A stretch of 42,697 bases of DNA from an uncultured Fidelibacterota bacterium (GTDB taxonomy: Bacteria > Fidelibacterota > Marinisomatia > Marinisomatales > UBA1611), in contig CACKSF010000007.1 of the NCBI GenBank assembly GCA_902602795.1, positions 1 to 42,697 on the forward strand, read 5' to 3'. Every line of letters begins with the position of its first letter. The stretch's first letter is position 1. A program made the translations under genes and the position numbers. The notes below the pieces were generated by a model. The model had not been told where the DNA came from. It ran no database searches and saw nothing but the letters and a program-made list of their open reading frames with translations. This document shows, piece by piece, positions 1 through 42,697 of this stretch.

Positions 1-656
1 AATTAGCTTATCAAACTGAATGTTTAGAATTTAAAGAGCCAGGTGGGATGATGGATCAATATATTACTTCTTGTGGAGGAATGTTGCTAATAAAATCAGA
101 GCCAAAAGTATCGGTTGAAAAAATAGATTCCGAATTAGGTAATTTTGTATTAGGCGACTCAGGGGAGCTGAAAAACACCTTAGATATTCTAAATCGATGT
201 AAAACATTAAGAATGAAAATCTTTAAAAAAATAAGATCTGTTACATCGCAGTTTGATTTACATACATGTAAAGACGATATGGATGTATCGTTCCTTAATA
301 GAGTAGAAAAAAACTTGTTCTTTGCTACTATAAAAAATAGAAATTTATTAGAAAAGAGTTTCAAAGAATTAAGCAAAAGAGATGTTGACCCTGCATATTT
401 CGGTCATTTATTAAATGAACAGCATAAGATTTTAAGAGATGATTTGAATGTGAGTACAAGAAAGATTGAATCTATGCTCTCCGCTTCAAAGCTAGCAGGT
501 GCTTTTGGTGGCAAAATTAATGGATCAGGTGGAGGGGGATGCATGTTCGCTTATGCTCCAGAAAACCCTAAGAAAGTTGCTAGTGCAATAGAATCTGTTG
601 GTGGAAGAGCCTATATTATAGGCAAGGATGAAGGAACAAAAATTTTACTTAAGTGA
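1..656 (+). CDS. GHMP-family sugar kinase, C-terminal part (5' end outside window)
   Basis: The reading frame is open from the first bases (first full codon at position 3) to a TGA at 654-656, so this is the C-terminal ~217 residues of a longer protein. It begins inside the conserved GHMP kinase segment P-G-G-M-M-D-Q-Y, which in galactokinase-like enzymes carries the catalytic Asp. It ends with the glycine-rich GHMP C-terminal motif (KINGSGGGGCMF). The family phosphorylates sugars or mevalonate-type alcohols with ATP in the cytoplasm. The next gene, a nucleotidyltransferase that begins within the stop region, suggests a sugar 1-kinase feeding NDP-sugar synthesis. The exact substrate cannot be read from the sequence. 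Confidence 0.8.
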   Translation, partial: LAYQTECLEFKEPGGMMDQYITSCGGMLLIKSEPKVSVEKIDSELGNFVLGDSGELKNTLDILNRCKTLRMKIFKKIRSVTSQFDLHTCKDDMDVSFLNRVEKNLFFATIKNRNLLEKSFKELSKRDVDPAYFGHLLNEQHKILRDDLNVSTRKIESMLSASKLAGAFGGKINGSGGGGCMFAYAPENPKKVASAIESVGGRAYIIGKDEGTKILLK

Positions 657-667
657 AGGGAAAAAAA

Positions 668-1549
668 ATGAATGATATTACGCTTTTAGTTATGGCTGCT
701 GGGATGGGTTCAAGGTATGGAGGCCTAAAGCAATTAGATTCCGTAGGGCCAAACCAAGAAACTATTATTGATTACTCTGTTTATGATGCGATCAGAGCTG
801 GTTTTGAAAAGGTTGTTTTTGTAATAAGAAAAGAATTTCATAAAGAATTTAAGTCTTTAATTACTGATAAATATTTTGGCAAAATTAGAGTCGAATACGC
901 TTTTCAAGACCTTGAAAATCTTCCAGCAAATTTTACTTGTCCTGAAGAAAGGAAGAAACCCTGGGGAACAGGACACGCAATTCTTTCAGCTAAAGATATA
1001 ATTCAAGAACCATTTGTTGCAATAAATGGTGATGATTTTTATGGATTAGAGTCCTTCCAGGTTGTTGCAGATTATTATCAAAATGGTGGGAGTGAACTTT
1101 CTATGGTTGCATTTCAATTAGACAATACTCTTTCTGATTTTGGAAGTGTTACCCGTGGCCTCTGTACTTTAAAAGAAAATAAATTAAATACAATTATCGA
1201 AACTGGCGGATTAATTAAGTCAGAAGAGGGCCTGAGGTCGGATCGAAATATTCACTTAAATGGTAAAGAGCCTGTTTCTATGAATGTTTGGGGGTTTACT
1301 CCTGATATATTTGGTTATTTAGACTCTATGTTTTTTCAATTTTTAAAAGAAGAGGGCGATGCATTAAAAAGTGAATTTTTAATACCTTCCGTAGTAAATA
1401 ATCTCATACAAACTGATAAAAAATCAGTACATATTCTTCATAGTAGTGCGAAATGGTTTGGCGTCACTTATAAAGAAGACAAATCTTATGTCATGGAAGA
1501 GATAAAAAAACTAATTAAAGATGGGCTATATCCAAAAAATTTATTTTAG
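668..1549 (+). CDS. Sugar-phosphate nucleotidyltransferase
   Basis: The protein starts with the nucleotidyltransferase signature A-A-G-M-G-S-R-Y-G-G-L-K-Q and has a second nucleotide/metal region (INGDDFYG) near residue 120. This is the GT-A-like fold of NDP-sugar pyrophosphorylases, which join a sugar 1-phosphate to an NTP. I chose the ATG at 668, with an AGGG Shine-Dalgarno 8 bases upstream. A GTG at 653 overlapping the previous stop would add five residues. It lies directly after the GHMP kinase and before a glycosyltransferase, so kinase, activation and transfer are probably one operon. The sugar is unknown. Confidence 0.85.
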   Translation: MNDITLLVMAAGMGSRYGGLKQLDSVGPNQETIIDYSVYDAIRAGFEKVVFVIRKEFHKEFKSLITDKYFGKIRVEYAFQDLENLPANFTCPEERKKPWGTGHAILSAKDIIQEPFVAINGDDFYGLESFQVVADYYQNGGSELSMVAFQLDNTLSDFGSVTRGLCTLKENKLNTIIETGGLIKSEEGLRSDRNIHLNGKEPVSMNVWGFTPDIFGYLDSMFFQFLKEEGDALKSEFLIPSVVNNLIQTDKKSVHILHSSAKWFGVTYKEDKSYVMEEIKKLIKDGLYPKNLF

Positions 1550-1557
1550 AATTAGAA

Positions 1558-2385
1558 ATGAAGATTTCAGTTATTATTCCTACCTTTAACCGGAAAAAGA
1601 CTATTGGAAGGGCAATCCAATCTGTTAAGAATCAATCCTTATCACCATTCGAGATTCTAATTATCGACGATGGGTCTAAAGATGGTACAGAAGAATGGGT
1701 CAAGAAAAAATTCCAAAATATAAAGTATATTTATCAAAATAATCAGGGAGTAAGCTCCGCTAGAAATATTGGTATAGAAAATGCATACGGAGACTGGGTA
1801 GCATTTTTAGATTCGGATGATGAGTGGCTACCAAATAAGCTATATGAACAAGTAAAAGCAATTGGCTTAAACCCAGAAATGAAATTCTTCCATACGAATG
1901 AAATTTGGATAAGGAATGGAATTCGAGTGAATCAAATGAAAAAGCATAAAAAATATGGAGGATATATATTTGAAAAATGTTTAGATATATGTAGAGTATC
2001 TCCCTCATCAGTGTTAATTCAAAAAGAAGTATTTAATGATATTGGGATCTTTGACGAGTCATTAAGAGTGTGTGAGGATTATGATCTTTGGTTAAGGATC
2101 ACTTCAAAATATCCAGTTGTATTCTTAGACATACCATTGATCTATAAATATGGTGGTCATACTGATCAGCTTTCAAAAGTAAATGATGGAATAGAATCTT
2201 ATAGAATTCAATCATTGGAGAAAATTATTAAATCTGTTTCCCTTAGTAATGAACAGAAAGTTTTGGCAGTAAATGCTATGATAAATAAGATGAAGATTTT
2301 TTCAAAAGGTTTAGAAAAAAGAAAAAAAATTATTGAATTGAAAGAATTAAAAAAAAATATTCAATATTGGATTAATATGATATAG
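1558..2385 (+). CDS. Family 2 glycosyltransferase
   Basis: This is a typical GT2 (GT-A fold) enzyme of 275 residues. It has the N-terminal strand ISVIIPTFNR, the nucleotide-binding IIDDGSKDGT and the metal-binding DSDD near residue 84, followed by an E-D-Y-D-L-W-L motif near residue 178 that usually holds the catalytic base region. It would transfer an activated sugar to a glycan or lipid acceptor at the cytoplasmic face of the membrane. It follows the nucleotidyltransferase by 8 bases, so it is likely co-transcribed with the two sugar-activation genes. Acceptor and donor cannot be inferred. Confidence 0.88.
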   Translation: MKISVIIPTFNRKKTIGRAIQSVKNQSLSPFEILIIDDGSKDGTEEWVKKKFQNIKYIYQNNQGVSSARNIGIENAYGDWVAFLDSDDEWLPNKLYEQVKAIGLNPEMKFFHTNEIWIRNGIRVNQMKKHKKYGGYIFEKCLDICRVSPSSVLIQKEVFNDIGIFDESLRVCEDYDLWLRITSKYPVVFLDIPLIYKYGGHTDQLSKVNDGIESYRIQSLEKIIKSVSLSNEQKVLAVNAMINKMKIFSKGLEKRKKIIELKELKKNIQYWINMI

Positions 2386-2468
2386 TATCGTTAGATTTAT
2401 AATTATGTTGTAAATCTTAAAATCTATATTTTAGAACGCACCTAATTAATAATTATTCTTAAAATTTA

Positions 2469-5400
2469 ATGAAAAACTTATTTAAAATTTTCGGCTCATT
2501 ATGCTTATCAATTTCAATCTTGTTTTCTAAAGATTGGATAGATACTGGAACATCGAGCCCCTCTAAACCTGATTTGGAAATTAAAAATAGTTCGGAAGAC
2601 AACATTGAAATATCTTTTGAATTACGTGGATACTTCATAGAAGAAAAGGATGGAGGTAGTCAAATTACTTTTCCGGGTGGAGTCCCTATTTTGAAAAACG
2701 GTGCACCTGAACTTCCTAGAATGACGCAATCAGTTATCATACCTGACTTAGCAAAAATGGACATTTCTGTTTTAAGTTCAAAATATTATGAAGTCCCTAT
2801 AGAAAATATTCTTCCTTCGAAAGGTAATGTAACTAGGGATATTGATCCTAAAACTATCCCGTATTCGTACGGGAAAGTATATGATTTAGATGCGTGGTAT
2901 CCAGAAAATATTTCATTTTTGAGAGATCCATATATTTTACGATCTTTTAGAGGTCAAACAGTTGTGTTTCAGCCTTTTCAGTACAATCCAAAGAGAAAGG
3001 TTATGAGAGTTTACACAAACATTAAAGTAGGGATACGCAAAAATGGTGAAAGTCAAATTAACCCTCTAACTATTAGACCTCCTGGATTAAGATCAAGAGA
3101 ATTTGAGCAAATGTATCAAGACCATTTTATTAATTATCCAAATAATATAAGATATGATGTATTAACTGAACAAGGATCTATGCTAGTGATTAGTCATGGT
3201 GGATTTATCGATGAGATGCAGCCTTTTATTGATTGGAAGAATTATAAAGGGGTTCCAACAGAGATGGTTGATATTTTAGATATTGGTAGTGTTGACGATA
3301 TGGAACAATTTATTAGTGATAAATATTATGAGGACGGAATTGCGTATGTTTTGTTGGTAGGAGATATTGCTCAGATAGAAACTATTCGTCGTTCAGATGG
3401 TGCAGGGTCTAATAGTCCATCAGATAATTCTCTTTCATTTGTATCAGGCAATGATTCGTATCCTGATTTAATAATAGGCCGTTTTTCAGCAGAAACAAGT
3501 AGCCACGTAGAAACTATGGTGAATCGTACAATAACATATGAAATGAACCCAGACTTGTCTGGTGATTGGTATAAAAAAGGTTCTGGATTTGCATCAAATC
3601 AAGGCCCTGGAGATAACGGTGAATATGATAATGAGCATATGGACATCATTCGAGATTTACTATTAGACTATACATATTTAGAGATCGATCAAATTTACGA
3701 TCCTTCAGGTACTGTTGCTCAAGGGGAGGCAGCTCTAAATGAGGGTCGATCGATTTTAAATTATACAGGACATGGTTCCAATGGGTCTTTTGGTAATGGT
3801 TGTCCTATGAATAATACAGATGTTAATGGCTTAGAAAATGGTGGAAAGTGGCCTTTTATTTGGTCTGTTGCTTGTGTGAACGGAGAATTTCATATTGGTA
3901 CTTGTTTTGCTGAAACATGGCTTAGAGCTATTGGTTCAGATGGTAATCCCACTGGAGCTATAGCAACTTTAATGTCTACAGTAAATCAGGGTTGGAATCC
4001 TCCTATGGCTGGTCAAGATGAGATGAATGCGATACTAGCTGAGTCTTATTCAGGTAACATAAAACGTACCTTTGGAGGTCTTTCCTTTAATGGTATGAAT
4101 AAAATGAATGACGATTACGGATCACAAGGCTATAATGAAACATATTATTGGACTATTTTTGGCGATCCTTCTGTAGTAGTTCGGACGGACACACCTACTT
4201 TAATGGAAGTCGAACACAGCGATATAGTACTACTAGGCGCTACAGAAATATTAGTAGAAACCTCGGTAAATGGAGCACTTGTTTCTGTTTCCAGAAATGG
4301 AGAACTGCTATCTTCTGGATATACAGATGTCGAAGGAAGTATTACTCTATCATTTGATGAGGGTCTAGATGTTCCTGGAACGATTGAAATTGTAGTGACT
4401 GCTTACAATAAAATTCCATATGAGACATCTTTAAATATTATTGCTCCTGAAGGTGCATATATGCTTATGAATGGATTTAATATTTTAGATGGTAACAATA
4501 ATCACCTTGATTATGGTGAGTCGGCTAATCTTTACACTTTTTTTGAAAACGTTGGGCAAGATCCTTCTGGTGAGCTAGTATTTACTCTTTCTCATGATGG
4601 CACATTGGCTGATATAATAACAGATTCAGTTGTAATAGAAACAGTTTATCCAAACGAAGAGATAACTGTTGGTCCCTTTGAATTAATGGTAAGCTGGAAT
4701 GTTGATAATGGGATAGAAATTCCTTTTATCATTCAAGTTACGAATGAGAATGAATCGTGGGAGTATACCTCATCTTTAGATGTTTATTCTCCTGCATATC
4801 AAGTAGTTTCGACTGAATTTCTGAATGATCTAAATGGAACTCTTGATCCTGGTGAAACAGCTAATCTTGATATAGTATTAGACAATATTGGAAGTTCACC
4901 AGTTAATTACCCCATTTTTGAATCAACTAATAGTGATCCCTTTTTAACTATTGGTAGCATTGTAAGTAATAATGATTACTGGTGGGGGGTTGACGAGCAA
5001 GTTACGTTATCTTTAGAAATCACAGCATCTATGGATGCACCAATTGGACATAGCTCGGTATCTGGAATTGTTGTTGGTTCTTTAAATACACCTTATTCAT
5101 CTGTTATATCTTTGCCAATTACCCTAGGTCTTATGATTGAAGACTTCGAGACTGCAGATTTTTCCGCATTTGCATGGGATCATGGTGGAGATGCTGATTG
5201 GGTAATTAGCTCAGAATCACACTCGGGTGTTTTTTCAGCAAAATCTGGCGATATTAATAATAACCAGACCTCTGATTTAAGTATTGTAATGAATGTTTTA
5301 TATGATGGGAATTTAGAATTTGCTGCTAAGGCATCATCAGAAATGGGCGGGTCTGGAACTGTTTATGACTTTTTAGATTTTTATATTGATGGTGAACCAC

Positions 5401-5759
5401 AAGAACTAATAATTGGAGGGAATAGTGATTGGACTGAATATGTAGTACCACTGCCGCAAGGAGAACATATTCTTAGTTGGGTATATCAAAAGGATAACGC
5501 TACTAGTTCAGGACAAGACTGTGCATGGATTGATAGAATAGTTTTTCCACCGGGTGCTGTCGCTCCTCTAAACATTGATTTTGGTGATATAAACTCAGAT
5601 AACAATGTAAATGTATTGGATGTTATCGTTACTGTAAATTATCTTATTGGACACATCGATTTAAGCACTATCCAATTACAAAATGCAGATATGAATTTAG
5701 ATGGATTTATTAATATTTTAGACATCTTGATGATAGTTGACTCCGCTCTTGCTAATTAA
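2469..5759 (+). CDS. Secreted C25 (gingipain-type) cysteine protease with dockerin-like tail
   Basis: The 1096-residue protein has an N-terminal hydrophobic signal sequence and a propeptide-like region (~30-230). The peptidase C25 domain (~235-600) has the catalytic dyad visible as His435 (YTGHGSNG) and Cys469 (SVACVNGEF), 34 residues apart as in gingipains. Beta-rich Ig-like and lectin-like regions follow. Residues ~1039-1095 form two F-hand repeats (DINSDNNVNVLD and DMNLDGFINILD) resembling type I dockerin and Ca-binding loops. No type IX secretion C-terminal domain is seen. Such tails are common on secreted Marinimicrobia proteins, which suggests a different surface-anchoring signal. It stands alone, 83 bp after the GT2 gene. 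Confidence 0.88.
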   Translation: MKNLFKIFGSLCLSISILFSKDWIDTGTSSPSKPDLEIKNSSEDNIEISFELRGYFIEEKDGGSQITFPGGVPILKNGAPELPRMTQSVIIPDLAKMDISVLSSKYYEVPIENILPSKGNVTRDIDPKTIPYSYGKVYDLDAWYPENISFLRDPYILRSFRGQTVVFQPFQYNPKRKVMRVYTNIKVGIRKNGESQINPLTIRPPGLRSREFEQMYQDHFINYPNNIRYDVLTEQGSMLVISHGGFIDEMQPFIDWKNYKGVPTEMVDILDIGSVDDMEQFISDKYYEDGIAYVLLVGDIAQIETIRRSDGAGSNSPSDNSLSFVSGNDSYPDLIIGRFSAETSSHVETMVNRTITYEMNPDLSGDWYKKGSGFASNQGPGDNGEYDNEHMDIIRDLLLDYTYLEIDQIYDPSGTVAQGEAALNEGRSILNYTGHGSNGSFGNGCPMNNTDVNGLENGGKWPFIWSVACVNGEFHIGTCFAETWLRAIGSDGNPTGAIATLMSTVNQGWNPPMAGQDEMNAILAESYSGNIKRTFGGLSFNGMNKMNDDYGSQGYNETYYWTIFGDPSVVVRTDTPTLMEVEHSDIVLLGATEILVETSVNGALVSVSRNGELLSSGYTDVEGSITLSFDEGLDVPGTIEIVVTAYNKIPYETSLNIIAPEGAYMLMNGFNILDGNNNHLDYGESANLYTFFENVGQDPSGELVFTLSHDGTLADIITDSVVIETVYPNEEITVGPFELMVSWNVDNGIEIPFIIQVTNENESWEYTSSLDVYSPAYQVVSTEFLNDLNGTLDPGETANLDIVLDNIGSSPVNYPIFESTNSDPFLTIGSIVSNNDYWWGVDEQVTLSLEITASMDAPIGHSSVSGIVVGSLNTPYSSVISLPITLGLMIEDFETADFSAFAWDHGGDADWVISSESHSGVFSAKSGDINNNQTSDLSIVMNVLYDGNLEFAAKASSEMGGSGTVYDFLDFYIDGEPQELIIGGNSDWTEYVVPLPQGEHILSWVYQKDNATSSGQDCAWIDRIVFPPGAVAPLNIDFGDINSDNNVNVLDVIVTVNYLIGHIDLSTIQLQNADMNLDGFINILDILMIVDSALAN

Positions 5760-5801
5760 GAACTTACTGACTTAAGATTTTGCACTAAACCTATTTTCCT
5801 G

Positions 5802-6476
5802 GTGACGGAATCATTTACGTTCGCTTCTATATTTTTTCTTGGTTGTCTCCATGCACTAGAGCCAGGGCATGGGAAAACATTCTTACTGGCTTATACAGTC
5901 GGACAAAAATTAGATTTTAAAAAAATTCTTTTTCTTACAATAAGTTTACTTTTTAGCCATCTTATTATCTTAAGTATTTTCGCTATTCTTTTTAATATCT
6001 TTCTCGTTGGTATAGCGGAAAAGTTTGTGCATAACCTTTCACATTGGTTTGCACCACTTGTTATTGCTCTCTTTGGTGTGTACGTAATTGGTAGAGCAAT
6101 TTATAAGAGTAAACATCAGCACAATCAATATTGTGGACATGATCATGGAAAATTTACTAATTCAAAGATAAAAAACCCCCTTACTGTTGGCTTTTTAACA
6201 GGTTTAATGCCATGTGGTTCTTCTTTAGCAGTGGTTGTCTTGACTGGAATACATCCAAATATTTTATCCATAATGTATTTTATGGGCGTTTATGTTTTAG
6301 GAATTGCGATGATATTATTTTTGATTGTTACCACTTTTAGTTTTACAAAAAATTTGTTTCTTGCGAGAATTCAAGCAATTGAAAAAAAAATCAATTTAGA
6401 TCTGGTTAGCGGGTGTCTAATACTATTAGTGGGTCTTATATATTTGAGTTACAACTGGGGAAGTCATGTCCATTAA
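5802..6476 (+). CDS. NicO/RcnA-like nickel-cobalt transporter
   Basis: This 224-residue integral membrane protein has about six hydrophobic segments. The N-terminal helix carries H-A-L-E-P-G-H-G-K, the signature of the NicO family (RcnA-type efflux and Ni/Co uptake proteins). A cytoplasmic or periplasmic loop near residues 105-120 is rich in His (KHQHNQYCGHDHGK), consistent with metal binding. A second motif, G-L-M-P-C-G-S-S, lies near residue 140. The frame opens with GTG at 5802, and no ATG alternative keeps the signature. It overlaps the next gene by 11 bp, so the two are translationally coupled. Related TauE/HupE-like permeases are possible alternatives. Confidence 0.75.
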   Translation: MTESFTFASIFFLGCLHALEPGHGKTFLLAYTVGQKLDFKKILFLTISLLFSHLIILSIFAILFNIFLVGIAEKFVHNLSHWFAPLVIALFGVYVIGRAIYKSKHQHNQYCGHDHGKFTNSKIKNPLTVGFLTGLMPCGSSLAVVVLTGIHPNILSIMYFMGVYVLGIAMILFLIVTTFSFTKNLFLARIQAIEKKINLDLVSGCLILLVGLIYLSYNWGSHVH

Positions 6477-8901
6477 TTATCTGAAAGTTCCAAGGTCTTT
6501 TCTTATTAAATTTTTTTGTTATATGCTAATATTTATAGCATCAAACCATTGGTGTTTTGGTGAAAGTAGTAAGAGCTACTTAAAAAATACAAATCCAGAT
6601 TCTTTAAGGCTAAAAAGTATCAATGCTTACCGAACTACAGATAAAATAGAGATCAATGGTATTATGGGTTTAGATGAATGGACCGGCAGTCAGGTAACTT
6701 CTGAATTTTTTCAAATAGATCCCAAAGAGTTAGCTCCTCCTTCAGAAAAAACTACGGCGCGAGTAATGTATGACGATGAAAATCTATATGTCTTCCTGGA
6801 AGCTTTTGACTCTAAGCCAAAATTGATAAAAAAAACACTGGCAAGAAGAGATAGTTGGATGGATGGTTTTGGAAATAACTCTGACTGGATGGGAGTAACG
6901 ATAGATTCGAAGAATGATGATTATAACGGCTATTTCTGTGGTGTAAATGCGTCTGGAGCAATTATTGATGTTGCACTTGCAGGTTCTGACGAATATGATC
7001 GAACATGGGATGCTGTATGGGATGTTGGAGTTGCATTTAATGAAAATGGTTGGTCTGCTGAGTTTCAATTTCCGTTTTCAATGTTTCAATATGAGAATGA
7101 ATTAAACATGGTTTGGGGTATTTCATTTGAAAGAATGATTCATAGGTTACAAGAAACAGTAGATTGGCCTGGAAAAGAAAAATCTGTTCCGGTAATAATG
7201 CTTCCCCTTGGAGTATTGAAGGGTTTAAGTGATATCCCTAGTGCAAATCAGCTAGAGCTAGTACCTTATTTTTTGGCTGGGGGCAGTAATGGTTTAGATA
7301 CTGATTTGGGTATAGATGCTCGCTACGGATTAACTTCAAAAACAATTGTGAAGGTTACTTTTAATCCTGATTTTGGGCAAGTAGAGGCGGATCCATCCGT
7401 TTTAAACTTGACTGCTTTTGAGACATTTTATGAGGAGAAAAGGCCTTTTTTTTCTGAAGGATCCGACTTTTTTTCTCAACGTATAAATCTATTTAATTCC
7501 AGACGCATTGGAAAAAAGCCCAACTTTTATATCCCTGAGGAGGGCGAAGTAAATGGATTATCTAATTACACTACAATTTCAGGTGCTACAAAGATCATGG
7601 GGAGTACAGCATCCAATGTTAATTATGGGATTATTAGTGCAATTACTACTGAAGAGAGGGCAACAGTAGATGATTCACTTTCTGATCGAAAAATAATTGT
7701 TGAGCCCAGAACAAATTACTCCATTGGACGTTTTGAATTCCCAATATTTAATACAATATCAAAAATAGGATTGATGGGTACTAATGTAATTCGTGAGAAC
7801 GCTGTAGGTGCAAACGTAATCGGGGGTGACTGGAATTTAAAATTTCTTAATAATAGGTTATTTTCTAATGGTCAAATTATTAGATCTAATGTGGATAATA
7901 ATATTGGGAATGCATTTCGTTTTAATATCGGCTATTTAAATGCGGATTGGTGGAGTGCTCGAATTTGGTTTGGTACATATGATGATAAATTTGATATTAA
8001 TGATTTAGGCTTTATAAGGAGAAATAATATTACGTGGTCAGGTGCTCGTCTGGCACTAAGGAGGCAAGAGCCATGGGGGTATTTTGTAAACAATAATTTA
8101 GAGTTTAAATATACCCAAGATTGGAACGGAGATGGATTAGTTTTAGAAAGAGAAGTTGAAATAGAGCAAAGTAATTTGTTTTCTAATTATTGGCGTGTTG
8201 GATTTTTCGGAAAGTTATTTTTGCCTGGGTTTAATGATGAGGATGTTTTTAGAGATGATAATGCGTGGATATACAAAACAGAATTATGGGGATATGTTGG
8301 ACCGTCTTTTAGCACTGATCGTCGAAAAAAAATTATAATTGGTGCTGATATTGGTTCCGGTTACGGAGAAAAAAGAGGAAGAGGGTATCGGGTAAATTTG
8401 TGGATGAAAGCTAAACCGATTGAACCATTGATGATTGAAATAAATGCTATGCAGGATAGGAGTCCTAGTTATATGCAGTGGGTGGATGTAATTCAGAATT
8501 TAAATGATACTATTAGAGTTTATGCGAATTCAGTTCTCCTTACCAAAGATATAAATATGAGATTAGATTGGACATTCTCACCTAGACTTACGTTTCAATG
8601 CTACGTGCAACCTTTTTATGCGAATATGGATTACAAAGAATTTTTCCGTTTAGGTATGCCTAAAACAATGAATTTAGATCCGTATAATTATCTTGGAAGT
8701 GCTGAAAATGAAAATCCGGATTTTAGACTATTCAATACAATTGGTACGTTTGTGCTAAGATGGGAATATTTTCCTGGAAGCACGATATATTTTGTTTATA
8801 ATCTTAACCAAAGAAGTGATTATAATATTTTAGATAAAATATGGAATTTAGAAAAAGAAAATGCTGTCTACTTTAAAATAAATTACTGGTTAAAATATTA
8901 G
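6466..8901 (+). CDS. CBM9-like / DUF5916 outer-membrane-type protein
   Basis: This is an 811-residue exported protein with a hydrophobic N-terminus. Residues ~55-245 resemble the family 9 carbohydrate-binding-like domain that leads DUF5916 proteins (EINGIMGLDEW, then VMYDDENLYVFLEAFD). The remaining ~550 residues alternate short aromatic-rich beta strands, as in an outer-membrane beta barrel, and end in an aromatic residue cluster (YFKINYWLKY). DUF5916 proteins are common in Bacteroidetes and Marinimicrobia and are often labelled hydrolase without proof. The function is unknown. The coupling to the metal transporter may be incidental. Confidence 0.75.
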   Translation: MSINYLKVPRSFLIKFFCYMLIFIASNHWCFGESSKSYLKNTNPDSLRLKSINAYRTTDKIEINGIMGLDEWTGSQVTSEFFQIDPKELAPPSEKTTARVMYDDENLYVFLEAFDSKPKLIKKTLARRDSWMDGFGNNSDWMGVTIDSKNDDYNGYFCGVNASGAIIDVALAGSDEYDRTWDAVWDVGVAFNENGWSAEFQFPFSMFQYENELNMVWGISFERMIHRLQETVDWPGKEKSVPVIMLPLGVLKGLSDIPSANQLELVPYFLAGGSNGLDTDLGIDARYGLTSKTIVKVTFNPDFGQVEADPSVLNLTAFETFYEEKRPFFSEGSDFFSQRINLFNSRRIGKKPNFYIPEEGEVNGLSNYTTISGATKIMGSTASNVNYGIISAITTEERATVDDSLSDRKIIVEPRTNYSIGRFEFPIFNTISKIGLMGTNVIRENAVGANVIGGDWNLKFLNNRLFSNGQIIRSNVDNNIGNAFRFNIGYLNADWWSARIWFGTYDDKFDINDLGFIRRNNITWSGARLALRRQEPWGYFVNNNLEFKYTQDWNGDGLVLEREVEIEQSNLFSNYWRVGFFGKLFLPGFNDEDVFRDDNAWIYKTELWGYVGPSFSTDRRKKIIIGADIGSGYGEKRGRGYRVNLWMKAKPIEPLMIEINAMQDRSPSYMQWVDVIQNLNDTIRVYANSVLLTKDINMRLDWTFSPRLTFQCYVQPFYANMDYKEFFRLGMPKTMNLDPYNYLGSAENENPDFRLFNTIGTFVLRWEYFPGSTIYFVYNLNQRSDYNILDKIWNLEKENAVYFKINYWLKY

Positions 8902-8935
8902 TAATATTTTGATATTTTATTTTGTTTGAAATACG

Positions 8936-9640
8936 ATGTTAAGTGATATTTTAAATATTATTGTTTCACTACCTAGCCAACACGTCATTTTTGGTATAAT
9001 CAGTACTGTTTTGTGTATAGCTGTAGCATGGGTATATAAAAGTAGCTCTGAAAAAACAAAAAAAGTTATTCTTGAAACGATTGGATACCTAGTTGTATTC
9101 AATGAATTAGCATTTCAAGTAAGCATGTTTTATTATGGATCTTGGTCTCATATAACATCTCTTCCTTTAGAGATGTGTTACATATCCGCTCTGTTGATTC
9201 CTTTTTATAATAAGAATAAGCAGTCTAGAATTTTGCAAAATTGGTTCTTTTTTGCAGGATTTGGAGGGTCTCTTTTTGCATTTGTCAATACTAATTTATC
9301 ACAGATGGACCAGATTTATATATCTATTCATTACTTTTTTGCACATGGCCTTGTAATTTTTGTAATGCTTAGTATCGTAATAGATGGTTATAGACCTACT
9401 TGGTATGATTATTTTGATGCGATAAAGTGGACAACATATTTAGTATTAATAATCATTTCAATAAACTATATAATAGGTAGTAATTATATGTTTACATTCG
9501 ATAAACCTGCAGGAGTGAATTTCACTTTACTTATGCCAGACTGGCCATATTATTTTATCATAATGCTATGTATTGGCCTAAGCTTTTATACATTTATGAT
9601 TCTTTTGTTTAGTCTCCCTTTTTTAAAAAAACGCTCATAA
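8936..9640 (+). CDS. TIGR02206/YwaF-type integral membrane protein
   Basis: This 234-residue protein has seven likely membrane helices. The conserved segment S-L-P-L-E-M-C-Y near residue 78 and D-W-P-Y-Y near residue 200 match the TIGR02206 (YwaF-like) family of unknown function. Its last codons (cgc tca taa) lie inside the tandem operator-like repeat that precedes the next gene, so the end of this gene doubles as regulatory DNA. It may therefore not belong to the stress island, although it reads in the same direction and is only 41 bp upstream of it. Confidence 0.75.
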   Translation: MLSDILNIIVSLPSQHVIFGIISTVLCIAVAWVYKSSSEKTKKVILETIGYLVVFNELAFQVSMFYYGSWSHITSLPLEMCYISALLIPFYNKNKQSRILQNWFFFAGFGGSLFAFVNTNLSQMDQIYISIHYFFAHGLVIFVMLSIVIDGYRPTWYDYFDAIKWTTYLVLIIISINYIIGSNYMFTFDKPAGVNFTLLMPDWPYYFIIMLCIGLSFYTFMILLFSLPFLKKRS

Positions 9641-9647
9641 CGCTCAA
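9630..9647 (+). promoter_or_regulatory. Putative operator: two tandem CGCTCA repeats (site 1)
   Basis: The sequence is AACGCTCATAACGCTCAA, two copies of CGCTCA with a 9-bp period. They start at 9632 and 9641, about 40 bp before the DUF2878 gene. It overlaps the stop codon of the upstream membrane-protein gene and is followed by an AT-rich stretch (TATATTTTTAA) that may contain the promoter. The same element precedes three other transcription units of the island, including the LitR-like regulator gene. The role as operator is an inference from position and recurrence. Confidence 0.6.
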
Positions 9648-9681
9648 TTATATATTTTTAAAACGCCATTCTTTAAGTAAA

Positions 9682-10215
9682 TTGAAAATTAACGTGAACA
9701 AAATTTTTAATATAATTGGATTCCAAGCATCTTGGTGGGGGTGTGTGCTCGGTGTTAAATCTGGCATAATATATTTAGGTCCATTTTTAATGATCGCTTT
9801 TTTGGTAGTACATGTAATTCGTGTTTTGGATAATTACTCTGAGCTAAAGTTAATTATTCTATTTGGATTTGTTGGTACTGTAATTGATACATGCATGGCT
9901 TATTTTGGAATTCTCATTTATAATGGAACATATTTTCCTGATAGCTACATAGCTCCATTGTGGATAACCTCAATGTGGTGCGGTTTTTCTGCAACTATAA
10001 ACCATTCACTTTCATGGCTCCATAATCGTTATCTTGCATCAACTGTCCTTGGAGTGATCTCTGGTCCATTATCTTATTTGGCTGGTGCAAAGTTTGGAGC
10101 CATAGAATTTGATGCCGCTCCAATACTTGCTCTAATAATTATTTCAATTTATTATGGAATTACTGTTCCACTAATGTACTGGGTAAATGAAAAACTTGTA
10201 ATAAGTAGTAATTAA
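9682..10215 (+). CDS. DUF2878 membrane protein
   Basis: This 177-residue protein has about six hydrophobic segments. The N-terminal Q-A-S-W-W-G-C-V and the central PLWITSMWCGFS followed by NHSLSWL are typical of DUF2878, a family of unknown function that often accompanies COG2907/DUF1365/cyclopropane-synthase gene clusters. The frame has no ATG: TTG at 9682 is the most upstream start after the operator, with GTG at 9694 as an alternative. It is the first gene of the lipid-modification operon and overlaps the next gene by one base (TAATG). Its role is probably in the membrane, but no activity is known. Confidence 0.75.
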   Translation: MKINVNKIFNIIGFQASWWGCVLGVKSGIIYLGPFLMIAFLVVHVIRVLDNYSELKLIILFGFVGTVIDTCMAYFGILIYNGTYFPDSYIAPLWITSMWCGFSATINHSLSWLHNRYLASTVLGVISGPLSYLAGAKFGAIEFDAAPILALIIISIYYGITVPLMYWVNEKLVISSN

Positions 10216-10910
10216 TGAAAATATATTATATCATTGGTGTTTCTTTTCTTGTTTTATGTTTAAATCTCCTATTTCCAAGAAATTTAAATGCAAAGCCAAT
10301 GAACCTTTTAAACTCATTGCATGATAATACTGGGTGGGAAGTATTAGATTCTTCATCAAATAATTTAGTAAGTACCAAAGAAATCCAAGAAAGAGATCTG
10401 TTTGCAGTAATGGTAAAAAAAGATATAGAACTACCAAAAAACATACTGCAGAATGTCATTATGGATGTAAATAATTATAAACAGTTTTTAAAAAGTTCGG
10501 ATTCTTTTATTTCAAACGAGATAAAAAGAACGACACATTTTGTGGATGGATATCAATTTATTCCGATCAACATCCCCTTTTTTGATAACAGAGAATACTT
10601 ATTTCGCATGCATCCTAGTGGCTTTAAAGATGATGATAGTATTTCAATCATTCATTGGTATTTGCTTGACCAAAATGAGATTGTAATAGATAAGAAAAAT
10701 CATTCTGCGACATATCTTAGCGATGGAGCAGGACTGTGGATGGCTGAAAAAAAATCAAATAACAAAATATCTCTATCATACCGATTATATATGGATCCAG
10801 GAGGATCTTTGCCAACTTTTTTAATTGATATGATTAATAAAACTTCAGTAGTTAATATTTTTGAGGATGTTATCGCTGAGGCACAAAATAGGTATCTGAA
10901 TAGAAATTAA
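10215..10910 (+). CDS. Exported START/SRPBCC-domain protein
   Basis: Residues 1-26 form a signal peptide (hydrophobic core, then LNAKP). The remaining ~200 residues resemble the START/SRPBCC lipid-binding fold, with the pattern I-M-D-V-N-N-Y-K-Q-F near residue 80, R-E-Y-L-F-R near 130 and a C-terminal amphipathic helix. Such domains bind lipids or other hydrophobic ligands. Location in the periplasm and the neighbouring lipocalin suggest a part in handling modified or damaged lipids. It overlaps the DUF2878 gene by one base. Ligand and activity are unknown. Confidence 0.7.
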   Translation: MKIYYIIGVSFLVLCLNLLFPRNLNAKPMNLLNSLHDNTGWEVLDSSSNNLVSTKEIQERDLFAVMVKKDIELPKNILQNVIMDVNNYKQFLKSSDSFISNEIKRTTHFVDGYQFIPINIPFFDNREYLFRMHPSGFKDDDSISIIHWYLLDQNEIVIDKKNHSATYLSDGAGLWMAEKKSNNKISLSYRLYMDPGGSLPTFLIDMINKTSVVNIFEDVIAEAQNRYLNRN

Positions 10911-10927
10911 TTTAATATTATTATTCT

Positions 10928-11473
10928 ATGGTTTTTAAATTTTATATTATCATTTTGCTATCCATTACACTTACTAATTGCAATGATAGATCTGATTTTA
11001 AAAGTACAGAAATAATGAAAACAGTAAATTACGTTGATTTAGAAAAATACATGGGGGACTGGTATGTCATTGCAAATATTCCAACTTTTATTGAAAAAAA
11101 TGCTACAAATGCAATAGAGTCCTATAAGCTTTCTAGCGATGGAATAATTCATACCACTTTTTCTTTTTACAAAGGATCTCCTGAAGGTGAAAAAAAAATA
11201 TATCGCCCAAAAGGTTTTGTATTCAATACAGAAACCAACGCTGAGTGGAGAATGCAATTTCTTTGGCCTTTTAAATTGCCTTTTTTAATTATTGAGTTAG
11301 ATGAAGATTATAGTTACACTGTTATTGGTTATCCATCTAAAAAGTATGTATGGATCATGGCTCGAGATCCGCAGATGGAAGAAAAACGTTATAATCTGAT
11401 TTTAGATAATTTATCTAAAATTGGATACGATATTTCTTTGATACAAAAAGTGCCTCAAATATGGTCCAAATAA
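10928..11473 (+). CDS. Blc-type bacterial lipocalin (lipoprotein)
   Basis: This 181-residue lipocalin has an N-terminal lipoprotein signal with a likely lipid-attached Cys18 (TLTNC). The lipocalin G-x-W signature is G43-D-W45 (MGDWYVIANIP), and a C-terminal segment VWIMARDPQMEEK matches the conserved R/P region of Blc. E. coli Blc binds lysophospholipids and fatty acids at the outer membrane under stress. It sits between the START protein and the COG2907 flavoprotein, an arrangement that fits a membrane-lipid repair or transport role. Confidence 0.88.
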   Translation: MVFKFYIIILLSITLTNCNDRSDFKSTEIMKTVNYVDLEKYMGDWYVIANIPTFIEKNATNAIESYKLSSDGIIHTTFSFYKGSPEGEKKIYRPKGFVFNTETNAEWRMQFLWPFKLPFLIIELDEDYSYTVIGYPSKKYVWIMARDPQMEEKRYNLILDNLSKIGYDISLIQKVPQIWSK

Positions 11474-11494
11474 GTTTTTTAGATTAATGAAAAA

Positions 11495-12742
11495 ATGAAA
11501 ATTGCAATTATTGGATCAGGAATTTCTGGGCTTACAGCATCTTATCTTTTGAATCGTAAGCATGATATTACTCTTTTTGAAAAAAATGATTATATAGGAG
11601 GCCATACTCATACTCATGAAATTGAAAACGATAACAAAACTTGGAGTGTTGATTCTGGTTTTATTGTTTATAATGAAAGAACATATCCAAATTTTATAAA
11701 ACTTCTTGATATTCTAGGTGTCGAGAGGCAGGTGACTCGGATGGGTTTTAGCGTTAAATCGCCCAGTAAAAATTTAGAGTATGCGGGACATTCGTTAAAT
11801 GGATTGTTTGCTCAACGATCGAACCTGTTTAGTCCTTCCTTTTTTCGGATGCTAGGAGGCATGAAAAGATTCAATAAAGAGGCCAGGAAAGACCTGCCAA
11901 GTTTAAATAAGAACTTGACCTTGGGAGAATACTTGCTCAAAAACCATTACTCTGAAGAATTTATTGATAATTACATAATTCCAATTGGAGCTGCAATTTG
12001 GTCCACAAAGCCATCTAGTATGTTAAATATTCCAGCTATTTTTTTTATAAGATTTTTTGAAAATCATGGCCTTTTACAAATTTTAGACAGACCTAAATGG
12101 TGGGTAATAAAAGGTGGCTCCAAGCAATATGTGAAAAAAATCATTTCTGGATTTGAGAAAAATATAAGATTATCAACTCCTGTTCATAGTGTAATTCGAA
12201 AAGAAAAATCGGTAATGATAAAATTTGGCGTAGATATGTCAGAAGAAAAATTTGACGCCGTTGTGATGGCTACTCATAGTAATCAGGCTTTGAGATTATT
12301 GGAGCAACCCACTGATAAAGAAAAAGAAATTTTAAGCTTGCTTCCTTATCAGCGAAATGATGCTGTCTTGCATCATGACCATTCGATCTTGCCAACAAGA
12401 AAATCTGCTTGGTCTAGTTGGAATTATTTATTAGATGCTAGAAAAGAAGATCCTGTTGCTTTAACCTACAATATGAATATTTTGCAAGGCCTTAACTCTT
12501 CAAAAACTTTTTGTGTTACTTTAAATAGTTCTGAAATGATTAATAAAAACAAAATTATTAAAAATCTCAGTTATGAGCATCCTCTTTTTACAAAAGAAGG
12601 CGTAAACGCGCAAAAGCGTAAAAGAGAAATAAGTGGACAAAATAACACCTTTTATTGTGGTGCATATTGGCACAACGGATTTCATGAGGATGGTGTGGTT
12701 AGTGCATTAGATGTATGTAGCCAGTTTGGGGAAACTTTATGA
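11495..12742 (+). CDS. COG2907 FAD-dependent oxidoreductase (amine-oxidase-like)
   Basis: This 415-residue flavoprotein has the dinucleotide-binding motif G-S-G-I-S-G at residues 7-12 and the following E-K-N-D-Y-I-G-G-H. Its C-terminal FAD segment (YCGAYWHNGFHEDGVVSA) is characteristic of COG2907. Genes of this family sit beside DUF1365 and cyclopropane-synthase homologs in many bacteria and, in Rhodobacter sphaeroides, belong to the singlet-oxygen (sigma-E/ChrR) response. They take part in methylated/furan fatty-acid formation there. The gene ends in an ATGA overlap with the DUF1365 gene, so the pair is translationally coupled. The exact reaction here is not proven. Confidence 0.85.
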   Translation: MKIAIIGSGISGLTASYLLNRKHDITLFEKNDYIGGHTHTHEIENDNKTWSVDSGFIVYNERTYPNFIKLLDILGVERQVTRMGFSVKSPSKNLEYAGHSLNGLFAQRSNLFSPSFFRMLGGMKRFNKEARKDLPSLNKNLTLGEYLLKNHYSEEFIDNYIIPIGAAIWSTKPSSMLNIPAIFFIRFFENHGLLQILDRPKWWVIKGGSKQYVKKIISGFEKNIRLSTPVHSVIRKEKSVMIKFGVDMSEEKFDAVVMATHSNQALRLLEQPTDKEKEILSLLPYQRNDAVLHHDHSILPTRKSAWSSWNYLLDARKEDPVALTYNMNILQGLNSSKTFCVTLNSSEMINKNKIIKNLSYEHPLFTKEGVNAQKRKREISGQNNTFYCGAYWHNGFHEDGVVSALDVCSQFGETL

Positions 12743-13512
12743 GCTTATCAAAAAAAAATTATTTATATACTGGAGTAGTAGGGCACAGAAGGTTTACGCC
12801 CTTTAACCACTTTTTCAAATATCCCTTATTTATGGCATATATTGATCTAAACACAGTAAATAGTTTTTTAAAAAAATCTTGGTTTTGGAATGTTAATAAA
12901 AAAGCATTGGTATCATTTCATAGAGAAGACTATCACGGAGATCCGAAGAAAGATTTATCTGAATCCGTTCGCGATACTGTTTATAAAACTATTGGATTGG
13001 AAGTCAAGGGACCTATTAGATTACTTACCCATTTGAGATATTTTGGCTATTGTTTTAACCCAGTAAGTTTCTACTATTGTTTTGATAAGAATGATTTAAA
13101 AGTTGAAGCAGTTTTAGCAGAGGTGACAAATACTCCTTGGAAAGAGAGACATGCTTATGTCCTAGAGAATCAGAGTGATGATAAAAAAATAAAATCAAAC
13201 TTTAAAAAGCAATTCCATGTCAGCCCATTTTGGGGGATGGACCATGAGTACGAGTGGTTATTTTCAGAACCACAAAGTAAACTAAATGTGAATATGATAA
13301 ATTTTAAAGCAGAAAAAAAAGTGTTTGATGCTACCCTAGATATGGTTCGCAATCCATTTACTGTTAAAGAATTGTTAAAACAAGTTTTGAAGTTCCCATT
13401 TATAACCTCTTTCGTAGTACTTCGCATACACATGGAAGCCTTCAAGCTCTGGATAAAAAGAGCGCCATTTTTTGTTCATCCGGATAAACTGAAAGGAATA
13501 AGTAAGACATAA
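12739..13512 (+). CDS. DUF1365 protein
   Basis: This 257-residue protein carries the family signature G-Y-C-F-N-P-V-S-F-Y-Y near residue 110 and the N-terminal VVGHRRFTPFNHFFKYPLF. DUF1365 is nearly always found with COG2907 flavoproteins and cyclopropane-synthase-family methyltransferases and has been linked to fatty-acyl modification. It overlaps the upstream gene by four bases and precedes the first methyltransferase by five bases. It is not a classical enzyme family, and its catalytic residues cannot be named from sequence alone. Confidence 0.88.
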   Translation: MSLSKKNYLYTGVVGHRRFTPFNHFFKYPLFMAYIDLNTVNSFLKKSWFWNVNKKALVSFHREDYHGDPKKDLSESVRDTVYKTIGLEVKGPIRLLTHLRYFGYCFNPVSFYYCFDKNDLKVEAVLAEVTNTPWKERHAYVLENQSDDKKIKSNFKKQFHVSPFWGMDHEYEWLFSEPQSKLNVNMINFKAEKKVFDATLDMVRNPFTVKELLKQVLKFPFITSFVVLRIHMEAFKLWIKRAPFFVHPDKLKGISKT

Positions 13513-13517
13513 TAGAA

Positions 13518-14777
13518 ATGAAAGTAAATCAATTAGCAGACCAGGTCCCAAGTTCGAAAAATAGTTCGTTTCTTTCTTCAATATTCAAAAAAGGTGTGAT
13601 GAATAAATTTAAGCATCTTCGATATGGATCAATTGAAATACTTGATGGAGATGAAATACTTTTATTTGGTGATTCTGAATCAGATGATAAGGTTACTGTA
13701 ACTATTCATTCTAATGAATTTTATGTTTTTTTAGGAAGTGGTGGAGTAACTGGGGTAGCAGAGGCGTATATGGCAGGATATTGGACAGCAGATAATCTTG
13801 TGCTTTTGCTTCAAATTGTTTTAAAAAATAAAAAAATATTTTTATCCTTAGATTCTGGTTTTGCAAAATTAATAAACCCAATAAATAAATTTATTCATTG
13901 GAGGAAGCAAAACACACTGAAGGGAAGTAAGCAAAATATCTTAGCGCATTATGACTTAAGTAATGATTTTTACAAGTTATGGCTAGATCCCACAATGACA
14001 TATTCATGTGGATATTTCCAGGATAATTCGGTTTCACTAGAACAAGCTTCAATAGAAAAAATTGATAGGATATGTAGAAAATTAAAGCTAAATAAAAATG
14101 ATCACATTTTAGAAATCGGCACTGGATGGGGAAGTTTTTCATTACACGCTGCAAAACAATATGGTTGCACTATTGATACAGTTACTATTTCAGATGCTCA
14201 ATATGAATATGCAAGCAAAAAAATTGAAAGTTCCGGTTTAGATTCTCAAATAAATATTTTCAATAAAGATTATAGAAAAATAGAAGGTAAGTACGATAAA
14301 ATTGTTTCTATTGAAATGATAGAAGCTGTTGGATATCAATTTATTCCACAATATTTTTCAAAAATATCTTCATTACTTAAAGAAGATGGTCTTGTCGCAA
14401 TTCAAGGTATTACCTATAATGATCAAAATTTTGAGCAATATAAAAATTCAGTAGACTTTATAAAAAAATATATTTTCCCAGGATCTTGTTTAGTATCGGT
14501 AGCACAAATCTCTGATGTAATTAAAGAATATACAGATTTAGCCATTGTGGATATGGAGGATATAACAAAGCACTATGCTGAAACCTTGAACCGATGGAAA
14601 GTGAATTTTATGAAAGTAATCCCAGAAGTTAAGAAGATGGGTTTTTCTGAAGCATTTATCAAAATGTGGGAATTTTATTTTGTATTTTGTGAGGCAGGAT
14701 TTTTAGAAAGGAACATAGGCGATGTTCAACTAGTTTTTTCAAAATCAGGTGCTCGAGATATTGATATAAGGTATTAG
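13518..14777 (+). CDS. Cyclopropane-fatty-acid-synthase-family methyltransferase, long form
   Basis: This 419-residue SAM-dependent enzyme has an N-terminal lipid-binding domain (~1-130) and a methyltransferase domain with the SAM loop E-I-G-T-G-W-G near residue 200. By eye alignment to E. coli Cfa, the bicarbonate-site Cys139 is Cys164 (TYSCGYF) and Glu239 is Glu269 (MIEAVG), while His266 is replaced by Gln296 (AIQGIT). The family transfers a methyl group from SAM to the double bond of phospholipid acyl chains. The EAVG/Q form is typical of homologs clustered with DUF1365, some of which (UfaM-like) make a methylated alkene rather than a ring. It is the likely first step of the operon's pathway. 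Confidence 0.85.
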   Translation: MKVNQLADQVPSSKNSSFLSSIFKKGVMNKFKHLRYGSIEILDGDEILLFGDSESDDKVTVTIHSNEFYVFLGSGGVTGVAEAYMAGYWTADNLVLLLQIVLKNKKIFLSLDSGFAKLINPINKFIHWRKQNTLKGSKQNILAHYDLSNDFYKLWLDPTMTYSCGYFQDNSVSLEQASIEKIDRICRKLKLNKNDHILEIGTGWGSFSLHAAKQYGCTIDTVTISDAQYEYASKKIESSGLDSQINIFNKDYRKIEGKYDKIVSIEMIEAVGYQFIPQYFSKISSLLKEDGLVAIQGITYNDQNFEQYKNSVDFIKKYIFPGSCLVSVAQISDVIKEYTDLAIVDMEDITKHYAETLNRWKVNFMKVIPEVKKMGFSEAFIKMWEFYFVFCEAGFLERNIGDVQLVFSKSGARDIDIRY

Positions 14778-14779
14778 AA

Positions 14780-15814
14780 ATGATTAGTTTTTTAATTCGA
14801 CTGGCTGAAAAAGGATTTTTGCCTGATTTTTTTATAAGAATTGGTATAAAACGATTATCTAAGGTCAGACTTGATTTTGCAAAAAATTCTTCACCTGATG
14901 AAATTGAAAAAAGACACGATGATTGGGTGCAGGGCATGAAAAAAAGTCCAATAGCATTGGTTCCTGAAAAAGCAAATGAGCAGCATTATGAAGTCCCTCC
15001 AAAATTCTTTGAGGTTGTATTAGGTTCAAATCTCAAATATAGTTCCGGTTATTGGCCTGAAGGTATTTTTTCTCTCAATGACTCCGAAACCGCTATGTTA
15101 AAACTAAGTTGTGAGAGAGCAGAAATAAAGGATGGTCATAGCATTCTTGAGTTAGGATGTGGGTGGGGATCTTTGACTTGCTACATGGCTAAAAACTTTC
15201 CAAAAAGTAAAATTACCGCGGTAAGTAATTCAAAAGATCAGAAGTTATTTATCGAAAATAGGTGTAAGAAAGATGGACTTCATAATATCTCAGTAACTAC
15301 CGCAGATATGAATGATTTTTCTATTGATTCGGAACATGATCGTGTTGTCTCAATTGAGATGTTCGAGCATATGAGAAACTATAAGAAACTTTTAGAGAAA
15401 GTTTCTTCTTTTCTCAAAAAAGACGGAAAACTTTTTATTCATATCTTCTCTCATGAGTTTCTTGTTTATCCATTTGAAGACAATAATGAAGGTGATTGGA
15501 TGGCTAGAGAGTTTTTTAGCGGAGGTATGATGCCTTCACATCAGCTTTTACTTTACTTCCAAGATAATTTATCTATTGAATCTACTTGGAGGTTGTCCGG
15601 TACCCATTACGAAAAAACATCCCTAGCATGGTTAAAAAATATGGATAGGAATCGAAGTTCTATATTAGAAATATTTGAGAAAACTTATGGTGTGGAGAAT
15701 GCGAGTATTTGGTTCCAAAGATGGAGGATATTTTTCATGTCTTGTGAAAAATTATTTGGATACAATAGTGGTAGGGAATGGGGAGTTTCTCACTACAGGT
15801 TTGTTAAGAGGTGA
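14780..15814 (+). CDS. Cyclopropane-synthase-family methyltransferase, short form
   Basis: This second SAM methyltransferase of the same superfamily has 344 residues and resembles the shorter, coclaurine-N-methyltransferase-like branch. The SAM loop is E-L-G-C-G-W-G near residue 125. Compared with E. coli Cfa, the active-site Glu (Glu196, MFEHM) and His (His221, FIHIFSH) are present, but the Cys is a Ser (Ser89, YSSGYW). That is the opposite pattern to its neighbour two bases upstream. The substrate could be an acyl chain or another small acceptor. Placement between the long form and a desaturase argues for lipid work. Confidence 0.8.
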   Translation: MISFLIRLAEKGFLPDFFIRIGIKRLSKVRLDFAKNSSPDEIEKRHDDWVQGMKKSPIALVPEKANEQHYEVPPKFFEVVLGSNLKYSSGYWPEGIFSLNDSETAMLKLSCERAEIKDGHSILELGCGWGSLTCYMAKNFPKSKITAVSNSKDQKLFIENRCKKDGLHNISVTTADMNDFSIDSEHDRVVSIEMFEHMRNYKKLLEKVSSFLKKDGKLFIHIFSHEFLVYPFEDNNEGDWMAREFFSGGMMPSHQLLLYFQDNLSIESTWRLSGTHYEKTSLAWLKNMDRNRSSILEIFEKTYGVENASIWFQRWRIFFMSCEKLFGYNSGREWGVSHYRFVKR

Positions 15815-15822
15815 CTTAGGTA

Positions 15823-16539
15823 ATGATTATATTTTTTGCATTGATTTTACATTGGTATTTATCATTATTTTTCCAGACTATTTTTTTACATAGATATGCT
15901 TCCCATAATATGTTTAAAATGACACCATTTGTAGAGAAAGTATTTTATTTTTTAACATTTCTTTTTCAAGGTTCTTCATTTTTGCATCCTGCGGCATATG
16001 GCGTTATGCACAAGAAACATCATGCACATACTGATACACCTAATGATCCTCATTCGCCTGTTCATATTAAAAATATTATCTCATTTAATCTCGCAACTGT
16101 TGTGGAGTACAGAAAGCTTGTTAATGATTTTGCAGAAGGTAAAAGAAACGATTCTACCGTTCCTAGGTGGGAAATAATGGAAAAAATCGCTGAGTCCTTA
16201 ATCACCCGAGCAGCATTTATTTTAATTTATTTTTTATTTTATTACCATTTTTCAACAGCAAATTGGCAATATATATTTTTGCCCATTCACATAATGATGG
16301 GTCCAATACATGGATTTATTGTTAATTGGTTTGGTCATAAGAGTGGTTACCGGAATTTTGATTCTCTCAACGACAACTCTAAAAATACTCTTCCATTAGA
16401 TTTTTTGATGATGGGCGAATTATATCAAAACAATCACCATTACAAACCTAACAATATAAATTTTGCTGTAAAATGGTATGAATATGATTTTGGATTTTTG
16501 GCTACTCAATTTTTAAAAAGAATGAGAATCATTTATTAA
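15823..16539 (+). CDS. Membrane fatty-acid desaturase
   Basis: This 238-residue membrane protein has the histidine boxes of acyl-CoA/acyl-lipid desaturases: H23-R-Y-A-S-H28, H63-K-K-H-H67 (HKKHHAHTD), then N-W-F-G-H-K near residue 170 and the final N-N-H-H near 205. These bind a diiron centre that uses O2 to introduce a double bond. It is short for the family, but all boxes are present. In this operon it could supply the second double bond needed between methylation and further oxidation of the acyl chain, which is an inference. Confidence 0.88.
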   Translation: MIIFFALILHWYLSLFFQTIFLHRYASHNMFKMTPFVEKVFYFLTFLFQGSSFLHPAAYGVMHKKHHAHTDTPNDPHSPVHIKNIISFNLATVVEYRKLVNDFAEGKRNDSTVPRWEIMEKIAESLITRAAFILIYFLFYYHFSTANWQYIFLPIHIMMGPIHGFIVNWFGHKSGYRNFDSLNDNSKNTLPLDFLMMGELYQNNHHYKPNNINFAVKWYEYDFGFLATQFLKRMRIIY

Positions 16540-16541
16540 AT

Positions 16542-17423
16542 ATGACATCTAAGGTCAAAGATTATATCAATGTTTTCATTATCCTATCTTTCGCTTGGAT
16601 TATTGCTTTAGGAGGAGGATATGAGTCATTATCGTATAATGGATTCCCAATTTTAATTATTTGTATGGTTACTAGTTTCTTGGTTCATTGGATAATTTTC
16701 ATCCCTTCATTTTTGGCAAAAACAGAAAAATTTTATGATATTACAGGAACGGTTGCTTATTTGGTTACGCTTTACATCGCTACTTCATTAACGTCGTATT
16801 CATCCGGTGAAAGTTTAGAAATTAGGACAAAAATTATCATTGGGATGGTATCTTTTTGGGCAATTCGATTGGGAGTTTTCCTTTTTATTAGAGTTTTAAG
16901 AGTGGGTGAAGATCGTCGATTTCGTGAGGCAAAGAAGTCTTTTTCAAAATATCTTGTTTGGTGGACTATGTCTGGCCTTTGGGTTTTCCTTACAACGGCA
17001 AATGCCTTAACACTTATTATTAACAATAAAAAATTGGATAATAATTTTCTTTTTTATTTTGGAGTTATAATTTGGATCATTGGAATTGTATTTGAAATTG
17101 TAGCAGATGAACAAAAGAGGAAATTTCGAATAGATAAGAGTAATAAAGGGACTTTTATTTGTTCTGGCTTATGGAGTATCTCTAGGCACCCTAACTATTT
17201 CGGTGAGATCATACTTTGGATAGGAATCGCGCTCGTTTCTCTTCCAACTCTCCATGGTTTTCAATATATAACCCTTATTTCTCCAATTTTTATTTATTTT
17301 TTGTTGACCAGGATTAGTGGTGTAAATCTATTAGAAGAAAGTGCTGATAAAAAGTGGGGTGATTTACCTGAATATATAAAATATAAAAAAAGAACGCCTG
17401 TTCTTATTCCTTTCGTCAAATGA
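16542..17423 (+). CDS. DUF1295 / steroid 5-alpha-reductase-like membrane protein
   Basis: This 293-residue protein with about eight membrane helices ends in the motif region S-R-H-P-N-Y-F-G-E near residue 215. That is the conserved NADPH-binding and active region of DUF1295 and steroid 5-alpha-reductase or isoprenylcysteine methyltransferase-like enzymes. DUF1295 genes often accompany cyclopropane-synthase clusters and are thought to reduce acyl or sterol-type double bonds. It starts two bases after the desaturase stop and belongs to the same operon. Confidence 0.82.
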   Translation: MTSKVKDYINVFIILSFAWIIALGGGYESLSYNGFPILIICMVTSFLVHWIIFIPSFLAKTEKFYDITGTVAYLVTLYIATSLTSYSSGESLEIRTKIIIGMVSFWAIRLGVFLFIRVLRVGEDRRFREAKKSFSKYLVWWTMSGLWVFLTTANALTLIINNKKLDNNFLFYFGVIIWIIGIVFEIVADEQKRKFRIDKSNKGTFICSGLWSISRHPNYFGEIILWIGIALVSLPTLHGFQYITLISPIFIYFLLTRISGVNLLEESADKKWGDLPEYIKYKKRTPVLIPFVK

Positions 17424-17439
17424 GTAAAGGGAGTATGTT

Positions 17440-18012
17440 TTGCAAAAGCTTATTAAAATATTTTGGTTGTTTTTAATAACAATTTTTAATCTAATTATGG
17501 CAATTGAAACACCCGATTATAATTTATTGGATAGTCAAGGAAGGTTTGAACTAAGAGAGTATAAATCTTTTTTGGTAGCAAAGACTACTGTTGAAAATGA
17601 TTATAAAGAAGCTACGGTAGCAGGTTTCAGGAAAATTGCTAATTATATTTTTGGAGGAAATGAAAGCCAATTAAGTATAGCAATGACCGCTCCCGTGATT
17701 GCAAATGTGCCCAATGAGAGAGACATTTATGACATTGTTTTCGTTATGCCCAAAAAACATACTTTATCATCATTACCCACTCCTAATGATAATCAAGTTA
17801 AAATAGAGACTCATAATCTAGGAAAAACTGCAGTGGTAAAATTTGGTGGTTGGGCAACTAAATCTAGAACGAAATACTATAAAAAACAGCTTGAGAAATA
17901 TTTAAGGAATAATGCATATATTGGCAAAGGTGATTTTTTAGTAGCTCAATATAACAGTCCTTGGGCACTACCACCATTTCGAAGAAATGAAGTACTTATA
18001 GCTATAGAATAG
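17440..18012 (+). CDS. SOUL-type heme-binding protein, exported
   Basis: This 190-residue protein has a hydrophobic N-terminus (residues 1-20, a signal or anchor) and a SOUL/HBP fold: FELREY near residue 37, SIAMTAPV near 80 and the C-terminal AQYNSPWALPPFRRNEV. SOUL proteins bind heme or tetrapyrroles. The start is TTG at 17440, six bases after a strong AGGGAG. An ATG at 17435 is out of frame and gives only a 13-codon peptide. It ends the lipid operon: its TAG at 18012 is followed at once by the next operator-like repeat. A tetrapyrrole binder fits a photosensitiser-control role. Confidence 0.85.
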   Translation: MQKLIKIFWLFLITIFNLIMAIETPDYNLLDSQGRFELREYKSFLVAKTTVENDYKEATVAGFRKIANYIFGGNESQLSIAMTAPVIANVPNERDIYDIVFVMPKKHTLSSLPTPNDNQVKIETHNLGKTAVVKFGGWATKSRTKYYKKQLEKYLRNNAYIGKGDFLVAQYNSPWALPPFRRNEVLIAIE

Positions 18013-18016
18013 ATAA

Positions 18017-18045
18017 AACGCTTAAAACGCTCAAAACGGTCAAAA
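18017..18045 (+). promoter_or_regulatory. Putative operator: three tandem 9-bp repeats (site 2)
   Basis: Three consecutive 9-mers begin at 18019, 18028 and 18037: CGCTTAAAA, CGCTCAAAA and CGGTCAAAA. They lie between the SOUL gene and the DoxX-like gene, 58 bp before the latter's ATG. A TTGAAT at 18067 and TACAAT at 18088, 15 bp apart, could be a promoter just downstream. This is the longest copy of the element shared by the four transcription units. Binding by the LitR-like protein is inferred, not shown. Confidence 0.62.
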
Positions 18046-18102
18046 ATAGGTTGTAGTTTAATTTTTTGAATAATAGATTTAAATAGTTACAATAGTTAAT
18101 CA

Positions 18103-18444
18103 ATGGATTCTTATTTAGCCAATATCGTAGAAGCTTTAAAAATTATATCAAGCGTAGCAATTTTTTTTGTGTGGGTTGTTAGGTATGATAATATTAGAAA
18201 AGAGTTTGTTGAATATAATCTTCCATCATGGGTACGTGATCTTGTGGGGATCTTAAAATTATCATTCGCTACGATGTTACAGTTCCCTAATGAAGAACTT
18301 GTTAAGATTGGAGCCCTGGGTATTAGTGCGTTAATGCTTGGAGCTGTAGTAACACATTTGAGATTAAAGAGTAATTTTAGGAGATACATTGCTTCGGTAG
18401 CAATGTTGTCTATAAGTGTCTTTATTCTTCTTCAGATCCTGTAA
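18103..18444 (+). CDS. Small DoxX-like membrane protein
   Basis: This 113-residue protein has four hydrophobic segments and the pattern VRYDNIRKEF, LVGILKLSFA and GAVVTHLRLKS, reminiscent of the DoxX-like family of small membrane proteins. The function is unknown. It is the first gene after the triple operator-like repeat and starts a short unit with an SRPBCC protein and an exported protein. An assignment only to an uncharacterised DoxX-like membrane protein is justified. Confidence 0.65.
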   Translation: MDSYLANIVEALKIISSVAIFFVWVVRYDNIRKEFVEYNLPSWVRDLVGILKLSFATMLQFPNEELVKIGALGISALMLGAVVTHLRLKSNFRRYIASVAMLSISVFILLQIL

Positions 18445-18497
18445 TATAATTAAAGTAATACATAATTAGATCTGATAATTTTTTTAAAATTAATATT

Positions 18498-18986
18498 ATG
18501 CCTTTCACACAAAAAACCTTTATAAACAATGTTAATCCTGCTGATGTAATACGTTGTTTTCACTCATATGAGTTTATTGAATTTTTAATTTTAGGTCAGC
18601 CGGTCAAAATTGTTAGTTGGAAAGGCATTGACAATAATAAAGAAGCCTCCTTTTTATTTTGGTTTTTTGGATGGCGAAAAATGTCTGTGGTCCATGAGAA
18701 TTATAAGATAGATCGAGATCATTTATCATTTGAAGATAGAGGATTGGTTCTCCCTTTTGGGTTAAAAAGCTGGAGGCATCGCCACATTGTAAAGCCTCAT
18801 GAATCAGGTGCTTTGATAATTGATCAAATCTATTTCGAAGAAAAAAATATTTTCAAGAAGTTTTTTGTCTATCCTTTGATGTTATTTCCAATTGTTATCA
18901 GAAAAATTACATACAAAATTTGGTTTAATTTGCTCGAAGGAAGACTGTGGAATTCAATTCTAAGGAGTCATGAAAGTGAAGTATAG
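18498..18986 (+). CDS. SRPBCC-family ligand-binding protein
   Basis: This 162-residue cytoplasmic protein has the helix-grip pattern of SRPBCC proteins similar to the N-terminal domains found with TIGR01777: an N-terminal strand, a short helix around VIRCFHSYEFIEFL, a beta sheet (FEDRGLVLPFGLKSWRH) and a long C-terminal helix. The fold binds hydrophobic ligands, but the ligand is unknown. It overlaps the next gene by 17 bp. Presence in the same regulon as the START protein suggests a second lipid- or pigment-binding component. Confidence 0.6.
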   Translation: MPFTQKTFINNVNPADVIRCFHSYEFIEFLILGQPVKIVSWKGIDNNKEASFLFWFFGWRKMSVVHENYKIDRDHLSFEDRGLVLPFGLKSWRHRHIVKPHESGALIIDQIYFEEKNIFKKFFVYPLMLFPIVIRKITYKIWFNLLEGRLWNSILRSHESEV

Positions 18987-19455
18987 ATTTTTAATATATT
19001 TTTTAATTCTATCAGCAGGTATATCCAAATCAAAAAAAGGACTCTCTCTCACAAATGTAAAATGGGTTTCGGAAGGAAATCCAAAAAATGAAGTCTGGTT
19101 TCAAGATTGGTCAGGGTACGTTCGATTGTTCATAACTACATTCTCAGATACTTCGTATGTAGATCCTGGTCCATATGTTACTGAAACACAAAATAAACCA
19201 TACCTAACACCAAAACCTTATGATTTAGTTCAGAAAAATCAACTCATTGGAAACATAAAATGGGATAAATATTTTTCATGGGATGGAAAAGAGAACAATT
19301 TCATTTGGAACATTGACAGAGCAAACCCAAAGATAAAACTTCCAGAGCAGTATTCTGGGGTTGCTTCCTACAAAGAGGGTAGGTTGACTTTAGAAATTAA
19401 TAAGGGTTCCAAGTTAGTTTATTCCATGATTTTGAAGCCGATATCATACTATTAA
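18970..19455 (+). CDS. Exported protein of unknown function
   Basis: I do not recognise this 161-residue protein. It has a signal-like N-terminus (residues 1-18, then KSKKG) and a beta-rich body with many Trp residues (WVSEGN, VWFQDWSGYVRLF, WDKYFSWDG, FIWNI). The composition suggests a small periplasmic beta-barrel or lipocalin-like fold, but there is no clear motif. The start lies inside the end of the SRPBCC gene, which implies translational coupling. It ends 15 bp before the third operator-like repeat. Confidence 0.6.
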   Translation: MKVKYRFLIYFLILSAGISKSKKGLSLTNVKWVSEGNPKNEVWFQDWSGYVRLFITTFSDTSYVDPGPYVTETQNKPYLTPKPYDLVQKNQLIGNIKWDKYFSWDGKENNFIWNIDRANPKIKLPEQYSGVASYKEGRLTLEINKGSKLVYSMILKPISYY

Positions 19456-19470
19456 AACTCATTTCTTATA

Positions 19471-19490
19471 AACGCTCAAAACGCTCAAAA
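19471..19490 (+). promoter_or_regulatory. Putative operator: two tandem 9-bp repeats (site 3)
   Basis: AACGCTCAAAACGCTCAAAA is a perfect tandem pair of CGCTCAAAA, starting at 19473 and 19482. A TTGACT at 19496-19501 follows immediately and could be the -35 box, with the AT-rich TAATTT region 17 bp later as a weak -10. An AAGGAG at 19539 then precedes the ATG at 19550. The repeats thus lie just upstream of the promoter of the fourth unit's photolyase/antioxidant genes. This is the cleanest of the four sites. Confidence 0.65.
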
Positions 19491-19549
19491 AATACTTGAC
19501 TCTCACATATTGCCATTTTAATTTTATATACAATTAAAAAGGAGTTATT

Positions 19550-19837
19550 ATGTCATCAATATTAGAAGCAGTCGCAAAAGGAACTGACCTAAAGCATTTT
19601 AATGAAAGAAAAGAAAGGGTCCCAAACAATTTTGACGCAAAAAAAGCAGACAATGATCTTAGAGCTTGTCCGGTTTGTAAAGTAGTGTGGGAGGTTATGA
19701 TTTTCAATCAGACCATCGATTATAAGTATTACCACAATTTTCCTAGATACGGTAAAGAGAAGGGCACTTGTCCGAGTTGTGCACAAAGAATTAAAAATAA
19801 GTACTATCACAATTCGGAGGTAATTGATCCATCATGA
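19550..19837 (+). CDS. Small zinc-ribbon-like protein
   Basis: This 95-residue protein has two CxxC pairs, C40-P-V-C43 and C74-P-S-C77, spaced 34 residues apart, enough for one zinc ribbon. No catalytic motif is visible. The start has a strong AAGGAG five bases upstream and is the first gene after operator site 3. Its stop overlaps the start of the VOC gene by four bases. I do not know its function. A role in nucleic-acid or protein binding is possible but unsupported. Confidence 0.65.
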   Translation: MSSILEAVAKGTDLKHFNERKERVPNNFDAKKADNDLRACPVCKVVWEVMIFNQTIDYKYYHNFPRYGKEKGTCPSCAQRIKNKYYHNSEVIDPS

Positions 19838-20139
19838 AATTAACTCATGTAGATCACATTGCTGTCGAATCTAAAAATATCTCAAATTCGGTCAAGTGGT
19901 ATACCAAAAACTTCAAATGTGATATAAAGCATCAGGATGAAACATGGGCATTGCTTAAGTTTGAAAATATTCAAATTGCATTGGTTACTCCAGGTCAACA
20001 TCCTCCTCATTTTGCTGTTATCGATGAAAAAGTTGCAAATCTTAATAATAAAAGAACTCATAGAGATGGAATTCAGTTTGTTTACAGTACAGATCCTGAC
20101 TCCAACGTCATAGAAAAAATAGACAGGGGCACTTCTTGA
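19834..20139 (+). CDS. VOC (glyoxalase/dioxygenase) superfamily protein, single short domain
   Basis: This 101-residue protein matches one half-module of the vicinal-oxygen-chelate fold: THVDHIAVESKNIS at the start, WYTKNFKC near residue 28, HFAVID near 64 and a final NVIEKI. His8, His64 and a C-terminal Glu are candidate metal ligands. Enzymes of this fold include glyoxalases, dioxygenases and resistance proteins, so the reaction cannot be fixed. It is short for the family (usually 120-140), so it may act as a dimer. Its TGA overlaps the TTG of the next small gene. Confidence 0.7.
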   Translation: MKLTHVDHIAVESKNISNSVKWYTKNFKCDIKHQDETWALLKFENIQIALVTPGQHPPHFAVIDEKVANLNNKRTHRDGIQFVYSTDPDSNVIEKIDRGTS

Positions 20140-20312
20140 GTAGTGTTAGTGTATTTATAGAACAAAATTATTGTATCATATCCGCTTTTGAAGAAGATTC
20201 AGGTGATTTTGTATCTAAAGTTAATGAATTACTTAGGGAAGGATGGTCGTTAAGCGGAGGCCTGTCATCTTCTAATAGTAAGATATTTCAAGCCTTATAC
20301 AAGGTGAATTAA
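20136..20312 (+). CDS. Small DUF1737 protein (58 residues)
   Basis: This 58-codon frame fills what would otherwise be a 172-bp gap. It begins with TTG at 20136 overlapping the VOC stop (TTGA) and ends with TAA at 20310-20312, sharing a base with the SDR start. Its product contains V-N-E-L-L-R-E-G-W-S-L-S-G-G followed by F-Q-A-L-Y, which is the core pattern of DUF1737. The function of that family is unknown. Gapless coupling on both sides supports that it is a real gene, although the start codon is unusual. Confidence 0.75.
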   Translation: MSSVSVFIEQNYCIISAFEEDSGDFVSKVNELLREGWSLSGGLSSSNSKIFQALYKVN

Positions 20313-21010
20313 TGAATATTTTGATTATAGGTGGTGCTGGAGGTATTGGTTCTCAATTATTATTTGATCTTATGAAGGATCCCGCTAACAATATATTGGT
20401 TGGCTTCCACAAAAACAAGGTTGAGACCCCTTATAAATCAATTGAAATGAATGCTTCAAAATTTGAAGAAGTAGAAAATTTTATCACAAAAGGTCTAGAA
20501 GAATTTAACAGTATTGACGCCATAATTAATTTGCCCGGAAATTTAATTTTAAAACCAGCTCATTTATCATCCGAAGAAGATTTCTATAGTACCATAGATA
20601 TTAATTTGAAGTCATCTTTCGGTGTTGTTCGTTCAGCCGGCAAGTTATTAGAGAATTGTTCATTAGTCTTAATGTCTACTGCTGCAGCAAGTATTGGTTT
20701 ATCTAATCATGAATTAATTTCTAGCGCAAAAGCTGGAGTTGAAGGGCTGGCTAAGTCAGCTGCTAAAACATATTCCAGGAAAAATATTAGAGTAAATACA
20801 GTTTCGCCAGGCTTGGTAAATACTCCCTTATCTAAAAAAATTACTAGTAATCCTATCATTTTAAAAGCTAGCATTAAGATGCTAGCTTTAAATAAGATTG
20901 GAGAGCCAAAGCAGATTAGTAACATGATAAGATTTTTAATTAATCCTGAAAACGATTGGATCACCGGACAAAATTTCATTGTAGACGGTGGTTTGTCATC
21001 AACAAAATAA
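20312..21010 (+). CDS. Short-chain dehydrogenase/reductase lacking the catalytic Tyr
   Basis: This 232-residue SDR has the nucleotide-binding G7-G-A-G-G-I-G13 and the C-terminal segment RVNTVSPGLVNTPL and ITGQNFIVDGG. At the YxxxK active-site position the sequence reads I136-S-S-A-K140: the Lys is kept but the Tyr is Ile. SDRs with a similar HE-xx-AKAG segment accompany COG2907/photolyase gene sets in other bacteria, so the loss is probably a subfamily trait, not damage. It may bind NAD(P) without classical dehydrogenation. It is coupled to the small gene upstream. Confidence 0.82.
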   Translation: MNILIIGGAGGIGSQLLFDLMKDPANNILVGFHKNKVETPYKSIEMNASKFEEVENFITKGLEEFNSIDAIINLPGNLILKPAHLSSEEDFYSTIDINLKSSFGVVRSAGKLLENCSLVLMSTAAASIGLSNHELISSAKAGVEGLAKSAAKTYSRKNIRVNTVSPGLVNTPLSKKITSNPIILKASIKMLALNKIGEPKQISNMIRFLINPENDWITGQNFIVDGGLSSTK

Positions 21011-21021
21011 GAGGTAAATAA

Positions 21022-21351
21022 ATGAAGAAACCAGCATTAAGAAGTGATAGGTTCAAATCTTCACAATTCGAAGAAACACATTGGACAAAAAGCTCAAAGA
21101 ATATTGGAGAGTATATTTTTAGGAGAATATCATTAGATCAGTCAGATAAAGAATTACAGAATATTCGTCCTATGCATTTAATGAGTAAACTTATAATTAC
21201 CAGTAAAGAGATTAATAATTATGTAGATGATTATTTAAGAATGATTGATGAAAAATCTAATAATGCATATGTTGAGAAAATGAGCTCTAGATTAAACAAA
21301 AAATCTAAAGAACTAAATATTGATTTTCCAGAATATTTAGGTCATAGTTAA
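21022..21351 (+). CDS. Hypothetical protein, 109 residues
   Basis: I do not recognise this protein. It is charged, mostly helical, and has no signal peptide, Cys pair or membrane helix. An AGAGGT ribosome-binding site lies about six bases before the ATG. It sits 11 bp after the SDR and 6 bp before the glutathione peroxidase, so it is a member of the operon behind operator site 3. The compact spacing makes a real gene likely, but nothing suggests an activity. Confidence 0.65.
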   Translation: MKKPALRSDRFKSSQFEETHWTKSSKNIGEYIFRRISLDQSDKELQNIRPMHLMSKLIITSKEINNYVDDYLRMIDEKSNNAYVEKMSSRLNKKSKELNIDFPEYLGHS

Positions 21352-21357
21352 TTTTTT

Positions 21358-21945
21358 ATGACAGCTGTATATTTTAATTTAATTTTAAGATTGTTTTTTC
21401 AACCAGCTTTTCTAATAATCATCATATTTTCTTTTCTTAGTAGCAGTATAATAGCAGGAGGTCCAAGTAAAATGGAAAAGTCTTTTTATGACTTATCAAT
21501 AAATGATATAAATGGGAAAAAGATTGATTTGCTATCGCTCAAAGGTAAAAAAGTTATGTTAGTTAATGTTGCATCAAAGTGTGGCTATACTAGCCAGTAT
21601 GCTGATTTACAAGAGCTTTACAAAAATTACAAAAATAAATTGGAAATAATTGGCATTCCATGTAATGACTTTGGTAGACAAGAACCAGGAACACTAGATG
21701 AAATAAAGAGTTTTTGTAATCTTAATTATGGTGTAACATTTCCGCTTACTGAAAAACAAAAAATAAAGTCAAATCCAATTAGCGAGCTATATGAGTGGTT
21801 ATCAGACCCTGATCTCAATGGCTGGAATAGCTCACTTCCTTCTTGGAACTTTTGTAAGTATATCATTGACGAGAAAGGTAAGTTAATCCAGTATTTTAAA
21901 AGTGGAGTAGATCCTAATGGAAAAGAAATCTTAGAGTTACTGTAA
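21358..21945 (+). CDS. Glutathione-peroxidase-family thiol peroxidase, exported
   Basis: This 195-residue protein has an N-terminal hydrophobic segment (residues ~10-33), so it is periplasmic or membrane-anchored. The GPx domain shows the peroxidatic Cys75 (VASKCGYTSQY), the Gln of the tetrad in C-N-D-F-G-R-Q-E-P-G and the Trp in PSWNFCKYIID. It uses Cys, not selenocysteine. The family reduces hydroperoxides, often lipid hydroperoxides, with thioredoxin or glutathione. Next to photolyase and lipid-modifying genes, a role in detoxifying photo-oxidised lipid peroxides is plausible. Confidence 0.9.
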   Translation: MTAVYFNLILRLFFQPAFLIIIIFSFLSSSIIAGGPSKMEKSFYDLSINDINGKKIDLLSLKGKKVMLVNVASKCGYTSQYADLQELYKNYKNKLEIIGIPCNDFGRQEPGTLDEIKSFCNLNYGVTFPLTEKQKIKSNPISELYEWLSDPDLNGWNSSLPSWNFCKYIIDEKGKLIQYFKSGVDPNGKEILELL

Positions 21946-21954
21946 TTTTTTTAC

Positions 21955-22098
21955 TTGAGAAAACAATTCTTGCCGAAAAAAATATGTCTTACTTGTGATA
22001 GATCATTTAGTTGGAGAAAAAAATGGTCTAAATGTTGGGATGAAGTAAAGTATTGTAGTAAAAGATGTCGGTCAAATAAAAGATTCAGACTACTATGA
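21955..22098 (+). CDS. DUF2256 zinc-ribbon mini-protein (47 residues)
   Basis: This 47-codon gene starts with TTG at 21955 and ends in TGA at 22096-22098, overlapping the ATG of the photolyase/cryptochrome gene. The product has C11-L-T-C14, then W-R-K-K-W-S-K-C27-W-D-E-V-K-Y-C34-S-K-R-C38, the pattern of DUF2256. This family is repeatedly found next to COG3046 photolyase-related genes. The Cys spacing indicates zinc binding. The function is unknown, but the tight coupling here suggests a partner of the photolyase. Confidence 0.85.
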   Translation: MRKQFLPKKICLTCDRSFSWRKKWSKCWDEVKYCSKRCRSNKRFRLL

Positions 22099-23570
22099 AA
22101 GTTACATTCATATATCCAAATCAGCTTTTTTATCCTCATCCAGCATTATCAAAAAATAGAATTATTTTTCTTATTGAAGATCCCTTGTTTTTTAAAGACA
22201 AAAAATTCTTTTTTAATTTTAATAAAAAGAAGATTTTACTTCATTACCTATCCATGTCCTATTATGCAAGAAGATTAAGAGAGGCTGGATACAATATTAG
22301 GAGAATTTCTCACAATCTTCTATCAAATAATAATTACACCTCCTCTATAATAGTAGATAATGAAATAACCGAAATCCATGTTGCAGAAATTATTGATTTT
22401 GAGCTTAATAAAAGAATCCAGCATGCTTCTAACCATACAGGCGCAAAAATTATTCGCTACGATAATCCAAATTTTCTTCTTAACAGTACAGATGTAAAAA
22501 ATGAGTTTACAGATAAAAAGTTTTACTTTATGGCAAATTTTTACAAGAAACAGAGAAAAAGATATAATATCTTGATGGATTCGAATACCCAGCCCTTAGG
22601 TGGAAAATGGAGCTTTGATGAACAAAATAGAAAGAAACTACCTAAAAATATCTGTTTACCAGTTGATCCCTTAATCAGATTTGATACTGATTTATTCACC
22701 GAATCAGTAAATAATGTAGAGACTCATTTCCCCGATAATTTAGGAGATTTGGAAGGCTTTAATTTTGCTTGCAGTCATGAACAGGCAGCGACGTCATTTG
22801 AAAATTTCTTAGATAAAAAGCTTGAACTATTCGGTCCATATGAAGATGCAATACCAAAAATTAATTCAACCCTATTTCATTCAGTGTTGACACCATTTTT
22901 AAATATTGGTCTCATTAATCCCAAAAAGATCTTAGATCTTGTTATTGAAAAATCAAAAGAAAAATCGATTCCTCTCAATTCTTTAGAAGGCTTCATACGT
23001 CAGATTATTGGTTGGAGAGAGTTTATAAGAGGTATCTATCAAGAAAGCGGAGTGAAGCAAAGGACAAATAATTTTTGGAACTTTAATAAAAAAATTCCAA
23101 TATCATATTACAAAGGAGAAACTGGATTAGACCCTGTTGATTTCGTAATAAAGAAATCTACTAATAGTGCATATGCCCATCATATTGAACGTTTAATGAT
23201 AATGGGAAATATTTTTGTTTTACTGAGGATATGTCCTGATGAAGTCTATAAATGGTTTATGGAGCTTTACATTGATGCTTATGATTGGGTAATGGTACCA
23301 AATGTATATGGTATGAGTCAATTTGCTGATGGAGGTTTAATGTCTACAAAGCCATATATAAGTGGAAGTAATTATATTTTAAAAATGAGTGACTACAAAA
23401 GAGGAGATTGGTCTAATGTGTGGGATGCTTTGTATTGGGAATTTATAAATGATAAAAGGTCTTTTTTTTTAAAAAACCCTAGAATGGCTATGATGGTTAG
23501 ACTTTATGACAAAAAATCAAACGACATGAAAGCCGAATATAAAAAATTAAAGAATGCAATTAATGTATAG
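22095..23570 (+). CDS. COG3046 photolyase/cryptochrome (FeS-BCP relative)
   Basis: This 491-residue member of the bacterial cryptochrome/(6-4) photolyase family related to PhrB/CryB shows the FAD-binding region: G-F-I-R-Q-I-I-G-W-R-E-F, then HHIERLMIMGN, WVMVPNVYGMSQFADGG and KPYISGSNY. FeS-BCPs such as Agrobacterium PhrB bind a [4Fe-4S] cluster with three C-terminal Cys. Here the matching stretch (KMSDYKRGDWSNVWDALYW) has none. The only nearby Cys is in RICPDEV. The protein may therefore belong to a clusterless branch. It would repair DNA or sense light with FAD and perhaps a lumazine antenna. It is coupled to the DUF2256 gene. Confidence 0.85.
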   Translation: MKVTFIYPNQLFYPHPALSKNRIIFLIEDPLFFKDKKFFFNFNKKKILLHYLSMSYYARRLREAGYNIRRISHNLLSNNNYTSSIIVDNEITEIHVAEIIDFELNKRIQHASNHTGAKIIRYDNPNFLLNSTDVKNEFTDKKFYFMANFYKKQRKRYNILMDSNTQPLGGKWSFDEQNRKKLPKNICLPVDPLIRFDTDLFTESVNNVETHFPDNLGDLEGFNFACSHEQAATSFENFLDKKLELFGPYEDAIPKINSTLFHSVLTPFLNIGLINPKKILDLVIEKSKEKSIPLNSLEGFIRQIIGWREFIRGIYQESGVKQRTNNFWNFNKKIPISYYKGETGLDPVDFVIKKSTNSAYAHHIERLMIMGNIFVLLRICPDEVYKWFMELYIDAYDWVMVPNVYGMSQFADGGLMSTKPYISGSNYILKMSDYKRGDWSNVWDALYWEFINDKRSFFLKNPRMAMMVRLYDKKSNDMKAEYKKLKNAINV

Positions 23571-23582
23571 TTCGAATGAATA

Positions 23583-23600
23583 AAGATCATAACGCTCAAA
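23583..23600 (+). promoter_or_regulatory. Putative operator: one CGCTCA repeat plus degraded copy (site 4)
   Basis: A clear AACGCTCAAA lies at 23591-23600, preceded 9 bp earlier by a weaker AGATCATAA that matches the first repeat of site 1 (CGCTCATAA) in 7 of 9 bases. An AT-rich segment TTATATTTTTAA follows, as at site 1. It is about 48 bp before the LitR-like gene, so the regulator may control its own expression. A TATTAT at 23623 could be the -10 box. This is weaker than the other sites. Confidence 0.55.
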
Positions 23601-23640
23601 TTATATTTTTAATTAAACCAAATATTATGTATATTAATAT

Positions 23641-24522
23641 ATGAGATATCTCAGTTCTAATGATGTAGCGGAAATTTTAGGTGTAAATATATCTACCCTC
23701 AAACGATGGACGGAAAATGGTACATTAGGTTGTTCGAAAACAGCTGGTGGACATAGAAAGTTTACCATGCAGCACGTTAGAGATTATTATAAAAATAATA
23801 AGAACTCTGATAAAAATTTTGGTTTGGGATTAGAAAAGTTAGAACATAAGACAGTTTACGATTTAATTAATAAATGTGATTTTAAAGAATTAGCAAAAAT
23901 TTTAGCAGATGCTAGTCTTGAATCTAATGAAATAACAGTTAGTAATATTATCAACGGTTCTTACATGAAAGGAATTCCAGCTTCAACAATTTGTGATGAA
24001 ATTATCGATCCAGGATCGATGATAGTTGAGAATGCACTTAGTCAGAATTATATATCCCATGTAGAGGCATTTATTAGTAGAAAATTAATTACCCGGTCAG
24101 TTGAGTCCCTAAACCAAAATAAGCCAAACGGCTCCTTTAATGGTAAAACTGCACTCTGCGTTAACTTTGAAGATAATTTACCTGATTTAGGTGTGGTAAT
24201 GTCAGAAATTATTTTACGGCACAATGGTTATAATGTACTTAATACTGGTTCACATGCAGAACTAGGTAGTTTACAAGAAGTGATTGATAAAAAAAATGTA
24301 GATCTGTTGCTTTTTTATCTGTGTGACATGCAATGTTGTATGGCTACAGTAAAAGATAATTTAGCGAAAACAGCTTCTCAGGTAAAAAAAATAGTTAGTC
24401 TTGCTAAAAAATTAAAGGTTAAAGTGATTTTTGGTGGATCTGGAATGAATTTTCTTCCAGATGTATCAAGCCAAATTAAAATTACCTTTAACAAATATTC
24501 CGATTTAGAGAAAATAATCTAA
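23641..24522 (+). CDS. litR: LitR/CarH-like MerR regulator with degenerate B12 domain
   Basis: This 293-residue regulator has an N-terminal MerR helix-turn-helix (residues 1-60: YLSSNDVAEILGV, LKRWTENGTLG, AGGHRKF), a four-helix region (~75-160) and a Rossmann-like cobalamin-type domain (~165-290, ending VIFGGSGMNFLP). In CarH, light is sensed by adenosyl-B12 bound by the His of an ExHxxG motif. Here the aligned segment is NLPDLG, with Pro181 for His, and the bundle residues Trp and His of the WxEH region are Ala132 and Ala143 while Glu142 stays. It resembles class II LitR of Pseudomonas, which lacks B12 and works with a LOV protein. It is preceded by operator site 4 and followed by a photolyase. 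Confidence 0.85.
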   Translation: MRYLSSNDVAEILGVNISTLKRWTENGTLGCSKTAGGHRKFTMQHVRDYYKNNKNSDKNFGLGLEKLEHKTVYDLINKCDFKELAKILADASLESNEITVSNIINGSYMKGIPASTICDEIIDPGSMIVENALSQNYISHVEAFISRKLITRSVESLNQNKPNGSFNGKTALCVNFEDNLPDLGVVMSEIILRHNGYNVLNTGSHAELGSLQEVIDKKNVDLLLFYLCDMQCCMATVKDNLAKTASQVKKIVSLAKKLKVKVIFGGSGMNFLPDVSSQIKITFNKYSDLEKII

Positions 24523-24550
24523 CTTTTCTTCAAAATTTTATCTTTTCCCT

Positions 24551-25894
24551 TTGAAGATTCACCCAGGTAGAATAAGAACTTTGCGACCAGGATCCTTTAG
24601 TGGAAAAGGAGTCCTCTATTGGATGCAAAGAGATAAAAGAATAAAAGATAATTGGGCGCTCATCGCTTCTCAACTGATAGCTATGAAAAACAAAGTTCCT
24701 ATTTACGTATGTTTTCAATACGTAGGAAAGTATAAAGATTCTAATGTGAGACACTATGATTTTTTATTTAAAGGGCTAGAGCAGACTGCAAGGAATTTAG
24801 AGAAAAATAACATACGTTTTCTTTTGCTAAAAGGTAAGGCTAATGATGTCATCCCTGAATTTATTGAATCAAAAAAAATAGGTACGTTAGTTGCGGATTT
24901 TTCGCCTTTAAAAGTATATAAAAGTAGAATTAAAAAAGTTTTAGAGAAAATAAAGATTCCATTTTTTCAGGTTGATGCGCACAATGTAATTCCTGTATGG
25001 AAATCATCAGATAAAAAAGAATTTGCTGCACATACTTTAAGAAAAAAAATACTACGAAATGTAAATGAATATCTAACAGAGTATCCTGAAATCTTATACC
25101 ATCCCTTTGGAGAAAAGAAAGGAAATAAATTCTCGTTTAAGAAGATCATGGAAGATTTACAAATAGATTTATCCGTTCAGCCAGTGAGCTGGATAAAACC
25201 TGGAGAATTTTCTGCAAATAAAAAATTGAATTCTATGAATAAATCTTTTAAAGGCTATGACGTAAATAGAAATGACCCAACCAAGAATGCGTTAAGTAAT
25301 CTTAGTCCTTATTTTCATTATGGTCACTTGTCATCACAAAGAGCTATTCTTGAAATAAAAAAATTTGAGTTGCCTCCCATTGATAAACAAGCATTTATAG
25401 AACAGGTTTTAATTAGAAAAGAATTAGCAGATAATTTTTGTGAGTTTGAAGAAAATTATGACTACTTCGAAGGTTTTCATCCGTGGGCTCAAAAAACATT
25501 AAATGAACATCGTAATGATGAGAGAGATTATTTATATCCTAAAGGGCAATTTGAGGAAGCTAAAACTCATGACTCTTTATGGAATGCTGCCCAAAATCAA
25601 ATGATCACCACAGGTAAGATGCATGGTTATATGAGGATGTATTGGGCAAAAAAAATAATGGAGTGGAGTCCTAGTCCTGAAATTGCACAACAGATAGCTA
25701 TTGATTTAAATGATAAATATCAATTGGATGGAAGAGATCCTAACGGATATACTGGGATTGCTTGGAGTATTGGCGGCATACACGATAGAGCTTGGTTTGA
25801 AAGGCCGGTGTATGGAAAAATAAGATATATGAATTATAATGGGTGTAAATCAAAATTTGATGTTGATAAGTTTATAAAAATGTATGAATCTTAG
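24551..25894 (+). CDS. phr: Class II CPD photolyase
   Basis: This 447-residue DNA photolyase is of class II. The N-terminal V-L-Y-W-M-Q-R-D-K-R opens the antenna domain, VDAHNVIPVW marks its end, and the FAD domain has ALSNLSPYFHYGHLS, LWNAAQNQM, GKMHGYMRMYWAKK and LDGRDPNGYTG. It repairs cyclobutane pyrimidine dimers using blue light and FADH-. The frame starts with TTG at 24551 because no upstream ATG or GTG exists. The gap to the regulator gene is only 28 bp, so regulator and photolyase form one unit, as seen in other light-responsive loci. Confidence 0.93.
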   Translation: MKIHPGRIRTLRPGSFSGKGVLYWMQRDKRIKDNWALIASQLIAMKNKVPIYVCFQYVGKYKDSNVRHYDFLFKGLEQTARNLEKNNIRFLLLKGKANDVIPEFIESKKIGTLVADFSPLKVYKSRIKKVLEKIKIPFFQVDAHNVIPVWKSSDKKEFAAHTLRKKILRNVNEYLTEYPEILYHPFGEKKGNKFSFKKIMEDLQIDLSVQPVSWIKPGEFSANKKLNSMNKSFKGYDVNRNDPTKNALSNLSPYFHYGHLSSQRAILEIKKFELPPIDKQAFIEQVLIRKELADNFCEFEENYDYFEGFHPWAQKTLNEHRNDERDYLYPKGQFEEAKTHDSLWNAAQNQMITTGKMHGYMRMYWAKKIMEWSPSPEIAQQIAIDLNDKYQLDGRDPNGYTGIAWSIGGIHDRAWFERPVYGKIRYMNYNGCKSKFDVDKFIKMYES

Positions 25895-25912
25895 TCATAA
25901 TATTTATGTGTT

Positions 25913-26530
25913 ATGATGTATGATGAAGACAACCCTAAGTTTTGGGAGGCTAAATATAAAAGTGATGATGCCGGTTGGGACTTGGGTGGTCCCACGCCTG
26001 TTTTTGTAAATATATCCTCAAAATTAGTACCAAAAAAAATATGCATTATTGGCTGTGGGAATGGTTATGATGCGGTTATGTTTGCAAAAAATAATTTTGA
26101 TGTCACAGCAGTAGATTTTGCTCCTTCAGCAGTTACATCTTTAAAAAAACTTTCAAAGCAAAATAAAGTAAATATTAATGTTCTAGAAAAAGATATCTTT
26201 TCTTTACCTATTGAATATGATAACAAATTTGATTATGTTATTGAACAGACCTGTTTTTGTGCGATACACCCCAATAAAAGATTAGAGTATGAAAAACTAG
26301 TCTATTCTATATTAAAACCAAATGGAAAATTAATTGGTTTATGGTTTCCATTGGATAAAAATATAAAGGATGGCGGCCCACCCTATGGGACATCAGTAGA
26401 AGAAGTTAAATCTCTTTTTAAAAATAAATGGATGCTTGAAAGTGAGGAGTTTCCTAAAGAATCTATAAAGCCCAGAAGAAAAAGAGAAAAATTAATTATT
26501 TTTAAAAAATTTGAAGACAGTGCTGATTAG
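25913..26530 (+). CDS. TPMT-family SAM-dependent methyltransferase
   Basis: This 205-residue enzyme opens like the thiopurine S-methyltransferase family (FWEAKYKSDDAGWDLGGPTPVF) and has the SAM loop I-I-G-C-G-N-G-Y-D near residue 48 and the aromatic EQTCFCAI near 102. The family methylates small thiol, halide or tellurite/selenite-type acceptors. Real substrates in marine bacteria vary. It lies 18 bp after the photolyase, so it is probably the last gene of the regulator-photolyase unit. Substrate unknown. Confidence 0.8.
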   Translation: MMYDEDNPKFWEAKYKSDDAGWDLGGPTPVFVNISSKLVPKKICIIGCGNGYDAVMFAKNNFDVTAVDFAPSAVTSLKKLSKQNKVNINVLEKDIFSLPIEYDNKFDYVIEQTCFCAIHPNKRLEYEKLVYSILKPNGKLIGLWFPLDKNIKDGGPPYGTSVEEVKSLFKNKWMLESEEFPKESIKPRRKREKLIIFKKFEDSAD

Positions 26531-26543
26531 TATAATTCTAAAA

Positions 26544-28469
26544 ATGAATTCTAAAACTTTAATCATAGCTTCTTTTTTAATTTTTTTTTGTGGATGTGGA
26601 AAAACAGATAAAAATCCAAATATCATAATCATTTTTACAGATGATCAGGGTTATGGAGACTTAGGATGTTACGGAGCAACAAAGTTTGCAACTCCACATA
26701 TTGATTCTATGGCAAGGGAAGGGCTATTGTTTACAGACTTTTATGTCTCGCAGGCCGTTTGTAGTGCCTCTAGAGCTTCTTTGATGACGGGTAGTTATGC
26801 AGAGCGTGTTGGAATTCAAGGAGCTTTGAGTCCTTGGGAATTTGGCGGACTTGATCCCAAAATTCAAACCATCGCAAAACTGTTAAAGACTCATGAGTAT
26901 ACTAACGCAATTTTTGGGAAATGGCATTTAGGACATAGAAATGAATATTTACCTCTCCAAAACGGATTTGATGAATATGCAGGATTAATTTGTTCAAATG
27001 ATATGTGGCCAGTTGGTTACGATGGTAAACCAATTCAATCAACTAAAAAAAGTTATTTTCCTATTATGTCTTTCTGGGAGGGTAATAGTCCTTTATATGA
27101 TATAAAAAATTTTGAAGATCAATCTCAACTTACAACCAAAATTACAGAAAGAGCTGTTGACTTTATTAATAGAAATAATGATAATCCATTTTTTCTTTAT
27201 ATCCCTCATCCAATGCCACATCAGCCTATAGCAGTATCAGATAAATTTAAAGGTAAGAGTGAGCTAGGGCTTTACGGTGATGTAATTATGGAAATTGATT
27301 GGTCTGTAGGTGCGATAATTGCATCATTAAAAGCGAATAAAATAGATGATAATACTTTAGTGATATTTGCTAGCGATAATGGTCCTTGGTTAAACTTTGG
27401 TGAATGGGGAGGTTCTGCTGGACCGTTAAGAGAAGGGAAAGGCACCATGTGGGAAGGAGGAGCGAGAGTACCTTGCATAATGAGATGGCCTAATCGAATA
27501 GATGCAAATAGGGTTTCTTCCAATATAGCTGCGACTATTGATATATTACCTACTATTGCGGAAATAATAGGTAAGAAAAATAATTTTAACTCAAAAATAG
27601 ATGGAGTGAGTCTTCTTCCTCTTATGGAAAAGAAGCATGCTAATCCAAGAGATCATTTATATTATTATTATGCCAAAAAATTAATTGCGGTACGGAAAAA
27701 TGAATGGAAATTGGTATTTCCGCATACATATCGCTCCTATGAAAACGTCGAGCCTGGAAATAATCTTTTCCCCGGGCCATATGGAAAAGGGAAGTCAGGT
27801 TTAGAATTATATAATCTTGAATGGGATATTGGAGAAAGGAAAGACCTTGCTGCAAAATATCCTGGAATAGTAGAAGAATTAGAACTACTAGGCGAGAAAG
27901 CGCGTTCAATTTTGGGGGACAAGATAACTAATAGGATAGGAAGTGAGGCTTATGAAACAGTTTGTGGCTATGCCCCAATTACAATAAAAATACCTCATTC
28001 TGCAGTTGGAAAAGATATTTTTCTTGCCAATCAAGCTAATATAAAGTATCCCGGAGAAAGCAATGAGTCTCTCATAAATGGTCTTGGTGGAACTGTAAAT
28101 TATGAGGATTCGTCTTGGCAAGGATTTGAAGCAAAAGACTTAATTGCAACAATTGATCTTGGTAAGATAACTAAGATTAATGAGGTTAAAACTCGTTTTT
28201 TACAGTCCCAAGTTTTTTGGATATTTTTACCGAAAAAAATTGAAATTGAACATTCTTTAGATGGTAAGAATTTTGAATTAATATATGAATCACAACCTAA
28301 AAATGACTTTAGTTTTGCTCAAGAAATTTTTTCTTTTGGTGTTAATCTAAAAGATATTGAGACTAGATATGTTAGGGTTAAAGCAAAGAATATGGATACT
28401 TGCCCAGAATTCCACCCTGGTTCAGGACAGCCATCCTGGATTTTTTCTGATGAAATAGTTATTAATTAA
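26544..28469 (+). CDS. Sulfatase (lipoprotein) with C-terminal discoidin-like domain
   Basis: The product is about 641 residues from the ATG at 26544. An upstream ATG at 26511 would add 11 residues and spoil the lipoprotein signal, whose Cys18 follows FFCG. The formylglycine motif is C73-S-A-S-R (VCSASRASLMTG), modified post-translationally in active sulfatases. The metal site includes F-T-D-D-Q-G-Y-G-D near residue 32 and GKWHLGH near 130. The last ~130 residues (ATIDLGKITKI, SLDGKNFE, RYVRVKA) resemble an F5/8 type C carbohydrate-binding domain. It would remove sulfate from algal or animal polysaccharides at the cell surface. The cysQ gene follows 10 bp downstream. Confidence 0.88.
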   Translation: MNSKTLIIASFLIFFCGCGKTDKNPNIIIIFTDDQGYGDLGCYGATKFATPHIDSMAREGLLFTDFYVSQAVCSASRASLMTGSYAERVGIQGALSPWEFGGLDPKIQTIAKLLKTHEYTNAIFGKWHLGHRNEYLPLQNGFDEYAGLICSNDMWPVGYDGKPIQSTKKSYFPIMSFWEGNSPLYDIKNFEDQSQLTTKITERAVDFINRNNDNPFFLYIPHPMPHQPIAVSDKFKGKSELGLYGDVIMEIDWSVGAIIASLKANKIDDNTLVIFASDNGPWLNFGEWGGSAGPLREGKGTMWEGGARVPCIMRWPNRIDANRVSSNIAATIDILPTIAEIIGKKNNFNSKIDGVSLLPLMEKKHANPRDHLYYYYAKKLIAVRKNEWKLVFPHTYRSYENVEPGNNLFPGPYGKGKSGLELYNLEWDIGERKDLAAKYPGIVEELELLGEKARSILGDKITNRIGSEAYETVCGYAPITIKIPHSAVGKDIFLANQANIKYPGESNESLINGLGGTVNYEDSSWQGFEAKDLIATIDLGKITKINEVKTRFLQSQVFWIFLPKKIEIEHSLDGKNFELIYESQPKNDFSFAQEIFSFGVNLKDIETRYVRVKAKNMDTCPEFHPGSGQPSWIFSDEIVIN

Positions 28470-28479
28470 ATTTAAAAAG

Positions 28480-29259
28480 ATGAATAAAGAAATAAAAATT
28501 GCGAAAGAAGCCGCTTTAGAAGCAGGTAACTTGATTCTCAGCTTTTACAAAGCAGATTACGAAATAAGAGATAAAGGATATCATAATCCAGTAACGACTG
28601 CAGATCATGCTTCTGATAATAAAATAAAAGAGATTTTAGTACAATCTTTTCCAGAATATGGCTGGTTATCAGAAGAAACATTAGATTCGAAAGAGAGACT
28701 AAAAAATAAAAGGGTTTGGGTTGTTGATCCGTTAGATGGTACTAAAGAGTTTATTGAAGGCATTCCACATTTTGTGGTAAGTATTGCTCTTGTCGAAAAT
28801 GGGATACCAATTATTGGTGTTTTATATAATCCTGTAACCGCTGAATTATTTGAAGCCTCTAAAGGAAATGGTGCAAAATTAAATAATAAAAATATCGCCT
28901 GTTCCTCAAAAGAAAATTTAAGCAGTATGATAATATTAAATAGTCGTTCTGAGACCAAAAAAGGACTTTGGGATCCGCATATTAACACTTTTAAAGAACT
29001 TAAGCCTATTGGCTCAGTTGCATATAAGTTAGGTCTTACTGCTGCTGGGAAGGCAGATATATTTGCCTCTTTAAGGCCTAAAAATGAATGGGACATATGT
29101 GCTGGGAATTGTATAGTGAATGAAGCAGGTGGTAAACTAATTGATTTATTTGGTAAAAAGAGAAAATATAATCAAGAAGACACTCTTATCACGCCTGGAC
29201 TGATTGCAGGAAATATTAATGCCGTTGAAAAAACATTCTCTGTTTTAAAGATTTTATGA
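28480..29259 (+). CDS. cysQ: 3'(2'),5'-bisphosphate nucleotidase (CysQ)
   Basis: This 259-residue member of the inositol-monophosphatase superfamily has the Mg-binding V-V-D-P-L-D-G-T-K-E-F-I near residue 85 and W-D-I-C-A-G-N near 205, typical of CysQ. CysQ hydrolyses PAP, the by-product of sulfate activation, to AMP. The TGA overlaps the ATG of the next gene (ATGA). Following a sulfatase it may belong to sulfate handling, although CysQ is also a housekeeping enzyme. Inositol monophosphatase is the alternative. Confidence 0.88.
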   Translation: MNKEIKIAKEAALEAGNLILSFYKADYEIRDKGYHNPVTTADHASDNKIKEILVQSFPEYGWLSEETLDSKERLKNKRVWVVDPLDGTKEFIEGIPHFVVSIALVENGIPIIGVLYNPVTAELFEASKGNGAKLNNKNIACSSKENLSSMIILNSRSETKKGLWDPHINTFKELKPIGSVAYKLGLTAAGKADIFASLRPKNEWDICAGNCIVNEAGGKLIDLFGKKRKYNQEDTLITPGLIAGNINAVEKTFSVLKIL

Positions 29260-29894
29260 ATTTTTCTCTAGAAAAAATTGAAAAATATTGTAAAGATTTT
29301 TCACTCAAAGATTCTCCATTGTTACATGATCTCACTGAGTCTACATGGTGCTCTGAAGAACTTCCTCATATGTTATCAGGTTCCTTAGTAGGTGGACTTT
29401 TACAAACAATTATTAAAATTAGTGGGGCGGTAAATATATTAGAAATTGGTATGTTTACTGGGTATAGTGCTCTGAAAATGGCAGAAGCTGTACCTGAAAA
29501 TGGGAAAATTCATACATGCGAATTAATGGAAAAACATATTAATACTGCTAGTAAATGGTTTAAAAAATCAGAAAGCGGTCATAAGATTTTTGTTCATAAG
29601 GGTCCTGCACTCCGGTCGTTGGATAAAATCAAACATATAACTTTTGATTTAGTTTTTATTGATGCAGATAAAGTCAATTATCCAAATTATCATAAAATAA
29701 CCTTAGATTTATTAAAAAAAGGTGGAGTAGGGGTATTAGATAATATGTTATGGAGCGGTAAAGTAATTGATCCTTCTGATAAAGAATCAATTGCTTTAAG
29801 AGAAACTGCTGAATTAATTAGAAATAATGATAAATTATCTCCTCTCCTATTACCCGTTAGGGATGGAGTTATGATCTACCAAAAAATCGAATAG
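29256..29894 (+). CDS. O-methyltransferase (COG4122, catechol-OMT-like)
   Basis: This 212-residue SAM-dependent O-methyltransferase has N-I-L-E-I-G-M-F-T-G-Y-S near residue 66, then D-L-V-F-I-D-A-D-K near 133 and V-L-D-N-M-L-W-S-G near 158, all conserved in the metal-dependent catechol/caffeoyl-CoA OMT family. The acceptor is unknown. It is coupled to cysQ by a four-base overlap and is seven bases before thyX, so it is expressed with them. Confidence 0.88.
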   Translation: MNFSLEKIEKYCKDFSLKDSPLLHDLTESTWCSEELPHMLSGSLVGGLLQTIIKISGAVNILEIGMFTGYSALKMAEAVPENGKIHTCELMEKHINTASKWFKKSESGHKIFVHKGPALRSLDKIKHITFDLVFIDADKVNYPNYHKITLDLLKKGGVGVLDNMLWSGKVIDPSDKESIALRETAELIRNNDKLSPLLLPVRDGVMIYQKIE

Positions 29895-29901
29895 GATAAA
29901 A

Positions 29902-30864
29902 ATGTCGAAAATACCAGAAGATGCAATACAATGTTTAGACAAAGGTTTTGTTCGTCTTGTTGACTCAATGGGTGGAGATGATGCCATCGTACAAGCTGCA
30001 AGAGTTAGTTATGGTAAGGGCACAAGTAAGGTATCACAAGATAGAGGTCTTATTAGATATCTTATGAGGCACAGACACACAACTCCTTTTGAAATGGTTG
30101 AATTTAAATATCATTGCAAAATGCCAATTTTTGTTGCTAGGCAGTGGGTAAGACATCGTACTGCAAATATTAATGAATATTCACTTCGTTATTCAGAGGC
30201 AAGAGATGAATTTTATGTTCCTGACCCTGCGCATATCCAATTTCAAAGCTCTCTTAATAAACAAGGGCGGATGGGTGATGTTTCAGAAGATCTGAAGGAT
30301 AAAGTACAAGATTACTTTAAAGAGATATCCAATAGAAGTTTTGAGATTTATTCAGAATTAAATAATGCAGGAGTTGCTAGAGAGTTGGCTAGGGCAATTT
30401 TGCCAGTAAATTTATACACTGAATGGTATTGGAAAAATGACCTTCATAATTTACTTCATTTTATAGGTTTAAGATCTGATAGTCATGCGCAATATGAGAT
30501 TCGTGTTTTTTCTGATGCTATGGCTAAATCTGTTAAGACTGTTGCTCCTTTTGCTTGGGAAGCATACCAAGATTATGCGGTGAGTGGATTAAGGTTTTCT
30601 AGAATTGAACAAAATATCCTTGAAAAAAAATTACCTAATAGAGTTATTGAAGATATCTTGGAGGATATTGCTTATCAAATTACCGCAACTCTTCATATCA
30701 ATAAACCCAGGAGTGAAAGCGAAATATATTCTTTGTACATAAAACAAGGTGGTTTAGACTCAGAAGAAGACTTTAAATTAAAATGGGATTCTGGTGAAGT
30801 TGAATCAGGCAATGTACGTGAATTACGTGAATTTAAGGACAAACTGAATTCTTTAAAAAATTAA
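29902..30864 (+). CDS. thyX: Flavin-dependent thymidylate synthase (ThyX)
   Basis: This 320-residue ThyX carries the family signature R84-H-R-T-A-N-I-N-E-Y-S94 (RHRx7S) and the following LRYSEARDEFYVPD. A second FAD/dUMP region, R-E-L-A-R-A-I-L-P, lies near residue 155. It methylates dUMP to dTMP with methylene-tetrahydrofolate, FAD and NADPH. It is longer than the ~220-250 residues common in the family because of insertions and a C-terminal extension, as seen in some other bacteria. Use of ThyX suits a flavin-rich, ThyA-less organism, but thyA presence elsewhere cannot be judged. Confidence 0.93.
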   Translation: MSKIPEDAIQCLDKGFVRLVDSMGGDDAIVQAARVSYGKGTSKVSQDRGLIRYLMRHRHTTPFEMVEFKYHCKMPIFVARQWVRHRTANINEYSLRYSEARDEFYVPDPAHIQFQSSLNKQGRMGDVSEDLKDKVQDYFKEISNRSFEIYSELNNAGVARELARAILPVNLYTEWYWKNDLHNLLHFIGLRSDSHAQYEIRVFSDAMAKSVKTVAPFAWEAYQDYAVSGLRFSRIEQNILEKKLPNRVIEDILEDIAYQITATLHINKPRSESEIYSLYIKQGGLDSEEDFKLKWDSGEVESGNVRELREFKDKLNSLKN

Positions 30865-30890
30865 TATGATTTTTTTAGAATAGCTTTGCG

Positions 30891-33107
30891 ATGTCATTGT
30901 TTAATAGGGCAGAAGTTGTAGATTTTAATTTTACAAAACGGGTTAAAGAAGGAAGTTTTCCTGAATCAAAAAGCGATTTATTAAAATCAGACCGTTGTAT
31001 TCCTAACTCAGAATTTATCTCAATCTTTGAATCTCAAATAGCTAGTCGCCATATGGACTTAAAGGCACGATCACTTAAAGATCAGGGAAAGTGTTATTAT
31101 ACTATAGGCAGTTCTGGGCATGAAGGAAATGCAGTGTTTGGTCATGTCTTTCCTTATACAGATATGGCATTTCTTCATTACCGAAGTACTCCGTTTTTTC
31201 TTCAGAGATCTAAACAAGTCTCTGGTCTCACTCCTTTTTTTGATACCGCACTTTCTTTTATGGCTTCATCAGAAGATCCTATAAGCGGAGGGAGGCATAA
31301 AGTTATCGGAAGCAAAAAGCTAAATATTCCACCTCAAACAAGCACAATTGCAAGTCATTTACCAAAAGCTGTAGGCACTGCTTTTTCTATTGATAGAGCT
31401 AAAGATCTTAATATTAAAGAAAAAAATTTAGAACAAAATAGTATAGTTATATGCAGTTTTGGGGATGCTAGTGCAAATCATGCGTCGGCTTTATCAGCTT
31501 TTAATACTGCTTCATGGATAAAAAATTTGGGTGGTCATGTACCTATTATTTTTTTGTGTGAAGATAATGGAACTGGTATATCTGTTCCTACTCAAGATGG
31601 TTGGATTAAGGAAAACTTTTCTAATAAAACTGGTATCCTATATATTCAGACAGATGGCTTACATCTTGTTGACTTGGTTAAAAAAGCAAAAGAAGCTGAA
31701 AAAATTTGTAGAAAACAAAGGTGTCCCATCTTTCTCCATATGAAAACAGTAAGACTAATGGGGCATGCAGGATCAGATATTGAAGTTGGTTATAAATCTT
31801 TAAGTGAGATTGAAAAGACAGAGTTTGATGATCCTTTACTCCATTCTGCAAGAATTATGATAGAAAAAAAATGTCTAACGTCCACTGAAATATTATCTTT
31901 ATATGAAAATTCTAGGAACCAGATAAATTTTGTTTTTGACTCCGCAGCACTAAGACCATATCTTGTTAAGCATGAGGATGTAATGAGTGCAATTGTAGCG
32001 AATGAAAACAAACGAGAAAATGATCCACAAATTCCTAATTTAAAACTACGAAAAAATATATTTGGTAAAGAATTTGAAAGATTAAAAATTCCTCAGCACA
32101 TGGGTAAATTATTAAACTATTCTCTAACAGATCTTTTACTTCAGTATTCAAATACACTTGTTTTTGGTGAAGATGTAGCAAAAAAAGGCGGTGTTTATCA
32201 TATAACAGCAGATTTATATAAACAGTTTGGAGAGAGAAGAGTTTTTAATAGTCCTTTAGATGAGACCTCAATCATTGGTTTTGGGATAGGTTTTGCACAT
32301 AATGGATTTATTCCAATTCCTGAAATACAATTTTTAGCATATTTGCATAACGCAGAAGATCAGCTACGTGGAGAGGCTGCAACACTTCCTTTTTTTTCTA
32401 AAGGACAGTTCACTAATCCAATGGTATTGCGGGTACCGGGGTTAGCATATCAAAAGGGATTTGGAGGACATTTTCACAATGATAATTCTTTAACAGTGTT
32501 TCGAGATATTCCAGGAATTATTCTTGCAGTTCCTTCAAATGGGCTTGATGCCGTAAAAATGCTTAGAACGTCCGTTAAAGAAGCTTATAAAAATGGACGA
32601 GTAATTATTTTTGTGGAACCTATCGCATTATATATGACAAAAGACCTTCATAAACCGAAAGATGGAGAATGGTTGTTTACCTATCCAGAATTGGAAAGTG
32701 AAATCCCTTTAGGTGAATTCACTGTGGATGGCAAAAGTGAAATCTTAACTATTATTACGTATGGGAATGGTTTTTATTTATCCTTGCAAGCAAAGAAAGA
32801 AATTGAGAAAAAAACAAGGAAGAAGATAAAGGTAATTGATTTACGATGGCTTGCGCCAATTAATTTCAAGGGACTTTTAAGTAATGTAGAAAATTGTAAA
32901 AATATTCTTATAGTGGATGAATGTCGTAAGACAGGATGCCATGGAGAAGGTATTTTAGCAGAACTATTAAGTAAACTTAATGGACGATCTAAAATTGAAT
33001 TGCATGCCGCTAAGGATAGTTTCATACCTTTAGGAGTCTCATCAACGTCAACATTGCCTAGTAAAAAATCAATCGTTCAGAAGGCTATAGAGTTAATAAA
33101 TGGATAA
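30891..33107 (+). CDS. Fused alpha-beta 2-oxoacid dehydrogenase E1 (branched-chain type)
   Basis: This 738-residue thiamine-diphosphate enzyme joins the E1 alpha part (~1-350; F-G-D-A-S-A-N-H near residue 195 is the ThDP/Mg motif) and the E1 beta part (~405-738; G-E-D-V-A-K-K-G-G-V near 425, PSNGLDAVKML near 545, VDECRKTGCHGEG near 675). It would decarboxylate branched-chain 2-oxoacids or pyruvate and pass the acyl group to a lipoyl E2, which is not in this window. The stop overlaps the start of the FabD-like acyltransferase by eight bases, a tight coupling that suggests linked function. Confidence 0.85.
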   Translation: MSLFNRAEVVDFNFTKRVKEGSFPESKSDLLKSDRCIPNSEFISIFESQIASRHMDLKARSLKDQGKCYYTIGSSGHEGNAVFGHVFPYTDMAFLHYRSTPFFLQRSKQVSGLTPFFDTALSFMASSEDPISGGRHKVIGSKKLNIPPQTSTIASHLPKAVGTAFSIDRAKDLNIKEKNLEQNSIVICSFGDASANHASALSAFNTASWIKNLGGHVPIIFLCEDNGTGISVPTQDGWIKENFSNKTGILYIQTDGLHLVDLVKKAKEAEKICRKQRCPIFLHMKTVRLMGHAGSDIEVGYKSLSEIEKTEFDDPLLHSARIMIEKKCLTSTEILSLYENSRNQINFVFDSAALRPYLVKHEDVMSAIVANENKRENDPQIPNLKLRKNIFGKEFERLKIPQHMGKLLNYSLTDLLLQYSNTLVFGEDVAKKGGVYHITADLYKQFGERRVFNSPLDETSIIGFGIGFAHNGFIPIPEIQFLAYLHNAEDQLRGEAATLPFFSKGQFTNPMVLRVPGLAYQKGFGGHFHNDNSLTVFRDIPGIILAVPSNGLDAVKMLRTSVKEAYKNGRVIIFVEPIALYMTKDLHKPKDGEWLFTYPELESEIPLGEFTVDGKSEILTIITYGNGFYLSLQAKKEIEKKTRKKIKVIDLRWLAPINFKGLLSNVENCKNILIVDECRKTGCHGEGILAELLSKLNGRSKIELHAAKDSFIPLGVSSTSTLPSKKSIVQKAIELING

Positions 33108-34110
33108 AAAAAGAGTAATTGTTGTATGCCCAGGGAGGGGTTCTTATACAAGAGAGACTTTAGGATATCTAGCTAAATATGGAAAGTTCAGAAAAGACCA
33201 GATTAATTGGATGAATAAAAAAAGAGAAAGTGAGGGGCTAAAAAGTTTATCCTTCCTTGATCTAAAACCTTTCCAATCTAAAATTCATATGACTGGAGAA
33301 AATGCATCAACGTTGATTTTTGCGTGTAGTATATCTGATTTTTCATTTATTGATCAGAAAAAATATGAGATAGTTTCAATTATAGGAAATTCAATGGGTT
33401 GGTATACAACACTTGTGTTGGGGAATGCATTATCAATTGAAGGAGGATACGAGCTTATTCATACCATGGGTTCAATGATGAAAAACCAAACTATTGGAGG
33501 GCAAATTATTTACCCAGTAGTAGATGATAGTTGGATTGGTAGCAAAGAAAAAAAAAATAATATTCTTTCACAAGTAAAAAGCGCGGGTTGCTTTATTTCG
33601 ATAGAGTTAGGTGGGTATATAGTGATTGGAGGTGAACAAAAATCTTTAGATTTCTTGCTAAAAAAATTACCAAAAAAAGAACACTATCCTTTTCAATTGC
33701 CTTATCATGCAGCTTTTCATACACCTCTACTTAAACCAATTTCTGAAAAAGCTTTTAAATTAATTTCACCAAAAAATTTTAAAAAGCCTTCTGTACCAAT
33801 TATTGATGGGAAAGGAAATATCTGGAGCCCATTTAGTACAGATATAAGCTCTCTCTATGATTACACATTAAGGGATCAAGTCTCTGATACTTTTGATTTT
33901 TCAAAAGCAATGAGCGTTGCACTAAAAGAATTTTGTCCAGACAAGGTTTTATTACTTGGTCCTGGAAATTCTTTAGGAGGCGTAATTGGTCAAATATTAA
34001 TTAACAATAAATGGAATGGTATAATTTCAAAAAAATATTTTTCAGAGCAACAAAAGGAGGATCCTTTTTTATTATCTTTAGGACTTGAAGATCAGAGAAA
34101 TTTAATTTAG
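33100..34110 (+). CDS. FabD-like acyltransferase with non-malonyl active site
   Basis: This 336-residue protein shows the FabD/AT nucleophile motif as G-N-S98-M-G and the partner His207 in FHTPL. Their spacing (109 residues) equals that of E. coli FabD Ser92/His201. The Arg that binds the malonyl carboxylate (25 residues after Ser in FabD) is Met123 here (IHTMGSMM). Such a loss points to an uncharged acyl donor (acetyl, isobutyryl or other branched acyl) rather than malonyl. Immediate coupling to a branched-chain-type E1 fits that idea. Its stop overlaps the convergent ribH end by four bases. Confidence 0.7.
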   Translation: MDKKRVIVVCPGRGSYTRETLGYLAKYGKFRKDQINWMNKKRESEGLKSLSFLDLKPFQSKIHMTGENASTLIFACSISDFSFIDQKKYEIVSIIGNSMGWYTTLVLGNALSIEGGYELIHTMGSMMKNQTIGGQIIYPVVDDSWIGSKEKKNNILSQVKSAGCFISIELGGYIVIGGEQKSLDFLLKKLPKKEHYPFQLPYHAAFHTPLLKPISEKAFKLISPKNFKKPSVPIIDGKGNIWSPFSTDISSLYDYTLRDQVSDTFDFSKAMSVALKEFCPDKVLLLGPGNSLGGVIGQILINNKWNGIISKKYFSEQQKEDPFLLSLGLEDQRNLI

Positions 34111-34529
34111 ATATTTCTTTTCCTAATTAAGTGGAAAGCTGCTTTACCAGCCTCATATCCTTTGTTTTTTTCATTATCCCCAGATCTGGCATAGGCTAAT
34201 TCTTTATTTTGGCAAGTTAACACACCAAATATTATATGCGGACTAGTTTTTTCTAAAGTTACTGACATAATTCCGTTGGTTACAGCTTGAGAAATATAAT
34301 GATAGTGATCTGTCTCACCTTTAATTATACAACCAAGTGCAATAATGCAATCATATTTATTATTTTCTGTTAAGTTTTTAACTTTTCTCGGTAATTCAAA
34401 TGCTCCAGGAACATGAAATATATTCATGCTGTTCTCTTGTAAACCATTCTCTTTTAAAGATTTAATACATCCTTTTAATAAACCGTCTGTTATTGGTTTA
34501 TTAAAATTACTAACAACAATTCCAATCAT
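34107..34529 (-). CDS. ribH: 6,7-dimethyl-8-ribityllumazine synthase
   Basis: This 140-residue lumazine synthase has the substrate motif P-G-A-F-E-L-P near residue 44, the catalytic-region G-C-I-I-K-G-E-T-D-H near 67 and a C-terminal NKGYEAGKAAF. It condenses the pyrimidine and butanone-phosphate precursors to lumazine. The last gene of the riboflavin operon, it overlaps ribBA by four bases and meets the plus-strand acyltransferase tail to tail. The product, or lumazine itself, is also an antenna pigment in FeS-type photolyases, which may be coincidental. Confidence 0.95.
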   Translation of the reverse strand: MIGIVVSNFNKPITDGLLKGCIKSLKENGLQENSMNIFHVPGAFELPRKVKNLTENNKYDCIIALGCIIKGETDHYHYISQAVTNGIMSVTLEKTSPHIIFGVLTCQNKELAYARSGDNEKNKGYEAGKAAFHLIRKRNI

Positions 34530-35725
34530 AGGTCAAGCAGATGTCCCAATTTATTTTTTTTTGTGTTTAAGTAATTTTTATTTTCTTGATTCGCTTCAAT
34601 TTCAATGGAGATTCTAGAAGTTATTTGTAATCCATGCCCTTCAAGACCAACTAATTTTTTAGGATTATTTGTTAAAATAGTTAACTTGGTTGCACCTAAA
34701 TCTTTTAGAATTTGTGCTCCAACACCGTAGTCCCTTAAGTCGGCCCCGAATCCTAACTTTTCGTTTGCTTCTACTGTATCTAAGCCCTCTTCCTGTAGTT
34801 TATAAGCCTTAATTTTATGTTTTAGCCCTATTCCCCTACCCTCTTGCCTTAAATAAACTAGGATTCCAGATCCATTATTTTCGATTGTTGAAATGGCAGA
34901 GCTAAGTTGTTTTCCACAGTCGCATCGTAAAGAATTAAATACATCTCCTGTTAAACATTCTGAGTGAACTCTTACCATAACTGATTCCTCTGATAAGAAA
35001 TCTCCATATGTCAGTGCAAGATGTGTTTTTTTATTGAAAATTTCTTCATAAAGATGCAAATGAAATTTTCCTACTTCGGTCGGAAGATGAATATCTTCAA
35101 CTTTTTCTACAATTTTTTTCTTTTTTCTTATAAATCGAATTAAATCTTCAATAGAAATAATTTTTAGACCGTGTTTTGCTGAAAAATCTTGTAGTTCACT
35201 TCCTTTAGCCATTGATCCGTCATCAGCCATTATTTCACAAATGACACCACTGGATTTTAGGCCTGCTAATTCAGCAAGGTCAATGCTTGCTTCTGTATGC
35301 CCTGCACGTCTTAACACTCCACCTTTTTTACCAACGATTGGGAAAATATGCCCTGGCCTTGAAAGATCCTCTGCTATTGTTTTGTCATCTATCAATGCTC
35401 TTACAGTTTCAAATCTGTCAAAGGCTGAAATTCCTGTTGTTGTATTTTTCCTAGCATCCACACTTGTTGTAAAATTTGTTTCATGACGACCTGTATATTT
35501 TCTCTCCATTGGCATAAGATCTAAAGTTTTAGCTCTTTCATTGGAAATCGAAACACAGATCATGCCCCGCCCTTCTTTGGCCATAAAGTTAATTGCATCT
35601 GGGGTAACTAACTCAGATGCAATTACTAAATCACCCTCATTTTCCCGATCTTCACTATCGACAACAATTATTGCTTTTCCATTCATAATATCTTCGATAG
35701 CGGAATCAATAGAACTAAATTGCAT
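34526..35725 (-). CDS. ribBA: Bifunctional DHBP synthase / GTP cyclohydrolase II
   Basis: This 399-residue fusion has a 3,4-dihydroxy-2-butanone 4-phosphate synthase domain (~1-205: DSEDRENEGDLVIASE, GHTEASIDLAELAG) and a GTP cyclohydrolase II domain (~210-399). The latter has the zinc Cys cluster S-E-C-L-T-G-D-V-F, R-C-D-C-G and the Q-E-G-R-G-I-G loop. It provides both precursors for riboflavin. It overlaps ribH by four bases and ribE by 11 bases, consistent with one operon transcribed on the minus strand. Confidence 0.95.
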   Translation of the reverse strand: MQFSSIDSAIEDIMNGKAIIVVDSEDRENEGDLVIASELVTPDAINFMAKEGRGMICVSISNERAKTLDLMPMERKYTGRHETNFTTSVDARKNTTTGISAFDRFETVRALIDDKTIAEDLSRPGHIFPIVGKKGGVLRRAGHTEASIDLAELAGLKSSGVICEIMADDGSMAKGSELQDFSAKHGLKIISIEDLIRFIRKKKKIVEKVEDIHLPTEVGKFHLHLYEEIFNKKTHLALTYGDFLSEESVMVRVHSECLTGDVFNSLRCDCGKQLSSAISTIENNGSGILVYLRQEGRGIGLKHKIKAYKLQEEGLDTVEANEKLGFGADLRDYGVGAQILKDLGATKLTILTNNPKKLVGLEGHGLQITSRISIEIEANQENKNYLNTKKNKLGHLLDL

Positions 35726-36314
35726 TTTTATTTCCTATAAAGTTTTCTAAATATTTTGCCATCATATCAGCCTCAACATTGATAAGGTCTCCAATTTTTT
35801 TTTCTTTCCATGTTGTAATATCAAGAGTGTGTGGTATTAGGGCAACTGAGAAATGATCTTCAAACTTTTTAGCTATTGTTAAACTAATTCCATCCAGGGA
35901 AATAGATCCCTTTTCTACAATATAATTTTTAATATCGCTAGTCAATGTAAAATCCCAAACAGCAGACTCTTCATTTTTTTTAATATTTTTAATTTCTGTT
36001 ATAGTATCTACATGGCCTTGGACAAAATGACCTCCAAGTCTTGTAGTAGGTAGTAATGATCTCTCTAAATTTACTCTAGTGTCTATATCCCAAAATTTTG
36101 CAGTTGTTCTATCAATTGTTTCTTCAACAAGTTGGACAACAAAATTTTTATCAAATAATTCGGTGACTGTAAGGCAAATTCCGGAGCAAGAGATACTATC
36201 ATTTACTTTTAAATCCTCTAAAACCTTATTTGCATGGATTGTAAGTTCCATACCATCTAGATTTAAAATCTTTTTTTTTATAACTCCAGTTTCTTCAACA
36301 ATTCCAGTAAACAT
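35715..36314 (-). CDS. ribE: Riboflavin synthase alpha chain
   Basis: This 199-residue protein starts MFTGIVEETG, the invariant N-terminus of riboflavin synthase. It has the two internal repeats of the family, each with an SGICLTV / DGISLTI element and a GHxVQGHVD segment near residue 95. It dismutates two lumazine molecules to riboflavin. The ATG overlaps the ribD stop by one base, and the end overlaps ribBA. Gene names vary (ribC in some bacteria). Confidence 0.95.
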   Translation of the reverse strand: MFTGIVEETGVIKKKILNLDGMELTIHANKVLEDLKVNDSISCSGICLTVTELFDKNFVVQLVEETIDRTTAKFWDIDTRVNLERSLLPTTRLGGHFVQGHVDTITEIKNIKKNEESAVWDFTLTSDIKNYIVEKGSISLDGISLTIAKKFEDHFSVALIPHTLDITTWKEKKIGDLINVEADMMAKYLENFIGNKNAI

Positions 36315-37342
36315 TAAATTCCTTTATGAAACGTAATTTTAATATCATTATCAAAATGATCAATCTTGTGAAGGTGTAATTTATAATCTTTTGCCAATGT
36401 GTTATAACCAGTATATAAAGGCTTGCCATTTCCAATCATTTTAGGTGCATAATATATATGCAATTCATCAAAAAAATCGCTATCTAGAAAAGAAGATATT
36501 GTTTCTCCACCACCCTCGACTAATAGTGTCTGATATGATTTACTGTAGAGCTCACTTAAAACATGGATAATATTTTCTTGAGGATTATTATTTAAATCCA
36601 TACCTGAAAAAATAATGGGGTTTTTATCAAGAACTTTATATTTTTTATAGTTCTTATTTTTTGAATCAAAAATAATAATTCTTGGATCTTTGCCGTATCC
36701 ATGAGACGTTAGTGAGGGGTCATCTGTTTCTATTGTTCTTCTTCCAACAAGGATTGCATCACAAGTAGAGCGGAGTTTATGAACAGATTGTCTTGATTTT
36801 TCATTCGTAATCCACTTGGAATGTCCACTTGGTTCTGCAATGAACCCATCCAACGTTGTTGCAATTTTTAGAATAACATATGGTCTCTTCTTTTCAAAAA
36901 AGGTAAAAAAACGTCTGTTTAATTTTTTTGATTTTTCTGTGCAAACATTTTCTACAACTTCGATATTGTTATTCCTTAAAATTTCTGCTCCTCCACTAGC
37001 TTTTGGATTTGGATCATTTGCTGCAATAACTACTCGACTAAACATTTTACTATTTATGATATCTGTGCAGGGGTTTCTTTTTCCTAAGTGAGAGCATGGC
37101 TCTAAAGTGACATATAGTGTTGCATTTGTAATAGAGCTATTTAGTTTATTTATAGCATTTGCCTCAGCATGTTCTTCACCGTAGCATTTGTGATATCCGC
37201 TTGATATAATATTATTATCAACTACTACTATAGCTCCAACCTTTGGATTGGGGAATACTGCATGATTTGCTTTAGCAGCTTCCTGCAATGCAATATTCAT
37301 AAAATATTCATCTTGTTCTTTTAATCTAATATTATTTTTCAT
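36314..37342 (-). CDS. ribD: Bifunctional deaminase-reductase RibD
   Basis: This 342-residue enzyme has an N-terminal pyrimidine deaminase (~12-155, with zinc ligands in H-A-E-A-N-A and E-P-C-S-H-L-G-K-R-N-P-C) and a C-terminal reductase (~160-342: LKIATTLDGFIAEPSG, VGRRTIETDDPSL, LLVEGGGET). It performs the second and third steps of riboflavin synthesis. As the first gene of the operon its leader is under 70 bp, too short for an FMN riboswitch. The alternative Met at residue 15 would cut the conserved QDEYFM. Confidence 0.95.
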   Translation of the reverse strand: MKNNIRLKEQDEYFMNIALQEAAKANHAVFPNPKVGAIVVVDNNIISSGYHKCYGEEHAEANAINKLNSSITNATLYVTLEPCSHLGKRNPCTDIINSKMFSRVVIAANDPNPKASGGAEILRNNNIEVVENVCTEKSKKLNRRFFTFFEKKRPYVILKIATTLDGFIAEPSGHSKWITNEKSRQSVHKLRSTCDAILVGRRTIETDDPSLTSHGYGKDPRIIIFDSKNKNYKKYKVLDKNPIIFSGMDLNNNPQENIIHVLSELYSKSYQTLLVEGGGETISSFLDSDFFDELHIYYAPKMIGNGKPLYTGYNTLAKDYKLHLHKIDHFDNDIKITFHKGI

Positions 37343-37410
37343 TTGGATTACGAAAGCATCCGTTTTTTTAAAAAAATTTATTTAATTTAAGGTTTAAAAT
37401 TAGGATAAAC
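37343..37410. promoter_or_regulatory. Divergent promoter region between ribD and acyl-CoA dehydrogenase
   Basis: These 68 bp separate the start codons of two divergent units. The sequence is AT-rich with a T-run/A-run pair (GTTTTTTTAAAAAAATTT) and TTTAAAATTAGG just before the plus-strand ATG, which could hold a -10 box. Promoters for both directions must lie in or near this stretch. No FMN riboswitch or operator repeat of the island type is present. Confidence 0.4.
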
Positions 37411-38583
37411 ATGAAGTTATACGGACCCGATTTTTATAATATCTCTGAATTATTGACTGATGAAGAGTTGATGATTCAAAAAACAGCTTACGATTTTGTT
37501 CAAACTGAATTTATGCCAGTGGTTGAAGAGCATTATGAAAAAGGAACTTTTCCTCTAGAATTAGCAACCAAGTTAGGAGAATTAGGATTCATGGGATCTT
37601 CTTTACCTATAGAATCTGGAGGATCAGGTGTAAGTAATGTTGCATATGGTCTTATTTTGCATGAATTAGAAAGAGGCGACTCTGGGCTTAGATCTTTTGC
37701 TAGTGTGCAAGGGTCTTTAGTGATGTACCCTATTCATGTATATGGATCGGATGAGCAGAAAGATAAGTGGTTATCTGGTTTAGGCGATGGTACTAAAATT
37801 GGATGCTTTGGCCTGACCGAGCCAAATTTTGGATCAAATCCTGGAGGGATGGCAACACGGTGTAAAAAAGATGGTGATGATTGGATAATCAATGGAAACA
37901 AAATGTGGATCACTAATGGTTCCCTTGCTGATGTTGCCGTAGTTTGGGCACGAGATGAGGAAGGCATCGTAAGAGGATTTTTACTCGAGAAAGGTATGGA
38001 GGGATTTACCTCTAGTGATATACATGGTAAACTTAGTTTACGTTGTTCAGTTTCTTCAGAATTATCCATGTCGGACGTACGTGTTCCTGATTCCTCTCGT
38101 TTACCAAATATTGAAGGACTTAAGGGTCCGCTAGGTTGTCTTACTCAGGCGAGGTATGGGATAGCATGGGGAATGGTTGGAGCTGCAGTAGATAGTTATA
38201 ATGTTTCCCTCGATTATGCGAAAGAAAGAAAACAGTTTTCTAAACCTATTGCAGGTTATCAGCTTACCCAAGCAAAGTTTGCAGAAATGGTTACAAATAT
38301 TACTCAAGCGCAACTTCTGGTATATAGGCTTGGAAGATTAAAAGATGAAGGAAAGATGAATTTTCAACAGGTATCCATGGCAAAACGCAATAATTGTACA
38401 ATGGCTAGAAAAATTGCAAAAATGGCTAGAGAAATTCTTGGTGGCAACGGAGTAACAATAGATTATTCTCCAATAAGACATATGGCTAATATTGAATCGG
38501 TGTATACCTATGAAGGAACACATGAAATGCATACCCTGATTCTAGGTGAAAACGTGACCGGTCTATCTGCGTTTGATTCATAA
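37411..38583 (+). CDS. Acyl-CoA dehydrogenase, glutaryl-CoA dehydrogenase type
   Basis: This 390-residue flavoprotein closely follows glutaryl-CoA dehydrogenase. Its catalytic base is Glu368 in Y-T-Y-E-G-T-H-E-M-H, and the S-G-L-R-S-F-A-S-V-Q-G segment near residue 90 holds the Arg that binds the gamma-carboxylate of glutaryl-CoA. It also has FAD-contact GLTEPNFGSNPGG near 130. It would oxidise and decarboxylate glutaryl-CoA to crotonyl-CoA in lysine or tryptophan breakdown. It is monocistronic or followed at 49 bp by a metallophosphoesterase. Confidence 0.88.
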   Translation: MKLYGPDFYNISELLTDEELMIQKTAYDFVQTEFMPVVEEHYEKGTFPLELATKLGELGFMGSSLPIESGGSGVSNVAYGLILHELERGDSGLRSFASVQGSLVMYPIHVYGSDEQKDKWLSGLGDGTKIGCFGLTEPNFGSNPGGMATRCKKDGDDWIINGNKMWITNGSLADVAVVWARDEEGIVRGFLLEKGMEGFTSSDIHGKLSLRCSVSSELSMSDVRVPDSSRLPNIEGLKGPLGCLTQARYGIAWGMVGAAVDSYNVSLDYAKERKQFSKPIAGYQLTQAKFAEMVTNITQAQLLVYRLGRLKDEGKMNFQQVSMAKRNNCTMARKIAKMAREILGGNGVTIDYSPIRHMANIESVYTYEGTHEMHTLILGENVTGLSAFDS

Positions 38584-38586
38584 AAT

Positions 38587-38594
38587 AGCAGTAC
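38587..38594 (+). promoter_or_regulatory. AGCAGTAC element, copy 1
   Basis: An 8-bp AGCAGTAC lies 46 bp before the metallophosphoesterase start and recurs at 39801 before the asparaginase gene, each followed by an AT-rich stretch containing ATTA. The short word recurring in two consecutive intergenic gaps suggests a shared promoter or operator, but two copies of an 8-mer can occur by chance. Confidence 0.3.
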
Positions 38595-38632
38595 TGTTTT
38601 ACATTAGATTTAAATTATTTAGCGGATAGAAA

Positions 38633-39796
38633 ATGTTTTTTGTTGTTGCGCTTACTGTATTTTTACTTATGCACGGGTATGTAGGTTGGCGGATTATACC
38701 TACATTAAATTTGAGTCCCCTAAGTAATACCGTGGCTTATATATTTACTTTTTTTATGGGTTTTGTTCCACTCTTGCCAATCATTCTTAGAATAAATGGG
38801 TATGAATCTAAAGTAATAGATAAGATTTCTTTGATTGGCTACACCAGTTTAGGATTCTTTACTTTATCGTTTACCTTTTTATTAGCTAAAGATTTTTTAT
38901 TTCAATTTGTATCCTTTGTAAATAGCTTTTTTAATCAGCAGCAGATTGTGGATGAATCTAAAAGGGACTTCATTAAAAAGTCTGTTAGTATAGGTATCAT
39001 AGGTCTCACAGGAAGCGCAACAGCTTACGGATTCTACAACGCAAGAAAAGGACCCAAAGTAGTAAAAGAAAATATTTTTTTAAAAAATCTTCCTCCCGAA
39101 TTTGAGAATTATAAGATAGCCCAAATTTCAGATTTGCATGTTGGACCTACCATAAAAAGACCATATGTTGAAAAAGTTTTTGATACAATTGCTAATGTAA
39201 ACCCTGATATGCTTGCAGTTACTGGTGACTTGGTGGATGGGTCCGTTGAAAATCTCAGGTCTGATTTGGAACCATTTAAGGATATGATTGCTAAAGATGG
39301 AACTTTTTTTGTGACCGGAAATCATGAATATTATTCTGGAGTTGACCGATGGTTGGATGAGACTGATAGATTAGGAATGACAAACTTAATTAATTCAAAT
39401 TCAATGATCGAAAAGCAAGGAGGTAAAATTTGTATTGCAGGAATCACAGATTTTAGAGCACATCAAATAAAAAATTCTCATAAATCAAACCCTAAAAAGG
39501 CTTTAAATAATGTACAAAAAGATGTTCCAAAGATAGTTTTAGCTCACCAGCCAAATAGTATTTTTTCAGTACATGATAGTGGTGCGGATTTACAAATTTC
39601 GGGGCATACGCATGGGGGTCAGTTCGTGCCATTCAATTTTCCAACTAAGTTAGCAAATGCCTATTTAGCTGGACTTTATGACCATGATGGTACTCAAATA
39701 TATGTTAATAGAGGGACTGGTTATTGGGGACCACCGCTTCGACTTGGAATCCCATCTGAAATTACAGAATTAACTCTAAAAAGACTCTCCGTGTAA
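38633..39796 (+). CDS. Membrane-anchored metallophosphoesterase
   Basis: This 387-residue protein has four N-terminal membrane helices (~1-110) and a short linker. A calcineurin-like phosphoesterase domain (~150-387) shows the five metal motifs: D-L-H-V-G, G-D-L-V-D-G, G-N-H-E-Y-Y, H-Q-P-N and G-H-T-H-G-G. It resembles YkuE/YaeI-type enzymes, which act on lipid or nucleotide phosphates at the membrane. A short upstream AGCAGTAC motif is shared with the next gene. Substrate unknown. Confidence 0.88.
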   Translation: MFFVVALTVFLLMHGYVGWRIIPTLNLSPLSNTVAYIFTFFMGFVPLLPIILRINGYESKVIDKISLIGYTSLGFFTLSFTFLLAKDFLFQFVSFVNSFFNQQQIVDESKRDFIKKSVSIGIIGLTGSATAYGFYNARKGPKVVKENIFLKNLPPEFENYKIAQISDLHVGPTIKRPYVEKVFDTIANVNPDMLAVTGDLVDGSVENLRSDLEPFKDMIAKDGTFFVTGNHEYYSGVDRWLDETDRLGMTNLINSNSMIEKQGGKICIAGITDFRAHQIKNSHKSNPKKALNNVQKDVPKIVLAHQPNSIFSVHDSGADLQISGHTHGGQFVPFNFPTKLANAYLAGLYDHDGTQIYVNRGTGYWGPPLRLGIPSEITELTLKRLSV

Positions 39797-39800
39797 AAAC

Positions 39801-39808
39801 AGCAGTAC
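39801..39808 (+). promoter_or_regulatory. AGCAGTAC element, copy 2
   Basis: Second copy of the 8-bp word, 60 bp before the glycosylasparaginase ATG, in the 64-bp gap after the metallophosphoesterase. The context (AAACAGCAGTAC then AT-rich) resembles copy 1. The role is speculative. Confidence 0.3.
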
Positions 39809-39860
39809 CTGCATTATATTAAAACTAAATATATAAATAAAAATCATGTATTTTTAATAC

Positions 39861-40814
39861 ATGAAAAGAAGAAATTTTTTGCGAACAAGCTTAGTTGGAT
39901 TATCTTCTCCTCTAATTTTGGCTAAGTCAAGAAATATGAAAATTAATAAAAATAATCCAGTGGTACTATCAACTTGGGATTTTGGGCTTGCTGCTAATGA
40001 AAAAGCTATTAAGGTCCTTAATAATGGTGGAGGTTCGATGGATGCTGCAGAAAAAGCAGCTAGGCACGCAGAAGCTGATCCAAAAAACAATTCAGTAGGT
40101 ATTGGAGGGCTTCCTGATGAGAAAGGGATAGTAACCCTTGATGCTTGTGTGATGGATTCAACTGGGAACGCCGGTTCCGTGGCATTTTTACAAAATATTA
40201 AACACCCTGTATCGGTAGCAAGAAAGGTAATGGATGATACAAAACACGTAATGTTAGTAGGAGAAGGAGCACGTCAATTTGCAGTTTCAAATGGTTTTAA
40301 AGAAACAAATCTTCTTACAGATAAATCTGAAAAAGAATGGAAAAAATGGCTAAAAAACCGAAGAGAAATGACCCCACATGAAACTCACGATACAATTTCA
40401 GTATTGGTTCAAGATGCAAAAGGTGATTTATCCGGTGCTTGTACTACAAGTGGCTGGGCTTATAAAATGCATGGGAGAGTTGGAGATAGTCCAATTATTG
40501 GTTCAGCCTTATTTGTCGATAATGAAGTGGGAAGTGCTGCTGCTACTGGTCTAGGAGAGGAAGTTATTAAAACTGTAGGCAGTTTTCTTGTTGTGGAGAT
40601 GATGAGACAAGGATACTCTCCAGAAGAAGCATGCAAAGAGGCATTAAACCGAGTTATTAAACTACATAATGGTAATCCGGATTTTCAAATCGGATATATT
40701 GCAATGAGGAAAGATGGGGAAGTGGGTGCGGCTTGTCTAAAATGGTCATTTGATTATGCTTTGTTTAAGAACAATAAAAACAAATTACATAAAATAGAAG
40801 GAATGTTAAATTAA
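39861..40814 (+). CDS. N4-(beta-N-acetylglucosaminyl)-L-asparaginase (Ntn hydrolase)
   Basis: This 317-residue Ntn-type hydrolase has an N-terminal twin-Arg-like signal (KRRNFLRTSLVGL). The autocleavage and nucleophile site is H-D-T178 (ETHDTISVLV), and the beta chain begins there. The GDSPIIGSALFVDNEVGSAAATG segment matches glycosylasparaginase. The enzyme splits the GlcNAc-Asn link of glycoproteins, so it would act outside the cytoplasm in degrading glycopeptides. It ends three bases before the convergent DUF3050 gene. Confidence 0.92.
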   Translation: MKRRNFLRTSLVGLSSPLILAKSRNMKINKNNPVVLSTWDFGLAANEKAIKVLNNGGGSMDAAEKAARHAEADPKNNSVGIGGLPDEKGIVTLDACVMDSTGNAGSVAFLQNIKHPVSVARKVMDDTKHVMLVGEGARQFAVSNGFKETNLLTDKSEKEWKKWLKNRREMTPHETHDTISVLVQDAKGDLSGACTTSGWAYKMHGRVGDSPIIGSALFVDNEVGSAAATGLGEEVIKTVGSFLVVEMMRQGYSPEEACKEALNRVIKLHNGNPDFQIGYIAMRKDGEVGAACLKWSFDYALFKNNKNKLHKIEGMLN

Positions 40815-40817
40815 AAT

Positions 40818-41633
40818 TTAGACGTTAACCAAACTCTCTTGACGGCGTGCAATAGAATTCTTTCTTTCAATTTGATCTAAAATTGAATCCCAAAGCTTTA
40901 CCCTATTTTCCAAACAGTTTTTCCCTACTATGTAAACTTCATCCCATTTCTTTTGGTTATCTCCACATAGCTCAATAAGCATTTTATGAGAAAGGGGGCC
41001 ATGTAAGTCTCCATCAATTTCGATATGTCTATCAAAGTAATATTTTAATTTTGGATATTTTGTGTTTTTAGGATCGACCTCATTAATAATTGCTATAAAC
41101 ATGTCGGGAATAATATCTTCTCTTCCATAGGTAAATGCTGAAGCAATTTTATGAATTTGTTTTGTCCTAATTATTTCAAATGAGTATTGAACAAAGTTCT
41201 TTACTTCATCATGAATGTCTAAAAGTTCAATAGAACGAGTAATATTTTTTCCTGATTTTATATTATTAATTAAAAATTCTATTTCAGTTTTTTGGGCGTT
41301 AATTTGTTCCATTGCTTCTAAATACATTTCAAAATGACTTTTTGGTTCATTTAACTCATTGAAATCACTTTCTTCTCCCAAAACAATTTCATTTATGAAT
41401 CTTCTAAGTGTTGGATTACCATTGGGTATCCACGGAACAGAAATAGAAGTAAGTTCATTTTGAAGTGACTTTAATAGTGACATAAAGTCCCAAACAGCAA
41501 AAATATGATTTTCCATAAAAGTTTTAATATCATTTAATGACTTTAACGACTTGTAAAGCGCATGAGAATTAAGGGTATTTCGTAGATCTGATAAATTCTC
41601 AGATATCCTTTTAATATTACTATTATTATTCAT
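40818..41633 (-). CDS. DUF3050 protein (heme-oxygenase-like fold)
   Basis: This 271-residue protein is all-helical. It has the N-terminal H-I-F-A-V-W-D-F-M-S-L-L-K near residue 43 and F-D-R-H-I-E-I-D-G-D-L-H-G-P near 205, the conserved pattern of DUF3050, related to heme-oxygenase-like diiron oxidases. The Glu/His residues in these segments are candidate iron ligands. The function is unknown. Upstream there are 208 bp to the LRR gene, where a weak TTGGAA (minus strand, 41692-41697) and TTATTA 18 bp later may be a promoter. Confidence 0.75.
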   Translation of the reverse strand: MNNNSNIKRISENLSDLRNTLNSHALYKSLKSLNDIKTFMENHIFAVWDFMSLLKSLQNELTSISVPWIPNGNPTLRRFINEIVLGEESDFNELNEPKSHFEMYLEAMEQINAQKTEIEFLINNIKSGKNITRSIELLDIHDEVKNFVQYSFEIIRTKQIHKIASAFTYGREDIIPDMFIAIINEVDPKNTKYPKLKYYFDRHIEIDGDLHGPLSHKMLIELCGDNQKKWDEVYIVGKNCLENRVKLWDSILDQIERKNSIARRQESLVNV

Positions 41634-41841
41634 TCAATTTCATATTACTGTATTTAAGGGATGGAATAATAAGATATTTACCTATTACTTTTCCAATGTA
41701 ATAGAACCTATTTAGATGATAAAATATGTCTGTCTTTAAATTTATTAATGATTAGCAAAAGAACCAGTAATGGATTTAAAAATTTAAAACACATCGGATT
41801 TTTTCAGAGTTGGCTATAAGAATAAAATAGACAAAGTTTTT

Positions 41842-42697
41842 TTAATCACAATTAGAAGTATCTTGATGCCCTGTATAATCCTCAATACAAAATGGATATG
41901 GAGGACAGAATTGATTGTCATTGATGTCGAAGTAATTATTTCCAGCCCATAGAATGTCCAAATCACAAATACTCATTGGTATAACTCCTGTAAACTGATT
42001 ATTACGTAGCTTTAAATAATTAAGGTTGACTAGATTACCTATTTCTGATGGTATAGATCCTGTAAACTGGTTAGAACGCAAATCTATAGTAATTAGATTA
42101 GTTAGGTTACCTATTCCTAATGGCAATTCTCCTGTAAATTGATTATTACGTAAATTTAGAATAGTAAGATTAGTCAGGTTACCTATTCCTAATGGTAATT
42201 CTCCTGAAAATTGGTTTTGATATAATTTTAAATAATTAAGGTTGATGAGATCACCTATCTCTGAGGGTATCTCTCCTGAAAATTGATTGTTGTATAAATA
42301 CAAAAATTTCAGGTTAATTAGAGAGCTAATGAATGTTATGCCACCTTCTAATTGATTGTTTTGTACATACATTCTCTCTAGCTGCTCAAGATTACCAATC
42401 TCAGGAGGAATTTCTCCTGTTAATAGATTGCTATATATGGAAAGACTCTCTAAGTTTGTTAAATTTCCAATTTCCCGTGGAATGGGGCCGGTCAGTTCAT
42501 TCTCAGATAAATTTATACTGGTAAGATTGATTAACTCCCCGATTTCTGATGGGATTAAACCTGTTAATCCGCTCTGGAATAAATTTAATTCAGTAGTTTG
42601 TGCTATTGAATATACACTACCCCAAATTCCAACATATCCTTCTGGAATTTCACAATCACTGATATGCTGGATTCCAACATAATCTTCAATACAAATT
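41842..42697 (-). CDS. Plant-type leucine-rich-repeat protein, C-terminal part (5' end outside window)
   Basis: The minus-strand frame is open from the window end to TAA at 41844-41842, giving about 285 residues with no start. It contains roughly ten 24-residue repeats of the plant (receptor-like) LRR type, L-x-x-L-x-L-x-x-N-x-F/L-x-G-x-I/L-P-x-x-I-G-x-L. It ends with a Cys cap (CIEDYTGHQDTSNC). A related cap (CIEDYVGIQHISDC) appears at the very start of the visible part, so the full protein is likely several such modules in tandem. Secreted multi-module LRR proteins of this kind fit adhesion or surface recognition. No stop or frameshift is seen inside. Confidence 0.85.
   Translation of the reverse strand, partial: ICIEDYVGIQHISDCEIPEGYVGIWGSVYSIAQTTELNLFQSGLTGLIPSEIGELINLTSINLSENELTGPIPREIGNLTNLESLSIYSNLLTGEIPPEIGNLEQLERMYVQNNQLEGGITFISSLINLKFLYLYNNQFSGEIPSEIGDLINLNYLKLYQNQFSGELPLGIGNLTNLTILNLRNNQFTGELPLGIGNLTNLITIDLRSNQFTGSIPSEIGNLVNLNYLKLRNNQFTGVIPMSICDLDILWAGNNYFDINDNQFCPPYPFCIEDYTGHQDTSNCD
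42039..42326 (-). repeat. Tandem 72-bp LRR-coding repeats
   Basis: Inside the LRR gene, units of 72 bp (24 codons) repeat. Two adjacent units around 42106-42145 and 42178-42217 match in all but about two bases over ~38 bp (both contain CCTATTCCTAATGG). Such near-identity indicates recent duplication or gene conversion and makes the array prone to length change and assembly error. Confidence 0.75.

Follow-up and report, generated by a model that had tools for sequence, protein, structure and literature searches.

The stretch of DNA analysed here (the window, 42,697 nucleotides) belongs to an uncultured member of the Neomarinimicrobiota (now Fidelibacterota), marine to judge by its relatives, whose genome is 59% complete. 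It encodes on its forward strand a MerR/CarH-like regulator of 293 aa (23641..24522), an intact ORF running from ATG to stop. The gene is flanked, on the same strand, by those for a photolyase-related protein, DPRP (PF04244, 22095..23570), and for a phr2-type DNA photolyase (TIGR00591, 24551..25894), both probable members of its regulon. Profile matches and neighbourhood define a photoprotection/lipid gene cluster at 9682..21945, also on the forward strand, which includes DUF2878, lipocalin, amine oxidase, DUF1365, two cyclopropane-fatty-acid (CFA)-synthase-like, desaturase, DUF1295, SOUL, DoxX_2, SDR, and glutathione-peroxidase-like genes (the last named by eye). The two CFA-synthase-like genes are different and lie side by side (13518-14777 and 14780-15814), and a bacterial TMEM164-family protein (PF14808, 1.7e-29) opens the cluster at 8936-9640. 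The C-terminal segment that bears the Fe-S-cluster cysteines is missing from DPRP as well as from the 16 orthologues compared with it; relatives without the cluster have previously been described from picocyanobacteria (PMC9426592).

The regulator has the domain set of CarH and class I LitR, namely a MerR HTH, a helical bundle, and a Rossmann domain. The winged HTH with its linker (residues 1-69, 23641..23847) matches PF12728 (1e-9) and PF13411 (4e-8) and contains the recognition helix NISTLKRW and the wing TAGGHRKF. It is followed by a four-helix bundle placed by CarH alignment and AlphaFold model at about residues 70-158 (23848..24114), and by a B12-type Rossmann domain at about residues 168-293 (24142..24519). 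The latter is assigned by fold search and by a weak match to the B12-binding profile PF02310 (1.1e-5, under the curated cut-off). Among PDB sequences, it is closest to 8jbs (7.6e-17), an entry of CtMerR, which binds AdoCbl. The AlphaFold model, built from 58 relatives, reaches a pLDDT of 85.7 and a pTM of 0.78; its top folds are CarH (5c8d/5c8e) and CtMerR (8jbs/8jbt), with an E of 6e-9, and it superposes on 8jbs_A with a TM-score of 0.81 and an rmsd of 2.9. The LitR/CarH-like architecture proposed in a first-pass annotation, made from the DNA letters, is thus borne out by the HTH matches, the PF02310 similarity, and the best folds.

The residues by which CarH holds AdoCbl are missing from this scaffold. 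With the TtCarH sequence (identical to PDB entry 3whp) as reference for the register, the axial His H177 aligns with Pro181 in NLPDLG (codon 24181..24183), as the first-pass annotation had read, and Pro occupies this position in all 33 Pro-type relatives. The bundles align without gaps from a shared Pro (P124), so that CarH W131, H132, E141, and H142 correspond to L133, S134, A143, and F144. This register is fixed by f16 relatives (e.g., L096), whose EH pair lies at an equal distance from the shared Pro. The same annotation rightly considered the bundle Trp and His as gone, but its numbering (Ala132, Glu142, Ala143) is one residue off; moreover, the signature is not reduced to Glu142, which is the counterpart of CarH Glu140, but entirely lost. 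Since W131, E141, H142, and H177 of CarH are replaced by L133, A143, F144, and P181, the whole light signature has disappeared; indeed, none of the elements of the published light-response signature, GxxW, EH, GxxH, and GxxxP (PMC11796333), is found in the regulator. The Wx9EH bundle motif is likewise absent; f16 members have kept the EH and not the W. The published B12 pattern, D/ExHx2G/Px41SxT/Vx22-27GG (PMC9304148), reads NxPx2G-x41-Y-L-C-x36-GG in the regulator: the spacing is as published up to the SxT, where Ser has become Y226 and Thr C228, and the GG is retained after 36 residues. By hand count, the loop after the SxT position is 8 residues longer than in the His-type relative L013. 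No invariant His occurs after the HTH, in either the bundle or the Rossmann domain, among the 26 clean members. Orthologues ranging from 88% to 28% identity share this state across four families, which argues against chance. The earlier suggestion that the protein seems unable to bind B12 is therefore supported as far as the loss of all CarH AdoCbl-binding determinants is concerned; the inability itself we infer from the sequence, and the regulator presumably no longer binds the cofactor.

The extra length of the loop is accounted for by an 8-residue insertion, CDMQCCMA (residues 228-235, 24322..24345), in the β3-α3 (SxT) loop, which the first-pass annotation overlooked. It carries C228-x-x-Q231-C232-C233, and these four named residues are invariant. 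Among the loci collected from genome searches (33 and 53 sequences), the C..QCC motif and the axial Pro occur together in 33/33 distinct Pro-type sequences, hereafter Cys-type, and the insertion in 0/53 His-type relatives, in which the axial residue is His wherever readable (one is unread). Of the 19 residues beyond the HTH and linker that are invariant in the 26 clean members, 14 fall among 30 pocket positions (hypergeometric 2e-10, an indicative value as the pocket set was picked after viewing the alignment). As most invariant non-HTH residues line the former B12 pocket, this pocket seems to have been rebuilt and not to have decayed, and its pattern of conservation is consistent with a ligand or redox site that has been maintained. 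A further cysteine, C173, at the end of the neighbouring strand β1, is invariant in the same 26 members. It is, however, frequent among His-type relatives too, and Gly takes its place in the Pro-type L111, which leaves a cluster of four cysteines uncertain. Alternatively, the Cys loop may be structural or provide a partner-binding surface.

In the phylogenetic tree, a single branch (support 99/94) separates the Cys-type proteins from the rest, and the tree program warns that long branches meet at it; the same branch is recovered with the trait columns removed (SH-aLRT 83). The Cys-type is represented in at least four Neomarinimicrobiota families. Its f16 members combine the bundle EH with the axial Pro and the Cys loop, a combination consistent with a stepwise change. 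No Cys-type relative was found in plasmid and viral collections, and none was seen outside the Neomarinimicrobiota in one HTH-peptide pattern scan of genome contigs, from which divergent members could escape. The record L027, titled Flavobacteriaceae TMED121, carries a Cys-type regulator together with its neighbours and is probably a mislabelled Neomarinimicrobiota bin. No genome of f1 or f8 was found to have both a His-type and a Cys-type gene. Conversely, in the f16 genome G170 an intact His-type gene coexists with a Cys-type copy that carries a frameshift, and hence simple replacement of the former by the latter is not universal. The frameshift of this copy (L118, G170:C31) lies inside the Cys loop, and an assembly error is possible. 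Among the publications on LitR/CarH diversity that were consulted, with subscription journals partly covered, none describes the Cys-loop type.

Upstream of the regulator, 57 bp before its start, two tandem 9-bp repeats (AAGATCATA ACGCTCAAA, 23583..23600, forward strand) form a probable operator at its own promoter. The second recurs in 9-bp tandem (CGCTCA every 9 bp) at four places, this one included, between the cluster genes. Probable operators on the forward strand are accordingly assigned at 19472..19489 (two repeats, 8 nt 5′ of TTGACT, preceding the gene at 19550), at 18018..18044 (three repeats, preceding the DoxX_2 gene at 18103), and at 9631..9648 (two repeats, preceding the DUF2878 gene at 9682). 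Single copies with at most one mismatch number 15 against 8 expected, which indicates that it is the tandem arrangement that matters. Within its own genome, three of the four exact repeat matches lie inside this window.

The same element is conserved in relatives. With at most two mismatches, CGCTCANNNCGCTCA is found 5′ of the regulator in 23/23 f1/f8 Cys-type genes, at a constant position 56-58 bp before the start, and the best match in 460 mononucleotide shuffles has 3 mismatches; the sequences being related, no strict probability is attached to this control. The other ten Cys-type genes (f16/f17) are preceded instead by CGTGCA repeats, and most of them also have an altered recognition helix (xESTxR for xI/VSTxK). 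The CGCTCA form, again with at most two mismatches, precedes 22/53 His-type genes, including those of Calditrichota and others, and in eight of these 22 the repeat ends exactly 6 nt 5′ of a -35 box of the TTGA type, the spacer being 17 nt long. By position and conservation, the CGCTCA repeats are probably the operator of the regulator. Because they are conserved before its gene and recur in the cluster, autoregulation and control of the linked cluster are likely.

In most f1/f8 loci, the regulator gene is adjacent to those for DPRP and the phr2-type photolyase, and these loci also contain CFA-synthase, DUF1295, SOUL, amine oxidase, SDR, and glutathione-peroxidase-like genes. Several His-type regulators of relatives adjoin the same SOUL/DUF1295/CFA genes. 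The DNA target and the regulon appear to have been inherited, and the sensor changed. Unlinked operator-like sites of relatives (L163, L168, and L164-L167) precede, among others, a further cryptochrome/photolyase-like gene (named by eye), a gene of ABC-F-like type, and a pair encoding a TlpA-like and a small Cys-rich protein.

Several known systems are close to this regulator. CarH/class I LitR of Thermus thermophilus (5c8d) has in common with it the domain order and the fold and, as predicted for the regulator, a tandem direct-repeat operator near the -35 and a photoprotective regulon. The regulator differs in lacking the AdoCbl-contacting signature residues, in the Cys insertion of its SxT loop, and in the repeat period of its predicted operator (9 bp vs 11 bp). 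CtMerR of Chloracidobacterium thermophilum, its closest PDB sequence match, keeps W, EH, and the axial His and binds AdoCbl (PMC11796333). The His-type Neomarinimicrobiota relatives (e.g., L012-L017) have a similar HTH and, in many cases, the same upstream repeat; unlike the Cys-type, they carry W-x9-EH, DxHxxP, and SxT-type motifs and no insertion. Class III LitR (Burkholderia) has a light-dependent spectrum and a C-terminal domain unlike known domains, and it does not fit the regulator, whose C-terminal part can be recognised as a Rossmann domain of the B12 type.

Class II LitR of Pseudomonas (PplR1-3, PmlR2), which the first-pass annotation had put forward as an analogy, also comprises cobalamin-independent LitR relatives placed over photolyase/lipid genes; for the regulator, such independence from B12 is the predicted state. 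In P. putida, class II LitR likewise controls photolyase, UfaM, and CryB genes (PMC9758184). Class II proteins are described as retaining similarity in the four-helix bundle (PMC9758184) and work with a short LOV partner and TGTACA-N12-TGTACA sites, whereas in the regulator it is the Rossmann similarity that remains: PF02310 is matched by 25/26 Cys-type members and PF02607 by 1/26. The class II operator TRTACA-N12-TGTAYA has 7 matches with 2 mismatches in the window against 8.4 expected and was discarded as a candidate. The short LOV protein which the annotation had proposed to look for was not found in 33 genomes of the host's family (one-sequence query; own genome 59% complete), and the analogy is not upheld. 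None of the PAS proteins read in carriers of the regulator has the Cys motif of LOV domains; they are either kinase-like or join PAS to a membrane protein. In 15 carriers, BLUF was also absent. The apparent fusion of PAS to a membrane protein, UbiA/MenA-type prenyltransferase-like by eye, is conserved in carriers (L173-L178); L178 belongs to the genome under study (contig 43, about 978-1262). The regulator is a conserved CarH/LitR variant, neither a product of degeneration nor a class II LitR.

The loss of B12 residues is not simply explained by a shortage of AdoCbl, since the host has a cobalamin adenosyltransferase. Most carriers likewise have this enzyme, and MetH is present in the majority of f1/f8 carriers, so that loss of B12 metabolism is rejected as the cause for f1/f8. 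In f16, carriers have no MetH match. The f16 genera with the regulator (genomes G159-G174) show no match to the MetH reactivation domain, which is mostly present in g39, an f16 genus that lacks the regulator.

According to the first-pass annotation, the signal may be a different one (redox, another chromophore, or an unlinked partner); in this general form the suggestion is supported, and it is sharpened by the conserved Cys loop. That pocket cysteines sense redox, metal, or a covalent ligand is the most economical reading, and we would give it roughly an even chance. It is not the only one. The regulator might have no sensor of its own and be bound by a separate protein that senses light; the adjacent DPRP or another cryptochrome-like protein would be the most plausible candidate. 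The PmSB-LOV/PmlR2 pair offers a precedent for such an arrangement (PMC9758184), the putative regulon is rich in genes for photolyase-like flavoproteins, and DPRP adjoins the regulator in most f1/f8 loci; in f1, it is present in 10-11/11 carriers vs 1/22 non-carriers (p about 1e-6, kinship ignored). Near-complete carriers without a DPRP match (G115, G161, G165, G173) nevertheless exist, and f15 has DPRP without the regulator. DPRP may be a mere regulon member, and the invariant pocket and Cys loop would be left unexplained. On balance, this alternative is rather unlikely.

Less probable still is that a corrinoid, or some other tetrapyrrole such as heme or bilin, is still bound but in a new way, a Cys thiolate perhaps acting as its axial ligand. 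Against such binding, the axial His, Trp, EH, Ser/Thr of SxT, and GxxxP are all lost, the tail-binding loop has gained 8 residues, and no His of the bundle or Rossmann domain is invariant; f16 carriers, in addition, have no MetH match. It would nonetheless agree with the retained B12-type fold, the bundle EH of f16 members, the cobalamin enzymes of the hosts, and the tetrapyrroles bound in the same fold by SCHIC/AerR domains and photocobilins. The poorest candidate, which we regard as very improbable, is a constitutive DNA binder or decaying pseudo-sensor regulated by another protein, in the manner of Myxococcus CarA, a B12-independent CarH paralogue under CarS control (PMC9304148). Like the regulator, CarA is devoid of the Trp of Wx9EH; however, it retains ExHxxG and EH (PMC9304148), with no Cys loop described there, whereas the regulator has neither motif, and the pocket is the most conserved part of its C-terminal domain, which does not resemble decay.

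The reading preferred here, which we hold to be moderately probable, is that of a cobalamin-free CarH/LitR derivative with a rebuilt pocket, a tandem-repeat operator, and Cys-based sensing of redox, metal, or a covalent chromophore. The regulator would have descended from CarH/LitR and ceased to use cobalamin. It would bind tandem CGCTCA repeats near the -35 at its own promoter and at those of the linked photolyase/lipid-protection cluster, and B12-type relatives appear to bind repeats of the same kind. The former B12 pocket would be rebuilt with Pro181 in the axial-His loop, the SxT loop extended by C228-x2-Q-C232-C233, and C173 nearby. Oxidation of the cysteines, binding of a metal or Fe-S cluster, or covalent attachment of a chromophore would most likely alter oligomerisation, thereby changing DNA binding and switching photo-oxidative defence genes. 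The identity of the repeats as its operator, the sensory role of the cysteines, the nature of the signal, and the action as repressor or activator are what we infer from the observed sequence, conservation, predicted fold, conserved repeats, and gene neighbourhood. More tentatively, with a likelihood somewhat short of even, a B12 photoreceptor was converted once, inside the Neomarinimicrobiota, to a C-x2-Q-C-C-loop sensor, with operator and photoprotection regulon kept.

If true, this would be a natural case of one circuit, with the same operator and regulon, swapping its sensor chemistry, with intermediates preserved in the f16 members that have the EH and the Cys loop without the axial His. 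The regulator would represent a testable candidate for cobalamin-independent sensing of light or photo-oxidative stress in uncultured marine bacteria, and its predicted operator may provide a map of the photo-oxidative response in genomes of unculturable organisms.
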